From Anaeromicrobium sediminis (GTDB taxonomy: Bacteria; Bacillota; Clostridia; Peptostreptococcales; Thermotaleaceae), in NCBI RefSeq assembly GCF_002270055.1, contig NZ_NIBG01000005.1, forward strand, positions 18,040 through 82,039: 64,000 bases of DNA, read 5' to 3'. The notes under the pieces are model-generated. The model saw only the letters and a list, made by a program, of their open reading frames with translations, was not told where the DNA came from and made no database searches. Numbering within the stretch: position 1 is the stretch's first letter; every line of letters begins with the position of its first letter. Both the position numbers and the translations under genes were made by a program. Of this stretch, positions 1 to 64,000 are shown piece by piece.

Positions 1-528
1 ATGTATGCCACCTAAAGTGGTATATAGGATAAATATACTAGAAAATACTAAAATTATTGGGATGGGATTTGCTCCTGTAATTATGTTAAATATATTCCCA
101 AAAGCCTTTCCTTGACCTCCAACCCATGCAATCATAATCACAGATGCCAAAATTCCTCCGAAAGCCCTTGTAATTTTGTCATTTACAAAGATATTATCAA
201 TCATCTCAGGGAAAGTATTATAACTAAATTTTCCTGCCAGTCCTGCAAATACTAATGCAAAAATAATCTTAGATCCTTGCTCACCTAATATAAAGGCAAG
301 CCAAGGCAAACCTATTTGATAACCTTTTCCGGCATGACCTACAAAGTTTCCTACTCCCATTATGGTGGATAACTGAGTAAATAACAGAAGATATAAGGGG
401 AAGTTCTTCCCTCCTATGGCGTAATTGGAAAAACTTGATTGGGCAGTATCCTTAACCTTTACTGAAATATATAAAAAAACTCCACACATTAAAACTGTTA
501 AAATCCATATTAAAGTACCAAGATCCAT
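1..528 (-). CDS. Sodium:solute symporter (SSS family), 3' end outside window
   Basis: The reverse strand is open from an ATG at 528 to the window edge (176 codons, no stop reached). A GGAGG site lies about 7 bases upstream. The translation has the N-terminal layout of SLC5/SSS sodium-coupled symporters: a first membrane helix at residues 3-22, then a YAIGGKNFP motif near residue 37, a TQLSTIMGVGNFVGHAGKGY stretch in helix 2, and more hydrophobic segments to the edge, ending GGIH. Members import amino acids, organic acids, sugars or vitamins with Na+; the substrate cannot be told from this fragment. It is divergent from the TetR-RND operon. Confidence 0.85.
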   Translation of the reverse strand, partial: MDLGTLIWILTVLMCGVFLYISVKVKDTAQSSFSNYAIGGKNFPLYLLLFTQLSTIMGVGNFVGHAGKGYQIGLPWLAFILGEQGSKIIFALVFAGLAGKFSYNTFPEMIDNIFVNDKITRAFGGILASVIMIAWVGGQGKAFGNIFNIITGANPIPIILVFSSIFILYTTLGGIH

Positions 529-652
529 TAATTATCCTCCTCGCTTTGTAAGTTCTCTAAGATATAATATTAGACGAGTAATCAACTATTTCCTTTTTTG
601 TCATATGAGAAATGTCTAAGTAGTTATTTATAAAAAATGGAGCATGATGGCG

Positions 653-681
653 TTGACAAATAATACATAAAGGAGTATTCT
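653..681 (+). promoter_or_regulatory. Promoter of the TetR gene
   Basis: TTGACA at 653-658 and TATTCT at 676-681 are separated by exactly 17 bases. Transcription should begin near 688, downstream of the ATG at 686, which favours the TTG start at 722 for the regulator. Confidence 0.7.
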
Positions 682-687
682 AAAAAT

Positions 688-703
688 GAAAGTCGAGACT
701 TGC
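688..703 (+). promoter_or_regulatory. Putative TetR operator, copy 1
   Basis: GAAAGTCGAGACTTGC matches the palindrome at 1319-1334 at 13 of 16 positions. It lies on the predicted transcription start of the tetR-like gene, as expected for autorepression. Confidence 0.6.
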
Positions 704-721
704 ATAAATGGAGGAGAGAGT

Positions 722-1300
722 TTGAACAGGAAAGAAATAACCAGGTATAACATATTAAAGGCAGGATTAGATTTATTTTCAGAAAAGGGATACAACTCAG
801 TTACTACAAAGGAGATAGCAAAAGCAGCAGGTGTAAATGAGGTAACTGTATTTAGACGATTTGGAAATAAGAAAAATATATTAGAAAATATATTAGAAGA
901 GCTTGTTTTTAAGGTGGCCGTTGAGGAAGTCTTTCATAAGACTGTAAGCTATGACCTTGAAAGGGACCTTACATATATAGCTAAAAAATATAATGAATAC
1001 TTGGATAGAAATAAAAAAATAATTATGATAATTTTTAAGGAATTTCACATGAAAGAAAATTATGAACTCACAAAATTTCCTAAAAAACTAAAGGAGCTAT
1101 TAGTAGAGTATTTTAAAAAGATGCAGGAAATGGGAAAAGTAAAAGAAGAAAACCCTGAATTATTAGCAGCTAATTTTTTGATATATTGTTTTGGTATGTT
1201 CATGTCCAATTTGCTGACCAATGGAAACATAACAAAATTAAGTAAGGGTGAATGTATAGACCATATGATTCCTATTTATGTAAAAGGATATGAGGTATAA
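722..1300 (+). CDS. TetR/AcrR-family regulator of the RND efflux operon
   Basis: 192 aa from the TTG at 722, which has GGAGGAGAG just upstream; an in-frame ATG at 686 precedes the predicted transcript start. The N-terminus is a TetR helix-turn-helix: RYNILKAGLDLFSEKGY, then TTKEIAKAAGVNEVTVFRRF. The C-terminal ligand domain is helical and not diagnostic. It is followed by a membrane fusion protein and an RND pump, so it is probably their repressor, releasing DNA on binding a toxic ligand. Two near-identical palindromes, one on its own promoter and one before the pump genes, fit this. The ligand is unknown. Confidence 0.88.
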   Translation: MNRKEITRYNILKAGLDLFSEKGYNSVTTKEIAKAAGVNEVTVFRRFGNKKNILENILEELVFKVAVEEVFHKTVSYDLERDLTYIAKKYNEYLDRNKKIIMIIFKEFHMKENYELTKFPKKLKELLVEYFKKMQEMGKVKEENPELLAANFLIYCFGMFMSNLLTNGNITKLSKGECIDHMIPIYVKGYEV

Positions 1301-1318
1301 AAATTTTTAAATTAAAAT

Positions 1319-1334
1319 GCAAGTCAATACTTGC
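1319..1334 (+). promoter_or_regulatory. Putative TetR operator, copy 2
   Basis: GCAAGTCAATACTTGC is a perfect inverted repeat with 6-bp arms and a 4-bp spacer. It lies between the TetR stop and the ribosome binding site of the membrane fusion protein, and resembles the site at 688-703. Confidence 0.6.
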
Positions 1335-1357
1335 GTTTTGAAATAGGGGGAAGAATA

Positions 1358-2473
1358 ATGAGTAAAAAAGGAGTTAAAAAATTATTAGTAATACCAATGA
1401 TTGTGGTGATTTTATTTTCAGCTAGGGGGCTTTTAAATAAAAAAGCCACCAGTGAAAATAAAATACTAGGTAGGCCCGTGAAGGTGTTGGAGGTAGAGAG
1501 TAGTACCTATGGAAGAACATTAAAGTATACGGGTGTTATAGGAGAAGATAATCTAAGAAAAATATCCTTTCAATCACCTGGTAAAATAGAAAAAATATAT
1601 GTTAAAGATAGTGAGAAAGTATCCAAAGGACAGATTTTAGCTACTATGGACACTACTAGTTTAGACTTGAAGGAAAAAGAATTAATTGAACAATTAAGCA
1701 TATTAGATACTCAACTTGAAATGAACAAAAAAGATTATGATTTTATATTAACTAATTATGAGAAAACTAAAAAGTTATATGAAAGTGGTGTTATATCTAA
1801 AAATGCCTTAGATGAAATGGAACTTAAATATGATAAAACGAAATTAGGATTAGACACTGTAAAAAAACAGAAAAATCAGGTCATGGCCCAATATGATTCT
1901 ATTAAAAAGTCTATAGAAGATGGAACTATTAGAGCAGTAGAAGATGGTTATGTGGTAGATGTTATTGGAAAGGAAGGAGAAAATACTAGCCCATCTGCTC
2001 CTGTAATTATTCAAAGGGGAGAGACACAAATTGTAAATGTGGGAATCTCTCAAAGGGATATGAATACAATCAAAATAAACCAAAAAACATATGTGAGCTT
2101 AAATGACATATCTAAGGAAGGGGCAGTTACTAATATACAAAAAAGTCCTGACCAAAGGACTAATCTTTATATGATAGATATAGAAATAATAGATAAATTT
2201 TCACAGGAAGATTTTTTAGTGGGAGCTATAGTAGACGTAACAATTAAATTAGGAGATGAAAAGGGTATATGGATACCTGTTAAAAGTGTCCTAAATGATG
2301 GAGAAGATTATGTATACGTAATAAAAGATGAGAGGGCTTTTAAAAAAATAGTTAGTATAGAAGAGATAGATGAGAACAGAGTATTAGTAAAGGGTTTATC
2401 AGAAGAAGATAAATTAGTCATAAGCGGTATGAGTAATTTAAAAGACGGATATCTAGTTAATATTAAAAAGTAG
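1358..2473 (+). CDS. RND efflux periplasmic-adaptor-type (membrane fusion) protein
   Basis: 371 aa from the ATG at 1358, with AGGGGG seven bases upstream; the longer frame from TTG 1331 runs into the operator. An N-terminal membrane anchor (about residues 5-22, no lipobox Cys) precedes a barrel-sandwich/lipoyl half motif (GKIEKIYVKDSEKVSKGQILA), a long coiled-coil hairpin (about residues 95-180), the second lipoyl half (DGYVVDVIGKEGENTSP) and a beta-barrel/proximal domain. This is the HlyD/AcrA architecture. It should bridge the RND pump to the envelope. No outer-membrane factor is encoded nearby, as expected for a single-membrane cell. Confidence 0.88.
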   Translation: MSKKGVKKLLVIPMIVVILFSARGLLNKKATSENKILGRPVKVLEVESSTYGRTLKYTGVIGEDNLRKISFQSPGKIEKIYVKDSEKVSKGQILATMDTTSLDLKEKELIEQLSILDTQLEMNKKDYDFILTNYEKTKKLYESGVISKNALDEMELKYDKTKLGLDTVKKQKNQVMAQYDSIKKSIEDGTIRAVEDGYVVDVIGKEGENTSPSAPVIIQRGETQIVNVGISQRDMNTIKINQKTYVSLNDISKEGAVTNIQKSPDQRTNLYMIDIEIIDKFSQEDFLVGAIVDVTIKLGDEKGIWIPVKSVLNDGEDYVYVIKDERAFKKIVSIEEIDENRVLVKGLSEEDKLVISGMSNLKDGYLVNIKK

Positions 2474-2485
2474 GAGGAATAAAGG

Positions 2486-5400
2486 ATGAGAAAGATTATA
2501 GAAAAAGCCATAAACAAAAGAAAGATAACCTTATTCTTTGCCATATTTTTTAGTATAACAGGAATCATATCCTATTATTTTGTTCCAAAACAAGAAAATC
2601 CAGATGTATCTCTTCCTGCCGCCATAATAACTACAATTTATCCAGGGGCTACAGCTGAAGACATGAATAAGTTGGTGGCCAAAAAAATTGAAGATGAAAT
2701 AATAGATATAGATGGTCTTAATCACATAGAAACCACATGTAAAAAGGGTGTATCTAATATATTAGTCATGCTTGAAATGGATACGGATACAGATAAGGCT
2801 TGGGATGATTTGAAAGATAAGTTAAAAGCTGTTGAAAATCAATTGCCAGAGGGTTGCTTCATACCTCAGTTAAATACTGATATAGCAGAAACCACAGGAA
2901 TTATAATAAGTTTATCTGGAGAAAAATATTCCTATGAGCAATTGAATTCTTATGCAGAGGATTTTAGAGATGAACTTCTCACTATTGATGGTATGTCAAG
3001 GATAGATATAATAGGAGAAGTGGAAAAAGAAGTAAAAGTTCAAGTAAATATGGATAGATTAAATCAATATGATTTATCTCTAGAAGATGTTTATAAGATA
3101 ATAAGTGCTGAAAATATACAATTGCCATCGGGAGAGATTCAGTATGAAGATGGAAAGATGGAAATAATAATTCCTCAAACATATGATTCCATAAGAGATA
3201 TAGAGGAAACTATCCTAATGGGAACAAGGGATGGAGGAATGGTAAGACTAAAGGATATTGCAAAAATTTACATGGATTTGGAAGATGGCAGTAAAAAATT
3301 TAAGCAAGATGGAAAGAATGCCATATTAATAGCAGGATATTTTAAAGAAAAAGAAAACATAGTATTAATTGGAAAAGATGTGAGGGTAAAATTAGATGAG
3401 ATAAAGGAAGTCTTTTCTAAAGATCTAATAATAAATGAAGTTATGTTTCAGCCAGAAGATGTGAATAAATCAATCACAGATTTTGGTATGAATCTAATCC
3501 AAGGAATGGCATTCGTAATAATAGTAGTATTTTTCATAACAGGATTTAAAAATGCCTTAGTAGTGTCTGCTGGAATACCATTATCTGTTCTATTTACATT
3601 TAACATAATGAATATTCTAGGGGTAGATATTCACTTCATGTCAACGGCAGGTCTCATAATATCCCTAGGAATGTTAGTAGATAATGGCATAGTAGTGGCC
3701 GATACTATACAAGTTAATTTAGATGAGGGCATGGATAAGAAAAAGGCAATAATAGAAGGAGCTTTAAAATCTTCTTCTCCCATATTATCATCTACACTTA
3801 CTACTATAGGAGCATTTTTACCACTTTTATTTTTACCAGGGGCACCAGGGAAAGTAATAGGAGATATTCCTAAGATTGTAATTGCCACCTTATTAAATTC
3901 CTATTTAATAGCCATGATAATGACTCCTGTTATGGCCTATATTTTCTTAGAGCCATCAGATGAAAAGAAAAGAACTATTCCATTTAAAGGATTTTTTGAA
4001 AAATTATTAAATATGGCTTTAAATAATAAGAAAAAGGCCATAGTCATAGTCTTATTAATGTTTGCATTTTCTATGAATATGAAAAATGTAATAGGAACAA
4101 AGTTTTTCCCTTATGCAGATAAAAATATTTTATATATAAATGTGGATAATGAAGTGGCGGGAGATATGGATAAAACAGAAAATTTAATAATGGACATTGA
4201 AAAAATATTGAAAAATACGCCAGAAGTAACTAGCACTACAGCTGCCATTGGTGATGGTATGCCTAAGTTTTATATGTCCATGTTTCCTTCCGTGCCATCT
4301 AAAGATTTTGGTCAAATAATGTTGCGATTTGATTTGAATAAGGGTGATAGATTTGAAAATAAAGAAGAGTTAACAGATTATCTTCAGAAAGAATTAGATT
4401 CAAAGATAATTAGTGGTAAAGCTACTGTTAAGATGCTAGAATATGGAAAACCCATAGGTAATCCCATAAGAATAAGAGTAATAGGAACCAATTATGATTC
4501 CATATATGAAGATGTAATGAAAATAGAAAACATATTAGAATCTATTGAGGGAAGTGTGAATGTTAAAAATGATGGAGAAAAAAGAAGTATAGCCTACGCA
4601 TTAGATATAGATCATAATTTAAGTAAGAAATATGCAATTTCCAATTATGACATAGGGAGACAAATAAATATAGCTCTAAAGGGGAACAAGGCTACCCTAT
4701 TTAGAAAAAGTGGAAATGAATATGATGTGGTGGTAGATACGGACATAGCTTCATTAAAAGGCCTAGGTAATATGAAGATAAAATCTTCTATGACAGGAAA
4801 TAAAGTTTTATTAAAGGAGTTTTCAAAAACTAATATAAAATCCCAAATAAATACTTTGAAAAATTATAACGGTGAATTATCTATCACGGTAACTAGTGAT
4901 AATAAATTTGGATATAGTCCTATAGATATAGAAAACATACTTGAAGAAAAAATGGATAGGGAAGTATTCATAAATAGGGTTGTATTTGATGGAGAACGTG
5001 AAGAGATAGATGATGTATTTGGTGATATGCAAATACTATTTATGTTAGCCGTATTATTAATATATTCTATTTTATTAGTACAGTTTAATTCCTTTAAAAG
5101 TCCATTTATAATAATGGTAAGCATACCCTTATCAACTATAGGTATATTTAATGGATTATTTTTAATGGGAGAACCTTTAGGTTTAATGGTAATGCTTGGT
5201 ATAATAAGTTTATCAGGAGTTGTTGTAAACAACGGTATTCTATTAATAGAATATATTGAAGAAGGTAGAAAGGTAGGGCTTACTTTAGATGAAGCTTGTA
5301 AGTCAGCAGTTGATAAACGATATAGACCTATAATATCTACTACAGCCACTACCATAATAGGATTAGTACCCCTTTATTTATCAAAAAACCCACTATTTAC

Positions 5401-5512
5401 GGGTATGTCTATAGCATTGATGAGTGGGTTATTAATATCTACTTTCTTAACTATGATAGTAGTACCTACAGTATACTCCTTGGTCAATAAGGAGAAATCC
5501 TTTAATAATTAA
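2486..5512 (+). CDS. RND-family efflux permease (AcrB/SwrC-like)
   Basis: 1008 aa, starting 13 bases after the fusion protein stop with an AGGAGG site. Layout is that of hydrophobe/amphiphile RND pumps: TM1 (residues 12-30), a large external loop with PGATAEDMNKLVAKKIED, a TM2-6 cluster, an internal repeat, a second loop and TM8-12. In TM4 the proton-relay motif reads GMLVDNGIVVAD, so the first Asp (D399) is kept but the second of the usual Asp pair is Asn. The usual TM10 Lys position appears to be Asn (N915, in VVNNGILLIEY). The family exports lipophilic drugs, lipopeptides or solvents using the proton motive force. The substrate here is unknown. Confidence 0.9.
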   Translation: MRKIIEKAINKRKITLFFAIFFSITGIISYYFVPKQENPDVSLPAAIITTIYPGATAEDMNKLVAKKIEDEIIDIDGLNHIETTCKKGVSNILVMLEMDTDTDKAWDDLKDKLKAVENQLPEGCFIPQLNTDIAETTGIIISLSGEKYSYEQLNSYAEDFRDELLTIDGMSRIDIIGEVEKEVKVQVNMDRLNQYDLSLEDVYKIISAENIQLPSGEIQYEDGKMEIIIPQTYDSIRDIEETILMGTRDGGMVRLKDIAKIYMDLEDGSKKFKQDGKNAILIAGYFKEKENIVLIGKDVRVKLDEIKEVFSKDLIINEVMFQPEDVNKSITDFGMNLIQGMAFVIIVVFFITGFKNALVVSAGIPLSVLFTFNIMNILGVDIHFMSTAGLIISLGMLVDNGIVVADTIQVNLDEGMDKKKAIIEGALKSSSPILSSTLTTIGAFLPLLFLPGAPGKVIGDIPKIVIATLLNSYLIAMIMTPVMAYIFLEPSDEKKRTIPFKGFFEKLLNMALNNKKKAIVIVLLMFAFSMNMKNVIGTKFFPYADKNILYINVDNEVAGDMDKTENLIMDIEKILKNTPEVTSTTAAIGDGMPKFYMSMFPSVPSKDFGQIMLRFDLNKGDRFENKEELTDYLQKELDSKIISGKATVKMLEYGKPIGNPIRIRVIGTNYDSIYEDVMKIENILESIEGSVNVKNDGEKRSIAYALDIDHNLSKKYAISNYDIGRQINIALKGNKATLFRKSGNEYDVVVDTDIASLKGLGNMKIKSSMTGNKVLLKEFSKTNIKSQINTLKNYNGELSITVTSDNKFGYSPIDIENILEEKMDREVFINRVVFDGEREEIDDVFGDMQILFMLAVLLIYSILLVQFNSFKSPFIIMVSIPLSTIGIFNGLFLMGEPLGLMVMLGIISLSGVVVNNGILLIEYIEEGRKVGLTLDEACKSAVDKRYRPIISTTATTIIGLVPLYLSKNPLFTGMSIALMSGLLISTFLTMIVVPTVYSLVNKEKSFNN

Positions 5513-5529
5513 TGTGGGAGATAATTAAT

Positions 5530-6351
5530 ATGAAAAATAGATTTACCATAGGAGAAATGGCTAAGATTCACAATACGCCAGTTAAAACTCTTAGATATTA
5601 TGATGAAATAGATCTATTTAAACCTATAGAAGTTAATAAGGAAAATGGATATAGGTATTATTCTACAGCGCAATTTGAGGAGCTTAATACTATTAATTAT
5701 CTAAAATTTTTAGGTATTCCCTTAAAGTCAATAAAAGATCATTTAAGTAAGGGGAATATAGATGATTTTTTAGATTTATTGGAAGCTCAGAAAAAGGAAA
5801 CGGATAGAAGGATACGGGAACTAGAAAAAATAAAAAATAGATTTGAAAATAGAATAGAAGAAATAAATGAAGCTAGGAAGATAACAAATATAGGTGAAGT
5901 ATTTACAAAGAACATAAAAAAAAGAAATATAATTAGATTAAAAGAAAGTATAAATTCTATTCCTCAACTAGAAATATCCATTAGGAAATTGGAAAATAAA
6001 TTTAATATGAAATCCAATATATTCATAGGAAGAGTAGGCCTTACTGTGTCTAAAGAAAATTTAGAAAAGGGTTACTTTAATAAATATAATTCCGTCTTTG
6101 TTCTTATGGAAGATGAGGTAGATAAAAATATAGAGACAGATTCTATAAAAGAGGGTTTATATGTTTGTATATACTATAGGGGAAACCATAGTGAATCAGA
6201 GGGATATTACAAGAAAATAGAAGGGTATTTGAAAGAAAATAATTATAAGATAATAGGTGATTCTATGGAAAGAACCATAATAGATCAGTTCATTTCTAAA
6301 GAAAAGGAAGATTATCTAACGGAAATTCAAATTCCTATAGAAAGCTATTGA
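5530..6351 (+). CDS. MerR-family regulator with GyrI-like ligand domain
   Basis: 273 aa from the ATG at 5530, with GGGAG spaced nine bases upstream; a frame from 5512 overlaps the pump stop codon. The N-terminal MerR domain is clear (FTIGEMAKIHNTPVKTLRYYDEIDL, then GYRYYSTAQFEELNTI). A coiled coil follows (about residues 80-125), then a C-terminal SOUL/GyrI-like effector domain as in BltR/BmrR regulators that bind cationic drugs. As last gene of the efflux operon it probably gives a second, activating drug sensor. The MerR target promoter is not visible. Confidence 0.85.
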   Translation: MKNRFTIGEMAKIHNTPVKTLRYYDEIDLFKPIEVNKENGYRYYSTAQFEELNTINYLKFLGIPLKSIKDHLSKGNIDDFLDLLEAQKKETDRRIRELEKIKNRFENRIEEINEARKITNIGEVFTKNIKKRNIIRLKESINSIPQLEISIRKLENKFNMKSNIFIGRVGLTVSKENLEKGYFNKYNSVFVLMEDEVDKNIETDSIKEGLYVCIYYRGNHSESEGYYKKIEGYLKENNYKIIGDSMERTIIDQFISKEKEDYLTEIQIPIESY

Positions 6352-6376
6352 CTCTCCAGTTAATGGAACCTTTAAA

Positions 6377-6406
6377 ATAGGCATATGATTATATGTCTAT
6401 TTTTTT
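6377..6406 (+). terminator. Hairpin plus U-tract directly before lysE
   Basis: A 10-bp stem with one G-T pair (ATAGGCATAT / ATATGTCTAT, loop GATT) is followed by six T. The ribosome binding site AGGAGG of the next gene starts at the next base. It probably terminates the efflux operon, and may also act as an attenuator for lysE. Confidence 0.65.
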
Positions 6407-6418
6407 AGGAGGTCAATT

Positions 6419-7036
6419 ATGGAATTTAGTAAAATATTTTATTTTTTATCTGTATCAATAGTGTTAACATTAGCACCAGGTCCAGATAATTTATTTGTTA
6501 TGATTCAAAGTATTACTCAAGGTAAAAAGGCTGGTATAGCCACATCTCTTGGGCTATGTACGGGTGTATTATTTCATACTACAGCAGCAGCATTGGGTAT
6601 ATCTGCTATTATATACAAGTCTGCCTTAATGTTTAAATTAGTTAAGTATTTAGGTGCCTTTTATTTAATATATTTAGCCTACAAGGCTTATAAAGATAAA
6701 AATGAGATTTTACATCCACAAGAAGGGGAGAAGCTAGATTCAGTGAGTCTATATAAAAAGGGAGTAATAATGAATATACTAAATCCTAAAGTATCTTTAT
6801 TTTTCTTAGCCTTTTTACCCCAATTCATAAATGAAAGTGGAAGAAGTATTCCTCTACAAATGGTATTCTTAGGACTAGTATTTATAATGCAAGCCCTATT
6901 AATTTTTACAATTATATGTTTATTTAGTGAGAAGCTAGGTGAAAAGATTATGCACAATGAAAATATATGGGGAAAAATAGGTATCGTAAAGTCCTTAGTA
7001 TTTACCATGATAGGTTTAAAAATGGCTATAGATTAG
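6419..7036 (+). CDS. LysE/RhtB-family amino acid exporter
   Basis: 205 aa, ATG after AGGAGG. The N-terminal signature LTLAPGPDNLFVMIQSITQGKKAG and the conserved NPKVSLFFLAFLPQF around residue 120 are typical of LysE/RhtB exporters, with about six membrane helices and normal length. Members export homoserine, threonine, leucine or other small metabolites. No substrate clue comes from neighbours. It sits immediately behind a terminator-like hairpin and no promoter is evident in the remaining 12 bases, so expression may depend on readthrough. Confidence 0.88.
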   Translation: MEFSKIFYFLSVSIVLTLAPGPDNLFVMIQSITQGKKAGIATSLGLCTGVLFHTTAAALGISAIIYKSALMFKLVKYLGAFYLIYLAYKAYKDKNEILHPQEGEKLDSVSLYKKGVIMNILNPKVSLFFLAFLPQFINESGRSIPLQMVFLGLVFIMQALLIFTIICLFSEKLGEKIMHNENIWGKIGIVKSLVFTMIGLKMAID

Positions 7037-7056
7037 AACTTAGAAAGAATTCATGA

Positions 7057-7092
7057 AATTGCCCCCATATTCTATTGGGGGCAATTTTGTTT
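7057..7092 (+). terminator. Intrinsic terminator after lysE
   Basis: Stem AATTGCCCCC (7057-7066) pairs with GGGGGCAATT (7077-7086), followed by a T-rich tail. It lies between two convergent genes. Confidence 0.85.
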
Positions 7093-7112
7093 TAAAGTTG
7101 TAAAAAACATAT

Positions 7113-8801
7113 TTAGAAACGTCCCGTTTTGAATATGGAAAATATTAACCATAAATACATAAGTAATGCTGCAACTAATCCAAATTTTAAGATAGATAAG
7201 CTAAATAGGTACTCTTCTGCTCCAACACGGGCAGCCATTCCAAAGCCTACAATAAGTCCTGCTATAATAATGCTCAGAGATAATAAGGCAATACTAAAGG
7301 AAATTTTATTAGTTATCTTATCAAAATGTTTTAGTATGACCTTTGTTCCTGTAAGCTTTAAATTGAGATTATAATCATCATCTTCCAACTTTCTAAAAAA
7401 ATTAAGGATAAACTCTGGAAAACCTTGTACAAGAGTGCCATAGTCTAATATGTTTTCTGTTATGTTGTTTTTAATTGCTTTGGGTGAAAATATATTTAGC
7501 ATAAGTTTCTTAGCAATAGGTTCTGCCACTTCTAATACGTTTAATTCGGGGTCCAGTTTTTCAACGACCCCTTCCATAGTACCTAAAGTTTTTACTAACA
7601 TGGTAAACTCATTTGGTATAGTAATGTTATATTTAAATGCTAAATTAAAGATTTCATTAAAAAATTCTCCTAACTTTATCTCATTTAATGGTAACTCAAT
7701 ATACTTATCCCTTAGATTATCTATCTCATATTGAAGCTTTTTTATCTCTGAACGTTTATTCATTATGTTCAGTCCTGTTATAGCTTCAACTATGAGCTTA
7801 CTATTTCTAAAAGTAATTCCTAATAATATTTTTAAAAACTGTTTTTTTCGTTCTTCTTTTAATTTTCCAATCATTCCAAAGTCTAAGAATGCAATTTTGT
7901 TATCTGGGAAAACCATAATATTTCCTGGATGTGGATCACCATGATAAATGCCATCTCGTAGTATCTGTTCAAATATGGATTTGGAAATTGTTCTAGCAGT
8001 AAATTTAAAATCAACATTAGCTTTTTTTAATCCTTCAAAATCATTTAAACCAATACCATCTATATGCTCTAAAGTTAATATTCGTCTAGTTGTATAATTC
8101 CAATAAACTGTTGGTATAATAATTTTTTTATCCTTTGACAGATTTTCTTTGAAAATATCTGTATTTTCTCCTTCAATTATAAAATCCAATTCATTTCTTA
8201 ATATATTCTGGAATTCACTAACCATAGTGCTAAATTCATACAGTTTGCCGTACTTTGTATGATTATCAATAAACCAAGCTAAATCTTTTAGAATCATCAT
8301 ATCTTCTTCAATTTTCTTTTCTATCCTTGGCCTTTGTATTTTTACTACAACCTGTTGGCCATCCTGTAGTTTTCCTGAATGGACTTGCGCTATGGAGGCT
8401 GCTGCTAAGGGTTCTTTATTAAAATTAATGAAAATATCTTCTAATTTTTCACCTAGCTCATACTCAATACATGACTTAACCTCGTCAAAGGAAAAGGTGG
8501 GAGCATTATCATGGAGCTTCTCCAACTCAGTTATAATATTTTCAGGTAGCAAATCTGGCCTTGTACTCATTATTTGACCAAGTTTTATAAAGGTTGGTCC
8601 AAGTTCCTCTAATGCTAATCTAAGTCTTTCTTCAGTTGATAGTTGTTTCTCATTTTCTTCTTTATTTATTATTCTACTTTTTATATCTAAGTAATTTAAA
8701 ATACCCAGTTGGTCTAACACTAGGCCGAAACCATATTTTATGAACACTCTAATTATTTCTCTATATCGTTTTATATGCTTATATCTACTAATGGGTATCA
8801 A
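7113..8801 (-). CDS. UbiB/ABC1/AarF-family atypical kinase
   Basis: 562 aa. Family signatures are present: the KxGQ motif in FIKLGQIMSTRPDLLP, the alanine-rich AAASIAQVHSG loop, GDPHPGNIMVFPDNKIAFLDFGMIG (catalytic Asp and the Asp of the DFG equivalent), and two C-terminal membrane helices (last 60 residues). UbiB proteins are membrane-associated atypical kinases/ATPases tied to ubiquinone or other isoprenoid lipid biology. In anaerobic Firmicutes without ubiquinone the role is not established. It is monocistronic between terminators. Confidence 0.88.
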   Translation of the reverse strand: MIPISRYKHIKRYREIIRVFIKYGFGLVLDQLGILNYLDIKSRIINKEENEKQLSTEERLRLALEELGPTFIKLGQIMSTRPDLLPENIITELEKLHDNAPTFSFDEVKSCIEYELGEKLEDIFINFNKEPLAAASIAQVHSGKLQDGQQVVVKIQRPRIEKKIEEDMMILKDLAWFIDNHTKYGKLYEFSTMVSEFQNILRNELDFIIEGENTDIFKENLSKDKKIIIPTVYWNYTTRRILTLEHIDGIGLNDFEGLKKANVDFKFTARTISKSIFEQILRDGIYHGDPHPGNIMVFPDNKIAFLDFGMIGKLKEERKKQFLKILLGITFRNSKLIVEAITGLNIMNKRSEIKKLQYEIDNLRDKYIELPLNEIKLGEFFNEIFNLAFKYNITIPNEFTMLVKTLGTMEGVVEKLDPELNVLEVAEPIAKKLMLNIFSPKAIKNNITENILDYGTLVQGFPEFILNFFRKLEDDDYNLNLKLTGTKVILKHFDKITNKISFSIALLSLSIIIAGLIVGFGMAARVGAEEYLFSLSILKFGLVAALLMYLWLIFSIFKTGRF

Positions 8802-8971
8802 TTAATATCACAACCTATTTACAATCTTATTTTGATTATTACTTCTTTAAAATGGTTCATAATATATTTTTATAAATAACATTCTATTTTATGCCCTTTT
8901 ATTAGATCTTTAAGAAATAACAATTTAGCTATCTTATATAGATTCATATTGCACATGATATTTTTTAACAT

Positions 8972-9021
8972 AAAAAGCATCTTTCCCATAGGATATTTAG
9001 ACTATGGGAAAGATGCTTTTT
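8972..9021. terminator. Perfect 20-bp bidirectional terminator
   Basis: AAAAAGCATCTTTCCCATAG pairs perfectly with 9002-9021 around a 10-base loop, with A and T runs at the ends. On the minus strand it ends the phosphoribosyltransferase transcript. Confidence 0.85.
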
Positions 9022-9054
9022 ATGGCGTTAGATTTTAGGTGTTTCTCCTAATAT

Positions 9055-9702
9055 CTAACTGTTTTCTTGATATGAAGATAATTTTTCTATTAAGGAGGAT
9101 ACTTCATTATCTTCTATTTGACTAAAATCGTCATAATAAAAACCAACTGCCATGAAATTTATGGGGGTTACAATACTTATTACTTCATCTACTAAAGTAC
9201 TTAAATAATGTACCGTATCTTCTGGAGCCACAGGGGTAGCTATTACAATCTTTTTAGCACCGTGTTTCTTTAAAGCTTCAATTGCGGCTAAAATAGTAAA
9301 GCCTGTTGCTATACCGTCGTCTATTAATATGGCAATTCTATCTTTTACCTTTGGAAAGTTAGTATTTCCTTTAAATTTTTCTGTTCTGCTATGGATTTCT
9401 TTTATTTGAGTTTCAACTTCCCTTTCAATATATTCCTGAGATATATTTGCATCGTAAACATAATTGTCGTTCACAAAGTAAGTGCCGTCTGGAGCCACAG
9501 CACCTATGGCTACTTCCTCATTTATAGGAGAACGAATTTTTCTAGGAATGATTAAATCCCAGGAAAAATTATTGTCTATTATGGAATCATAGGCTACTGG
9601 TAATCCGCCACGGGGAATAGGGAGAGCTATCACATCTTGTCCCTTATACTTACTTAATAATTTAGATAATCTCTTTGAAGCTTCAAATCTGTCTTTAAAC
9701 AT
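9055..9702 (-). CDS. Predicted phosphoribosyltransferase
   Basis: 215 aa from the ATG at 9702, placed eight bases after AAAGGTG; the GTG at 9711 overlaps that site. The PRPP-binding signature VKDRIAILIDDGIATGFTILAAIEAL with adjacent acidic residues marks a type I phosphoribosyltransferase fold. PRGGLPVAYD near the N-terminus and the insertion with IKEIHSRTEKF match the uncharacterised COG1926 group rather than the classical purine or pyrimidine enzymes. The nucleobase or other acceptor is unknown. It appears monocistronic. Confidence 0.82.
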   Translation of the reverse strand: MFKDRFEASKRLSKLLSKYKGQDVIALPIPRGGLPVAYDSIIDNNFSWDLIIPRKIRSPINEEVAIGAVAPDGTYFVNDNYVYDANISQEYIEREVETQIKEIHSRTEKFKGNTNFPKVKDRIAILIDDGIATGFTILAAIEALKKHGAKKIVIATPVAPEDTVHYLSTLVDEVISIVTPINFMAVGFYYDDFSQIEDNEVSSLIEKLSSYQENS

Positions 9703-9805
9703 ATAGTTCACACCTTTTGCTAATACTTAAAAAATATCATACCTTAGTGTGTGTAAAATTTAGAAATAATATTAATATGAAAAAATATAATAATAAATAA
9801 TTACT

Positions 9806-10579
9806 CTATTTACCACTTCTGTAATAGCTACTGTTTAAAGTTACATTTAAATCTAAATTATCTTTATTTATTCTCTCTATCATTTCCCTTTTCTTTTTAT
9901 TTGGGTCACTAGAATTTAAAGTTTCTAGTATTCCATTGGCAACTGATTCAAATTTATGATAAGGCATGCCTACTCCTAATTCTGAATCTTCCCATTTAGC
10001 TGCAAGGCGAGTGTTTGAACATAAAAGGGAAACGTTTAAATCGTTTGTTTCATAAGGTGTAGCAGTACATTCAGAACAGAGTCCTTGATTTCCTGTGAAT
10101 TTAATGTTTTTAGTTACTCCAAAATTATAAGAATAACCTTGAACTATTCTCATGGCTTGGTATGGATTGACAATCATTATAACTATGTCCGGCTTCTCCT
10201 CAAATTTTTCAAGGGGCATTACTACTACTCCATAGATTTTGTGGTCAATATAAGTTACTTCCTTTTGAACACTTTTAGCCACACCTAGGCTGTTGTACAT
10301 ACCATAGGAATGATATACTCTTCCTGATACTATATCATTATTAACATCCATTAAACCTAATGCCCTAGCAGAAGCTTTGCAAAAGAAATTATCAATACAA
10401 GATTTAAAAGAGCTACCCTTAGTGGCTAATCTTACTGTATTACAATAAGAAAGCTTATGAACAACTTGCTTCACATTAATTTTTTCAAACTCTTCTTCAG
10501 TGAATATGAACTTTATTCCTACAATTTGCCTCTCTAAATTAAGAGTACAATTTAATTTTTTTATCATATTAGAATTCAA
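9806..10579 (-). CDS. DUF169-family protein
   Basis: 257 aa from the TTG at 10579, eight bases after GGAGG; the GTG at 10588 overlaps the site. The sequence fits DUF169, with a Cys-containing CSECTATPYETNDLNVSLLCSNTR block (about residue 180), GMPYHKF, and VVVMPLEKF. No signal peptide or membrane segment is visible. Several conserved Cys suggest a metal or cluster site, but the family function is not known. It stands alone with a promoter-like AT-rich region upstream. Confidence 0.75.
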   Translation of the reverse strand: MNSNMIKKLNCTLNLERQIVGIKFIFTEEEFEKINVKQVVHKLSYCNTVRLATKGSSFKSCIDNFFCKASARALGLMDVNNDIVSGRVYHSYGMYNSLGVAKSVQKEVTYIDHKIYGVVVMPLEKFEEKPDIVIMIVNPYQAMRIVQGYSYNFGVTKNIKFTGNQGLCSECTATPYETNDLNVSLLCSNTRLAAKWEDSELGVGMPYHKFESVANGILETLNSSDPNKKKREMIERINKDNLDLNVTLNSSYYRSGK

Positions 10580-10744
10580 AAGGTACACCTCCGTAAGATT
10601 ATTAATTATATATATTATATAAAACTATCATCTATATAAAGTCAAAAAATAAATATTTAAGGAGCAAAAATTATGGAAATTTAGACGGAATTATGTTCTT
10701 ACAATTATAAGAATGAATAAATAATAGATATTATTCCATGAATA

Positions 10745-10774
10745 ACCCCATAAGGGAAATAGTCCTTATGGGGT
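10745..10774. terminator. Hairpin between DUF169 gene and 64-aa gene
   Basis: ACCCCATAAGG (10745-10755) pairs with CCTTATGGGGT (10764-10774). It is 3' of the 64-aa minus-strand gene. The T run is on the plus-strand side, so termination strength on the minus strand is unclear. Confidence 0.6.
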
Positions 10775-10787
10775 CTGGGTTTGTTTT

Positions 10788-10982
10788 TTAGATTTTCAAT
10801 AGTTCTAATGTGGATTCCACATCTCCTGTGAAAAACCATATTTTAGATCCCTTATCAAACTTGGATTTTGTCATGTGATAATAACCATAGCCACAAAATC
10901 CTTCAAACTTATCTAAGACATAGCCTAATTGATTAAATTCATGTTGATAGGTTTCAAATTGATTTCTTTCAATAGTATCCAT
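10788..10982 (-). CDS. Small uncharacterised protein, 64 aa
   Basis: A strong AAGGAGGG site eight bases before the ATG and a following hairpin support a real gene. The product is soluble, has no membrane segment, and contains an aromatic-rich centre (FCGYGYYHMTKSKFDKGSKIWFF). I recognise no family. It is not obviously in an operon with its neighbours. Confidence 0.6.
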   Translation of the reverse strand: MDTIERNQFETYQHEFNQLGYVLDKFEGFCGYGYYHMTKSKFDKGSKIWFFTGDVESTLELLKI

Positions 10983-11141
10983 ATATATCCCTCCTTAAAC
11001 GAATAAAATCTAATCTTATTATTAAACTAAATAAGATAAATATTACATTAATATGCATTATGAGGTAAATAAATTCGTAAGGATATATATAGTTGAACTT
11101 GCTTATAAAAAATAAATGCCATGGATTTAAGTTAGGATTTT

Positions 11142-12014
11142 CTAAGCTAAGTCCAAGGTCATTTCTAATTGGTTTAAATTTGTTGCAACAGATATTTCTG
11201 CGTTTTCTTTTTTTGCTTTTGTAGATGCTAAGCTAGCCATATTAATTAGATTAGTAATATGTGAAAAATAATTCTCTGATCTGTTATTATTACTATCAAA
11301 TGAAACAATTCCACAAGAAATTGTTAAACGTATATCCTTTATAAATTTGTGACCAGCAATTAATGCGGATAATTCTCTAGCTAGGTTGGTACAATTCTTT
11401 TTTTCATAAGGTGTTACTAAGACAAATTCATCTCCTCCAAATCTACAAATATATGTATCCTTAGGAATACTATTTTTTAATAGATAAGAGATTTCTTTTA
11501 AAATTACGTCACCAATAGAATGTCCATAATGTTTATCTATATACCCAAAATTATTTACATCTATGAATATAATGCCTAGAGTAGTTTTAGTTCTTATTAT
11601 TTCATCTGCCTTATAAAATATATAGTTAGTTTTATATAAATTTGTCAATGAATCTATATATCTACCTATTTCCACATACACATGATTGTCCGTTATGAAT
11701 CCCATTGGCATATAATTATCCATTACTACTAAAACAGATGTATCCTGTTTATCAAAGGTTTCCTTAGCATGCCATATGGAACTATTAGGATCTATGAATA
11801 TTATATTGGTATTCATTGCATCGGCAACTATCCTATTAGGATGACTTTTGAGTAAGTCCTTATATGTTAAAAGACCTACTAAAGTGCCTCCTTCAAAGAC
11901 TAAAGCCATATCTAGTTTTTTTTCAGTAATCATTCTTTCTACTTTTAATATGCCATCGCATACATCTACACATATAAAATTATTAAGCATAATTTCAGAA
12001 ATTTTTTTTATCAT
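11142..12014 (-). CDS. CBS-pair and GGDEF domain protein (diguanylate cyclase-like)
   Basis: 290 aa. Residues 1-115 form two CBS repeats (ISEIMLNNFICVDVCDG..., VADAMNTNIIFIDPNSS...), which in this family bind adenosine ligands. Residues 120-280 form a GGDEF domain with an intact RFGGDEFVL active loop, so cyclic di-GMP synthesis is plausible; no RxxD inhibitory site is seen just before it. It has no membrane segment. Its ATG overlaps the stop of the upstream 116-aa gene (ATGA), implying translational coupling. Regulation of activity by nucleotide binding to CBS is inference. Confidence 0.88.
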   Translation of the reverse strand: MIKKISEIMLNNFICVDVCDGILKVERMITEKKLDMALVFEGGTLVGLLTYKDLLKSHPNRIVADAMNTNIIFIDPNSSIWHAKETFDKQDTSVLVVMDNYMPMGFITDNHVYVEIGRYIDSLTNLYKTNYIFYKADEIIRTKTTLGIIFIDVNNFGYIDKHYGHSIGDVILKEISYLLKNSIPKDTYICRFGGDEFVLVTPYEKKNCTNLARELSALIAGHKFIKDIRLTISCGIVSFDSNNNRSENYFSHITNLINMASLASTKAKKENAEISVATNLNQLEMTLDLA

Positions 12015-12361
12015 AAGTCTATTGATCTGCTAACTTGTATAGTAATATTAACTTGCATTTTTAGAATAATGGATTCGTTAGCAATTTGCCCTCCTTCTTC
12101 AAGAATTACTTTCACCAATTTATCCTCAGGTAACATTTCTAATAAAGTTTTTCTCACTACGAGAGCCTCGAGCGCATGGTGGTCCAGTTTAATGATTTTA
12201 TATTGATCAGGAGATAAAATATTAACCATTCGTTTTGCACCTTCAGCTCCAATTGGAGCTCTTTTTCCTACTAGTAAAACATCCTGCATAGGTGGCATTT
12301 CAAATTCAGATAAACGTATACTAACTTCAGCTTTTTTTGCAGTATCTATATATTGAGACAT
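12011..12361 (-). CDS. Uncharacterised 116-aa protein coupled to the CBS-GGDEF gene
   Basis: Starts at an ATG preceded by AGGAGG and ends in a 4-base ATGA overlap with the CBS-GGDEF gene. The protein is soluble, with mixed helix and strand and a basic central part (VGKRAPIGAEGAKRMVNILSPDQYKIIKLDHHALEAL). I do not recognise a family. The coupling suggests it senses a signal for, or is the partner of, the diguanylate cyclase; this is inference only. Confidence 0.65.
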   Translation of the reverse strand: MSQYIDTAKKAEVSIRLSEFEMPPMQDVLLVGKRAPIGAEGAKRMVNILSPDQYKIIKLDHHALEALVVRKTLLEMLPEDKLVKVILEEGGQIANESIILKMQVNITIQVSRSIDL

Positions 12362-12450
12362 TACTAATTCAACCTCCTATTTTACTAATATATGACTATG
12401 ATTATAATTTACTTCGTATAGATAATAGTATATCATAATTATAGGACTAA

Positions 12451-12612
12451 ATTACTAAGATATTACAAAATATTACAAATAGTAACAACCCATTAGTAAA
12501 TGTATTAAATGAGTTTTTAAAGGATTTGATTACAAGAAAAATGGATATTTATACAGGAGATGATTTAATAGATGAAAAAAAGACCTATAAATTATTCATA
12601 GGAAAAGATTAA
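12451..12612 (+). pseudogene. Possible decayed coding remnant
   Basis: An open stretch of 53 codons reads like a normal protein C-terminus (NPLVNVLNEFLKDLITRK, DIYTGDDLIDEKKTYKL) but begins right after a stop codon and has no credible start or ribosome binding site. It lies in a 600-bp gap between the 116-aa gene and arsR. Chance is not excluded. Confidence 0.3.
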
Positions 12613-12840
12613 ATTACAAAATTTTATAGGTTTTGAAGGGTGAAAAAAAGGTATAAAAGGATAAAAAGTCAATATATAGCAATAAAATTAAGAAAAAGTT
12701 AAACTCTACTTAAAAGAATATTCACAAATTAAGTATATAATTATAGACAAGGGAAGCCCTTAAGGCCCTTAAGATAAAAAATTAAATTTTCCGAAAGGAA
12801 AACAACTTTACTAACATACTACATTCTCTAAACCCTTTTA

Positions 12841-12879
12841 AATAAGAAAATCTATTTGATAGATTTTCTTATTTTTTTT
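12841..12879 (+). terminator. Strong intrinsic terminator before arsR
   Basis: A 15-bp perfect stem (AATAAGAAAATCTAT, loop TTG) is followed by eight T. There is no recognisable gene for it upstream on this strand, so it may end an unannotated transcript in 12613-12840. Confidence 0.8.
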
Positions 12880-12902
12880 GTCTTATAGGAAATAATAAAA
12901 TA

Positions 12903-12947
12903 TTGACAAAAATAAAACTATATCGTATTATTACAATATAATGATAT
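12903..12947 (+). promoter_or_regulatory. arsR-like promoter with AT-rich inverted repeat
   Basis: TTGACA (12903-12908) and TATTAT (12926-12931) are 17 bases apart. An imperfect inverted repeat with arms ATATC/GATAT (12920-12947) overlaps the -10 box. The motif ATATCGT recurs inverted as ACGATAT in front of the downstream reductase gene, suggesting a shared repressor site. Confidence 0.6.
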
Positions 12948-12960
12948 TGGAGGATAAGGT

Positions 12961-13245
12961 ATGGAATATTATAAGAATAATCCTAAATTATTCGAAGAGA
13001 ATGCAGCAATACTAAAGGCCATAGCACATCCAGTGCGATTATGTATAGTGAAAGGCCTTTTAGAAAGAGGTCCTAGCAATGTGACAAGTATGCACAGTTG
13101 CCTAGATATGCCTCAATCTACCATATCGCAGCATTTATCTAATTTAAAGAAGGCAAATGTCATAGAAGGTGACAGACAAGGCCTTGAAGTATTTTATAGA
13201 GTTTCAAATGAGAAGGTAAAAAAGATCATAAAAGAAATTTTTTAA
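12961..13245 (+). CDS. ArsR/SmtB-family regulator, probably sulfide/persulfide-responsive
   Basis: 94 aa with GGAGG upstream. The winged helix is typical: LKAIAHPVRLCIVKGLLERG, then MPQSTISQHLSNLKKANVIEGDRQG. Two Cys are present (C28 and C47). The usual metal-binding ELCVCD motif is missing, having HSCLDMPQS in its place. The next gene is a persulfide-handling fusion enzyme, so a thiol-persulfide or reactive-sulfur signal is more likely than a metal. The Cys positions do not obviously match those known for BigR/SqrR, so the sensing chemistry is uncertain. Confidence 0.82.
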   Translation: MEYYKNNPKLFEENAAILKAIAHPVRLCIVKGLLERGPSNVTSMHSCLDMPQSTISQHLSNLKKANVIEGDRQGLEVFYRVSNEKVKKIIKEIF

Positions 13246-13298
13246 ACTAAAAGGACAAGTGAATTGTCCTAAAAAAACAAACATAATATCTATATATT

Positions 13299-13314
13299 AC
13301 GATATAACGATATA
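13299..13314 (+). promoter_or_regulatory. Tandem ACGATATA repeats upstream of the reductase fusion
   Basis: Two adjacent copies of ACGATATA precede the ribosome binding site (GGGGG) of the reductase fusion. The same heptamer, inverted, occurs in the arsR promoter. A 7-bp perfect inverted repeat (AGGACAA/TTGTCCT, 13252-13270) lies between arsR and these repeats. Confidence 0.45.
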
Positions 13315-13339
13315 AGAATATAAGGATGGGGGACTGATT

Positions 13340-15778
13340 ATGAAAAAAAGAATATTAATAGTTGGTGGTGTGGCAGGCGGAGCTACAGCAGCAGCCAGAC
13401 TAAGAAGATTAGATGAACAATCAGAAATAATAGTATTTGAAAGAGGCGAATATATTTCATTTGCCAATTGTGGACTACCTTATTATATAGGAGATGTAAT
13501 AAAGGAAAGAAGTAGCCTATTGGTGCAAACGGTAGAAGGTATGTCTAAAAAGTTCAACTTAGATATAAGAAATTTTAGTGAAGTAGAAAGTATAGACAGA
13601 CAAAATAAAAAAATAAAAATAAAGAATTTAAAAAGTGGAGAAGTATATGAAGAAAAATATGATGACCTGATTTTATCTCCAGGGGCTAGTCCTATAAAGC
13701 CACCTATTAAAGGGATAGATGAGGCTAAGAGTTTATTTACCCTTAGAAACATGAAGGATACGGATGAAATAAGGGCCTATGTTGATGAAAATCTTCCTAA
13801 GTCAGCCGTTGTAATTGGTGGTGGATTTATAGGAGTTGAAATGGCTGAGAACCTTCATGAAAGAGGAGTAAAGGTAAGTTTAGTTGAAATGATGGACCAA
13901 ATAATGGCTCCTCTTGATTTTGAAATGGCATCTATCCTACACAATCATGTGAAGGAAAATGGTGTAGATTTGATTCTAAAAGATGGTGTGGCAGAATTTA
14001 AAAATCATGGTACAAAGGTTGTATTACAAAGTGGAAAAGAAATAGATACGGATATGATAATATTAGCCATTGGTGTTAAACCAGAAAATAAATTAGCAAA
14101 GGATGCTGGTTTAGATTTAGGTGACAGAGGTGGAATTAAAGTTGATGAATATTTAAGAACTAATGATAAAAATATTTATGCCATAGGAGATGCCATCGAG
14201 GTAATTGATTATGTGAATAAAAAGCCAACTATGATTCCATTAGCTTGGCCAGCCAATAGACAAGGACGATTAGTAGCAGATAATATATATGGAAAAAATA
14301 GAAAATATAATGGAACCTTAGGTACTAGTGTAGCAAAAGTATTCCATATGACTGCTTCAACTACAGGTAACAATGAAAAGACTTTAAAGAGACTAGGAAT
14401 TAAATATGAGGTTGCCCATATACATCCTAAATCCCATGCAGGTTATTATCCAGGAGCATTACCTATAGCTTTTAAATTAACTTTTAACCCTGAAGATGGA
14501 ACTATTTATGGAGCACAAGGTGTAGGGTATGATGGCGTTGAAAAGAGAATAGATGTGATAGCAACAGCCATAAAAGCTGGCCTTAAAGTAGAAGACTTAC
14601 AAGATTTAGAGTTGGCCTATGCACCACCTTATTCTTCTGCAAAGGATCCTGTTAACATGTTAGGATACGTAGCTACAAATATTATGGAAGGATCCTTAAA
14701 GCAAATACAATGGTATGAAGTGGATGAGGTTATTGAAAAGGGATCATTGTTCATTGATGTGAGAGAAGTACTAGAGACAGAAATGGGTTATATAGAGGGA
14801 ACAGTAAATATTCCATTAGGAGAGTTAAGAGAACATTTAAATGAGTTTCCAAAGGATAAACCTATATATGTAACTTGTCAAGTAGGCCTTAGGGGATATT
14901 TAGCTTGTAGATTACTTGAATTAAATGGATTTAAAGCCATAAATCTAGATGGTGGATATAGAACTTATGCATGTGTAAGTGATGATGGAGAAAGCCAGAT
15001 GGTTTGCAATGAAGATGTGGGGGATGATGGAATGATTGAAAATATAAGTGCACATATTAAAATAGATGCTTGTGGATTACAATGTCCAGGACCTATTACA
15101 CAGGTATATAAGGCCATGGAACAAATAGAAGATGGAGAAATATTAGAGATTTCTGTTACAGATCCTGCCTTTTCGCAAGATATAAAAGCTTGGTGTAAAA
15201 AAACTGGAAATACCCTTTTAAAAACAGAGTTTGTAAATAAAAGCTTTAAGGCATTCATAAAAAAAGGCAGTAAAAATGGTGAAGTAGTCCAATCTGTAAA
15301 GAGTGAAAAAGAAGGTGCCACTTTAGTAGTGTTCAGTGGAGATCTTGATAAGGCTTTAGCTTCATTTATAATAGGTACGGGAGCTGCTACTATGGGCAAG
15401 AAGGTTACCATGTTCTTCACTTTCTGGGGACTTAATGTACTAAGAAAAGAAGATTCACCAAATGTAGAGAAGGATACACTTGAGAAAATGTTTGGTATGA
15501 TGATGCCAAAGGGAGCAAATAAATTAACCCTATCTAATATGAACATGGGTGGAATGGGAACTAAGATGATAGAACACGTTATGAAGAAAAAGAATGTGGA
15601 TAGTTTAGAAACCTTAATTAAAAATGCTATAGATTTAGGAGTAGAATTAGTAGCTTGTTCCATGTCTATGGATCTAATGGGTATAAAGAAGGAAGAATTA
15701 ATAGATGGTGTAAAGTTAGGTGGAGTTGCCGCTTATTTAGGAGAAGCAGAAGATTCAAATATAAATTTATTCATATAA
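13340..15778 (+). CDS. CoA-disulfide reductase / rhodanese / TusA / DsrE fusion
   Basis: 812 aa, four domains. Residues 1-450: FAD/NAD(P) pyridine nucleotide-disulfide oxidoreductase of the CoADR/NADH:persulfide reductase type, with the single redox Cys44 in FANCGLPYYIG. Residues 460-550: rhodanese domain, active Cys513 (CQVGLRGY). Residues 570-640: TusA/SirA domain with C578-x3-C582 (CGLQCPGP). Residues 655-812: DsrE-type domain with Cys773 (ACSMSMDLMG). All catalytic Cys are present. Known relatives reduce CoA-persulfides/polysulfide and pass sulfane sulfur between Cys. Cytoplasmic, under an ArsR-type regulator encoded just upstream; likely role is sulfane sulfur detoxification or relay. 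Confidence 0.92.
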   Translation: MKKRILIVGGVAGGATAAARLRRLDEQSEIIVFERGEYISFANCGLPYYIGDVIKERSSLLVQTVEGMSKKFNLDIRNFSEVESIDRQNKKIKIKNLKSGEVYEEKYDDLILSPGASPIKPPIKGIDEAKSLFTLRNMKDTDEIRAYVDENLPKSAVVIGGGFIGVEMAENLHERGVKVSLVEMMDQIMAPLDFEMASILHNHVKENGVDLILKDGVAEFKNHGTKVVLQSGKEIDTDMIILAIGVKPENKLAKDAGLDLGDRGGIKVDEYLRTNDKNIYAIGDAIEVIDYVNKKPTMIPLAWPANRQGRLVADNIYGKNRKYNGTLGTSVAKVFHMTASTTGNNEKTLKRLGIKYEVAHIHPKSHAGYYPGALPIAFKLTFNPEDGTIYGAQGVGYDGVEKRIDVIATAIKAGLKVEDLQDLELAYAPPYSSAKDPVNMLGYVATNIMEGSLKQIQWYEVDEVIEKGSLFIDVREVLETEMGYIEGTVNIPLGELREHLNEFPKDKPIYVTCQVGLRGYLACRLLELNGFKAINLDGGYRTYACVSDDGESQMVCNEDVGDDGMIENISAHIKIDACGLQCPGPITQVYKAMEQIEDGEILEISVTDPAFSQDIKAWCKKTGNTLLKTEFVNKSFKAFIKKGSKNGEVVQSVKSEKEGATLVVFSGDLDKALASFIIGTGAATMGKKVTMFFTFWGLNVLRKEDSPNVEKDTLEKMFGMMMPKGANKLTLSNMNMGGMGTKMIEHVMKKKNVDSLETLIKNAIDLGVELVACSMSMDLMGIKKEELIDGVKLGGVAAYLGEAEDSNINLFI

Positions 15779-15780
15779 AT

Positions 15781-15973
15781 AGAGGTGGCTTTGCCACCTC
15801 TTAGGCTTTTGACAAACCCGAATTTCTTCGTTGTTGTTTCAACCAAGAACCCTTACGTATGTCTATATACGCTACGGTCTCTCGGTTTCAACACGCCTCG
15901 AACTTCAAATTAGTCAAAAGCCTATCATCTTGTAGACTTTGTCTACAATTTGAGAGGTGGCTTTGCCACCTCT
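15781..15973. repeat. Composite palindromic repeat flanked by duplicated hairpins
   Basis: An identical hairpin AGAGGTGGC-TTT-GCCACCTCT occurs at 15781-15801 and 15953-15973. Between them lies a 123-bp element with 12-bp perfect terminal inverted repeats (TAGGCTTTTGAC at 15802-15813, complement at 15913-15924), plus a third hairpin TTGTAGAC-TTT-GTCTACAA. No open frame. The first hairpin probably terminates the reductase gene; the rest looks like an inserted mobile or structured repeat. Confidence 0.7.
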
Positions 15974-16060
15974 TTACTTTGTCAATTAAAGTAGTATTTT
16001 ATTTTTATTTCCTGGGAAAAATGTCGTTATTTTAAAATTGTTGTTATAAAATAAATGAAA

Positions 16061-16093
16061 AATAAAACTCAATGAAAATTGAGTTTTATTTTA
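16061..16093 (+). terminator. 13-bp intrinsic terminator-like hairpin
   Basis: AATAAAACTCAAT pairs with ATTGAGTTTTATT (16078-16090) around GAAA and is followed by T. No gene directly precedes it on this strand. Confidence 0.65.
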
Positions 16094-16158
16094 ATCCGCA
16101 CAAGGAAGATGATGAATAAAATGAATCTTAACCGAACTAGTACAATAAGAGGAAGAAG

Positions 16159-16372
16159 ATGAAAAATTATTTACATAATGAAACTAATAAAGATGAAATT
16201 TACAATAAAAGGATAGGGATAATAGGTATAATTTAGTGGAATATTTATTATACTAAAATTATTAAAATATTATTTTAGTAATGTTAGAAAAAGTATGACA
16301 AACACTCACTTCCTTTATAACTTTTTCTTACTATTATTTTTAGTATTTTTCATGATTTTTATGTTCTATTAA
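16159..16372 (+). pseudogene. Frameshifted small membrane protein gene
   Basis: ATG at 16159 after AAGAGGAAGAAG opens a frame that stops at 16236 after 25 codons. The +1 frame from 16235 to the TAA at 16372 continues with two hydrophobic segments (GIFIILKLLKYYF and FFLLLFLVFFMIFMFY) separated by a basic loop. Joined by a one-base shift it would be a 71-aa, two-helix membrane protein. Either decay, a sequencing indel, or two overlapping short frames. No family recognised. Confidence 0.4.
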
Positions 16373-16416
16373 ATATTCCATAATAAACACATTCAACTAT
16401 TTCATTTTTTAAGTAT

Positions 16417-16448
16417 AATGCTTCGATTTCCAATTGAAGCATTTTTTT
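16417..16448 (+). terminator. Intrinsic terminator
   Basis: AATGCTTC (16417-16424) pairs with GAAGCATT (16436-16443), followed by T7. It lies just after the frameshifted small gene and before the AI-2E permease promoter. Confidence 0.65.
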
Positions 16449-16534
16449 ACTTTTTAATTGGGATTTTAGTAAAAATCATTTGAAAAAATCTAATTAAATA
16501 TTAAAAAATATTAAAAGTCATAAAATCTATTGTT

Positions 16535-16564
16535 TTGACATTTTTTTTAGTATATATTTATGTA
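16535..16564 (+). promoter_or_regulatory. Promoter of AI-2E-family permease gene
   Basis: TTGACA at 16535-16540 and TATGTA at 16559-16564 with an 18-base spacer. The -10 box contains the ATG at 16560, so that ATG cannot be the start if this promoter is used. Confidence 0.5.
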
Positions 16565-16598
16565 TATAGAAGGGTTTTTTAGTGGAGAGGGTGGTAAT

Positions 16599-17753
16599 TT
16601 GACGGATACAAAGTTTTCCTACAGGAAGATAATTGGAGTGATTTTTTTAGGCATGTTTGTATACATGTTTATTAATAATCCTAATGTGAAAGTTTATGTA
16701 ATAAAAATATTTAACCCATTGTTAGTGGCCTTTGCAATAGCTTACATATTAGATAATTTAGTAAAAGCTTTTGAACCTAAAATGGGAAGAAATACAGGGG
16801 TTATAATATCATTAGTAATAATTATTGCCATTTTACTAATATCTGCTACCATTGTAATTCCAACTGTAGTAGAGAATATATCTAATATACTAAAATTAAT
16901 TCCAGAGATAGATAATTTTCAATTTGAATCAGTAGAAAAGTATATACCTAAGGGAAGTGAAGAATATTTTGCTGATGCTGTAACTTATGCTAAAACGGCC
17001 ATAGAAAAAATACTTTTAAAAGTAGGAGAATTTTCGTCAAAACTGTTAGAAGGTCTTTTAAGTACAGCTATTAAATTTACTTCAAGTATTATTAGCATAA
17101 TAGTATCTTTCGTTATAGCCATATATATGTTACTAGATAAAAAAGATTTATTAGGCAGAATTAAAAGGGTTAATTATGCATTTTTAGATACAAAAACTGC
17201 AGACTATCTAGTTTATATTACCCATAAATCCCATGAGATATTTTCCAACTTTTTTGTGGGAAAAGCCATAGATTCAGCAATTATTGGATTATTATGTTTT
17301 GTAATATTATTAATATTTAAAATTCCTTTTTCCATGGTTATAGGTATTGTGGTAGGAATAACTAATATGATTCCTTATTTTGGACCTATAATAGGAGCTG
17401 TTCCAGCCGTATTAATCACTCTTTTTTCTGGACTAGATAAGGCTGCCATAGTGGGAATTGTAATATTTGCACTACAACAATTTGATGGACTAGTATTAGG
17501 GCCAATCATATTAGGAGATAAGGTTGGAGTAAGGGCATTTTGGATTATTGTAGCTGTAACAGTAGGTGGTGCAGTTGCAGGAGTATTAGGAATGCTTTTA
17601 GGAGTACCAGTATTAGTTCTTATTAAGACTTTAATAGAAGAAGTAGTACATGAAAAATTGAAAAAAAAGAATATGGAAGATTTGTGTATGAATGACTTGG
17701 CTCCCATATCTAGTAAAAAGAAAAAGAAGAAAAAAATATTTAGCAAATCTTAA
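16599..17753 (+). CDS. AI-2E-family (UPF0118/PerM-like) membrane permease
   Basis: 384 aa from the TTG at 16599 with GGAGAGGGTGG upstream. About eight membrane helices with the family hallmark in the C-terminal half: VGITNMIPYFGPIIGAVPAV followed by QQFDGLVLGPIILGD and VPVLVLIKTLIEE. The C-terminal tail is very basic (KKKKKKKIFSKS). Members are linked to autoinducer-2 export, Na+/H+ exchange or sporulation in different species, so the substrate is open. Monocistronic, ending at a strong terminator. Confidence 0.85.
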   Translation: MTDTKFSYRKIIGVIFLGMFVYMFINNPNVKVYVIKIFNPLLVAFAIAYILDNLVKAFEPKMGRNTGVIISLVIIIAILLISATIVIPTVVENISNILKLIPEIDNFQFESVEKYIPKGSEEYFADAVTYAKTAIEKILLKVGEFSSKLLEGLLSTAIKFTSSIISIIVSFVIAIYMLLDKKDLLGRIKRVNYAFLDTKTADYLVYITHKSHEIFSNFFVGKAIDSAIIGLLCFVILLIFKIPFSMVIGIVVGITNMIPYFGPIIGAVPAVLITLFSGLDKAAIVGIVIFALQQFDGLVLGPIILGDKVGVRAFWIIVAVTVGGAVAGVLGMLLGVPVLVLIKTLIEEVVHEKLKKKNMEDLCMNDLAPISSKKKKKKKIFSKS

Positions 17754-17785
17754 AAAAATATAATTCCATAGGGCTAATACATGAT

Positions 17786-17820
17786 AAAAATCTGCATAAT
17801 AATAAGAATGCAGATTTTTT
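17786..17820 (+). terminator. Terminator of the AI-2E permease gene
   Basis: AAAAATCTGCAT pairs with ATGCAGATTTTT around a 10-base loop, ending in T6. The T run merges into the start of repeat copy A. Confidence 0.85.
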
Positions 17821-17982
17821 ACTTACTAGGAAATTATAAATTTTTCAAAACTGTAAATAAGTAAAAAATGAAGGGGGGAAGAATTCCCCTGCCTCTTTGA
17901 AGGAAGGTGTTCAGATTGCGTTAGCAGACGCCTGCGGGAACCATAGGGTTCCATAACGAATCATAGGTCGTATGAATTTTTT
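17815..17982 (+). repeat. Dispersed structured repeat, copy A
   Basis: About 168 bp. It opens with a hairpin unit whose ends are TTTTTTACTTA and TAAGTAAAAAA (17815-17868), followed by a core with successive hairpins (GGGAA-GAA-TTCCC, GGAACC-ATAG-GGTTCC, and a TCATA/TATGA stem) and ending in T6. Closely similar copies lie at 45708-45879 (same orientation) and 47975-48186 (inverted). No open frame. Confidence 0.8.
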
Positions 17983-18103
17983 GTTTGGAATTTTGAATAA
18001 ATATATATTATAATATGGACATGTATTAATAGTTCGTAAAATTCTAATAATTTTTTGATATTATAAATTGATGAAATGTGTATTTAAGTTATGGAGGAAT
18101 GAA

Positions 18104-18940
18104 ATGGAAAAGTACACTGTGAATAAGGTTCTGAGTAATAATGTAGTATTGGCAGAAAAGGATAATCAAAACTACATATTAGTAGGAAAAGGAATCGGGT
18201 TTTCAAAGAAGAAGGGGCATCTTTTGGAAAATCCACGAATTGACGAAAAATTTATATCTCTTAAAGGTTTAGATGAAGATGAAAAGGAAAATTTCATAAA
18301 CCAAATAGATCCAAAGGTAATTGAACTAGTAAAAGAAATTGTAGAAATGGTTAAAAAGGATTTAGGAGAAGAATTAAATCCTAATACCTACTTAGGTTTT
18401 GCAGATCATATAAACTTTGCTATCCAACGGTTAAAGGAAGGTATTGAAATAGTAAATCCATTTTTAACAGAAACTAAGTTCCTATATCCAGAGGAATACT
18501 CTTTGGCAGAAAAGGCAGTAATGATTTTATCCCATGGTTTGGACATATCCATTCCAGAAGCGGAAATTGGTTTTTTAGCTCTTCATATTTATGGTGGAAG
18601 AGGAGAAAAAAATAAAATGGAAGCCTTAGAAAAATCAAAATTGATGAGGGATATATTGGATTTTGTAGAAAAAACATTAAGGGTGAATTTAGATAGGAAT
18701 TCTTTCATCTGTCAAAGATTTATACTGCACTTAAAGGGTGTTATCAGTAGAGTTAATGAAAATAAAAATATAGAAAATATATTAATGTCTAAATTAAAAT
18801 TTGAATTAAGGAAAGAAATAGCGGTGGCTACAGAAATTGGAAAAATCATTGAGAACACATTAAAATGCCATGTATCCCAAGGGGAAATAGGCTATATAGC
18901 TCTCCATTTACACAAATTAAGAGGAATGAAAAATTTGTAG
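18104..18940 (+). CDS. glcT: GlcT-like transcription antiterminator (BglG/LicT family)
   Basis: 278 aa from the ATG at 18104 (GGAGGAATG upstream; an earlier ATG at 18068 lacks a site). Residues 1-60 are the RNA-binding CAT domain (YTVNKVLSNNVVLAEKDNQNY). Two PTS regulation domains follow, each with conserved His (FADHINFAIQRL, LALHIYGG; QRFILHLKGV, GYIALHLHKL). These are phosphorylated by HPr and EII to control dimerisation. The next gene is ptsG, whose leader carries a RAT element nearly identical in core to that of the Bacillus glucose operon, so this should be its specific antiterminator. Confidence 0.92.
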   Translation: MEKYTVNKVLSNNVVLAEKDNQNYILVGKGIGFSKKKGHLLENPRIDEKFISLKGLDEDEKENFINQIDPKVIELVKEIVEMVKKDLGEELNPNTYLGFADHINFAIQRLKEGIEIVNPFLTETKFLYPEEYSLAEKAVMILSHGLDISIPEAEIGFLALHIYGGRGEKNKMEALEKSKLMRDILDFVEKTLRVNLDRNSFICQRFILHLKGVISRVNENKNIENILMSKLKFELRKEIAVATEIGKIIENTLKCHVSQGEIGYIALHLHKLRGMKNL

Positions 18941-18968
18941 AAAAATGTATAATTCGCAAAAAACTCTA

Positions 18969-18997
18969 TTGAAAAGGAAAACGTTCCATGATATAAT
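18969..18997 (+). promoter_or_regulatory. Promoter of the pts-glycolysis operon
   Basis: TTGAAA (18969-18974) and a perfect TATAAT (18992-18997) with 17-base spacing. Transcript start is expected near 19004, giving a leader of about 225 bases that holds the RAT and terminator. Confidence 0.75.
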
Positions 18998-19065
18998 TCA
19001 ATATACGTAACGTAACCTAGTACTAGTACAGTTGATTAAAAATAAAATATAGAAATTTCTATTTT

Positions 19066-19158
19066 ACGTGTAACTGATTCGATCAGGCATGAGTAAAGGA
19101 ACCGAAGAAAGTAAATCATAAAAGATTTGCTTCGTGTATCTTTATTCATGCCTTTTTT
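19066..19158 (+). promoter_or_regulatory. RAT antiterminator and overlapping terminator upstream of ptsG
   Basis: The segment GTAACTGATTCGATCAGGCA is the GlcT-type ribonucleic antiterminator. The RAT 3' half (AGGCATGAGTAAAGGA, from 19085) is also the 5' arm of a long terminator whose 3' arm ends TCTTTATTCATGCCT then T6 (to 19158). The two folds are mutually exclusive, as in Bacillus ptsG: GlcT binding to the RAT prevents terminator formation. Confidence 0.9.
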
Positions 19159-19230
19159 ATTTGTATCTTTAAAGTTATGTAAGAGAATATTAATTAATAA
19201 CCTAGATTAAATAGAAAAGGAGATGTGCAA

Positions 19231-21261
19231 ATGTTTAAAAAACTTTTTGGAGTTTTACAACAAATAGGTAAAGCCTTAATGACTCCAGTTGCCATATTAC
19301 CAGCAGCAGGTTTATTATTGGCTTTTGGTAATGCTTTTCAAAATCCAGCATTACTTGAAAGTATTCCAGCTCTAGGAGCTAATGGTTTTCAATTAATTGC
19401 AAGGGTTATGGAGCAAGCAGGTGGAATTGTATTTGCTAACTTACCATTATTATTTGCAGTAGGAGTTGCAGTTGGTTTAGCAGGAGGAGAAGGTGTAGCA
19501 GGAATTGCTGCAACTATTGGATTCTTAGTTATGAATGTAACTATGGGAGTAGTAAAAGGAATTACTCCAGAGATGGTAGGAACAAGTAAGGCATACGCTA
19601 TGGTACTTGGAATACCAACACTTCAAACAGGTGTATTTGGTGGTATTATCATAGGGGTACTAGCAGCACAACTTTATAATAAATATTACAACATGGAGTT
19701 ACCTCCATTTTTAGGATTCTTTGCAGGTAAGAGATTTGTTCCTATAATAACAGCTGTATCAGCTTTATTATTAGGTCTTGGTATGATAATTATTTGGCCG
19801 CCAGTTCAAGCGGGATTAAACGCATTCTCAACAGGAATGATCGATGCTAACAAAACGGTAGCAGCATTCATATTTGGAGTTGTAGAAAGAGCACTTATAC
19901 CATTTGGATTACACCATATTTTCTATAATCCTTTTTGGTTTGAATTTGGGGAATATATAAACAAAGCAGGAGAAGTTGTAAGAGGAGATCAAGCTATTTT
20001 CTTTGCACAATTAAAGGATAACGTAGCATTAACAGCAGGTACATTCATGACAGGAAAGTTCCCATTCATGATGTTTGGATTACCAGCAGCAGGTCTTGCA
20101 ATGTACCATGAAGCAAAAACAGAAAAGAAAAAGTTAGTGGCAGGTATTATGGCATCAGCAGCCCTAACATCTTTCTTAACAGGTATTACAGAACCAATTG
20201 AATTTACATTCTTATTTGTAGCACCAGTTCTTTATGCAGTACACTGTGTATTTGCTGGATTATCATTTATGTTAATGCATATTTTAAATGTTAAAATTGG
20301 TATGACATTCTCTGGTGGAATAATTGACTACTTACTATTTGGTGTAATGCCAAACAGAACTGCTTGGTGGTTAGTAATACCAGTAGGATTAGCATTCTCA
20401 GCAATTTACTACTTTGGATTCAGATTTGCTATTAGAAAGTTTGACATTAAGACTCCTGGTAGAGAAGATGATGAAGATGGTGTAGAAGTTGTTAATGTAG
20501 AATCAGGAGAACTACCTTCAAATATATTAGAAGCTCTAGGTGGAGGTCAAAACATTAAGAACTTAGATGCATGTATCACTAGATTAAGAATAAGTGTAAA
20601 TGACATTAAAAATGTTGATAAAGAAAGATTAAAGTCTTTAGGAGCTTCAGGAGTACTAGAAGTAGGAAATAACATTCAAGCCATATTTGGACCTAAGTCT
20701 GATCAATTAAAGACTGAGATGAAAAATATCATGAGTGGAAAAACTACTCCTAAATCAAAAAAAGTAGAAGAAGTTAAGGCAAAAGTTGCAATGACAGTTG
20801 AAACAGATAATAATTTTGTATCTCCTATAGAAGGAAAAATTGTAGGATTAGAAGAAGTACCTGATATGGTGTTTTCGCAAAAAATGATGGGAGATGGATT
20901 TGCTATTGAGCCAACAAATGGACTTGTAGTAGCTCCTGTAGATGGAACTATTGAAACATTATTCCCAACTAAACATGCTATTGGTATTAAATCAACTGGT
21001 GGACAAGAAGTTTTAATCCACTTTGGTATAGATACGGTAACTTTAAATGGAGAAGGTTTTGAAGCTTTAGTTAAACAAGGAGATAAGGTAACTAAGGGGC
21101 AAAAACTTCTTAAAGTAGACATTGATTCTATTAAAGATAAAGTTCCATCAATTATTACACCAGTTATATTCACTAATCTTTCAGAAGGTGAAAAAGTAGT
21201 ATTTGAATCTGGAAAGAAAGTAAACTCTGGACAAGAAAACATTATATCTATTGAAAAATAG
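19231..21261 (+). CDS. ptsG: PTS glucose-type EIICBA permease
   Basis: 676 aa from the ATG at 19231, eight bases after GGAG. Domain order IIC-IIB-IIA. The IIC part (1-400) has about ten helices and includes [14 protein letters not shown] and [10 protein letters not shown]. The IIB domain carries the phospho-Cys in LDACITRLR. The IIA domain (about 530-676) carries the phospho-His in [10 protein letters not shown]. Complete and of usual length for single-chain glucose permeases. It imports and phosphorylates glucose (possibly glucosamine as well), and is controlled by the GlcT switch in its leader. Confidence 0.93.
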
Positions 21262-21335
21262 GTTTTTAAAATATAAATTAAGACAATTGGTTATTCTACT
21301 GTATAACTAACACCCTGTTAAAATATAATAAATGT

Positions 21336-21353
21336 GGGGCCTTTTTAGGCCCC
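21336..21353 (+). other. GC-rich hairpin between ptsG and ptsH
   Basis: GGGGCCT pairs with AGGCCCC around TTTT but has no T tract. It is more likely a mRNA processing or stability element, or a weak terminator that lowers distal expression, than a full terminator. Confidence 0.45.
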
Positions 21354-21381
21354 CTGTAAAATAAAGAGGAGGATTTTGATT

Positions 21382-21645
21382 ATGGGAAAATTAGTAACTA
21401 TATTAAATGAAACGGGAATGCATGCTAGACCAGCAAGTAATTTTGTAAAGGTGGCAAATAGTTTTAAATCAGATATAAACATTGAATTTAACGGAAAAGC
21501 TTCTAATGCTAAATCAATCATGAACTTATTAAGCTTAGGCCTTAAAAAGGGAGATCAAATCAATATTACTGCTAATGGTGAAGATGCACAAGCTGCAGTA
21601 GATGCATTAGTTGATTTAGTTAACTCTAAGTTTGGAGAAGAATAA
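21382..21645 (+). CDS. ptsH: Phosphocarrier protein HPr
   Basis: 87 aa from the ATG at 21382 (GAGGAGG upstream). The phospho-acceptor His is in ETGMHARPAS, and the regulatory Ser site is in NAKSIMNLLSLG, so HPr kinase/CcpA control is possible as in other Firmicutes. It transfers phosphate from enzyme I to the ptsG IIA domain. It sits between ptsG and ptsI in one operon. Confidence 0.96.
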   Translation: MGKLVTILNETGMHARPASNFVKVANSFKSDINIEFNGKASNAKSIMNLLSLGLKKGDQINITANGEDAQAAVDALVDLVNSKFGEE

Positions 21646-21659
21646 GGAGGGGACTAGCT

Positions 21660-23369
21660 ATGAGAAAAGGAACTGGAGCATCTCCTGGGATTAGTATAGG
21701 CAAAGCTTTAGTAATCACTCACGAACCTTTAAATATTGAGAAAAAGGAAATAACTAACGTAGACGGACAAAAGGATATACTAAAGAACAGTATAGAGGCA
21801 TCAAAAGAACAATTAACAAAGATTAAGGAAAAAGCGTTAAGAGAATTAGGTGAAGAAAAGGCTGCCATATTTGAAGCTCACTTAATGATATTACAAGATC
21901 CTGAATTAGTTGATTCTACTCTAGGAAAAATAGAGAGTGAATCCATTAATGCAGAATTTGCTTTTAAAGAAGTAACTAATCAGTTCATAACTATCTTTGA
22001 GTCTATGGACAATGAATATATGAGAGAAAGAGCTGCTGATATTAGAGACGTATCAGAAAGGGTTCTAAGAAATATAACAGGACAAAGTGTAGTTGATTTA
22101 TCTGTATTAGAAGAAGAAGTTATTTTAATAGCAAATGATTTAACTCCATCCGATACGGCTACAATGAATAAAGAAAAGGTATTAGGATTTTTAACGGATA
22201 TTGGAGGAAGAACTTCCCATACTGCCATTATGGCTAGAAGTTTAGAGATTCCAGCAGTAGTAGGACTTGGAAATATAACGGAAGAAGTTAAAAATGGAGA
22301 CATTATAGCTTTCAATGGTGAAAGTGGAGAAGTTATAATAAACCCAGAAGAAGCTACAATTAATAATATGAGATCAGAAAAAGAAGCTTATGAAGAATAT
22401 AAGAGACAATTGCAGGAAGTAATTGGAAAAAGTAGTGTAACTACAGATGATAAACATGTGGAGCTTGCAGCTAACATAGGAACTCCAAATGATGTACCTG
22501 GAGTTATAAAAAATGATGGTGAAGGTGTAGGACTATATAGAACAGAGTTCATTTATATGAATAGTGATCATTTACCAACGGAAGATGAACAGTTTAAATG
22601 CTATAAAGAAGTTCTTGAAGGTCTAAAAGATAAGCCAATTGTAATTAGAACATTAGATATAGGTGGAGATAAAAATCTACCATACTTAAAAATAGATGAA
22701 GAAATGAATCCTTTCTTAGGATATAGAGCCATAAGACTTTGTTTAGACAAGGTAGATATATTCAAAACTCAATTAAGAGCATTACTTAGAGCTAGTGTAT
22801 ATGGAAACTTAAAGATCATGTTCCCTATGATTTCTTCATTAGAGGAATTATTAAGAGCTAAAGAAATATTAGAAGAATGTAAGGTAGAGTTAGACTCAGA
22901 AAAAATTGGATACTCTAATAATATAGAAGTGGGTATGATGATAGAAGTACCAGCAGCAGCTATTATTAGTGACATACTAGCTAAACATGTGGATTTCTTT
23001 AGTATAGGAACTAACGATTTAATTCAATATACTACGGCAGTAGATAGAATGAACGAGAAAATCCATAACCTATATAATCCATTTAACCCAGCTGTCCTTC
23101 GTCTTATTAAGATGGTAATTGATAATGGTCATAAAAATGAAATTTGGGTAGGTATGTGTGGAGAAATGGCTGGAGACAAGAGAATGATTCCTATATTATT
23201 AGGATTCGGTCTTGATGAGTTTAGTATGAGTGCAAGCTCTATTTTACCAGCAAGAAATTTAATTAGGTCATTAAGCTATAGCCAAATGAAGGACTTTAGT
23301 GATAAAATATTAGGGATGGCTACAGCGCAAGAAATAGAAAGTTATATAGAGGAAACTTTCAGAAAATAA
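21660..23369 (+). CDS. ptsI: PTS enzyme I (PEP-protein phosphotransferase)
   Basis: 569 aa, with AAGGAGG upstream. The phosphohistidine site is in GGRTSHTAIMARSLEIPAVVG; the C-terminal PEP-binding barrel has GVGLYRTEFIYM, GYRAIRLCL, VGMCGEMAGD and the domain ends as in other enzymes I. Full length. It takes phosphate from PEP and passes it to HPr. The gene starts 14 bases after ptsH. Confidence 0.96.
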   Translation: MRKGTGASPGISIGKALVITHEPLNIEKKEITNVDGQKDILKNSIEASKEQLTKIKEKALRELGEEKAAIFEAHLMILQDPELVDSTLGKIESESINAEFAFKEVTNQFITIFESMDNEYMRERAADIRDVSERVLRNITGQSVVDLSVLEEEVILIANDLTPSDTATMNKEKVLGFLTDIGGRTSHTAIMARSLEIPAVVGLGNITEEVKNGDIIAFNGESGEVIINPEEATINNMRSEKEAYEEYKRQLQEVIGKSSVTTDDKHVELAANIGTPNDVPGVIKNDGEGVGLYRTEFIYMNSDHLPTEDEQFKCYKEVLEGLKDKPIVIRTLDIGGDKNLPYLKIDEEMNPFLGYRAIRLCLDKVDIFKTQLRALLRASVYGNLKIMFPMISSLEELLRAKEILEECKVELDSEKIGYSNNIEVGMMIEVPAAAIISDILAKHVDFFSIGTNDLIQYTTAVDRMNEKIHNLYNPFNPAVLRLIKMVIDNGHKNEIWVGMCGEMAGDKRMIPILLGFGLDEFSMSASSILPARNLIRSLSYSQMKDFSDKILGMATAQEIESYIEETFRK

Positions 23370-23390
23370 TAAAGGGAAAGGAGGGTAATA

Positions 23391-24731
23391 ATGAAAAATA
23401 TAACTCTAGATTATTCTAAATCAGGTATTAAAGCACATGAAACAGAGTATTTAAAAGAGCAAGTAAAGGTAGCTCATAAAATGCTTCATGAAAAAACTGG
23501 TCCAGGAAATGACTTCTTAGGATGGGTTGATTATCCAGTTAACTATGATAAAGATGAGTTCGAAAGAGTTAAAAAGGCAGCTGAGAAGATTAAAAATGAT
23601 TCTGAGGTATTAATTGTAGTTGGAATCGGTGGATCTTATTTAGGAGCAAAAGCTGCTATAGAAGCCTTATCCCACTCTTTTTATAATATGCTTTCAAAAG
23701 AACAAAGAAAAACTCCAGAAATTTATTTTGCTGGAAACAATATAAGTTCTACTTATTTAAGACACCTTTTACAGGTAATAGAAAATAAGGACGTTAGTGT
23801 TAATGTGATCTCCAAATCTGGAACTACTACAGAACCGGCTATTGCATTTAGAGTTCTTAAAAAGTATATGGAAGAAAAGTACGGAAAAGAAGAAGCTAAA
23901 AATAGAATTTATGCTACAACAGATAGCACTAAGGGAGCACTTAGACAATTAGCTACTGGGGAAGGTTATGAGACCTTCGTAATTCCAGACGATGTAGGTG
24001 GAAGATTTTCCATATTTACACCAGTAGGAATGTTACCTATTGCAGCTGCTGGAATTGACATTGAGAAAATGATGGAAGGTGCTAAGGCCGCAAGGGAAGA
24101 GTATAATAATGATAATTTAGATGAAAACTATTGTTATCAATATGCAGTTGTTAGAAATGCCCTTCACAGAGCTGGTAAAGACATAGAGTTACTAGTTAAC
24201 TATGAACCATCTCTTCACTATGTTTCTGAATGGTGGAAGCAATTATATGGTGAAAGTGAAGGAAAGGATAACAAGGGCATATTCCCAGCATCAGTAGACT
24301 TTTCAGCAGATTTACATTCTATGGGTCAATATATTCAAGATGGAAAAAGACATTTATTCGAAACCGTATTGAATGTAGAAACTCCAGAGCTTGAGATGGA
24401 AGTTGAAGCTAATGAAGAAAACTTAGATGGCCTAAACTATCTAGCAGGTAAGACTATAGACTTTGTGAACAAGAAAGCCTTTGAGGGAACATTACTTGCC
24501 CACTTAGATGGTGGAGTACCAAATATTATAATTAATATACCTGAAATGAGTGAATACTATTTTGGTAAATTAATCTACTTCTTTGAAAAGGCCTGTGGAT
24601 TAAGTGGATACATATTAGGTGTAAATCCATTCGATCAGCCAGGAGTAGAAAGCTATAAGAAAAACATGTTTGCATTACTTGGTAAGCCAGGTTTTGAAGA
24701 CTTAAGAGAAGAATTATTAAAGAGAATATAA
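23391..24731 (+). CDS. pgi: Glucose-6-phosphate isomerase
   Basis: 446 aa, AAAGGAGG upstream. Signatures: [51 protein letters not shown] and the C-terminal [14 protein letters not shown]. Interconverts glucose 6-phosphate and fructose 6-phosphate. Length suits the short bacterial type. It directly follows ptsI, so imported glucose 6-phosphate feeds straight in. Confidence 0.96.
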
Positions 24732-24744
24732 AGGCGGTGTCAAA

Positions 24745-25602
24745 ATGTTAGTATCAGGAAAATCTATACTTCAGCATGCACACGAAAATGGATATGCTGT
24801 AGGAGCATTTAACGTAAATAACATGGAACAAGTTCAGGCAATTATTGGAGCTGCAGAAGAAACTCAATCTCCAGTAATTATTCAAGCAAGTCAAGGTGGA
24901 CTTAAGTATGCAGGTGTTGAGATAATTTCTGCAATGGCTAAGACTCTTGCTGAAAACACTACAGTACCAGTGGCTATTCACTTAGACCATGGAACTGACT
25001 TTACTCAAATTATGAAGTGTCTAAGAAATGGATTTACTTCTGTTATGATCGATGCTTCTCACTATGAATTAGATGAAAACATCAGAAGAACTAAGCAAAT
25101 CGTTGAAATGGCTAAAGCTGTTGGAGTTTCTGTAGAAGCAGAACTTGGAAAAATCGGTGGAGTAGAAGATGATATTGCTGTAGACGAAAAGGATGCTACA
25201 TACACAGATCCAGATGAGGCTGCTAAGTTTGTTTCTGAAACTGAAGTTGACTATTTAGCAATCGCTGTAGGAACAGCTCATGGACCATACAAGGGAGAGC
25301 CAAAATTAGACTTTGATAGAATTAAAGTTATCAAAGAAAGATTAAATATGCCTCTAGTATTACACGGTTCATCTGGAGTTCCAGAAGAAAGTATTAGAAA
25401 AGCTGTATCTTTAGGAATCAACAAGATCAACATTGATACAGACATTAGACAAGCATTCCATAGAGCAGTTAAAAAATTCGTAGCTGAAAACCCAGATGTT
25501 TACGATCCAAGAAAGATTGTAGGACCTGCAAGAGACGCTATGAAAGAAGTAATCAAAACTAAAATGGAAATGTTCGGTTCAACTGGAAAAGCGTGGAGAT
25601 AA
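24745..25602 (+). CDS. fba: Class II fructose-bisphosphate aldolase
   Basis: 285 aa. Zinc-dependent aldolase of the GatY/KbaY/Fba type: zinc and catalytic motifs IHLDHGTDF, ASHYELDENIRRT, EAELGKIGGVEDD, GTAHGPYKGEPKLD, LHGSSGVPEE and INIDTD are all intact. The family includes tagatose-bisphosphate aldolases, but position after pgi in the glucose operon favours fructose 1,6-bisphosphate. The codons look highly optimised. A perfect terminator follows. No phosphofructokinase gene is in the operon. Confidence 0.92.
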   Translation: MLVSGKSILQHAHENGYAVGAFNVNNMEQVQAIIGAAEETQSPVIIQASQGGLKYAGVEIISAMAKTLAENTTVPVAIHLDHGTDFTQIMKCLRNGFTSVMIDASHYELDENIRRTKQIVEMAKAVGVSVEAELGKIGGVEDDIAVDEKDATYTDPDEAAKFVSETEVDYLAIAVGTAHGPYKGEPKLDFDRIKVIKERLNMPLVLHGSSGVPEESIRKAVSLGINKINIDTDIRQAFHRAVKKFVAENPDVYDPRKIVGPARDAMKEVIKTKMEMFGSTGKAWR

Positions 25603-25606
25603 TATA

Positions 25607-25640
25607 AAAAGAGTTCCTGATTTACATCAGGAACTCTTTT
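25607..25640. terminator. Terminator of the pts-glycolysis operon
   Basis: AAAAGAGTTCCTGA pairs perfectly over 14 bp with 25627-25640 around TTTACA. Lies between convergent transcripts, so it may serve both. Confidence 0.9.
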
Positions 25641-25676
25641 ATTTTTCAAATTTATCTTTATATGATTTTCACTTGA

Positions 25677-26915
25677 TTAGGATAACAGTGTTTGAATTGC
25701 TGAAACTAGACTAGTAGTACCTAGAACGATTGTAATACCAGAAATTACAATACCAACAATTTTTATAAAAAGTGAATTTGTAAAGTCTCCTAGGATTTTT
25801 TTGCTACTTGTTGCATAGACAAGGTAAATTACTACAACCGGTAAAATGATTCCATTTAATGCTTGTGCTAATACGATAATTGTTAAGGGGTTGAAACCTG
25901 TTGCAGACACAAAGATTCCTAATACTAAAATTCCAATATTAACGGTCATAAATCGCTTGTCTTTTTTACTATATTGCCAACCGAATAAACCTGCTAATAC
26001 ATAAGATGCTCCAAGTGGGGTTACAACAGCAGAAGATAAGCCAGCTGCCACAAGTGCGATACTTAAAAATATTTTTGCTGATGAGCCAAGTAACGGTTCT
26101 AATTGAATGGATAAATCAGCTGCAGATTTTACTGTAAAACCATGCATTACTGTTGCTGCAGTGATCATTATTGCTGCAGTAATTAAACCACCAACACTAA
26201 TGGATAAATAGATATCCCATTTTGAAAGTTCAAGCTTATCTGTACTATCGAATGAATTCTTAGCTGAAATAGCATGAATAAAGAAATTGTATGGGACAAT
26301 TGTTGTTCCAATTAAGGCAATACATAGCATTAAACCATTTTCAGGAACTACTGGCATAAGCCCTTTTACCACTGCACCTAAATCTGGTTTTACAATAACC
26401 ATGGTGAGGACAAATATAGCGGCCATGAGCGCAACTAGGAATGTTAATAATTTTTCTAACCAACGAATAGAGCCACGAGTAATTATTAATAAAATAACGA
26501 CTCCCATAATAGGCCCTAAAATTCTATTTGAAATTCCCGTAATAGTTGATAAGCCAATGGCGGTACCTGTTAAGTCACCACCCATATAAGCAACACAACC
26601 TAAAGTGATGGAACTTCCAACTAAAAAGACACTAAGTCCTTTCAAAATAGGGTTATCGAATTGCTTTTTTATGGCTTCACTTAAGCCTTCCTTTGTAACA
26701 ATACCTAATCGAGCAGCCATCTCTTGTAAGACAATTGTTGCAATGATTGAAAATACTATGGTCCAAAGTAATGAGTAACCAAAAGTAGTACCAGTTCTTG
26801 TTGCAGTTGTAACTGTACCTGGTCCTACGAATGAGGCAGTAATCATTGCTCCCGGTCCAATGGCCTTAATTTTATCTTTCCATGTATATTTTACTTTTAC
26901 ATTTGAACTATTCAT
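25677..26915 (-). CDS. Nramp-fold (MntH-like) transporter lacking canonical metal-site residues
   Basis: 412 aa, about 11 membrane helices, ATG after AAAGGGGG. The chain is clearly Nramp (IGPGAMITASFVGPGTVTTATRTG; GTTIVPYNFFIHAISAK). In TM1 the metal-binding DPGN reads GPGT (G31-P-G-T34), and in TM6 the MPHN reads VPYN (V207-P-Y-N210), so the Asp, Asn and Met that hold Mn/Fe are absent. Transport of ordinary transition metals is therefore doubtful. Bacillus YcsG, an Nramp relative beside 5-oxoprolinase genes and an IclR regulator, is a precedent for a non-metal role. The gene ends a racemase-family operon. Confidence 0.85.
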   Translation of the reverse strand: MNSSNVKVKYTWKDKIKAIGPGAMITASFVGPGTVTTATRTGTTFGYSLLWTIVFSIIATIVLQEMAARLGIVTKEGLSEAIKKQFDNPILKGLSVFLVGSSITLGCVAYMGGDLTGTAIGLSTITGISNRILGPIMGVVILLIITRGSIRWLEKLLTFLVALMAAIFVLTMVIVKPDLGAVVKGLMPVVPENGLMLCIALIGTTIVPYNFFIHAISAKNSFDSTDKLELSKWDIYLSISVGGLITAAIMITAATVMHGFTVKSAADLSIQLEPLLGSSAKIFLSIALVAAGLSSAVVTPLGASYVLAGLFGWQYSKKDKRFMTVNIGILVLGIFVSATGFNPLTIIVLAQALNGIILPVVVIYLVYATSSKKILGDFTNSLFIKIVGIVISGITIVLGTTSLVSAIQTLLS

Positions 26916-26932
26916 TGAAATATTCCCCCTTT

Positions 26933-27610
26933 TTAATCATGATCAAGTATAAACTGGTAAATGGAATAATTGCTTGTGATTACATTTATATCTAACATAT
27001 TTTCTAGATCTTTCCTGATTTCCATTGCACGAAGATTCGTACATGATACAAAGCATAGATCTGTTTCTATTTGTTTAAGATGATTTTTGTGACTATGGAT
27101 AAAATCATATATAGCACTTGGCTCAACTTTACAAATATCCAAGTCATTAATTAAGTCAAGTCCATTTGAATAAACAATATTGACACCAAAATCTTTTAAA
27201 CTATTAATCATAAATTGATTGACAGAGTCAGTGTATGGTGTAAAGAGGGCAATTCTTTTAGCTTGGAGCTTTTTTATTTGTCTTAATACGGCCCCAAGTG
27301 CTGAAATGGATTTACAACCGAATTCATTTGATAATTGTTGTTCAATTCTTTTCAATCCTGTGGCACCATAAACTGCCGATGCAGATGTACAGCCGAATAC
27401 TGAAGTATCAAATGTAGTAATATTTTTTAAGTACTGAATGCCTTTAGGAAAATCTATATCTACCATTTTTTTTTCTGCAGCTTCACTTACATCATTAAGC
27501 CATATTCTTTGTGTATGAAGTGTGTAATGATCAGGTAAGTACTTTTGTAAATCTGTTTCTAATGTTATATCCGTGTGGGGAATAAGTAAAGCAATCCTCT
27601 TTTTCTCCAA
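26933..27610 (-). CDS. Asp/Glu/hydantoin racemase or maleate isomerase superfamily enzyme
   Basis: 225 aa from the TTG at 27610, seven bases after GGAGG. Two Cys in matching half-site positions, VFGCTSASAVYG and FVSCTNLRAMEI, and TPYTDSVNQF fit the two-Cys superfamily of aspartate/glutamate racemases, hydantoin racemases, maleate isomerases and arylmalonate decarboxylases; the GCTSAS/SCTNLR wording is closest to maleate isomerase-like members. Both catalytic Cys are kept. Operonic with the Nramp-like transporter (18 bases apart). The substrate is unknown. Confidence 0.78.
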   Translation of the reverse strand: MEKKRIALLIPHTDITLETDLQKYLPDHYTLHTQRIWLNDVSEAAEKKMVDIDFPKGIQYLKNITTFDTSVFGCTSASAVYGATGLKRIEQQLSNEFGCKSISALGAVLRQIKKLQAKRIALFTPYTDSVNQFMINSLKDFGVNIVYSNGLDLINDLDICKVEPSAIYDFIHSHKNHLKQIETDLCFVSCTNLRAMEIRKDLENMLDINVITSNYSIYQFILDHD

Positions 27611-27717
27611 AATAATACCTCCAAACAATACGGGATCGATTCTGATTATTCAGAAAATTTGAATTGAAAAAATACATAGATGATTTAAGTATATTTTCAT
27701 AAAAAGTAAATAATCTC

Positions 27718-27850
27718 AGAATACCCTAATGTTATAAAAATTGTAATTATGCATGAAACACCATGGATGGAAGATTTATTACGCATATTGTATGATAAGA
27801 GATGAAGCACTCATGCAAGAATATTTTTATAAAATAGCTTAGGGTATTCT
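27718..27850. repeat. Nested inverted repeats with a possible broken gene fragment
   Basis: Perfect 12-bp arms AGAATACCCTAA (27718-27729) and its complement (27839-27850) enclose a second pair TGCATGA/TCATGCA (27750-27756, 27811-27817). Inside, plus-strand reading gives a protein-like stretch (MHETPWMEDLLRILYDKR) that stops, with a continuation DEALMQEYFYKIA in the next frame. This could be a small mobile element with a decayed frame, or the 3' structure of the ureohydrolase transcript. Confidence 0.45.
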
Positions 27851-27910
27851 TTTCATATTTTAATGTGTGTAAATTCAGTGTAATAGTCTTTTTTAAAATG
27901 TCTATAGTTT

Positions 27911-28888
27911 TTATTTGAAATGTTTGTATTTAGCTAATCCACTTAAGGTATAAAGTGTCATCCAAACTGCTGCGTGGCTGGATACATTATTACTATCTGT
28001 TGGCGGATATACTTCTACAAAGTCAAATCCGTCAATGCCTTTAGATGCTACTACATGAAGAAATTTTGCAAGCTCATAGGATGTAAGGCCGCAAAGGTCT
28101 GGTGGGCCACCAGGATTAAAGGCAACATCAAGAATGTCACTGCAAACAGTTACATATACTGCTTCTGTATCTTTCTTTGCAATTTCTAAAGATTTCTCTA
28201 TAACATAATCTATTCCCTTCTCTTTAATTTCAAAACTTGTGATTAACGTAGCGCCTGTGTCATTTATAGCTTTCATACCTAAAGGATTGTTTCTAGGACC
28301 TCTTACACCTACATGAACGATATTTTTAGTATCTATCCCTTCGATTTCATAGGCTCTGTGTAGAGGAGAACATCTTGCATATTTGCTGTCACCAAAGGTA
28401 TCCATATTATCAAAATGTGAATCAAGATGAATGATTCCTATTTTGCCATTATGTTTTTTTGCTAAAGCCTTTATAATTGGGTATGCAACGGAATGGTCCC
28501 CTCCAAATGTTACAGGAAATGCTCCTGCGTTTATTATTTCTTCAGCTTTTGTCTCGATATTGTTCAGTGTTTCTTCAATATTCCCGCTATTTATAGCTAC
28601 ATCTCCATAATCAGCACCAGAAAAATAATCAAATACATCTAAATTGAATTCTGGTAAATATCCTCCATATCTCACAGATGCCGCTCTAATGGACTTTGTT
28701 GCCAATTCACATCCGGAATAAGATCCCCAGGTACATATTCCTTCCCAAGGAGCTCCCATAAAGACAATATCATAATTTCTAAGCTCTTTTTCATCGTTTA
28801 GTTTTGGAAGACCCATAAAAGTTGGTGTTCCACTATAAATTTCAGGGATAACTCTGTCTTTTACATAGCATACAGGCTTATTTTCCAT
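27911..28888 (-). CDS. Ureohydrolase (arginase/agmatinase superfamily) with a Cys at a metal ligand
   Basis: 325 aa, AGGAGG before the ATG. Binuclear metal motifs: GGDHS (129-133) and HLDSHFD (154-160) are intact. The third motif, normally D-x-D-x-x-D-P, reads CSDILDV (249-255), so Cys249 replaces the first, metal-bridging Asp while Asp251 remains. PFAM-type ureohydrolases cleave agmatine, arginine, guanidinobutyrate, formiminoglutamate or guanidine. The substrate here is unclear, and the Cys could alter metal choice. It is upstream of the racemase-family gene on the same strand and divergent from an IclR regulator. Confidence 0.85.
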   Translation of the reverse strand: MENKPVCYVKDRVIPEIYSGTPTFMGLPKLNDEKELRNYDIVFMGAPWEGICTWGSYSGCELATKSIRAASVRYGGYLPEFNLDVFDYFSGADYGDVAINSGNIEETLNNIETKAEEIINAGAFPVTFGGDHSVAYPIIKALAKKHNGKIGIIHLDSHFDNMDTFGDSKYARCSPLHRAYEIEGIDTKNIVHVGVRGPRNNPLGMKAINDTGATLITSFEIKEKGIDYVIEKSLEIAKKDTEAVYVTVCSDILDVAFNPGGPPDLCGLTSYELAKFLHVVASKGIDGFDFVEVYPPTDSNNVSSHAAVWMTLYTLSGLAKYKHFK

Positions 28889-29354
28889 AAAATATACCTC
28901 CTCATTTTTAATTGGTAAATAAGATAATAAGAAAAATTATTAATATACGGACAATGTTTTATGTATGACAATATAGAACTTGATTTGATAATATAATATT
29001 AACACGAGGAGGAAAAATAAGTCAACAAAAATACAGAAAATTATAAAAATTAAAAATGGAATATGGTAATATGAAATAAAACCCTGTTGATGTTATGGTC
29101 ACATGATAAAATATTCAAGGGGCACAGGTTGGAGAAAGATCCTATCGGTTTTACTATTTAAGGTATTTGTATTTCCACATACTATGTGAGGAAAATATTA
29201 ACAAAGAAGAGACAGATTCATTTTCAACTATAACAGTGAATCATAGGTAGAGTTTTGTAAAAGGCATTATATGACTATTGAATAGATGCTATAATGTTAT
29301 TATCTTAAGAATGAAAACTATGATTCGATAAAATCTAGAAAGGATGCAATCTAA
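28888..29354. other. Divergent control region between ureohydrolase and IclR genes
   Basis: No gene seen in this 467-base gap. A minus-strand promoter candidate reads TTGTCA, 18 bases, TATATT, facing the ureohydrolase gene. A small hairpin CACATA/TATGTG occurs near 29175. Likely holds the IclR binding sites, which I cannot place. Confidence 0.4.
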
Positions 29355-30140
29355 ATGATAAGTTCAAAAAGCAGTAATCCAAGAGTAATACAATCCATCC
29401 AAAGAGCCCTAGATATAATTGATTGCTTTACTAAATCAGATACAGAGTTGTCTTTAAATGAGATAAGTAAAGGATTGGGTTTAAACAAGAGTACCGCACA
29501 TGGGATTATCAATACTTTACATATTAATGGATATATTGAACAAAATTCTGAAAGTGGGAAATATATGTTAGGGAAGAAATTTATGATGAAGGGCTTGTTG
29601 GTATCAGATAGCATTGCAGTAAGACTCAAGGATATTGGCATACAGTATCTTAAAATATTAACAGAAAAATATAGCAGTACCACCCATCTATTCTCTTATA
29701 AGAACAAGGTACTTTCATTTGTAGAAAAGATAACACCAAGCAATGCTTATTACATCGTTAGCTCTGTAATAGGCAAAGAAATGCCTTTACATGCTACGGC
29801 ATCTGGCAAAATAGTTTTAGCACATATGACAGAAAGTGAATTAGAAAATTATCTTCAAGGGGAAAGCTTAACAAAGTTTACGGAAAAGACTTTGGTGGAT
29901 ATAGATAGATTAAAGGAAGAGTTAGAAAGAATTATAAGTACTGAGTATTGTATAGAAGATGAAGAAGTAGAGTCAGGTGTATTTTCAATTTCTGCACCCA
30001 TATATGATAATCATAAAGTTTTCATTGGGACGATCAGTTTGACGGCACCCGTTGGAAGAGTAAAAGATATGACTCAAGAAATAGTAATGGATATGAAAAA
30101 TAGTAGTAAAAAGATAACAGAAGAATTATTTAATTTATAG
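29355..30140 (+). CDS. IclR-family transcriptional regulator
   Basis: 261 aa. N-terminal winged helix (VIQSIQRALDIIDCFTKSD, LSLNEISKGLGLNKSTAHGIINTLHINGYIEQ) and C-terminal IclR effector domain (MPLHATASGKIVLAHM, ISAPIYDNHKVFIGTISLTAPVGR). Full length. IclR regulators bind small organic acids or amino acid derivatives. It lies between the divergent ureohydrolase operon and the glutaminase gene and likely controls both. Confidence 0.9.
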   Translation: MISSKSSNPRVIQSIQRALDIIDCFTKSDTELSLNEISKGLGLNKSTAHGIINTLHINGYIEQNSESGKYMLGKKFMMKGLLVSDSIAVRLKDIGIQYLKILTEKYSSTTHLFSYKNKVLSFVEKITPSNAYYIVSSVIGKEMPLHATASGKIVLAHMTESELENYLQGESLTKFTEKTLVDIDRLKEELERIISTEYCIEDEEVESGVFSISAPIYDNHKVFIGTISLTAPVGRVKDMTQEIVMDMKNSSKKITEELFNL

Positions 30141-30247
30141 CAATTTGATAATGTAGGATTGAATTCGACTGTTGCAAATAAATTTTGAATGGTATATCAT
30201 GTAGATAATTCATTTAAATATTCAAGTGAAAGGATGAGAGATACACT

Positions 30248-31165
30248 ATGAAAGATTTATTGGATGCAATTGTTGAAAACAATAGACATTGGACACAATA
30301 TGGAAATGTTGCAACCTATATACCAGAATTATCTAAGGGCAATGCTCATGCACTAGGTGTTTATGTTTATGATGTAGATGGAAATGAATATTCTTCAGGA
30401 GATTATGATGTGAAGTTTACCATACAAAGCGTTTCAAAGATTGTTTCTTTTATGTGTGCACTCATGGATAATAACTTTGAAAAACTTTGTACAAAAATTA
30501 GCGTAGCACCTACACATGATGGCTTCAATTCCATTGTAAATCTTGAAACTAAAAACTCACATAAACCCCTTAACCCTATGATCAATTCAGGTGCCATTGC
30601 TACAATTTCCATGGTAAAAGGGGATACTCCTGAGGATAAGTTTAATAGAATTTTAGATTTCATGAAGAAAATTACAAATAACCCCAATATAAATATTAAT
30701 CATGACGTTTATCATTCTGAAAAAAATACAGGGGATAGGAATAGAGCACTTGCTTATTTTATGAAAAGTACAAGGATTATTGGGGATGATGTGGAATGGA
30801 TATTAGATGTATATTTTAAACTTTGTTCCATGGAGGTAACATGTAAGGATATAGCTTATATTGGTGCTTTGCTTGCAAATGACGGTGTGTTGCCCTTTAA
30901 TGGGGAAAGGGTAACGACAAAAGATATTTGTAAAATAGTAAAGGCGGTTATGACTACCTGCGGAATGTATGATGGCTCAGGTGAATTTGCAGTAAGTGTT
31001 GGAGTACCTGCAAAAAGCGGTGTTGGTGGAGGTATTGTTGCTGTTGTGCCTAAAAAAATGGGTATAGGGGTTGTAGGCCCTGCATTAGATAAAAAAGGTA
31101 ATAGTATTGGTGGTATTCAGATTTTAAAAGATTTATCCAATAGGCTGGATCTAAGTATTTTTTAG
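30248..31165 (+). CDS. glsA: Glutaminase (GlsA type)
   Basis: 305 aa with AAAGGATG upstream. Serine-dependent beta-lactamase-fold glutaminase: nucleophile and base in FTIQSVSKIVSF (SxxK), NPMINSGAIA, the Tyr-containing GVYVYDVDGNEYSSGDYD, and C-terminal VPAKSGVGGGIVAVVP. All motifs intact. Hydrolyses glutamine to glutamate and ammonia. Located 108 bases after the IclR gene; the link suggests the neighbouring ureohydrolase/racemase genes also feed nitrogen into the glutamate pool (inference). Confidence 0.92.
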   Translation: MKDLLDAIVENNRHWTQYGNVATYIPELSKGNAHALGVYVYDVDGNEYSSGDYDVKFTIQSVSKIVSFMCALMDNNFEKLCTKISVAPTHDGFNSIVNLETKNSHKPLNPMINSGAIATISMVKGDTPEDKFNRILDFMKKITNNPNININHDVYHSEKNTGDRNRALAYFMKSTRIIGDDVEWILDVYFKLCSMEVTCKDIAYIGALLANDGVLPFNGERVTTKDICKIVKAVMTTCGMYDGSGEFAVSVGVPAKSGVGGGIVAVVPKKMGIGVVGPALDKKGNSIGGIQILKDLSNRLDLSIF

Positions 31166-31216
31166 GAAAAATCAATCGTAAAATGAGATTAAACAATACA
31201 AGTATAGGTGAAAATT

Positions 31217-31256
31217 AAACCTCTTGAGAAAAATATATATCCTTGAGAGGTTTTAT
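31217..31256 (+). terminator. Terminator after glutaminase gene
   Basis: AAACCTCT (31217-31224) pairs with AGAGGTTT (31246-31253), followed by a short T-rich stretch. Confidence 0.65.
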
Positions 31257-31306
31257 ATTGTTATTAAAAATTGAAAATCTGTGATTGGTAAATAAGAAAT
31301 TTAACA

Positions 31307-31350
31307 TAAGCTTTGTACATTTAATCATATATATAAGTGTACAAAGCTTA
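31307..31350 (+). promoter_or_regulatory. 13-bp inverted repeat upstream of dhaL-like gene
   Basis: TAAGCTTTGTACA and its exact complement (31338-31350) are 18 bases apart, 54 bases before the start codon. Could be an operator or a leader hairpin; the trailing T stretch is too weak to call a terminator. Confidence 0.5.
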
Positions 31351-31403
31351 TTTAATTGGAAAAATAAATATAAGAAAACTAGAAAAGCAAAAGGAGGGTA
31401 AAT

Positions 31404-32015
31404 ATGAATATACATGAGTTTAAAAAAGCCCTATCTAATTCTTGTGAAGTGTTAAAAGAAAATGTAGATTATTTATACCAATTAGATTCTGCCACAGGGG
31501 ATGGAGATTATGGAGTTACTATAGGTAAGATAGTGAAGGCTATAGAAGAAACTAGTAAAGAGGATATTAAATACTACTCTGATCTATTTGAACAAATAGG
31601 ATGGAACATAATGGGGGTGCGTAGTGGTTCAGCAGGGCCCCTTTGGGCATCACTTTTTTTAGGATTTTCTAAAGGGGCAGGTAAAAAGGAGGAACTCAAT
31701 TTAGATGATACGAAGAAGCTATTTCAATGTGGATTAGATGAGTTGAATCACATATTAAGAGTAAAGGTCGGAGATAAGACTATGATGGATAGCTTAATCC
31801 CAGCCGTAGAAGCCATATTAAAGGAAGAAGAATCTGTATTTAACGCCCTTGAGAGAGGCGCTAAAGCAGCCCAAAATGGAGCTGACAGCACAATTAATTT
31901 AGTAGCTAAATATGGTAGGACTAAAAATCTTAGAGAAAAGAGCCTAGGCTATAAGGACCCAGGAGCAGTATCTATAGCTTTATTCTTTGAGGGGTTGGTA
32001 ATAGGATTAAGTTAA
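31404..32015 (+). CDS. DhaL-type dihydroxyacetone kinase ADP/ATP-binding subunit, orphan
   Basis: 203 aa after AAAGGAGG. The nucleotide/Mg site is visible: SATGDGDYGVTIG (DxDxG), SGSAGPLWASLF, VGDKTMMDSLIPA, and DPGAVSIALFF, matching the DhaL/DAK2 domain over its whole length. DhaL normally works with DhaK (and DhaM in PTS systems). None is encoded here, so it may pair with a distant partner or have another substrate. Confidence 0.85.
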   Translation: MNIHEFKKALSNSCEVLKENVDYLYQLDSATGDGDYGVTIGKIVKAIEETSKEDIKYYSDLFEQIGWNIMGVRSGSAGPLWASLFLGFSKGAGKKEELNLDDTKKLFQCGLDELNHILRVKVGDKTMMDSLIPAVEAILKEEESVFNALERGAKAAQNGADSTINLVAKYGRTKNLREKSLGYKDPGAVSIALFFEGLVIGLS

Positions 32016-32095
32016 TATGTCTATATAATTCAATACAAATGGAATGTATATAAATTAGAGGTATATTATATTTGTATTGATGGAATCTAAATAAA

Positions 32096-32141
32096 AAGAG
32101 CCGATTGAGTCTATTTTAGGATATTGACTCAATCGGCTTTA
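32096..32141. terminator. Bidirectional terminator
   Basis: AGCCGATTGAGTC (32099-32111) pairs with GACTCAATCGGCT (32126-32138), with A and T runs outside. It separates convergent dhaL-like and SDR genes. Confidence 0.85.
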
Positions 32142-32146
32142 TTTAT

Positions 32147-32866
32147 TTATGCTCCCTGCTGAGTTTTAGCTAAGACAATTTCACGGATACAAACTGTTTG
32201 AGGTTGAGAGTAAGCATAGAATATGGCATTAGCTATGTCTTCTGGAAATATTCCACCTTCAATAGTCTTTTTCCAATCTTCATATCCACCTTTAATTGTA
32301 TCACTAGTAGTGTGGCTTAATAACTCAGTTTCCACAACACCTGGTGCAATGGTAGTCATTCTAACATTATATGGAGCTATTTCTTCTCTGATAGTTTCAG
32401 TTAATCCATGAACCCCAAATTTTGTAGCGCAATAAGCTGCATGATCTGCGAAAGACTTTCTTCCTGCAATTGAACTTATATTTACAATAGTTCCTTCGTT
32501 TCTCTTAATCATAGAATCAAGTACACACTTAATTCCGTTTAATACACCTAATACATTAACATCTAACATTTTCTTCCACTCAATAGGATCTTGAGTTTGT
32601 ATATTTCCAAGTAACATTACTCCTGCATTATTTACAATACAATCTACTGATCCGAATTTTTCTTCAGCTTCATTAATAGCAGACTTAAAAGATTCTATAT
32701 CTGTTACGTCCACTCTTCTACACATGGAATTTGGTAAATTTAATTCTTCTAGTCTTTCTAATCTTCTAGCTAATAATAATACTGGATGGCCTGCTTCTGA
32801 GAACTTAATGGCTGTAGCTCTTCCAATTCCTGAACTTGCTCCTGTAATAACAACTAATTTTTTCAT
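32147..32866 (-). CDS. Short-chain dehydrogenase/reductase
   Basis: 239 aa, AGGAGG before the ATG. Classical SDR: cofactor motif TGASSGIGRA, NNAG at about residue 85, catalytic Ser in NISSIAGR and the Tyr-Lys pair in YCATK. An Arg-Arg pair after the second strand (ARRLERL) favours NADP(H). The substrate is unknown. It is divergent from an HxlR-family regulator, which often controls redox enzymes of this kind. Confidence 0.9.
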   Translation of the reverse strand: MKKLVVITGASSGIGRATAIKFSEAGHPVLLLARRLERLEELNLPNSMCRRVDVTDIESFKSAINEAEEKFGSVDCIVNNAGVMLLGNIQTQDPIEWKKMLDVNVLGVLNGIKCVLDSMIKRNEGTIVNISSIAGRKSFADHAAYCATKFGVHGLTETIREEIAPYNVRMTTIAPGVVETELLSHTTSDTIKGGYEDWKKTIEGGIFPEDIANAIFYAYSQPQTVCIREIVLAKTQQGA

Positions 32867-33006
32867 TTTGAAATCCTCCTATATATTCAATTCATATTAT
32901 TTTCATTTTTGAGATGTTTACATTATAATAGACATAAGGAGTGTTTGTTAAGTATGCACTTTTTATGAACATAGTAACTAAAAGGTAACTATGGAGGAGG
33001 TTTTTC

Positions 33007-33351
33007 ATGAAAAAAAAGGTAGTTTGTGAGATGGAAGTCACTGTAGATATAATGGGTGGAAAATATAAGGCCATAATTTTATATGTCCTAGGAGAAGAAG
33101 GGACAAAAAGATTTGGAGAACTAAAATCTTTCATTTGTAATGTGTCTCATAAAACCTTGACTAATCAATTGAGGGAGCTAGAAGATAATGGTTTAGTTCA
33201 GAGAAAAGTATATCCAGAGGTACCTCCTAGAGTGGAATACAGCTTAACAGAAAAGGGAAAGACCTTAATGCCCATACTAGAAGCCATGTGTGAATGGGGA
33301 GAGAAAAACATGGGAGACAAATATGAGCTTATAAATCCATTGTGTGAATAA
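33007..33351 (+). CDS. HxlR-family transcriptional regulator
   Basis: 114 aa after GGAGG. The winged helix (MGGKYKAIILYVLGEEGTKRFGELKSFICNVSHKTLTNQLRELEDNGLVQR) and VEYSLTEKGKTL are typical. A Cys seven residues from the start and one in the helix fit thiol-based redox or electrophile sensors such as HypR/QorR. Divergent from the SDR gene, its likely target. Its stop codon is the first bases of a long palindromic repeat. Confidence 0.88.
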   Translation: MKKKVVCEMEVTVDIMGGKYKAIILYVLGEEGTKRFGELKSFICNVSHKTLTNQLRELEDNGLVQRKVYPEVPPRVEYSLTEKGKTLMPILEAMCEWGEKNMGDKYELINPLCE

Positions 33352-33511
33352 GGCATATTCAAATAAATAACTAGTCAGTATACTCGTCTATTTTACAAAC
33401 TGCTTCATCCTTGGAACCTACTGATAGGGTCTACTATCAGCAGAGCCCAACTCTTGGCATTTTGAAAAATATACGTCGCATCTTTGACTTGTTATTTATT
33501 TTCATATGCCT
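33351..33511. repeat. 161-bp palindromic repeat element
   Basis: Terminal inverted repeats of 27 bases (33351-33377 and 33485-33511) match at 24 positions. Internal stems include CTGATAG/CTATCAG and GTATA/TATAC. It fills the gap between the HxlR stop and the terminator of the next gene. No open frame. Looks like a MITE or structured intergenic repeat, different in sequence from the other repeats here. Confidence 0.75.
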
Positions 33512-33540
33512 AAAAGGCAGAGAACTAATCTCTGCCTTTT
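33512..33540 (-). terminator. Terminator overlapping histidine kinase stop codon
   Basis: AAAAGGCAGAGA pairs over 12 bp with TCTCTGCCTTTT; the loop contains the kinase stop codon. Confidence 0.8.
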
Positions 33541-35015
33541 GGTAGTTTTATATTAAAGGTTACATATTCATTTTTAGATTCGGCCCAGATAGTTCCACCG
33601 TGTAGCTCCACTATGCTTTTACATATACTAAGACCTAAGCCGCTACCACCTTTAGAGCTATTTCGGGATTTTTCTAACCTATAGAATCTATCAAAAATTT
33701 TAGTTAGTTCATTAGAATCAATAGTATCTGCTTTGTTAGTGACAGATAAAAGAACATGGTTCATATCATTATATAATTTTATATGGACTATACTAGGTTT
33801 GATACTGTATTTTATACTATTGGATATGAGATTTTCAAAAACTCTAACCATTTTATCTCCATCTAGTTTCACTATAACAGGCTCATTTGGAACAAGTAAA
33901 TTTAAAGTCACATTATTATTATCTGCCATAACAATCATCTCATCAACTAATTGTTTTAGCATACCATTTAATCTTATGGGAGATTCATTAAGGACAATTC
34001 CCTTATTGTTCAATTTTGTATATTCAAATAAATCATCTATTAATACTTTTAATTTTTCAGCCCTGTTAAAGGCAATAGTTGAATATTCCTTTAATTCTTC
34101 TTCATTTGAATATTTGCCATCTTTAACTAAGTTCAAGTAACCTATAATAGAAGTCAGTGGAGTACGTAAATCGTGAGATACATTTGTGATTAACTGGTTC
34201 TTAGTTATTTCCGCTTCTCTTTCCTTTGCTATTTTTATTTTTAGTTCTGATTCCATATGGTTTATATTTTGGGCAAGGAGGGCTAGTTCATTACCTCCCC
34301 TTACAGGAACTTTATAATCTAAATCTCCTTTTGCTATTTCTATAAGACCACTAGATATTTCTTCTACATAGGATACGGCCTTTTTAGTCAAAAATAAAAA
34401 TAGAGTTATAAATGTAATAATACCTACTAAAAGTCCTGCACCTAATATATTTTCAGAATACTTATATTTAACTTCGGGAGTTGGTATGGAACTTACTATT
34501 AAATAAGTTTTTTCATCTTTAAAATTGATGGGGTAGAAGGTATAAAATACTTTTCGTTGATACAATGAAGTATCTATCCTAGAATGAAGTATATCTCGTA
34601 TTAATTTGTGTATGTCTACTTTTATAGAAGGATTATCTCCAACAGACATCAAAATGTTTCCATCTAAATCTGTAATCATAATATTTAAGTTATAGTTCAT
34701 ATTATATTTATTAATTATTTCTTCTATACCTATTTTATTTTCTAAAGAAAAATTACTATTTGCTAATTCAGAAGAAACATTTGTAGATAGCCTATCTATA
34801 TAGTTCATACTATTTGTATAGTCAATATAAGTAATTCTACCAAAGTCATTATACTTAAGAACTTTAACTGTAAATGCAACTGAAATAATGGACATTATTA
34901 TGCATATGCCTGTTATGGCTAACAATTGTAGTCTTAAGTATGATTTGAAATTTTTTGTAGTAGAATTATACTTATTTACTAAGGAGGAGGCTAGAGTATT
35001 TTTTTTATCCTTCAA
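33525..35015 (-). CDS. Sensor histidine kinase (HAMP, OmpR-type partner)
   Basis: 496 aa from a TTG. TM1 (about 27-50), an extracytoplasmic domain of about 120 residues, TM2 (about 190-212), HAMP, HisKA with phospho-His in VSHDLRTPLTSIIGYL, and HATPase with N box (ENLISNSIKYS) and GGSGLGLSICKSIVELHGG. It overlaps the response regulator by 11 bases. The signal is unknown; the external part has no motif I recognise. Confidence 0.9.
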   Translation of the reverse strand: MKDKKNTLASSLVNKYNSTTKNFKSYLRLQLLAITGICIIMSIISVAFTVKVLKYNDFGRITYIDYTNSMNYIDRLSTNVSSELANSNFSLENKIGIEEIINKYNMNYNLNIMITDLDGNILMSVGDNPSIKVDIHKLIRDILHSRIDTSLYQRKVFYTFYPINFKDEKTYLIVSSIPTPEVKYKYSENILGAGLLVGIITFITLFLFLTKKAVSYVEEISSGLIEIAKGDLDYKVPVRGGNELALLAQNINHMESELKIKIAKEREAEITKNQLITNVSHDLRTPLTSIIGYLNLVKDGKYSNEEELKEYSTIAFNRAEKLKVLIDDLFEYTKLNNKGIVLNESPIRLNGMLKQLVDEMIVMADNNNVTLNLLVPNEPVIVKLDGDKMVRVFENLISNSIKYSIKPSIVHIKLYNDMNHVLLSVTNKADTIDSNELTKIFDRFYRLEKSRNSSKGGSGLGLSICKSIVELHGGTIWAESKNEYVTFNIKLPKGRD

Positions 35016-35697
35016 CTTTGTAGCCTACTCCCCATATAGTCTTTAAATACCTTGGACTTCTAGGATTTTCCTCAATCTTTTCACGAATCTTTCTTATATG
35101 AACCATTACTGTATTATCCGATTCGAAAAAACTTTCTCCCCATACGGATTCATATATTTTTTCTATACTAAAGACTACTCCCTTATTTTCAGCTAATAAT
35201 TTTAAAATATTAAATTCTCTAGGTGTTAATTTTACTTTTTCACCTTTTACAGTAACTTCATGGGTACTTGTGTTTATTGATAAATCATCTATTTCTATTA
35301 AATCATTTTCCATATATTTAGAATTGAATTGTTTATATCTCCTTAGTTGGGATTTTACACGAGCCATTAACTCTAATGGATTAAAGGGCTTAGTCATATA
35401 ATCGTCAGCTCCAATAGTTAATCCTAATATTTTATCCGTGTCATCGCCTTTGGCAGATAAGATTATTATAGGTATATTCTTACTTTTTCTAATTTCTATA
35501 CATGCAGATATTCCGTCCATATTAGGCATCATCACATCTAATATTATAAGATCTATCTTTGAATTATTAAGTATATCTAAAGCTTGTTGACCATCAGAAG
35601 CTAAGACAGTATCGTAACCTTCTCCTTTGAGATATATACTAACTAGGTCTCTAATTTCTTTTTCATCATCAACAACTAGTATAAGTTCATTTTCCAT
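35005..35697 (-). CDS. OmpR/PhoB-family response regulator
   Basis: 230 aa from the ATG at 35697 (AAGGAG upstream; the longer frame runs through that site). Receiver domain with acidic pair (VVDDEKE), phospho-Asp in LIILDVMMPNMDG, and KPFNPLEL; C-terminal winged helix (LTPREFNILKLLAENKGVV, VMVHIRKIREKIEENPRSPRYLKTIWGVGYK). First gene of the two-component operon, partner of the overlapping kinase. Confidence 0.93.
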   Translation of the reverse strand: MENELILVVDDEKEIRDLVSIYLKGEGYDTVLASDGQQALDILNNSKIDLIILDVMMPNMDGISACIEIRKSKNIPIIILSAKGDDTDKILGLTIGADDYMTKPFNPLELMARVKSQLRRYKQFNSKYMENDLIEIDDLSINTSTHEVTVKGEKVKLTPREFNILKLLAENKGVVFSIEKIYESVWGESFFESDNTVMVHIRKIREKIEENPRSPRYLKTIWGVGYKVEG

Positions 35698-35927
35698 AAT
35701 ACACACTCCTTTAAGTTGCACCTTATACGATGACTAATAATTCTAATATTCTCTCTTTTGCAAGTGAGAGTAAAGAATTGTAAAGTCCCTGGATTGGTTC
35801 AGTTAAAATTCAGGTGGAATAAAAACTCCATTTGAATTAAGTTTCACCTTATTAGATAGTTTCATACTATCCATGTGTTTTTAACATAAAAGTTTTTATA
35901 AGAACTACTAACTAACCGTCTTTATTT

Positions 35928-36074
35928 ATGATTAATTTTAACATTTTGTTAACCATTTTAGGCCTTATGATTTTCTTAATATTTATGTTCTTTAGAAGGC
36001 AAAATTTTATTGTACAACAAACTAAATATTATCATAGTAAAAGGAATTATAAAAGGAAAGGAAGAAAATTGTAA
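35928..36074 (+). CDS. Possible small membrane protein, 48 aa
   Basis: A single hydrophobic helix (ILLTILGLMIFLIFMFF) followed by a strongly basic tail rich in Lys/Arg/Tyr gives the look of a genuine small membrane protein. However, no ribosome binding site is visible before the ATG. The rest of the 490-base gap has only small hairpins (for example GATAG/CTATC near 35860). No family recognised. Confidence 0.35.
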   Translation: MINFNILLTILGLMIFLIFMFFRRQNFIVQQTKYYHSKRNYKRKGRKL

Positions 36075-36188
36075 ATAAGATCTATTTACATAACTATTCT
36101 CATCCATAAAATGGTAAAATATAAATCGGGCTGTATTTTAAAGTAAGTGGTAAAATGAAATTAGGAGATTATATTGTGGGGGGCTTAT

Positions 36189-36629
36189 ATGAGAAAGGAA
36201 CTTAATAGACATGTATCTATAATCAGTTTCGGAATTATAGTTTGGGTAGCATTATTGAGTATTAATATAAACTTGATGGATATTACTTACATAATAATAG
36301 GACAAGATACTGTAAATACTGTAGGGGAAATTATAGGTTTTGAAGATAAGGTTAATTTCATGGGAGATGAAACTTATATAAAAAGGGCTCCACTTATAAA
36401 ATTTGTAGATGAAAATAATGTGGCCAGAATATTTAAAGGAAAGTTTCAGTATAATAGCCTATACGGTGTAGGTGAGAACGTAAAATTGATTTATTCTAAA
36501 GATAACAAGGAACTGGTCATTATAAATTCTTATAAGGAGTATGTGGTGAATATAGTAAATATCCTTACTTTAATATTGGTAATGATTACAGTTCTTACTC
36601 CTGCTAGAATTAAAAAGAAATCTAAATAA
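36189..36629 (+). CDS. DUF3592-like membrane protein
   Basis: 146 aa from the ATG at 36189 with GGGGGG upstream. Two membrane helices (about 10-32 and 117-138) flank a beta-rich extracytoplasmic domain with the DUF3592 feel: KRAPLIKFVDENNVARIFKGKFQYNSLYGVGENVKLIYSKDNKE. Function unknown. Monocistronic, followed by a terminator. Confidence 0.65.
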   Translation: MRKELNRHVSIISFGIIVWVALLSININLMDITYIIIGQDTVNTVGEIIGFEDKVNFMGDETYIKRAPLIKFVDENNVARIFKGKFQYNSLYGVGENVKLIYSKDNKELVIINSYKEYVVNIVNILTLILVMITVLTPARIKKKSK

Positions 36630-36642
36630 ATTATAAAAGAAG

Positions 36643-36670
36643 GTGTCTTTCAATAAAAGGCACTTTTTTT
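36643..36670 (+). terminator. Terminator after DUF3592-like gene
   Basis: GTGTCTTT pairs with AAAGGCAC (one G-T), loop CAATA, then T7. Confidence 0.75.
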
Positions 36671-36671
36671 A

Positions 36672-36729
36672 TTGACTATATGATAAAAAGGGTGTATCAT
36701 TAAATTAACATATGAGCAATTGTTCACAT
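36672..36729 (+). promoter_or_regulatory. Promoter with ArsR/SmtB-type metal operator
   Basis: TTGACT (36672-36677) and TATCAT (36695-36700), 17 bases apart. Immediately downstream, ATATGAGCAATTGTTCACAT (36710-36729) is a 16-of-20 palindrome like the TGAACA-type sites of CadC/CzrA metal sensors. It overlaps the predicted transcript start. No such sensor gene is adjacent. Confidence 0.7.
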
Positions 36730-36774
36730 GTTATAAAAATAAATATAATAAAGCCACATAGGGAGGTTTTGAAA

Positions 36775-39159
36775 ATGAATGAAAAACATACACATAATCA
36801 AGGATGTTGTTGTCATGGACATGATGAGCATAAAAATCATGAAGAACATAAAGGTGTAGATACATGTAATACTAAAACTAAGTGTGAAGAAGATGAGGAT
36901 GAATCCCATCAGCATAAGGAAGTTGGGTGTTGTGGCCAGGTCCATCATAATGACCATGAAGAACATGAGGGCAATGACCATTGTTGTGGACACGAGCATA
37001 TAGAAAATGAAATAAATAATACTGTAAAACAAACAGCTGCTTCAATAAGTAGCGATTATATGATAAAAGAATTTTTAGTAAAGGGATTACACTGTGGATC
37101 TTGTGCAGCTAAGATAGAAGATAAAGCAGGGAAATTAAGTAATGTAAACAGAGTAATTATGAATTTTGCCACTTCTACGTTAACTATAGAAGGTAGTAAA
37201 AAACATATGGATTCTATAGTAGATGAAGTAAAAATTATAGTAGACCAAGTGGAGCCTGGAACAATAGTAACAGAAAAAAATCATACAAGTAATAAAGATA
37301 TAGATAAGAAGGAGATCGAAGAAGATACTTCAAATAAGTCACGCCTTTATAGAATGGCTTTAGGAATATTAGTATTCTTAGGGGCATTATATTTTAAAGA
37401 AGAACCTTTTAGTTTACCCCTATTCATAATAAGTTACTTTGCTATAGGAAAGGACATCATATTAAAATCAGTAAAAAACATATTACGTGGAGAATTATTT
37501 GATGAAAACTTCCTAATGACTATAGCCACAGTGGCAGCCTTTGCCATAGGAGAATATCCAGAAGCTATAATGGTTGTACTGTTATATGAAGTAGGAGAAT
37601 ACTTCCAAGAAAGGGCAGTAGAATCTTCTAGAAAATCCATAGCAGATCTTATGGACATAAGACCTGATTATGCAAATTTACAAGTGGGAGATGATTTGAA
37701 AAAAGTTTCACCTTACGATGTTAATAGGGGAGATATAATAGTAGTAAAACCTGGGGAGAAAGTACCATTAGATGGTGAAATAATAGAAGGATCATCTTCT
37801 TTAGATACAGCAGCTTTAACTGGAGAATCAGCCTTAAGAGATGTAACAAAAGGGGATGAAATCATAAGTGGTTTCATCAACATAAATGGAGTTCTTACTA
37901 TAAAAGTTACTAAAAATTTTAAAGAATCAGCCGTGTCTAAAATATTAGATTTAGTTGAAAATGCCAGCGGTAAAAAAGCCAAAACAGAAAAGAGAATAAC
38001 TAAATTTGCTAAATACTATACTCCTGTAATAATAATAGCTGCTACTATGACTGCTTTATTGCCACCACTTTTAATGGAAGGTCAAAGTTTTGATACATGG
38101 ATTTATAAGGCGGCTATATTCCTAGTAATCTCTTGTCCTTGTGCCCTAGTAATATCTGTACCAATGGGATACTTTGCAGGACTGGGAGCTTCTTCTAAAA
38201 ATGGTATTCTAGTTAAGGGTGGAAATTATCTAGAGGCATTGACTGAAATAGATACGGTAGTATTTGATAAGACAGGAACCTTAACTAAGGGAAACTTTAC
38301 GGTAGATAAAATAGTAGGTGTTAATGGGACTTCAAAGGATGAATTATTAAAATATACATCCTACGTTGAAAGTTTCTCAAACCATCCGATTGCCCTATCT
38401 ATAATTAAGGAATATGAAGGGGCAATAGATAAAAAGCTAGTTAAAGAATATAAAGATGTGACGGGTAAAGGTGTTATGGCTCTAGTAGATGGAGTGAGTG
38501 TAGCCAGTGGTAATAAAAGACTCATGGAGCAATTTAAAGTAGAATGTGGTCCTGTAAAAGAAGTAGGAACTATAGTATATACGGCCATAGATGGAAAATA
38601 CGCAGGTTATATAATAATAAAGGATGAAGTTAAGAAAGATTCTAAAGAGGCCATAAGAAAACTTAAAGACAATAATATAAAGAAAGTAGTCATGCTTACT
38701 GGTGATAAGAAAGAAGTAGCTGACTTAGTAGGAAAAGACTTAAATATTGATAGGGTATATTCAGAACTTTTACCTCAAAATAAAGTGGAAAAGGTAGAAG
38801 AATTATATAATGAAAATATTAAAGGCTTAGCCTTCGTAGGTGATGGTATAAATGATGCTCCTGTATTGGCAAGAGCTAACGTGGGAGTTGCCATGGGTGG
38901 TGTTGGTTCTGATGCGGCCATAGAAGCTGCCGATGTGGTAATAATGAATGATGAACCATCTAAACTGGCCACAGCTATTAAAATAGCCAAGAGAACTAAG
39001 GAAATAGTAAATATGAATATAGGTATGTCTATAGGTATAAAATTATTAGTGTTCGTATTAACATTTATGAATTTAGGTAGCATGTGGTTAGCCATATTTG
39101 CCGATATGGGTGTGTCCACATTAGCTGTAATGAATTCCATGAGAATATTAAAAGAATAA
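36775..39159 (+). CDS. P1B-type heavy metal ATPase (Zn/Cd/Pb exporter)
   Basis: 794 aa from the ATG at 36775 (GGGAGG upstream; an earlier ATG at 36712 lies in the operator). The first 80 residues are extremely His/Cys/acid rich (clusters CCCHGHDEH, GCCGQVHH, HCCGHEH). A HMA domain follows with GLHCGSCAAKIE. Catalytic parts: TGES, membrane CPC motif (SCPCALVIS), DKTGTLTKG, HP in SNHPIALS, GDGINDAP. The CPC motif and sequence fit ZntA/CadA-like Zn(II)/Cd(II)/Pb(II) efflux from the cytoplasm. The operator upstream supports metal induction. Confidence 0.92.
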   Translation: MNEKHTHNQGCCCHGHDEHKNHEEHKGVDTCNTKTKCEEDEDESHQHKEVGCCGQVHHNDHEEHEGNDHCCGHEHIENEINNTVKQTAASISSDYMIKEFLVKGLHCGSCAAKIEDKAGKLSNVNRVIMNFATSTLTIEGSKKHMDSIVDEVKIIVDQVEPGTIVTEKNHTSNKDIDKKEIEEDTSNKSRLYRMALGILVFLGALYFKEEPFSLPLFIISYFAIGKDIILKSVKNILRGELFDENFLMTIATVAAFAIGEYPEAIMVVLLYEVGEYFQERAVESSRKSIADLMDIRPDYANLQVGDDLKKVSPYDVNRGDIIVVKPGEKVPLDGEIIEGSSSLDTAALTGESALRDVTKGDEIISGFININGVLTIKVTKNFKESAVSKILDLVENASGKKAKTEKRITKFAKYYTPVIIIAATMTALLPPLLMEGQSFDTWIYKAAIFLVISCPCALVISVPMGYFAGLGASSKNGILVKGGNYLEALTEIDTVVFDKTGTLTKGNFTVDKIVGVNGTSKDELLKYTSYVESFSNHPIALSIIKEYEGAIDKKLVKEYKDVTGKGVMALVDGVSVASGNKRLMEQFKVECGPVKEVGTIVYTAIDGKYAGYIIIKDEVKKDSKEAIRKLKDNNIKKVVMLTGDKKEVADLVGKDLNIDRVYSELLPQNKVEKVEELYNENIKGLAFVGDGINDAPVLARANVGVAMGGVGSDAAIEAADVVIMNDEPSKLATAIKIAKRTKEIVNMNIGMSIGIKLLVFVLTFMNLGSMWLAIFADMGVSTLAVMNSMRILKE

Positions 39160-39169
39160 AATCATAAAA

Positions 39170-39201
39170 TTAAGGGATGGTTATAATTAACCATCCCTTA
39201 A
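39170..39201. terminator. Bidirectional terminator
   Basis: TTAAGGGATGGTTA pairs perfectly with TAACCATCCCTTAA around TAAT. It serves the ATPase and overlaps the stop of the convergent kinase gene. Confidence 0.85.
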
Positions 39202-41057
39202 TCAATCGGTATATTAACTATTATTTTAGTTCCCTTATTATACTCAGATTCAACTTTGATAGTGAATCCATGGGCATCTAATATGGATTTTGTTATATAA
39301 AGGCCTAATCCATACCCCTTTTTATCTATGGTGTTGGCCCTGTAGAACATATTGAATATTTTCTTCATGTGTTCTTTTTTTATGCCCGTTCCATCATCTT
39401 CTATAATCCATGTCATATGATTGTTTATCCTTTTAAAGGATTGAACTATGGTACCACCTTCATTTGTGTACTTTATGGCATTACTTATGAGGTTACTCCA
39501 AACTCTTTTCATTTTAGAATCATCTATAAATATGGTATCCTTTGATTCAATAAAAGAATCCTTAATGAAGATTAGATTTCTTGATCGATTATCTAATAAT
39601 ATTTTTGTCTCAAGTTCAATATTGTCTATGAAATCTCTTATGGTTACCCTTTTCCTTCTTAAAGAAGGTGTATTATATACTTCGTAAGATGTATCTAGTA
39701 CATCATGAACTATAGTTTCTATGTTAGATACATTGTCTATTATGCCATTTAAAAACTGCTTTCTAACTTCCTTAGGAAGTTCCACATGATCCTCTAATCC
39801 CCTGGAATACCCCTTAATTAAAGTTAAAGGAGTTCTAATATCGTGGGATAATTTTGAAATGAAATCCAGGGTTTGGCTTTGGGTCTCATCTATTTCATTT
39901 ATTAAATTATTAGCTCTTTTTTGGAGAATCTTACTTTCCTTTTCAAATTTATATATCCCCTTTAAAAAGTGTCCCTTTAAAGTTAATAGGGAGTTTCTTA
40001 AATTGCCTATTTCACTAGGTTCCTTAGTATAATTATGAGGAATAGTTTCTTCTCTTAAATCATCTATAGTGTTTTGAAGATTGGATTTAAAGGAAGAAGT
40101 TCCATCTACTAATGTATTCATGGAGTTAGTCATGGCCACAATGGGCATGGAAATCTTGTCAGATAAATATTTACCTAGAAATATGGCAGTTAAGATTAGT
40201 AGAATACCAAACATAATAATATAACCAGACAATTGGATAGACTTTTCATAGATTTCCTTATCCTTTAAAATAGCTACTATCTTCCAGTTTTTTCTCTCCA
40301 TAGTTTTTCCTATCATAAAAACCCTTTCACCATCTATTTCTATATGATGTCCCTTATATTCCTTTGAACCTATTAAATGGGAATACTTAAATTTCTTAAA
40401 TATTTTATTTGTATCAGGGTGGGATAGAATGAGATTATTAGAATCTACGACTATATAATAGCCTGTTTCACCTAAAGAGAAATTTTCAATAAATGTGGAG
40501 AAATATTTAGCTTTTACAGCTATTCCTGCATAGCCTTGAACCTGTCCCTTACTATTGAATACTGGAGTTAATGTATTTACTATATTATCTCCATCTGATC
40601 TTGCTATGAGAATATCGCTAATGGCTGTATTATCACTAATTTTAGCCCTTTTAAAGTAGGGTCTTGTAGATAAATCTATTCTTCTAGCAGATTCAACTAA
40701 GGTGGCTATAATTATTCCATCCTTATTTAAAAGGAATAAATCCTTATAGAATGGATAGTTAGTGTTCATGGCCTTCATTTTTTTATCTAGATAGGCTTCG
40801 ACTGTTTCCTGAGAAACTTCTTTATTATAAAACTCTTGAACTAAAAAGTCCTTAGATAGTTCTTCTGCTTCTATTTTGTTTATTTCTGTAAGAAAGTATA
40901 TATTTTCTTGTGCCCTATCTAGTTGGGCCATCATGAGGGTTTCAGCTTCACTATTCAACATTTTTTCAGAACGAAAATATATGACAGAAGATAGGATAAT
41001 AAGCATAATTACAGTAAAGCTACATATATACACAGTAATCTTTTTCTTTAAGGACAT
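39198..41057 (-). CDS. Sensor histidine kinase with extracellular Cache domain
   Basis: 619 aa. TM1 (about 8-28), a dCache-like extracytoplasmic domain to about residue 270 (STRPYFKRAKISDNTAISDI, GYAGIAVKAKYFSTFIE, GETGYYIVVDSNN), TM2, HAMP-like linker and coiled coil, HisKA with LSHDIRTPLTLIKGYSRG, and HATPase with SNLISNAIKYT and KGYGLGLYITKSILDAHG. Cache domains usually bind small organic molecules. No response regulator is cotranscribed; the nearest orphan is at 42687, beyond a YjiH permease gene on this strand. Confidence 0.9.
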   Translation of the reverse strand: MSLKKKITVYICSFTVIMLIILSSVIYFRSEKMLNSEAETLMMAQLDRAQENIYFLTEINKIEAEELSKDFLVQEFYNKEVSQETVEAYLDKKMKAMNTNYPFYKDLFLLNKDGIIIATLVESARRIDLSTRPYFKRAKISDNTAISDILIARSDGDNIVNTLTPVFNSKGQVQGYAGIAVKAKYFSTFIENFSLGETGYYIVVDSNNLILSHPDTNKIFKKFKYSHLIGSKEYKGHHIEIDGERVFMIGKTMERKNWKIVAILKDKEIYEKSIQLSGYIIMFGILLILTAIFLGKYLSDKISMPIVAMTNSMNTLVDGTSSFKSNLQNTIDDLREETIPHNYTKEPSEIGNLRNSLLTLKGHFLKGIYKFEKESKILQKRANNLINEIDETQSQTLDFISKLSHDIRTPLTLIKGYSRGLEDHVELPKEVRKQFLNGIIDNVSNIETIVHDVLDTSYEVYNTPSLRRKRVTIRDFIDNIELETKILLDNRSRNLIFIKDSFIESKDTIFIDDSKMKRVWSNLISNAIKYTNEGGTIVQSFKRINNHMTWIIEDDGTGIKKEHMKKIFNMFYRANTIDKKGYGLGLYITKSILDAHGFTIKVESEYNKGTKIIVNIPID

Positions 41058-41085
41058 GGATACACCACCTTTAAAATGAAAAATA

Positions 41086-41118
41086 AAAATAAGGACATGA
41101 ATTTCATATCCTTATTTT
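41086..41118 (-). terminator. Terminator after YjiH-like gene
   Basis: AAAATAAGG pairs with CCTTATTTT with an extended imperfect stem; on the minus strand a T-rich run follows. Confidence 0.7.
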
Positions 41119-41137
41119 AACACAATGTATTAATGTA

Positions 41138-42448
41138 CTATAGGAACATAAATGCTGTAAGGGCTGCTAGAATTAAAGTGAATATGGTTCTTTCAATCCA
41201 AACAATAATTATTTCCGTAATGGAGATAGGTATTTCTGTAGACATGATACATGGAATAGATGCAGAGAAAAATAATACAGCTGAAACGGATACTACTCCA
41301 ATTACATACTTAGAAATAAGTGGTGCAGATTTGGCAATTAATGCAGGTAAAAACATTTCTGCAATCTCAACAGCTGATGCTTTAGCTACTAACATAGGCT
41401 CTGGAATTTTAAGTAATAGTGTAACTGGGTAGAAAATATAACCTAATACATCAAAGATAGGTGTATATTTAGCTAATATTAATCCAAGTAACCCTATGGA
41501 TAGTATGGATGGTAGTATACCCATAGTCATGATAAATCCATCTTTTAAATTATCTACAATGTTTTTTCCAATGGATTCAGATTTAGAAGCAGCAGTTAAA
41601 CCTTCATTTAAAGCATTTTCAAAGATGTTTCCTTCTAATCTTACTTCACCATCTCCAGATTCTGTTATATAAGTATCTTCCTTCTTTGAAAGGGGATATA
41701 TTCTAACTGTTAATGCTGTTACTATGAAAGTTATAACTAATGTGGACCAGAAATAAAAGTTCCACATATCCATAAGACCTAAGGTCTTAGCTACGATAAT
41801 CATAAAAGTTGCTGAAACTGTGGAAAATCCTGTAGCTATTATGGATGCTTCCTTTATAGTATACTTACCTTCTTTAAATACTCTATTAGTTATTAAAAGG
41901 CCTATGGAATAACTTCCTACAAAGGATGCAACTGCATCTATGGCAGATCTACCAGGGGTCTTCCATATAGGTTTCATAACAGGTTGCATTAAAATTCCTA
42001 TAAACTCAAGTAATCCATATCCAACTAAAAAGGCTAAGAAAGCAGAACCCACAGGAACTATTAGTCCAACAGATATTACTAATTTATCATATAAAAATGG
42101 TACCATATCCTTTGTGAATAACCACTCAGGACCTGTGTTTGTAATAGCTAAGAAGGCCACGAAAACTCCTACTATTTTAAACAATGAAAATATAGTAGTA
42201 ACCATATCTTTGTTCCACGTTTTTTTATAAAAAGGATATATTCCTCCTAATATGATAACTACTAGAGCATAATATTTAGTAAAGGAACCTAAAAGGATTT
42301 TAATACCTGTAACCACATGATCTAGAGGAATAGTACTCTTGCCCCCTATTGTAATAGGAATAAAAAACATAAAAATTCCGATGGCACTTAAGAATATAAA
42401 TTTTAAAATATCTACAGAATTTCTTGTGTTAGCTCTTGTATTGTCCAT
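41138..42448 (-). CDS. YjiH-family membrane transporter (nucleoside-recognition Gate domains)
   Basis: 436 aa, GGGAGG before the ATG. About ten membrane helices; paired Gate-type segments (GRSAIDAVASFVGSYSIGLLITNRVFKEGKYT and later KASAVEIAEMFLPALIAKS) match the YjiH/spore maturation protein A-like superfamily. Full length. The transported substrate is unknown. It lies between a Cache histidine kinase gene and a divergent response regulator gene, so the kinase may sense its substrate. Confidence 0.82.
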   Translation of the reverse strand: MDNTRANTRNSVDILKFIFLSAIGIFMFFIPITIGGKSTIPLDHVVTGIKILLGSFTKYYALVVIILGGIYPFYKKTWNKDMVTTIFSLFKIVGVFVAFLAITNTGPEWLFTKDMVPFLYDKLVISVGLIVPVGSAFLAFLVGYGLLEFIGILMQPVMKPIWKTPGRSAIDAVASFVGSYSIGLLITNRVFKEGKYTIKEASIIATGFSTVSATFMIIVAKTLGLMDMWNFYFWSTLVITFIVTALTVRIYPLSKKEDTYITESGDGEVRLEGNIFENALNEGLTAASKSESIGKNIVDNLKDGFIMTMGILPSILSIGLLGLILAKYTPIFDVLGYIFYPVTLLLKIPEPMLVAKASAVEIAEMFLPALIAKSAPLISKYVIGVVSVSAVLFFSASIPCIMSTEIPISITEIIIVWIERTIFTLILAALTAFMFL

Positions 42449-42474
42449 TTTATACCTCCCATAATTTTATTATT

Positions 42475-42484
42475 CAGTCGACTG
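42475..42484. promoter_or_regulatory. Palindrome in the YjiH/response regulator intergenic region
   Basis: CAGTCGACTG is a 10-bp perfect palindrome about 25 bases upstream of the YjiH start in a 240-base divergent control region. A candidate binding site only. Confidence 0.3.
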
Positions 42485-42686
42485 TTTATGTTATTCATTA
42501 TAATAGGTTGTATTAGAAAACTTAGAAAATTCATTATATTTATATGGAATTGTTATAATATTGTTATAATTGAAAGAATAGAAATGAAATCTTTGGAAAA
42601 ACAGTAGTTCTCCTCTTTATTGATTGATTAGGACAAGCTCCTAATATAAAATGGTATATAGGACAAATGAATTTAAAAGGGATGAT

Positions 42687-43385
42687 ATGATGGATAGAAT
42701 ATTAGTTGTAGATGATGATAGAAATATTGTAAGAATGATTTCAGAATTTATGAAAATAAATAATATAAAGGTTATTGAAGGTTTTTCTGGAAAGGATGCC
42801 CTAGCCCTTATGGATGATGAGATACAGACAATTATTTTAGATATAAATATGGATGACATAAATGGTCTGGAAGTGTGTAGGGAGATTAGAAAAAAATATA
42901 ATGTTCCCATAATATTTTTAAGTGCAAAAACATCCCAATATGATAAAGTATTAGGCCTTGGTATTGGAGCCGATGACTATGTAACCAAACCCTTTGATCC
43001 TTTAGAATTAGTAGCAAGAGTGAAAGCCCAAATAAGAAGATATAATTCCTTTAAGGAAAGTGGTAATTCTAAAGTAGAAAAGACTATAGAAGTAGGAACT
43101 CTTAAAGTATTAGTTTCTTCCCACCGAATATACGTAGATGGGAATGAAGTTAATCTTTCTAATACAGAATATAATTTACTAATATTCTTTTTAAATAATT
43201 TAGACACGGTTTTATCTAGGAAACAAATATTAAAAAATGTATGGGATAGTGATATATATACGGAAAATACGGTAAATACTTACGTCATGAGATTAAGACA
43301 AAAATTAGAAGCTAAATCGAAGGATTTTAAGAATTTAATGACCATTAGAGGAGTAGGATATATATTTAATTCAAAAGAAACTTAA
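42687..43385 (+). CDS. OmpR/PhoB-family response regulator
   Basis: 232 aa from the ATG at 42687 (AAAGGGATG upstream). Receiver domain with VVDDDRNI, phospho-Asp in IILDINMDDING, Lys in TKPFDPLEL; DNA-binding winged helix (LSNTEYNLLIFFLNNLDTVLSRKQIL, TYVMRLRQKLEAKSKDFKNLMTIRGVGYIF). It has no cotranscribed kinase. The Cache kinase at 39198-41057 is the likely partner and the divergent YjiH gene a likely target (inference). Confidence 0.92.
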   Translation: MMDRILVVDDDRNIVRMISEFMKINNIKVIEGFSGKDALALMDDEIQTIILDINMDDINGLEVCREIRKKYNVPIIFLSAKTSQYDKVLGLGIGADDYVTKPFDPLELVARVKAQIRRYNSFKESGNSKVEKTIEVGTLKVLVSSHRIYVDGNEVNLSNTEYNLLIFFLNNLDTVLSRKQILKNVWDSDIYTENTVNTYVMRLRQKLEAKSKDFKNLMTIRGVGYIFNSKET

Positions 43386-43410
43386 GGATAGCCAAATGGC
43401 TATCCTTATT
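43384..43410. terminator. Bidirectional terminator
   Basis: AAGGATAGCC pairs with GGCTATCCTT around AAAT, between convergent genes. Confidence 0.85.
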
Positions 43411-44485
43411 CACTATCTATTATGTCTACAACAAATCTATCCTTATCTTTACTTAAATCTATAACTTGAGAATCATCTAAAACTATAAGAGGTTTAGATA
43501 GATGTTTTTTATTCACTTGAATAATTTTACCTTCCTCTTTAGTATTAAGTAACACCCTTTCTCCTGTATAATAATTTATCATATTATTTAAGAAGGTATT
43601 CCAATAGGTATAATCATATTTATGTAAAGACTCCTTATGCATTATAGCTAATGCCTTTAGTGGAGAATATTTCTTTTTATAAGAACGTTCCGTATTCATG
43701 GCACTAAATGCATCCGTTATGGCTATAATTCTACCGAACTTATGAATCTGATTTCCCGTTATTTTAAGAGGATAACCAGAGCCGTCCATTCTTTCATGAT
43801 GCATTAAAACACCCATGGAAACAGATCTATCTAAATGGGGTATATCCTTTAATACTTCATATCCTATTAAGGCATGTTTTTGTATGTACTCATATTCTTT
43901 TTGAGTAAGCTTATTAATTTTATTTAAAACAGTATGATCTATTTTAATTTTGCCAATGTCATGAAGTAAGGCAGCATATAATAGGTTATTTAATTCATCA
44001 TCTTCTAACTCTAACCACTTTCCTAACATATAACTTAAAATAGCCACATTAATAGAGTGAGAATATAAATATTCATTATTAGGGTCTCTTCCTATAATGT
44101 TCACTAAGGTATTTCTAAAATCAGTAAATTCTTTAGCTATTTCATTTTGAACATTTTTTAAATGGGTCATACTTTGGGGACTATGAAATTCAAAATCATT
44201 AAAAATAGTTTTTACGTTATTAGACATATTCTCTAATACGTGTACTTTATTTTTTAAATTTTTACTAGATTCATCTATAAAATTTTGAATATTCTTATCT
44301 TCTTTAAAATCTCCTTTAATAAAAACAGATAAGGTCTCATCAATTTTTAGGATTTTTTCTATGTATTTCCTAGTAAGGACCACATCTTTTTTTAGTAAGA
44401 CCGTATCATTATATTCTAAATCAAGAGCTAATGTCATACCGGGTATTAGGCGGTGAGGTCTAACGACTCTTATGTTATTAGACAT
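43406..44485 (-). CDS. HD-GYP domain protein (cyclic di-GMP phosphodiesterase-like)
   Basis: 359 aa. The HD-GYP core lies at about residues 135-270: HSINVAILSYML, the HD pair in LLHDIGKIKIDHTVLNK, HHERMDGSGYP (GYP motif) and IAITDAFSAMNTERSY. The N-terminal 110 residues are a DUF3391-like/uncharacterised part; there are no membrane helices. Such enzymes hydrolyse cyclic di-GMP to GMP. It complements the CBS-GGDEF protein at 11142-12014 in the same window. Confidence 0.9.
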   Translation of the reverse strand: MSNNIRVVRPHRLIPGMTLALDLEYNDTVLLKKDVVLTRKYIEKILKIDETLSVFIKGDFKEDKNIQNFIDESSKNLKNKVHVLENMSNNVKTIFNDFEFHSPQSMTHLKNVQNEIAKEFTDFRNTLVNIIGRDPNNEYLYSHSINVAILSYMLGKWLELEDDELNNLLYAALLHDIGKIKIDHTVLNKINKLTQKEYEYIQKHALIGYEVLKDIPHLDRSVSMGVLMHHERMDGSGYPLKITGNQIHKFGRIIAITDAFSAMNTERSYKKKYSPLKALAIMHKESLHKYDYTYWNTFLNNMINYYTGERVLLNTKEEGKIIQVNKKHLSKPLIVLDDSQVIDLSKDKDRFVVDIIDSE

Positions 44486-44597
44486 ATAAACATCCTTTCT
44501 AATGAAAAATAATTATGCTAATTATATAATACCGTATAACACTACTTGATTAAAAGATAATATTTGACAAATTTTAATACTTATGATAAATTCTTAC

Positions 44598-44612
44598 TAG
44601 ACGACCGGTCTA
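44598..44612 (+). promoter_or_regulatory. TetR-type operator
   Basis: TAGAC-GACCG-GTCTA is a palindrome just downstream of a TTGACA (44564-44569) promoter and before the TetR gene. It resembles the TAGACCGGTCTA-type boxes of the Bacillus LmrA/QdoR regulators. Confidence 0.6.
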
Positions 44613-44633
44613 ATAAATGGAGATGTGGTATAT

Positions 44634-45173
44634 ATGAGTGGAAAAAAAGAAGAAATTATCTTAATAGGGGCAGAGTTGATCCATGAATATGGATATCATA
44701 ATGTGGGAATAAAAAAAATACTAGATGTAGCTCAAATTCCTAAGGGATCCTTTTATCATTACTTTAAAAGTAAAGAAGATTTAGCTTTATGTATAATAGA
44801 TTTCCATATTAATAGAACAAAAGCAATGTTTTCTAGTGTAGATGAAAGTAAAGATGGACTAAAGGAATTCTTCAATATGTTTTTCAATATGTTAAGAAGT
44901 ATGGATTATAAAAAGGGATGTCCTGTAGGTAATTTAATACTTGAACTAGCAGATGAGAAGGAAACTTTTAGAATTAGATTGTTAGAATGGTTAAGATTTT
45001 TAGAAAATGGAATAGGACATGTACTAAAAAAAGAGAACATAGAGTCTCCAGAGAGTAAGGCGGCTTTCATAGTAGCTACCTTTGAAGGTATTATAATGAA
45101 TACAAAATTAGAAAAGAGTGATAAATACTTTAAAGTATTTCATGACCATATATTTAATGATTTATTAAAATAA
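44634..45173 (+). CDS. TetR-family regulator (LmrA/QdoR-like)
   Basis: 179 aa from the ATG at 44634; a GTG nine bases earlier overlaps the ribosome binding site. HTH: ILIGAELIHEYGYHNVGIKKILDVAQIPKGSFYHYFKSKEDLA. The C-terminal CPVGNLILELAD is shared with the LmrA/YxaF-type C-terminal domain. It probably represses itself and the following flavin-binding-like gene through the palindrome in its leader. Confidence 0.87.
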   Translation: MSGKKEEIILIGAELIHEYGYHNVGIKKILDVAQIPKGSFYHYFKSKEDLALCIIDFHINRTKAMFSSVDESKDGLKEFFNMFFNMLRSMDYKKGCPVGNLILELADEKETFRIRLLEWLRFLENGIGHVLKKENIESPESKAAFIVATFEGIIMNTKLEKSDKYFKVFHDHIFNDLLK

Positions 45174-45185
45174 GGGGGAGTTAAA

Positions 45186-45641
45186 ATGAACTCAAAAGAA
45201 AAAATAGTAGAAGTGATGAAGAAACATAATTTAATGAGTATTGCAACTGTAGATGAAAATCAAATGCCAAAGGTTCGTTCTGTAGACTATGCTATGGGAG
45301 AGGATGAATCTACACTATATTTTATAACTCATAAGTTTACAGACAAGGTTGGGGAAATTAAAGCTAATCCTAATGTATATATTTCTATTGATGAAGATGG
45401 AAAGTCTATGGAAGAATTAAGTAAAATGATGTACTTAAAAGCAAGTGGAAAGGCATACATAGCTGAAACAGAAGAAGAAATGGGAAAAATATTTGGTGCG
45501 ATCATGACTAAGTTCCCACACCTTAAAGACTTACCAGGTGAGCCAACAGATTTCTTAGGAATTAAGGTAGAGTTAGATACAGTTAAATTAACTGATAACA
45601 ATGTAAGCTTTGGACATACGGAAGAAGTTAGCTATAGATAA
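45186..45641 (+). CDS. Pyridoxamine 5'-phosphate oxidase-like (split-barrel flavin) protein
   Basis: 151 aa, GGGGGAG upstream, 12 bases after the TetR gene. The split barrel is seen in KKHNLMSIATVDENQMPKVRSVDYAMG, LYFITHKFTDKVGEIKANPNVYISI and MYLKASGKAYI. Family members bind FMN or F420 or act as general-stress proteins; true PdxH residues are not present. Role unknown, possibly reduction of a xenobiotic sensed by the TetR protein. Confidence 0.82.
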   Translation: MNSKEKIVEVMKKHNLMSIATVDENQMPKVRSVDYAMGEDESTLYFITHKFTDKVGEIKANPNVYISIDEDGKSMEELSKMMYLKASGKAYIAETEEEMGKIFGAIMTKFPHLKDLPGEPTDFLGIKVELDTVKLTDNNVSFGHTEEVSYR

Positions 45642-45662
45642 TATATTTAAATTCTAAAACAA

Positions 45663-45701
45663 ACCTCCTGAAAATACCTTATTAGGGTGTATTCAGGAGG
45701 T
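45663..45701 (+). terminator. Terminator of the TetR/flavoprotein operon
   Basis: ACCTCCTGAA pairs with TTCAGGAGGT; a T-rich run follows and merges into repeat copy B. Confidence 0.75.
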
Positions 45702-45707
45702 AATTTA

Positions 45708-45879
45708 TTTTTTACTTACTAGGAAATTATAAATTTTCAAAACTGTAGATAAGTAAAAAATCAAGGGGGTGTGGGGGAACATCCCCTGCCTCTTTAAAGG
45801 AGGATGCTCAGATTACGCTAGTAATCGTCGAAAGGAACCATAGGGTTCCTTAGCGAAGCATACGGAGTATGCCTTTTTT
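45708..45879 (+). repeat. Dispersed structured repeat, copy B
   Basis: Same organisation as copy A: hairpin unit bounded by TTTTTTACTTA/TAAGTAAAAAA, then core with GGAACC-ATAG-GGTTCC and CATAC-GGA-GTATG stems and a terminal T6. Its end overlaps the 3' end of the histidine kinase gene (45850-45879), encoding that protein's last nine residues and stop. Confidence 0.82.
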
Positions 45880-47235
45880 AGGCAGATCTATTGCAAACCT
45901 GCATCCCTTATCATAGGTAGTGTCTAAAGTTATAGTACCACCATGAAGTTCTATAATGGCCCTTGTTATGGAAAGACCTAGTCCTGTACCTCCAGTTTGA
46001 GAACTCCTAGACCTATCCTTTCTTACGAAGGGTTCAAATATATCCTGTGCAATAGATTCATCTATTCCAGGACCAGTGTCTTCTATAATTATAGATATAT
46101 TATCTTTAAAATCTAATAATTTTAAGGTTATACTATTATGTTCATAAGCATATTTAATAGAATTGTTTATTAAATTGTTTATAGCTCGTTCTAATTTATT
46201 AGGATTAAACTGTAAAAGTATTCTATTATCAGGTATGTGAAAATCATATTCTATATTATTTTCTTCAAATTCAGGAATGAAGTCTATTAAAACTCGTCTT
46301 ATAAATTCACAAATATCTCTTTCTTCCAGATCAATAGAATAGTTACCACTTTCCATATGGGATAACTCGAATAAATCCTGAATTAAATTATTAGCTTTTT
46401 TGCTATTAGACACTATAATCTCTAGATATTTTTTATTACAATCCTTTTGTTCATATAGGGTATCTGCATAGCCGATAATATTAGTAAGGGGTGTTTTTAA
46501 ATCGTGAGAAATATCTAGAATAAGTCTTTTTCTATTGGCTTCAGACTTTTCTCTTAAACTAATCTCTTGGTTTATTTTATGGGCCATATTATTAATGGAG
46601 TTCTTTAAAAGCTGAAGTTCATTTTTAGATTTGAAATCTATATTTACCCTATAATTTCCTTTACTAATCTCATCTACACCTTTAACTAGCTTTTTTATAG
46701 GTTTTATAATACTAGTGGAAGTTACTTTAGCAAAAATTAAAAATACAAGTAAATAGCTCAAAATTAAGAAAAAAAACGATTTTTTAAATGTACTCACTAT
46801 AAACTTAGAATTAATATCATCGTAGTTAGGATTAACGGTCAATAATATGATATTTTTATCAGCTGGGTAAAATATATCCTTACTAGCTTGACCACTAGTC
46901 TCCAACTCTCTGAAATCTTCATAGGAATATTGGTATCCCACCTTATGAATACTATTATACTGTTCTTTTACTACTAAGTTTTCACTTAATAATTCTATAT
47001 AAGCACTATCAGGTAGTTTAGATTCTGAAAAGCCCTTTTCTATTCCGTACTTTTCAACGTTATCATATACTTCCTCTGATGTTATAAGAGGAATACTGTA
47101 TTGCTTGAATACTAAGTATATACTTCCGATCACAGTGGAGAATAATATGGTAATGAGGATAACAAATAATAATATATAATTTAAGAAGAATTTAGTGGCA
47201 AGGGAATGGATTGTGAAGAAATTCTTTTTAGCCAT
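45850..47235 (-). CDS. Sensor histidine kinase with repeat-derived C-terminus
   Basis: 461 aa. TM1 (about 18-45), external domain (about 46-150), TM2 (about 152-172), HAMP, HisKA with ISHDLKTPLTNIIGYADTL, HATPase with NNLINNSIKYA and GGTGLGLSITRAIIELHGG. The kinase domain is complete at FAIDLP (residue 452). The remaining KKGILRMLR and stop codon lie wholly in repeat copy B, so the original 3' end was replaced by the repeat. It starts 8 bases inside its response regulator gene. Signal unknown. Confidence 0.9.
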   Translation of the reverse strand: MAKKNFFTIHSLATKFFLNYILLFVILITILFSTVIGSIYLVFKQYSIPLITSEEVYDNVEKYGIEKGFSESKLPDSAYIELLSENLVVKEQYNSIHKVGYQYSYEDFRELETSGQASKDIFYPADKNIILLTVNPNYDDINSKFIVSTFKKSFFFLILSYLLVFLIFAKVTSTSIIKPIKKLVKGVDEISKGNYRVNIDFKSKNELQLLKNSINNMAHKINQEISLREKSEANRKRLILDISHDLKTPLTNIIGYADTLYEQKDCNKKYLEIIVSNSKKANNLIQDLFELSHMESGNYSIDLEERDICEFIRRVLIDFIPEFEENNIEYDFHIPDNRILLQFNPNKLERAINNLINNSIKYAYEHNSITLKLLDFKDNISIIIEDTGPGIDESIAQDIFEPFVRKDRSRSSQTGGTGLGLSITRAIIELHGGTITLDTTYDKGCRFAIDLPKKGILRMLR

Positions 47236-47923
47236 TGGACTTGACCATTCTATATCCTATACCCCTAATAGTACGTAGATACTTAGGTTTCTTTGGGTTG
47301 TCTTCGATTTTATCACGAATATGACTTATATGAACCATAATAGTATTATCATCCCCAAAGTACATGTCTCCCCACACTTCTTCATAGAGCTGTTTCTTAG
47401 TAAAAACCTTCCCTAGGTTTTCCATAAAAAGCATTAAAAGTTTTAGTTCTTTAGGGTTTAGATCTAAAACCGTATCTCCCTTTTTTATAGAATAGGAATC
47501 TAAATCTAAGGTCAAGTCCCCATTATATATGATCCTAGCACTCACCCTAGACGAATATCTTAGGTATCGTCTTAATTGGGCCTGTACTCTAGATATGAGT
47601 TCAACAACACTAAAGGGTTTAACCACATAATCATCGGCCCCTAAACCTAGTCCTAGTACTTTATTTCGTTCTTCACCTTGGGCAGTTAAGAATATAACTG
47701 GAATTTGGCTACTTGCCCTCACTTCTTCTAATACTCTATATCCGTCCATTTCTGGCATCATAATATCTAATATTAATAAATCTATATTATTGTCTTTGAA
47801 CTTAAGTAATGCTTCACGACCATTGGATGCTTCTATGACTTCATATCCTTCTTTTGATAAATGAAGCTTAACTAAATTTCTTATGTTTTCCTCATCCTCA
47901 GCAATTAAAATTCTAATGGGCAT
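47228..47923 (-). CDS. OmpR/PhoB-family response regulator
   Basis: 231 aa. Receiver (IAEDEENIR, phospho-Asp in LLILDIMMPEMDG, VKPFSVVEL) and winged helix (LNPKELKLLMLFMENLGKVF, IMVHISHIRDKIEDNPKKPKYLRTIRGIGYRM). AGGAGG upstream. Partner of the kinase it overlaps. The operon is bracketed by repeat copies B and C in opposite orientation. Confidence 0.93.
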   Translation of the reverse strand: MPIRILIAEDEENIRNLVKLHLSKEGYEVIEASNGREALLKFKDNNIDLLILDIMMPEMDGYRVLEEVRASSQIPVIFLTAQGEERNKVLGLGLGADDYVVKPFSVVELISRVQAQLRRYLRYSSRVSARIIYNGDLTLDLDSYSIKKGDTVLDLNPKELKLLMLFMENLGKVFTKKQLYEEVWGDMYFGDDNTIMVHISHIRDKIEDNPKKPKYLRTIRGIGYRMVKSNG

Positions 47924-47974
47924 AAAACTCCTCCTTCTTATATATATAGTATAAACAATTTATGGCAAGTCTTT

Positions 47975-48186
47975 AAGTAAAAAATATTAAAATTATAATT
48001 TCCTAGTAAGTAAAAAATGCATACTCTGTATGCTTCGCTAGGAAACCCTATGGTTTCCTTCGACAATTGCTATCGCAATCTGAGCACCTTCCTTTAAAGA
48101 GGCAGGGGAATTCTTCCCCTACAACCCCTTATTTTTTTACTTACCCACAGGTTTGATAATGTTATAATTTTCTAGTAAGTAAAAAA
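47975..48186 (-). repeat. Dispersed structured repeat, copy C (inverted, extended)
   Basis: Read on the minus strand it repeats the hairpin unit and core of copies A and B from 48186 to 48012. It then carries a second direct copy of the TTTTTTACTTACTAGGAAAT unit ending at 47975. So here the core is flanked by two hairpin units. It lies between the response regulator start and the next TetR gene. Confidence 0.8.
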
Positions 48187-48187
48187 T

Positions 48188-48214
48188 AAGCATCAACATA
48201 ATTTGTTGATGCTT
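48188..48214 (-). terminator. Terminator of the grd-adjacent TetR gene
   Basis: AAGCATCAAC pairs with GTTGATGCTT around seven bases; the minus strand continues with TTATTTTTT. Confidence 0.8.
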
Positions 48215-48219
48215 TATCA

Positions 48220-48885
48220 TTATTTATACGGTTTTTTCACATAAGATGTCATAGCCCTTTTTATATAGTCTAAAGTTTTCTTTACTGCCTCATGAACTGT
48301 GTATGTTGTATTGTCATTTATAACTTTAGATAGCATACCCTGATATATAAGAAGTATCATTTCGTTTATTCCGTCCATATCTTCTTCATTAATGAAACCA
48401 TCTTCCACACAGGGATATAATATAAATTTATTTCTAGAATAGATATTACCATCAGTAACCATAGGAATTAGATCTTCGAAATCACTACTTAATTCTTCTG
48501 GATAAAGAGTGTAGTATTCTCTCATGGTAGCATTTAAGTCTCCACTAAATTCATTGAAAAATATGGCTTGATATATTTTAGGGTTATTATAAGAATAATA
48601 TAAGAAACACTCCCATACACCAAAAAATTTCTCCACTGAATTTGCTTTGTCCTTTAAGTAACTTGGAAGACTAAATGAATAGTACATTAAGTATTTTACA
48701 GAAGCAAAAAATACTAGATGATTCAAGTTCTTAAAATAATTATACAAAGTAGCACTATTGTATCCTGCCAAATCTGCTACCTTTCTAATGGTTACATTTT
48801 CTACGCCTTCATTTTCGATGATTTTATGGGTTGCTTCAATAAAGTATCCCATCATACGCCTTTTTCTTAAACTTTTGTTATCCAT
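48220..48885 (-). CDS. TetR-family regulator, divergent from grdH
   Basis: 221 aa after AAAGGATAT. HTH: ATHKIIENEGVENVTIRKVADLAGYNSATLYNYFKNLNHLV. The C-terminal domain is long and aromatic, with no diagnostic motif. It is transcribed away from the betaine/sarcosine reductase and transporter genes, so control of that operon in response to the substrate or redox state is likely (inference). Confidence 0.85.
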   Translation of the reverse strand: MDNKSLRKRRMMGYFIEATHKIIENEGVENVTIRKVADLAGYNSATLYNYFKNLNHLVFFASVKYLMYYSFSLPSYLKDKANSVEKFFGVWECFLYYSYNNPKIYQAIFFNEFSGDLNATMREYYTLYPEELSSDFEDLIPMVTDGNIYSRNKFILYPCVEDGFINEEDMDGINEMILLIYQGMLSKVINDNTTYTVHEAVKKTLDYIKRAMTSYVKKPYK

Positions 48886-49061
48886 AATATATCCTTTCTA
48901 TATTAAAAGAATTTCCTACTATCCTAAAATTAACCTATCTTTATATTATATCATAACCTATTAGACTTTAGGATAAGCTATTATAAGTTAAAAATTTATT
49001 TAATAAAAAAAATTTTTATACTTCTAAAATTCTGAAAGTTATGTTATTATTATATCAAAAG

Positions 49062-49116
49062 TAATCATGATTATAAAAGCGATTACGATTATAAAATATA
49101 ATGTGATTGTTATAAT
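49062..49116 (+). promoter_or_regulatory. grdH promoter region with repeated GATTATAA motifs
   Basis: A 12-bp palindrome TAATCATGATTA (49062-49073) overlaps the first of two GATTATAAAA direct repeats (second at 49087). A TATAAT at 49111-49116 lies 25 bases before the start codon. Candidate binding sites for the divergent TetR regulator; the -35 box is not obvious. Confidence 0.45.
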
Positions 49117-49140
49117 TTAAACAAGAAGGGAGTGCCTGAG

Positions 49141-50466
49141 TTGAAGTTAGAATTAGGAAACTTTTATGTAAAAGACATCGTATTTGGAGAAGAGACTTCT
49201 TATAAAGATGGACTACTTACAGTAAACAAAGAAGAAGCGTTAAAGGTAGTATTTGAAGATGAGCATATAACAGAAGCAGACTTAGTAATTGTAAAGCCAG
49301 GTGATGAAGTTCGTATAATGCCGGTTAAGGAAGCTATTGAGCCAAGACATAGAGTAGGTGGAGGTCCAGTTTTCCCTGGAGTAACTGGAGATTTAATGCA
49401 AGCTGGAAACGGTAGAACTCACTGCCTAAAGGATTGTAGTGTATTAGTTGTAGGAAAGCATTGGGGAGGATTCCAAGACGGTCTTATAGATATGTCTGGA
49501 GAAGGTGCTAAGTACACTTTATTCTCTCAATTTATAAATATTTGTCTAGTAGCTGATACAGACGAAGAATTTGAAAAGCGTGAGCAACAAAAGAAAAACC
49601 ATGCACTTAGATGGGCTGGAATGAGATTATCTGAATACTTAGGAAGCTGTGTAGCTGACATGGAGCCTGAAACATTAGATACTTATGAATTAGCTCCTGT
49701 TACTAAGAGAAGTGAAGAAGTAAACAAGCTACCAAGTGTAGTATTAGTACTTCAACCTCAATCTCAAATGGAAGAGTTAGGATACAATGACTTAAACTAT
49801 GGATGGGATTGCAACAGAATGGTACCTACATTCATGCATCCAAATGAAGTTTTAGATGGAGCTATGATCTCTGGATCATTTATGCCTTGTTCATCTAAAT
49901 GGTCAACTTATGACTTCCAAAACTATCAAATGATTAGAAGACTATATGCAGAACATGGGAAAACGTTAAACTTCTTAGGAGTTATAATGTCAAACTTAAA
50001 TGTTGCTCTAGAGCAAAAGCAAAGAGCAGCTTTATTCGTAGCTCAAATGGCAAAATCTTTAGGAGCTGATAGTGCTATAGTAGCTGAAGAAGGATACGGA
50101 AATCCAGATGCAGACTTTATAGCTTGTGTAGTTGCATTAGAGGATGCAGGAGTTAAGACCGTAGGATTAACTAATGAGTGTACAGGTAGAGATGGAATGT
50201 CTCAACCATTAGTAACATTAGATGTTAAGGCAGATGCTATTGTATCTTGTGGTAACGTATCTGAGTTAATTAAATTACCACCAATGAAAACTGTAGTTGG
50301 TGAATTAGAAGCTTTAGCACGTGATGGTTTATCAGGTGGATGGTCAACTGACGAAGTGTTAGGATCTTCAGTAAAAGAAGATGGATCAATAGTTATGGAA
50401 AACAATGCTATGTTCTGTGGTGATAGAGTAACAGGATGGTCTACTAAGACTATGTCAGAATATTAA
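49141..50466 (+). CDS. grdH: Betaine (or sarcosine) reductase component B, alpha/beta proprotein
   Basis: 441 aa from the TTG at 49141, eight bases after GAAGGGAG; the GTG at 49132 touches that site. The sequence KLELGNFYVKDIVFGEETSYKDG, then GGPVFPGVTGDLMQAGNGRTHCLKDCSVLV matches GrdE/GrdG/GrdH. These proproteins are cleaved at a Cys to give a pyruvoyl group that binds the substrate amine; Cys250 in GSFMPCSSKWSTY is the likely site. With the selenoprotein next door it forms protein B of an amine reductase. The adjacent BCCT transporter favours betaine. Confidence 0.88.
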   Translation: MKLELGNFYVKDIVFGEETSYKDGLLTVNKEEALKVVFEDEHITEADLVIVKPGDEVRIMPVKEAIEPRHRVGGGPVFPGVTGDLMQAGNGRTHCLKDCSVLVVGKHWGGFQDGLIDMSGEGAKYTLFSQFINICLVADTDEEFEKREQQKKNHALRWAGMRLSEYLGSCVADMEPETLDTYELAPVTKRSEEVNKLPSVVLVLQPQSQMEELGYNDLNYGWDCNRMVPTFMHPNEVLDGAMISGSFMPCSSKWSTYDFQNYQMIRRLYAEHGKTLNFLGVIMSNLNVALEQKQRAALFVAQMAKSLGADSAIVAEEGYGNPDADFIACVVALEDAGVKTVGLTNECTGRDGMSQPLVTLDVKADAIVSCGNVSELIKLPPMKTVVGELEALARDGLSGGWSTDEVLGSSVKEDGSIVMENNAMFCGDRVTGWSTKTMSEY

Positions 50467-50482
50467 GGAGGTGTAGGATCAG

Positions 50483-51832
50483 ATGAAAAAGGCAATATTA
50501 TATATAAACCAATTCTTTGCAGGAATTGGAGGAGAAGATAAAGCAGATTTTGAACCAGAAATAAGAGAAAACCTAGTTGGTCCAGCATTAGCATTAAATG
50601 CAGCCCTAGGTGAAGATGTGGAAGTAACTCACACAATTATTTGTGGAGATAACTTTATGGGATCTAACCAAGATGAAGCTATTGAGAGAATACTAGGAAT
50701 GTTAAACGGATTAGAGTTTGACATATTCTTTGCAGGTCCAGCATTTAGAGCAGGAAGATATGGAAGTGCGTGTGGATTCATCTGTAAGGCAGTAGAAGAA
50801 ACGTTTGGAGTACCTGTAGTAACTTCTATGAACGATGAAAACCCTGGAGTTGAAATGTTCAAGAAGGATTTATACATCTTTGAAGGTGGTAAAAGTGCCG
50901 CTGCCATGAGAAAAGACATGACAAAGATGGCTAAATTCGGTAAGAAGTTATTATTTGGAGAAGAATTATTAACAGCGCAAGAGGAAGGATTCTTCGTAAG
51001 AGGTAAGAGACATCAAAGATGGTTAAAGTCAGAAGTACCAGCAGTAGATAGAGTAATAGACATGTTACTTAAGAAAATAAATGGAGAAGAATTCCAAACA
51101 GAACTTCCAATACCAGAGCAAGATCTAGTTCCTATTGCACCTGCAATTAAGGACTTATCAAAGGCAAAAATTGCTTTTGCTACTACTGGTGGTATAGTTC
51201 CTGTTGAAAATCCAGACAGAGTTCAATCAGCTTCAGCAACAAGATGGGGTAAATATGACATTAGTAATCTTGAGACTCTTCCATCTAAGGACAAAGAGTG
51301 TACAGTAGATACTGAGTACAAGTCATATAAGACTATCCATGCAGGTTTTGACCCAGCAGCAGCAGATGCAGATCCTGATGTAATTGTTCCTCTTGATGCA
51401 CTTCGTGCATACGAAAAAGAAGGTAGAATAGGAAGCATTCACAACTATTTCTATACTACTGTTGGAACAGGTACTACGGAAGCTGAAGCAGCTAGAATGG
51501 CAAGAGAAATCGTTGAAGACTTAAAAGCTGCTAACGTTGATGCAGTTATCATGACATCTACATGAGGTACTTGTACTCGTTGCGGTGCAACGATGGTAAA
51601 AGAAATTGAAAAGGCTGGATTTACAATTGTTCAAATGGCAAACTTAATTCCAGTTGCAAAAACTGTAGGAGCTAATAGAATGGTTCCGACAATATCTATA
51701 CCATATCCATTGGGAGATCCTTCAACTTCTAAGGAACAACAATGGAAGCTTAGATATCACAGAGTTGGTGTAGCACTTGAAGCTTTAGAAACAGAAATAG
51801 AAGAGCAAACTGTATTTAAAGTAAAAATATAA
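50483..51832 (+). CDS. grdI: Betaine (or sarcosine) reductase component B, selenoprotein gamma subunit
   Basis: 449 aa read through an in-frame TGA at 51563-51565 as selenocysteine 361. The motif is T-U-G-T-C-T-R-C, the UxxCxxC of GrdB/GrdF/GrdI. Downstream, the frame continues for 88 codons with a normal GrdB C-terminus (MVKEIEKAGFTIVQMANLIPVAKTVGANR, PYPLGDPS) to TAA. Protein B transfers the substrate's carboxymethyl unit to selenoprotein A, yielding acetyl phosphate with protein C. GrdA and GrdC/D are not in this window, so they must be elsewhere. A naive caller would split it into two frames. Confidence 0.93.
51563..51592 (+). promoter_or_regulatory. Selenocysteine UGA and bacterial SECIS hairpin
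   Basis: After the TGA (51563-51565) a stem CGTTGC (51578-51583) / GCAACG (51587-51592) closes a GGT loop 19-21 bases downstream. The distance and GU in the loop fit a SelB-binding bSECIS. The hairpin lies in coding sequence. Confidence 0.75.
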
Positions 51833-51847
51833 AGGAGGACACTATAC

Positions 51848-53356
51848 GTGAATAAAAAAGATAATAAGGTCTTTGTTATATCAGTTATAGTGACTATTTT
51901 AATAGTTGCTTGGGGAATATTTGCCCCAAGCAACTTTGAAATGGCCGCTAAGGGAGCATTTAACTTTCTTGTAGGAAATTTTGGTTGGTTTTATATGATT
52001 TCAATGTTTTCATTTGTTGTATTTGCTATATGGATTGGGTTTAGTAAATATGGGGATATTAAACTGGGTCCAGACGATTCAAAACCAGAATATTCATATG
52101 TATCATGGTTTGCCATGTTATTTAGTGCCGGTATGGGGATCGGACTAGTATTCTGGGGAGTAGCAGAACCACTTAATCATTTCGCAGCACCATTTGGTAT
52201 AGAAGCAGGTACAGCAGCTGCTGCTGACTTTGCCATAAAGAAATCTTTCTTCCACTGGGGTCTTCACCCTTGGGCAAACTATACAGTATTAGCCCTTGCA
52301 TTAGCATATTTCCAATTTAGAAAGAATAAGCCAGGTCTTATAAGTTCAATATTTATTCCACTTATTGGAGAAAAAGGTGTGGAAGGACCTATTGGTAAAA
52401 CAATAGATATACTAGGTATATTTGCTACTGTTGCAGGTGTTGCCACTTCATTAGGATTAGGAACACTACAAATAAACAGTGGACTTAACTACTTATTTGG
52501 AATTCCAGAAAACGCCTTAGTACAGATCATAATCGTTACAGTAGTAACAGTGTTATTTATGATATCTGCTGTAACAGGTCTTGATAAGGGTATAAAAATA
52601 TTATCTAATGCTAACCTTTCATTGGCTGGTATATTAACAATACTTGCTTTAGTAATAGGACCTACTATGATGATTATAAACGCCTTTACTAATGGTATAG
52701 GTCTATACTTAGGTAACTTCATAAGAGATAGTTTCCAGATGGAAGCTTTTAGAGACAATTCATGGTTTGGTGGATGGACAGTATTCTACTGGGCTTGGTG
52801 GATTGCTTGGGCACCATTTGTTGGAACATTCATTGCAAGAATATCTAGAGGTAGAACTATTAAAGAATTCGTTTCTGGAGTATTATTAGTTCCAGCATTA
52901 GGATCTTTCTTATGGTTCTCAGTATTTGGTACTATGGGATTAGACTTAGGAGTTGAAGTAGCTAATGAAGCTATTAAATCTACTTCTACAGCGTTCTTCG
53001 TAGTAATGAGCCATTATCCAATGGGAAGTATTATATCCTTAGTAGCTATAATCTTATTATGTACATTCTTTGTTACTTCTGCAGATTCAGCTACATTCGT
53101 ATTAGGTATGATGTCTTCTAATGGAGACTTAAACCCAACAACTCAAAGAAAAGTAATCTGGGGAATTATTCAATCTGCCCTAGCTTTAGCTTTAATGATT
53201 TCTGGTGGACTTGGAATGTTACAAACTGCATCTATAGCAGCTGCATTCCCATTCATATTCATCATGATAGGTGGTATGATGAGTTTAGTGAAAGCACTTA
53301 AGAACGATGAGGCTATAGTAGGTAGAAAGAATAAAGAAAATAAAAGAGTAGTTTAG
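51848..53356 (+). CDS. BCCT-family betaine/choline/carnitine transporter
   Basis: 502 aa from a GTG after AAAGGAGG, 15 bases after grdI. Twelve helices with family signatures: FSAGMGIGLVFWGVAEPLNHF, the Trp-rich FFHWGLHPWANY and WWIAWAPFVGTFIARISRGRT, and FFVTSADSATFVLGMMSSNG. Na+- or H+-coupled uptake of quaternary amines. Its place in the grd operon suggests it feeds betaine (or sarcosine) to the reductase. Confidence 0.93.
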   Translation: MNKKDNKVFVISVIVTILIVAWGIFAPSNFEMAAKGAFNFLVGNFGWFYMISMFSFVVFAIWIGFSKYGDIKLGPDDSKPEYSYVSWFAMLFSAGMGIGLVFWGVAEPLNHFAAPFGIEAGTAAAADFAIKKSFFHWGLHPWANYTVLALALAYFQFRKNKPGLISSIFIPLIGEKGVEGPIGKTIDILGIFATVAGVATSLGLGTLQINSGLNYLFGIPENALVQIIIVTVVTVLFMISAVTGLDKGIKILSNANLSLAGILTILALVIGPTMMIINAFTNGIGLYLGNFIRDSFQMEAFRDNSWFGGWTVFYWAWWIAWAPFVGTFIARISRGRTIKEFVSGVLLVPALGSFLWFSVFGTMGLDLGVEVANEAIKSTSTAFFVVMSHYPMGSIISLVAIILLCTFFVTSADSATFVLGMMSSNGDLNPTTQRKVIWGIIQSALALALMISGGLGMLQTASIAAAFPFIFIMIGGMMSLVKALKNDEAIVGRKNKENKRVV

Positions 53357-53399
53357 TAAATTTTTAGCACGAGCTAATTAAATAAATATAAAAAAATGG

Positions 53400-53423
53400 G
53401 GGGAATCTTTTATAAGATTCCCC
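53400..53423 (+). terminator. Hairpin after the grd operon
   Basis: GGGGAATCTT pairs perfectly with AAGATTCCCC around TTAT. The T tract is displaced and weak, but position after the last gene supports termination. Confidence 0.65.
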
Positions 53424-53472
53424 TCAGCCCGTTTTAATATATTTATAAAGAGTGGTATATAGCAATATTAGT

Positions 53473-54531
53473 TTAGTTCCAATGAACTATACATTTCTTT
53501 TCATTGCTTTCAAAGGCAAGTTCTATAACCCTTAAGGCATCTCTAGCCTCTTGAGCTCTTACTTTAGGTTCTCTGCCCTCTACTATAGATTCATATACGT
53601 CTCTATAGTATTGTCTATAATCACCATTCTCGCTCGTTACAGTTCCTCTAACATGGATACCATTTGATTCTGTATTAATAGTTCCCCATATGGATTCTGG
53701 TTCAGCACCCCAATTAGGGTCGTCATTAGGAAATTTAAAGGATTTTAAATTTTCTTCTTGAACATCTATCCCATATTTAACAAAGGAGCCATTATTACCT
53801 AATAGTATATATCGAGGTAAATCTTCTCTCACGAGCATGGAAGATTTTAGAGTTACTTTCATTTTATCATAGAATAGGATTATTTCAAAGTTATCTGTAA
53901 CATTACTATTCTTTCTTTGTGATCTTAAATGTGAGAATACACTTTTAGGAAGACCAAATAGATGGAGAGCCTGGTCTATTAAATGGATTCCTAAGTCATA
54001 TAGCATACCATTTCCAGGAGAATCTATCTCTTTCCAAGAGCCCTCTTTTATATAATTTCTAAAGCGATCAAAGTGTGCCTCATATTCTACCAAGTCACCT
54101 AGCATGTTACTTTCTATTACCTTCTTTACAGTCTTATATCCACTATCCCATCTTCTGTTTTGATGAACAGTTAATACTCTATTTTTTTCTTTAGCTAAAG
54201 AAATTAATTCATCAGCTTGCCATGTATGTACAGTAAAGGGTTTTTCCACTACCACATGCTTACCCTGTAATAAAGCTTTTTTAGCTAACTCATAGTGGGA
54301 ATTATTAGGAGTAGCCACCACTATTAAATCTATGTCCTTATCATTAAAAATCATATCCATATCATCTGCGTGATTAGAATTTGGATAATATTTAGATAAT
54401 ACTTCTTTATTAGCTTCACTTCTCGTATAAACAGATTTTAGATTAAAACCATCTATACTAGTTATAATAGGTGCGTGAAACACTCTACCACCTGTACCAA
54501 AACCTATTAATCCTACATTTAATATTTCCAT
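53473..54531 (-). CDS. Gfo/Idh/MocA-family oxidoreductase
   Basis: 352 aa from the ATG at 54531 (AGGGAGG upstream); the longer frame to 54603 has no site. N-terminal Rossmann fold (LNVGLIGFGTGGRVFHAP), VVATPNNSHYELAKKALLQGKHVVVEKPFT with the conserved EKP Lys, and GNGMLYDLGIHLIDQALHLFG with the catalytic His region. Resembles the YvaA/YdgJ-like inositol/sugar oxidoreductase group. Cytoplasmic NAD(P)-dependent sugar or cyclitol oxidation is likely; the substrate is unknown. Convergent with the grd operon. Confidence 0.88.
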   Translation of the reverse strand: MEILNVGLIGFGTGGRVFHAPIITSIDGFNLKSVYTRSEANKEVLSKYYPNSNHADDMDMIFNDKDIDLIVVATPNNSHYELAKKALLQGKHVVVEKPFTVHTWQADELISLAKEKNRVLTVHQNRRWDSGYKTVKKVIESNMLGDLVEYEAHFDRFRNYIKEGSWKEIDSPGNGMLYDLGIHLIDQALHLFGLPKSVFSHLRSQRKNSNVTDNFEIILFYDKMKVTLKSSMLVREDLPRYILLGNNGSFVKYGIDVQEENLKSFKFPNDDPNWGAEPESIWGTINTESNGIHVRGTVTSENGDYRQYYRDVYESIVEGREPKVRAQEARDALRVIELAFESNEKKCIVHWN

Positions 54532-54801
54532 AAATACCTCCCTAAGTATGGTATAGAGATAAATTATATACATTAAAATATCTCTATAAATATTATAAAG
54601 CAACTTAATAAATCATGGAAGCTAGGTTACTAGTATTTTATTATAGACCATAGACTCTCTCAAGTTTAAATGCTCTCATCCTGTTTTCTATTAAAATATA
54701 AAATGGGATATTATTTTATCACTTTTCAGTAATAAAGTATGACAAATAAAAAAACCACAGGAAAATAACCCAATGGTGTATGTTACTTTTGTTCTATCAA
54801 A

Positions 54802-54960
54802 TTACAATTTACCTTCCAGGAACTTCTTCTTTAAGATTACATGCTTTAAATACTCTTCCTCACTTAATAAGCCTTTTTCTTTAAGTTCATCGAACATACT
54901 AATAAGCTTAATACAGAACATCTTTAATTCTGTCTCTATATCATTTAATTCATCACACAT
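54802..54960 (-). CDS. Small SHOCT-like protein, 52 aa
   Basis: ATG at 54960 preceded by GGGGAGG with good spacing. The helical protein has a C-terminal half FDELKEKGLLSEEEYLKHVILKKKFLEG, resembling the short C-terminal (SHOCT) domain: Leu-rich helix, turn with GLLSEEEY, second helix. No membrane segment. Function unknown. It is antisense to a spurious longer frame on the plus strand. Confidence 0.62.
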   Translation of the reverse strand: MCDELNDIETELKMFCIKLISMFDELKEKGLLSEEEYLKHVILKKKFLEGKL

Positions 54961-55322
54961 TATCAAAACCTCCCCAAAAGATATACTAAATTAATAAGCA
55001 GTGTTTGTAATACCATATTAATATATCCCAATACCCACTTAGAATTTTCCTACCAATGTTATAATATTGTGTAAATAATTCCAGAGTCTTTTAGGTATTT
55101 TTATTCATTTAAAGTATACATTATAAAGAGAATAAAAAATGTCGATATATGTAATTTGTATGCAATAAAATTACAATTGTATATAGATTGTTAAAACTTA
55201 CAAAAAAGTATAATTTTTTTCAAAAAATCACATGAAAAAAAATACAAATAATAGTATAATAATTCTTGGCAGTAAAAATTGGTAGAACGTTTAACTGAAA
55301 CAGTTAAGGAAAGGAAAAAAGT
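54960..55322. other. Non-coding gap upstream of the Spo0E-like gene
   Basis: Very AT-rich, no credible gene. A small hairpin TTAACTG-AAA-CAGTTAA sits at about 55290-55306, directly before the AAGGAAAGG site of the Spo0E-like gene, and could modulate its translation. Confidence 0.4.
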
Positions 55323-55496
55323 ATGAGTGATCTACAAAAAATTCAAATGAAAGTAACAGACTTAAGAGATAAGATGCATGAATTAATTGATAAAGAAGAA
55401 AACCTTTTAGCTTCCGAAGTAATACATGTAAGTCAAATGCTTGATAAAGTATTAGATCAATATTATCAAGCCAAAATCAAAAGTAACCTTAACTGA
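55323..55496 (+). CDS. Spo0E-like aspartyl-phosphate phosphatase
   Basis: 57 aa. Two helices with the Spo0E-family signature VIHVSQMLDKVLDQYY (S-Q-x-L-D), preceded by LRDKMHELIDKEENLLASE. Length is right for the family. Spo0E proteins dephosphorylate Spo0A~P and so delay sporulation. The presence of this gene argues for a spore-former. It is too short for common cut-offs. AAGGAAAGG lies upstream. Confidence 0.85.
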   Translation: MSDLQKIQMKVTDLRDKMHELIDKEENLLASEVIHVSQMLDKVLDQYYQAKIKSNLN

Positions 55497-55860
55497 TTAA
55501 TATATAAAGATACAGCCTAACATATAAAGCTCGTGATAAATTAAAAGCTTAATTATGTAACACAATCTAATTTGAGTATCATAGATCAAAAGCACGTGGA
55601 TTAATCTAGGTGTTTTTTTATTGTGCTTTAAAGATTAACTTAGAGGTTAGTTAGTACCTAGGATTATTGTTAAATATATTAAAGATTTCGCAGTATTGTT
55701 CAAGTAGAGATGGAAGTAAGTGCTTATGAACAAAAAATTAGGAAAGATAATGTGGTTAATTGAGGAAGGATAACCTAAGGAATTTATTATCCTTCCTCAT
55801 GAACCACGGGGTTTGTAGAATTCCTAAGGAAGCCATTACTTCCTAGGAGGGCAAACTTTT
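55497..55860. other. Gap with two strong hairpins and a T run
   Basis: No gene supported. Hairpin 1: GAGGAAGGATAA (55762-55773) with a perfect 12-bp complement (55787-55798). Hairpin 2: GTTTG..CAAAC plus CCTA-A-GGAA/TTCCTAGG (55811-55856), followed by T6. The loop of hairpin 1 can pair with the 5' arm of hairpin 2 (10 of 11 bases). Plus-strand terminator or attenuator-like; also 3' of ilvB on the other strand. Confidence 0.5.
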
Positions 55861-57501
55861 TTATCCCTCCATAATGTGGTCTACTGATTGACCTGGAGGT
55901 ATTATTGGATAAGCAAATTGATTGTTATCAATTACACATTCTATTAATATAGGTCCATTGAAATCCTTGTTGGCTTCTAGAACCTCTTGAAGTTCATTAT
56001 TGTTTTCAGTCTTATATGCTTTTATGCCAAAGGCATCACATAGTTTAATATAATCAACATGATCATATAGGGTAGTTTCTGAGAACTTTTTGTCCTGGAA
56101 TAGGTCTTGCCATTGCCGCACCATGCCTAAGCTATGGTTGTTGAATAATATAATCTTTACAGGGAGATTATATTTACTTATAGTTAAAAGTTCTTGAGCA
56201 CACATTCTAAAACTTCCATCACCAGTGAATAATATTACAGTATCATTGGGATTACCAACTTGAGTACCTATGGCAGCTCCTATACCAAATCCCATAGTTC
56301 CAAGGCCTCCACTTGTAATAAATGAATCATCACGTTTAAAACTCCAATGCTGAGCAGTCCATATTTGATGCTGACCTACATCCGTTACTATAAAGGCATC
56401 TTCGTATTGTTTATTTAAACTATCTATAATAAGTTTTGCATTAAATTCCTCTAGTTTTTGTCTAGAACTTTTAAAAGTAGATACCTTGTCTGCCCAACTC
56501 GTATCATATTGTTTATCCACATTATTATAAATATGCTCTAAATTTACTTTTAAATCTCCTGTCACATGAAGATAAGTGTCTAAGTTCTTATCTAATTCGG
56601 TACTGTCTATTTCAAAGTGTACTATCTTTGAATCTGGAGCAAAGAACTTAGGATTTCCTATAACCCTGTCACTAAATCTCATACCTATGGCTAAAAGTAA
56701 ATCACAATTTTTTACTGCCAGATTAGCTTCTTTAGAACCATGCATACCCACAAGACCGTAGGACAGGTCATGATTCCTATCTATAGTACCAAGACCCATT
56801 AAGGTATTTAAAACTGGAATATGAAGTTTCTCAGCTAAATCTACTAAAAGCTTTGATGCACCAGCAGACTTAATTCCTCCTCCAGCTATAATAACAGGTC
56901 TTTCAGCATTTTTTAACAAATCTATAGTCTTATTACAATTATCACAGACTAGATTGTCTATGTCTAAATTCACTTCTAGATTTTTATATTCTGTTTTAGC
57001 TAAAAATACGTCCTTAGGAATATCGATTAAAACAGGTCCTTTACGGCCAGTTGTGGCAACGGACAAAGCTTCCTTAACGGTCTTTTCTAAATCATCTATA
57101 TCCCTAACAAGATAATTTTTCTTAGTTATACCCATAGTAATTCCTGTCACATCAACTTCTTGGAAAGAATCCTTTCCCAGTAAAGCACAGGGAACTTGAC
57201 CTGATAGGACTAATAAAGGTACAGAATCTAAATAAGCATTAGCTATACCCGTTATAGCATTAGTAGCTCCCGGACCTGAAGTAACAATACAAACGCCTAC
57301 CTTTCCTGTGGCACGGCTATATGCATCAGCTCCATGAATGGCACTTTGTTCATGGGCCGTTCTTATATGATTAAAATGATCCGTCTCGTCATATAAAGCA
57401 TCGTATAATGGAATTACAGCTCCTCCAGGATAGCCAAAAAGTGTATCTACCCCTAAATCCTTTAAGGATTGTAAAACTATTTTTGAGCCTGATCTATTCA
57501 T
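55861..57501 (-). CDS. ilvB: Acetolactate synthase, large (catalytic) subunit
   Basis: 546 aa from the ATG at 57501; a GTG nine bases earlier overlaps the weak site. TPP-enzyme layout: catalytic Glu in RTAHEQSAIHGADAYSRATGK, GPGATNAITGIANAYLDSVP, central FAD-binding-type domain (VIIAGGGIKSAGAS), and TPP/Mg motif GDGSFRMCAQELLTISKYNLPVKIILFNN. The biosynthetic form: condenses pyruvate with pyruvate or 2-oxobutyrate in valine/isoleucine synthesis. Downstream of a small ACT gene and an Ile T-box; ilvA is divergent. Confidence 0.93.
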   Translation of the reverse strand: MNRSGSKIVLQSLKDLGVDTLFGYPGGAVIPLYDALYDETDHFNHIRTAHEQSAIHGADAYSRATGKVGVCIVTSGPGATNAITGIANAYLDSVPLLVLSGQVPCALLGKDSFQEVDVTGITMGITKKNYLVRDIDDLEKTVKEALSVATTGRKGPVLIDIPKDVFLAKTEYKNLEVNLDIDNLVCDNCNKTIDLLKNAERPVIIAGGGIKSAGASKLLVDLAEKLHIPVLNTLMGLGTIDRNHDLSYGLVGMHGSKEANLAVKNCDLLLAIGMRFSDRVIGNPKFFAPDSKIVHFEIDSTELDKNLDTYLHVTGDLKVNLEHIYNNVDKQYDTSWADKVSTFKSSRQKLEEFNAKLIIDSLNKQYEDAFIVTDVGQHQIWTAQHWSFKRDDSFITSGGLGTMGFGIGAAIGTQVGNPNDTVILFTGDGSFRMCAQELLTISKYNLPVKIILFNNHSLGMVRQWQDLFQDKKFSETTLYDHVDYIKLCDAFGIKAYKTENNNELQEVLEANKDFNGPILIECVIDNNQFAYPIIPPGQSVDHIMEG

Positions 57502-57516
57502 GAAATTCACCTACTT

Positions 57517-57744
57517 TTAATTAATTTGAATACTGTTTAGCAAACTGTATTTTTTTAAATATAAGGCTGCCTTATCTGCAGTATGTCCCTTAGCTTCGTC
57601 AAAAGTTATTTTAATAGAACTACTTATATCAAATTCCTTTATTTCTAGTTCACTAATATAGAATTCTTTTCTCCTTAAAGATGTTGTTAATTTTATTAAA
57701 TTATCCATACCCTTTTCCATTTCCCCAATAATTGTTCTTTTCAT
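57517..57744 (-). CDS. Short ACT-domain protein, acetolactate synthase regulatory subunit (IlvM-like)
   Basis: 75 aa, AAAGGAG before the ATG, 15 bases upstream of ilvB. The sequence is consistent with one ACT fold (LIKLTTSLRRKEFYISELEIKEFDISSSIKITF), half the size of usual IlvN/IlvH. Its order before ilvB is unusual. It probably binds a branched-chain amino acid and regulates IlvB; the identity is mostly from context. Confidence 0.7.
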   Translation of the reverse strand: MKRTIIGEMEKGMDNLIKLTTSLRRKEFYISELEIKEFDISSSIKITFDEAKGHTADKAALYLKKYSLLNSIQIN

Positions 57745-57834
57745 CTCTCTACTCCTTTCGAATAATTTGAATATTCTGAATTAATAACGTACACAATTAA
57801 CATTTTTAATCTTTAAATGATTTTTGAAAATAAA

Positions 57835-58125
57835 AAAACTCTCGGCTTTACAAACACATAACATTGTATTTGCAGAGACGAAAGTTTTCGTGGTACCACT
57901 CTACTTTATAGATATAAAAATATCTACCTTATATCAGGTCGAAAGTTTCCTTTGAACCCTAGCCATATAACGGTGGCGCCCGTCTTTGTCTACTATTTAA
58001 AAAATTTCGACTTAGAAGCTCAGGAGTGATCATTACATAAATCATCTATGATTAGGCTCTCAGCAATGCCTAAATCTCTGTACATAGTAACAGATTTATC
58101 TTTGTCTCCATCACAGCTTTATGAA
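57835..58125 (-). promoter_or_regulatory. T-box leader, probably isoleucine-specific
   Basis: On the minus strand the leader holds the antiterminator T-box GAGTGGTACCACG (57889-57901), followed by a terminator hairpin ending CGAGAGTTTTTTT (to about 57835). Upstream, GTAATG-ATC-ACTCCTGAGC places ATC (Ile) as specifier at 58028-58030. TGGT pairs with the ACCA end of a tRNA with discriminator A. Uncharged tRNA-Ile would relieve termination of the ACT-ilvB operon. Confidence 0.85.
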
Positions 58126-58158
58126 TATAACATGTGGATTAAAAATTTATTTAAAAGT

Positions 58159-58187
58159 AGTATATAGTTATTTTTCACTTTTGTCAA
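58159..58187 (-). promoter_or_regulatory. Promoter of the T-box/ilvB operon
   Basis: On the minus strand TTGACA (58187-58182), 17 bases, TATACT (58164-58159). The transcript would start near 58152, just before the T-box stem I. Confidence 0.75.
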
Positions 58188-58224
58188 TAATATTTTATAA
58201 TTTTTTGAAAATTTATAAAATGCA

Positions 58225-58253
58225 TTGACAAAGTATTTTAATACTGTTAGAAT
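58225..58253 (+). promoter_or_regulatory. ilvA promoter with palindromic spacer
   Basis: TTGACA (58225-58230), 17 bases, TAGAAT (58248-58253). The spacer contains a perfect palindrome AGTATTTTAATACT (58232-58245), a likely repressor or activator site. It is back-to-back with the ilvB operon promoter. Confidence 0.7.
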
Positions 58254-58312
58254 CAAACTTAAAATTCCCAATAAATTTTTTTTATCTCTCTATAAAATAT
58301 GGAGGGATCATT

Positions 58313-59518
58313 ATGAAAAATCATTTAAAAGAAATAAATTTAGCAAAAGAAAGAATAAAAAATGTAATCAAGAAAACTCCACTTATTTATAGTGACCTTT
58401 TTAGTGAACTGTCATCTAATGAAGTTTACATCAAGCCAGAGAACTTACAAAAGACTGGCGCTTTTAAAATAAGAGGCGCATATAATAAACTATCTCAACT
58501 AAGTGATGAAGAAAAGTCAAATGGTTTAGTTGCATCATCAGCAGGAAACCATGCCCAAGGTGTGGCCTATGCTGCAAAGGAACTGGGTGTTAAAGCAACC
58601 ATAGTTATGCCTAAGAATACTCCTTTTATCAAAGTAGATTCTACAAGGGGTTATGGTGCAGAAGTAGTCCTCCATGGTTCATGTTATGATGAAGCTTATG
58701 AAAAAGCTCTAGAGATAGAAAAAAATAATGGAGCAACTTTCATACATCCATTTAATGATATGGATGTAATATACGGCCAGGGTACAATAGGTCTTGAAAT
58801 ATTAGAAGAACTAGAAGATGCAGATGCTGTATTAGTACCAATTGGTGGTGGAGGATTAATAAGTGGTATAAGTTTAGCCATAAAAAGTATTAACCCAAAT
58901 ATTAGAGTAATAGGTGTAGAACCAGAAGGAGCCACAACCTTAAAGACCTCTCTTATGAATGGTAAAGTCACTGAACTAGATAGGGTTCAAACTATAGCCG
59001 ATGGAGTAGCAGTTAAAAAATGTGGAGACAAAACCTACGATATAATAAAGGATTATGTGGATGATATTATAACTGTATCTGATTATGAACTTATGAAGGC
59101 CTTTTTAAAATTACTTGAAAAGCATAAATTAGTTTGTGAGCATGCAGGAGTATTAACACTAGCTGCAACTACAAAATTAAATTTTTATAATAAAAAAGTG
59201 GTATCAGTTGTGAGTGGTGGGAATATAGATGTAGTAACAATATCTTCAATGATAAATAATGGTTTAGTATCTTCAGGAAGATTATTCTGTTTCTCAGCAG
59301 AAATGCCTGATGTTCCTGGAGAGTTATTAAAAATATCAGAAGTACTAAAGGACTTAAATGCAAATGTAATCAAGCTTGAACACAATCAGTTTAAAGCTTT
59401 AAATAGAATTCATAATGTGGTTTTAGAAGTTACAGTGGAAACACATGGATATGATCATATTGAAAAAATTAAGAATAAACTTAATGAAGTTGGATATGAT
59501 ATAAAACAAATATATTAA
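58313..59518 (+). CDS. ilvA: Threonine ammonia-lyase (threonine dehydratase)
   Basis: 401 aa, GGAGG upstream. PLP Lys in TGAFKIRGAYNKL, SSAGNHAQGVAYAA, the phosphate-binding GGGGLISGIS, and a C-terminal single ACT-like domain (residues about 325-401, EMPDVPGELLKISEVLKDLNANV). Deaminates threonine to 2-oxobutyrate. Length and single ACT resemble the short catabolic/TdcB-like type, but position opposite the T-box-ilvB operon supports a role in isoleucine synthesis. Confidence 0.9.
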   Translation: MKNHLKEINLAKERIKNVIKKTPLIYSDLFSELSSNEVYIKPENLQKTGAFKIRGAYNKLSQLSDEEKSNGLVASSAGNHAQGVAYAAKELGVKATIVMPKNTPFIKVDSTRGYGAEVVLHGSCYDEAYEKALEIEKNNGATFIHPFNDMDVIYGQGTIGLEILEELEDADAVLVPIGGGGLISGISLAIKSINPNIRVIGVEPEGATTLKTSLMNGKVTELDRVQTIADGVAVKKCGDKTYDIIKDYVDDIITVSDYELMKAFLKLLEKHKLVCEHAGVLTLAATTKLNFYNKKVVSVVSGGNIDVVTISSMINNGLVSSGRLFCFSAEMPDVPGELLKISEVLKDLNANVIKLEHNQFKALNRIHNVVLEVTVETHGYDHIEKIKNKLNEVGYDIKQIY

Positions 59519-59537
59519 GAGGATAGGAGAAAATAAA

Positions 59538-59700
59538 ATGAAAACTATTAGAGATATGGCAAAGAAATTTTATACTTATTTTTATTTTAGAAACTGGAGC
59601 TTTTATTTTAGCGCTAGTTATTTCTGTTGCCAAAAATTTAAAAAATTTATCTCTGATGGGTTATCCTACAAAATTATGTATGAGTATAGTTAAAAGTTAA
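59538..59700 (+). pseudogene. Frameshifted small membrane protein gene
   Basis: ATG at 59538 after AGGAG. The uninterrupted frame gives 51 residues of odd Tyr/Phe/Cys-rich composition ending at 59693. Dropping one T in the TTTT run at about 59568-59571 instead gives MKTIRDMAKK then FILIFILETGAFILALVIS, a clean membrane helix, and a soluble tail to TAA at 59700 (53 aa). Likely a one-base indel or a slippery site. No family recognised. Confidence 0.5.
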
Positions 59701-59730
59701 ACAAGACTATATTAAATAAGTTTTCAATAC

Positions 59731-59760
59731 ATAAGGCTCATTATTGGGCCTTATTTTTTT
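59731..59760 (+). terminator. Terminator before aroF
   Basis: ATAAGGC pairs with GCCTTAT (59748-59754), followed by T6. Separates the ilvA transcript from the aromatic operon. Confidence 0.8.
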
Positions 59761-59794
59761 ATACCCAAAAAACAAATTATGAGGAGGAATAAGC

Positions 59795-60808
59795 ATGATA
59801 ATCGTATTAAAACCAGGAACAGAGGAAATCGAGTGTGCAAAAATTAAAAACAAAATGACTGAATTAGGTTGTGAAGTGAATGAAATCAGAGGTAAAAATC
59901 ATCACGTACTAGGTCTTGTGGGAGACACAAGCAGAATTGATGCTAATTTAATAGCTTCAAATAGAAATGTGGAAAAAGTAATGCATGTACAAGAACCATA
60001 CAAGAAGGCTAATAGATACTTCCATCCGGAAGATACTATTTTAAATATAAATGGAGCTAAAATTGGTGGAGGAAATTTTGCTATAATGGCAGGACCTTGT
60101 TCTGTAGAAACTAAGGATCAAATAGTTCATACGGCAAAGGCAGTAAAGGCAGCAGGAGCACATTTCCTAAGAGGAGGAGCATTCAAGCCAAGAACATCTC
60201 CATACAGCTTCCAAGGATTAAGAGAAGAGGGACTAGATCTTTTAAAGATTGCTAGAGAAGAGACTGGATTACCCATAGTGACAGAGCTTATGACTATAGA
60301 CACTATAGATAGATTTGTAGAAGATGTGGATGTAATACAAATTGGTGCTAGAAATATGCAAAACTTCGATTTACTGAAGGAAGTTGGTAAAACAGATAAA
60401 CCAATATTATTAAAGCGTGGCATGTCGGCTACTATAGAAGAATTACTAATGGCAGCAGAATATATCATGTCTGAAGGAAATGAGAATATAGTCCTTTGTG
60501 AGAGAGGAATTAGGACTTTTGAAAAATACACGAGAAATACATTAGATTTAAGTGCCATACCAATGATTAAGAAAAAGAGTCATTTACCAGTAATAGTGGA
60601 CCCATCCCACGCGGCAGGCTTATGGTGGTTAGTTGAACCTCTTGCAAAGGCAGCTATGGCAGTGGGAGCAGACGGACTTATGATAGAAGTACATCATGAC
60701 CCGGCAAATGCCAAGTGTGATGGACAACAATCAATAAAGCCAGAAAAGTTCCAAAAACTTATGGGTGATTTAAAGAATATGGCAAATCTATTTAACATTA
60801 AGATATAA
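59795..60808 (+). CDS. aroF: 3-deoxy-7-phosphoheptulonate (DAHP) synthase, type I-beta
   Basis: 337 aa, GAGGAGG upstream. Residues 1-70 form the ferredoxin-like regulatory domain typical of Thermotoga/Bacillus-type enzymes (MIIVLKPGTEEIECAKIKNKMTELG); the barrel carries MAGPCSVE, RGGAFKPRTSPYSFQG, LLKRGMSATIEE and VDPSHAAG. Condenses PEP and erythrose 4-phosphate, the first step of the shikimate pathway. First gene of the aro operon. Confidence 0.93.
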   Translation: MIIVLKPGTEEIECAKIKNKMTELGCEVNEIRGKNHHVLGLVGDTSRIDANLIASNRNVEKVMHVQEPYKKANRYFHPEDTILNINGAKIGGGNFAIMAGPCSVETKDQIVHTAKAVKAAGAHFLRGGAFKPRTSPYSFQGLREEGLDLLKIAREETGLPIVTELMTIDTIDRFVEDVDVIQIGARNMQNFDLLKEVGKTDKPILLKRGMSATIEELLMAAEYIMSEGNENIVLCERGIRTFEKYTRNTLDLSAIPMIKKKSHLPVIVDPSHAAGLWWLVEPLAKAAMAVGADGLMIEVHHDPANAKCDGQQSIKPEKFQKLMGDLKNMANLFNIKI

Positions 60809-60821
60809 TGGGGGGAGAACA

Positions 60822-61676
60822 TTGTTAAGTGACTTTAATATAACTATAGTTGGATTAGGTTTAATAGGAGGATCTTACGCCAAAGCACTGCGGCGTAATA
60901 ATCCTAGAAATCTATGGGCCATAGATAAAGACCAATATACTATTAAGAAAGCAATAGATTTAAATGTGATAGATGAATGTGAAAGTATGGAAAAGGTACT
61001 GAATAAGACAGATATTTTAATAATGTGCCTATATCCAGAAGATAACATAAAATTCATAAGAGAGAATCTAACTCATTTAAATAAAAATCTAGTAATCACA
61101 GATGTATGTGGAGTTAAGGGTGATATGGTACAAAGAATAAATAATATAATAGAGGATTCCATGGAATTTATAGGTGGCCATCCTATGGCTGGGAGAGAAT
61201 TCAATGGTTTTGATTATTCAGATGAGAATCTATTTATGAATTGTAACTATATAATAACTACCATACCTGAGAATACGGAGAAGAATATATACAAGGTAAA
61301 GCAAATTGCTGAATTAATTGGTAGTAATAACATAATTATGACTACTCCTAGAAGGCATGATGAACTGGTGGCCTACACTAGTCATTTATCCCATGTAATA
61401 GCAAATGCTTTTGTGAATAATACTAATGAAGAAGCAAATGATTTTATAGGTGGTAGTTTTAAGGATGTTACTAGAGTTGCTTATTTAAATCCATATTTGT
61501 GGAGTAAAATCCTAATAAATAATAAAGAGAATGTATTAAATGAAATAGATAAATTTGAAGAAAATATTAAAATAATAAAAGAGGCCTTGAAACAGGACGA
61601 TATGGATATACTTTGTTCTCAACTGGAAAGTGGAAGAATTAAAAGGAAGGAAATAAATTTAAGATGCTCACATTAA
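60822..61676 (+). CDS. tyrA: Prephenate dehydrogenase
   Basis: 284 aa from a TTG after GGGGGAG. NAD-binding GLGLIGGSYAKAL, DVCGVKGDM, GGHPMAGREFNGFDYS, and the HLSHVIANAF segment of the helical domain fit TyrA. It is of the short, ACT-free type. Makes 4-hydroxyphenylpyruvate for tyrosine. Overlaps aroB by 13 bases. Confidence 0.92.
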   Translation: MLSDFNITIVGLGLIGGSYAKALRRNNPRNLWAIDKDQYTIKKAIDLNVIDECESMEKVLNKTDILIMCLYPEDNIKFIRENLTHLNKNLVITDVCGVKGDMVQRINNIIEDSMEFIGGHPMAGREFNGFDYSDENLFMNCNYIITTIPENTEKNIYKVKQIAELIGSNNIIMTTPRRHDELVAYTSHLSHVIANAFVNNTNEEANDFIGGSFKDVTRVAYLNPYLWSKILINNKENVLNEIDKFEENIKIIKEALKQDDMDILCSQLESGRIKRKEINLRCSH

Positions 61677-62713
61677 ATGTAAATGCAAAGAGTAGACAAT
61701 ATAAAATAAACATTAAAAGGGGAATCCTAGAAAAATTGGGAGACCATATTAAACTTTTATATAAAGGTAAAAGATTGCTGGTTATTACAGATACTAATGT
61801 ATCTAGATTATATAAAGAAAAAATAGATAGAACTTTAAGTGAATACTTTAAAGTTGATTTTATAGAAGTAGAGCCAGGAGAGTCCAGTAAGAGTTTTAAA
61901 ACTATGGAAATCTGTTGTGAGAAATTGGCTCAGTTAAATATTACTAGAAGTGATTTAATAGTAGCCTTTGGAGGGGGAGTAGTAGGAGACCTAGCAGGTT
62001 TCATATCAGCCACCTATTTAAGAGGAGTTGATTTTATCCAAGTTCCTACTACCCTTTTATCCCAAGTAGATTCCAGTGTGGGAGGTAAGGTTGCCATAAA
62101 CTTAGAAAGTGGAAAAAACCTAGTAGGCAACTTTTATCAACCCAAGGCCGTATTCATAGATCCTGATTTATTAAGTACATTAGATGAAAAATACTTTAGT
62201 GATGGCATGGCTGAAGTAATAAAGTATGGGTGCATAAGAGATGAAAAACTTTTTAATAATCTTAAGGAATGTACAGATATTAATAAAATAATAGAAGAGA
62301 TAATATATACTTGTTGTGAAATAAAGGCAGACGTAGTTGGTGAAGATGAGCTGGATAAGGGGATTAGAATGATTCTAAACTTTGGTCACACCATAGGCCA
62401 TGGAATAGAGAAAGTATTTGATTATAAAAAATATTCCCATGGAGAAGCTGTAGCTATAGGTATGTATGTTATTAGCAAGAACAGTGAAAAACTAGGTTTA
62501 ACTAAGATGGGAACTGCAGATGAGATTAAGAATTTATTAGAAAAGTATAACTTATCCTATGAGTTACCAGTGGTAGAGGAGAAAAATCTAATAGATGCAA
62601 TAAAGAAGGATAAGAAGAGAACGGGAGAATATTTGAAAATAATATTGTTAAAAGAAATAGGGAATTGTTATATTAAAAAGATTAAGAGTGATGAAATTAA
62701 GAACTATATATAG
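61664..62713 (+). CDS. aroB: 3-dehydroquinate synthase
   Basis: 349 aa. Motifs: FGGGVVGDLAGFISATYLRGVDFIQVPTTLLSQVDSSVGGKVAINLESGKNLVGNFYQPKAV, metal-ligand RMILNFGHTIGHGIE and HGEAVAIGM. Complete. Converts DAHP to 3-dehydroquinate. Overlaps tyrA, so coupled translation is likely. Confidence 0.95.
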   Translation: MLTLNVNAKSRQYKINIKRGILEKLGDHIKLLYKGKRLLVITDTNVSRLYKEKIDRTLSEYFKVDFIEVEPGESSKSFKTMEICCEKLAQLNITRSDLIVAFGGGVVGDLAGFISATYLRGVDFIQVPTTLLSQVDSSVGGKVAINLESGKNLVGNFYQPKAVFIDPDLLSTLDEKYFSDGMAEVIKYGCIRDEKLFNNLKECTDINKIIEEIIYTCCEIKADVVGEDELDKGIRMILNFGHTIGHGIEKVFDYKKYSHGEAVAIGMYVISKNSEKLGLTKMGTADEIKNLLEKYNLSYELPVVEEKNLIDAIKKDKKRTGEYLKIILLKEIGNCYIKKIKSDEIKNYI

Positions 62714-62739
62714 ATAAACTAACTAATTAAGGAGAGAGT

Positions 62740-64000
62740 ATGATGAAGGCAGTAAGGATAACTCCTAATAGATTAAAAGGGGAAGTAATTATCCCTCCAT
62801 CTAAGAGCATGAGTCATAGGGCTATCATATGTGCAGCATTAGGTGATGGGAAAAGTAAAATAAGCAACCTTATTATGTCTAAGGATATAATAGCCACAAC
62901 GGAGGCTATGAAAAACTTAGGTGTTAAGGTGATAGATACTAAGAAAGATGATAATGATAAATATGAAATTACTATAGAGGGAAGAGATGATTTAAAAGTA
63001 TTAAATGAAGTTATAGATTGTAATGAATCTGGTTCAACTTTAAGATTTTTAATTCCCATAGGAACTTTAGCAGATGATAAGGTAACTTTCACAGGAAAGG
63101 GAAAACTTGTGGAAAGGCCTTTGGATACTTATTATGAAATCTTTGAAAAACAAGGATTAAACTATGAAACAGATGATGGAAATCTACCATTAACTGTGGA
63201 CGGGAAATTAAAGGCAGATAAATATGAAGTAGTGGGAAATGTAAGTTCTCAATTCATAAGCGGACTATTATTTACATTACCTAAGTTAAATAAAGCTTCT
63301 AATATAGCTATAACTACTAATCTAGAGTCTAAGGGTTACATAGATTTAACTTTAGATATGTTAGAGAAGTTCGGAATAAAGATAGAAAACAAAAACTATG
63401 AAGAGTTTAAAATAGATGGAAATCAAAGGTATACTCCTAAGGACTACAGGGTAGAAGGAGACTTTTCCCAAGGAGCATTCTGGATTGTGGCAGGTTTAAT
63501 AGGTGATTCTATTAAATGTCTAGATTTAGATTTAGCCTCTAAACAGGGAGATAAGGAAATATTAGAAATAGTAGAGAAAATGGGTGGAAAAATAGAGTAC
63601 AAAGAAGATGGTATTTTAGTTCATCCAAGTGAAACTAATGGTATAACCATAGATGTATCCCAATGTCCAGATTTGGTTCCAATCCTTACTGTATTAGGAA
63701 CTTTTTCTAAGGGAGTAACTAAAATAGTAAATGCAGCAAGACTTAGAATAAAGGAATCAGATAGATTAAAGTCCATATCTACAGAGCTTAATAAATTGGG
63801 GGCTAATATTATTGAGTTAGAAGATGGTCTTGAAATTCATGGAGTGGAAGGACTAACTGGTGGAGTGGTAAATAGCTGGAATGATCACAGAATAGCCATG
63901 GCTCTAGGAATAGGCAGTATGAAATGTAGTGGAGAGTTAACTATAGAAAACAGCTCTAGCGTGGAAAAATCATATCCATCCTTCTGGGAAGACTTCAAGA
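62740..64000 (+). CDS. aroA: EPSP synthase (3-phosphoshikimate 1-carboxyvinyltransferase), 3' end cut
   Basis: 420 codons to the window edge, nearly complete. Start ATG 62740 (or 62743) after AAGGAGAGAG. Motifs: IPPSKSMSHRAIICAAL, NESGSTLRFLIP, GSSQFISG-type VSSQFISGLL, catalytic RLRIKESDRL and NDHRIAMALG. Class II-like wording (Ser-rich, LRFLIP). Joins PEP to shikimate 3-phosphate. Fourth gene of the operon, 26 bases after aroB. Confidence 0.95.
   Translation, partial: MMKAVRITPNRLKGEVIIPPSKSMSHRAIICAALGDGKSKISNLIMSKDIIATTEAMKNLGVKVIDTKKDDNDKYEITIEGRDDLKVLNEVIDCNESGSTLRFLIPIGTLADDKVTFTGKGKLVERPLDTYYEIFEKQGLNYETDDGNLPLTVDGKLKADKYEVVGNVSSQFISGLLFTLPKLNKASNIAITTNLESKGYIDLTLDMLEKFGIKIENKNYEEFKIDGNQRYTPKDYRVEGDFSQGAFWIVAGLIGDSIKCLDLDLASKQGDKEILEIVEKMGGKIEYKEDGILVHPSETNGITIDVSQCPDLVPILTVLGTFSKGVTKIVNAARLRIKESDRLKSISTELNKLGANIIELEDGLEIHGVEGLTGGVVNSWNDHRIAMALGIGSMKCSGELTIENSSSVEKSYPSFWEDFK

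Follow-up and report, generated by a model that had tools for sequence, protein, structure and literature searches.

Pfam GRDB is a family of UxxC selenoproteins, and GrdB is counted among the five most widespread (PMC9312934). GrdH is a known selenoprotein of Clostridium sticklandii, where selenocysteine is residue 352 of 440 (PMC3091704, Table 2). In strain M8S5, an operon containing grdI and grdH has been described together with a betaine transporter (PMC10536192). In bacterial SECIS elements, a small apical loop with a guanosine is a named feature (PMC1088965).

Here we analyse a gene of Anaeromicrobium sediminis located within a stretch of 64,000 nucleotides (contig NZ_NIBG01000005.1, positions 18,040 to 82,039), hereafter the window. 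As judged from sequence, positions 50483-51832 correspond, with a probability of about 0.97, to grdH, the selenocysteine-containing and substrate-specific subunit of betaine reductase component B. GrdH being an already known selenoprotein, the locus adds an ordinary case to a family already described, and nothing essential distinguishes it from known GrdH. Selenocysteine is found at a like place in CLOST_1057, the GrdH of C. sticklandii (352/440 vs. 361/449 here; PMC3091704). As in M8S5, grdI is ahead of grdH and a betaine transporter is nearby; the operon described for M8S5 also carries trxA, grdA, grdC, grdD, and trxB, whereas here these genes are on another contig, C2 (PMC10536192). The features of the locus are as follows, in window coordinates.

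48220..48885, minus strand: TetR-family regulator, divergent (Pfam TetR_N, 33.8 bits, cut-off 24)
49132..50466, plus strand: probable grdI, betaine reductase component B partner subunit, 444 aa (Pfam PF09338 Gly_reductase, 624 bits)
50483..51832, plus strand: very probable grdH, betaine reductase component B selenoprotein subunit, 449 aa, Sec 361 (NCBIfam NF040795)
51563..51565, plus strand: in-frame UGA, predicted selenocysteine U361 in U-G-T-C-T-R-C (translation; TGA in the best 80 of 157 related loci)
51566..51603, plus strand: predicted bacterial SECIS (Rfam RF01990 SECIS_4, synonymous constraint, one pair changed on both sides)
51848..53356, plus strand: BCCT transporter, predicted glycine betaine uptake (NCBIfam NF047988 betaine_BCCT, 688.2 bits, cut-off 650)

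In the open reading frame listing of the window (table 11), a 360-aa ORF (50483-51565, plus strand) closes with the TGA at 51563-51565, and a separate 79-aa ORF (51593-51832) begins at an internal ATG. Past the TGA, the frame is open until the TAA at 51830-51832. Translation of 50483-51832 with TGA as U yields 449 residues, with U361 in the motif S-T-U-G-T-C-T-R-C-G-A-T-M-V; the stop at 51565, the in-frame resumption to 51832, and the motif were all correctly located by the earlier note. The window has 48 mechanical ORFs that reach 150 aa or more. Three of them end in TGA, followed by 88 open codons for 50483-51565 vs. 8 and 3 for the two others. However, one ORF ending in TAA (TAA 45173) has 155 open codons beyond it, the next ORF sharing its frame by chance, so that openness of the frame alone is little proof. 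Stronger arguments from sequence are that one profile HMM (NF040795) spans the UGA and that the TGA is kept in each of the best 80 relatives.

Indeed, the read-through protein matches NCBIfam NF040795 (betaine_GrdH) with 828.3 bits (cut-off 775), and its residues 3-449 align with positions 1-435 of the 435 of the profile, a match that covers both sides of the UGA. Other marks of GrdH membership are present: the in-frame UGA is at the U-x-x-C site, a Gly_reductase partner gene is alongside, and GrdA, GrdC, GrdD, and a thioredoxin system are encoded in the genome. The earlier note placed the C-terminus in the GrdB family. The protein does match Pfam GRDB with 527 bits and has this family, the UGA motif, and the hairpin sequence in common with GrdB (TIGR01917). 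The protein would nevertheless be the GrdH of betaine reductase and not GrdB, as it reaches 510.2 bits with the gly_red_sel_B model (TIGR01917, cut-off 602.2), and the GrdB of this genome is encoded on C2 (C2:333514, 796.9 bits). The Pfam GRDB model stops at residue 360, before the UGA, and is therefore uninformative on read-through. With the NCBIfam model sarcosine_GrdF, the protein scores 569.3 bits, under the cut-off of 800. A sequence search of solved structures with GrdH returned no match at E up to 0.001.

The partner product (49132-50466) scores 357.9 bits with the NCBIfam GrdG model, under the cut-off of 780, and no GrdI-specific NCBIfam model was reported for it. The gene is probably grdI, a name taken from its place and from the grdI-grdH usage found in PMC10536192.

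Homology and context suggest betaine as the substrate. Since specificity is read from the family model and the neighbours, one may envisage a selenoprotein acting not on glycine betaine but on sarcosine, glycine, or a different quaternary amine. This is unlikely, however, as the protein is over the betaine_GrdH cut-off but under those of sarcosine_GrdF and gly_red_sel_B, and the adjoining glycine-betaine BCCT protein is over its own. We would likewise hardly expect GrdI-GrdH to work on a different quaternary amine in place of glycine betaine, with protein A and component C in common with glycine reductase.

Conservation of the betaine reductase locus was studied with 157 relatives found in genome contigs, of which the best 80, from many organisms, were examined. 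All of these 80 have TGA at the selenocysteine codon and are otherwise free of stops over the matched range, and cysteine is absent from the UGA site among them. A grdI (Gly_reductase) match accompanies all 80 as well. BCCT and TetR matches are found in the flanks of 73 and 58 of them, respectively, some flanks being short.

Immediately after the UGA, Rfam SECIS_4 (RF01990) matches positions 51566-51603 with 66.2 bits (gathering threshold 38; E 1.4e-13), over its full length (1-38/38) and with no difference noted. The hairpin has the stem CGTTGC (51578-51583) and GCAACG (51587-51592) around a GGT loop (51584-51586), 18 nt separating the UGA from the loop. A bacterial selenoprotein gene is expected to have a SECIS right after the UGA, with a small apical loop that contains a guanosine. 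Such an element is found where the earlier note had seen a stem-loop with a GGT loop, and the SECIS prediction that it proposed agrees. The SECIS_4 model may have been built from such genes, in which case its score might depend on protein conservation.

Fold energy of the region, taken alone, gives weak support (z -1.51), with 18 of 200 shuffles folding as well. With synonymous shuffles, 143 of 5000 fold as well as the grdH hairpin region, and the five inner stem pairs recur in 45 of 5000. Synonymous constraint was measured on 81 sequences (the 80 relatives and the window), with 281 codon columns scored. Across codons 362-371 (nine scored), the synonymous-entropy ratio averages 0.43, vs. 0.93 in the 272 remaining columns (p 1e-6). 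The ten-codon window with the lowest synonymous variation in the gene begins at codon 364, the hairpin corresponding to codons 366-370. Such low variation over the hairpin is as expected if the sequence carries an RNA signal. Strong constraint is also found at codon 355 (ratio 0.26), which is not part of the hairpin. At codon 366, CGT is used in all 80 rows with arginine, unlike the main arginine codon of these genes, AGA (959/1411); the 81st row (L024) has leucine.

Within the stem, pairs 3 to 5 are invariant in the 81 rows, and a single row (L024) disrupts pair 2. The loop-closing pair 6 is U-A in four rows, where the change is accompanied by an alanine to threonine replacement, and C-G in the 77 others; the rows are related by descent, and the four U-A rows need not represent four events. 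The outermost pair 1 is unformed in 24 of the 81 rows, so that the conserved stem has five pairs rather than six.

The genome (55 contigs, completeness 100, contamination 3.31) contains the machinery for selenocysteine insertion. Sub-cut-off Sel matches also occur in control genomes, and only matches over the cut-offs were therefore counted. On C1 (13120-20737), selD, selA, selB, and the tRNA-Sec gene (selC) follow one another in that order, the tRNA gene being separated from selB by other ORFs. The scores are 388.6 bits for SelD (cut-off 125), 624.9 for SelA (267.9), 391.6 for SelB (242.25), and 70.8 for tRNA-Sec (47). This selD has an in-frame TGA, and a second SelD-like gene (L105, C3:193399-194316; 368 bits, cut-off 125) has its own. 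Absence of the machinery was what the earlier note considered fatal to its proposal; selA, selB, selC, selD, and a UGA-bearing grdA were all found. The grdA gene occurs once, with one in-frame UGA, and has as its neighbours on C2 trxB, trxA, a grdE-type gene, grdB, and two component C genes (grdC, grdD). GrdA, GrdC, GrdD, TrxA, and TrxB from C2 are all over their cut-offs; the grdE-type gene scores 715.8 bits, under the GrdG cut-off of 780. A glycine riboswitch is located upstream of these glycine reductase genes. The two other GRDB genes of the genome both have a UGA and an Rfam SECIS_4. For grdA and for the selD on C1, the stretches searched after the UGA gave no SECIS match with Rfam. Overall, selenocysteine at the in-frame UGA, as first proposed from the letters of the DNA, is supported by NF040795, SECIS_4, the conserved UGA, the synonymous constraint, and selABCD.

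In L022 (G000:C1:220000-238000), at 7631-10286 on the minus strand, there is a third pair of component-B genes, which has a UGA and SECIS_4. It adjoins genes for a sodium-dependent transporter, a histidine kinase, and an NtrC-type regulator. Its scores are under the NCBIfam cut-offs (GrdB 597.8/602.2, GrdF 639.8/800, GrdH 540.4/775).

If the UGA were a true stop, the locus would be a pseudogene or would yield a product of 360 residues, possibly alongside a separate C-terminal ORF from ATG 51593. Mechanical ORF calling does split the gene there and, of the mechanical ORFs of 150 aa or more in the window, two others end in TGA. But the same TGA recurs, as the sole stop of the matched range, in the best 80 of 157 relatives, the NF040795 protein model runs through it, selABCD are in the genome, and no clear Shine-Dalgarno sequence was seen by eye ahead of ATG 51593. 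Termination at this codon is therefore highly improbable, and a pseudogene was rejected. Still less credible, and rejected as well, are a reassigned UGA in this organism or a sequencing error in a cysteine codon, given the same TGA in those 80 loci from many organisms and in the two other GRDB genes of the genome, the SECIS behind the UGA, and the tRNA-Sec.

With the UGA read as selenocysteine, established knowledge of these families suggests that SelB and Sec-tRNA(Sec) would bind the hairpin and insert selenocysteine. Betaine would be imported by the adjoining BCCT protein, then bound by GrdH and GrdI, which would free trimethylamine. The carboxymethyl group would be handed on by GrdH/GrdI to protein A (GrdA), at its selenocysteine, and then be converted to acetyl phosphate by component C (GrdC/GrdD); electrons would come from the thioredoxin system. 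GrdI-GrdH of the window would presumably borrow protein A, component C, and thioredoxin from the C2 genes. This biology is known Stickland metabolism.

The main importance of the locus concerns annotation. A stop-based gene caller splits grdH and detaches the part with the U-x-x-C site, thereby hiding a gene for betaine fermentation to trimethylamine and acetate. The earlier note expected two truncated genes from automatic annotation; a table-11 ORF caller does yield two, but NCBIfam has a dedicated GrdH model.

The divergent TetR-family gene (48220-48885) is a possible local regulator, a role that we infer. Between it and grdI, an inverted repeat GTAATC...GATTAC was noticed by eye (49061-49086), possibly an operator. 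Further upstream, Rfam Clostridiales-2 RNA has two copies in the window, at 45757-45838 (plus strand) and 48053-48136 (minus strand). At least 97 matches at E up to 0.001 are spread over many contigs of the genome (150 of 247 candidates scored). These are many for an sRNA gene, and the element may be a dispersed repeat.

Elsewhere in the genome, a proline reductase region (L111, G000:C14 near 103918-104955) contains proline racemase, PrdD, and a 155-aa ORF resembling part of PrdA. Finally, a T-box leader is found in the window at 57871-58123 (minus strand). Two ORFs of this strand follow it, 57517-57744 and 55861-57510, and the second presumably encodes a protein that resembles acetolactate synthase, from its translation.
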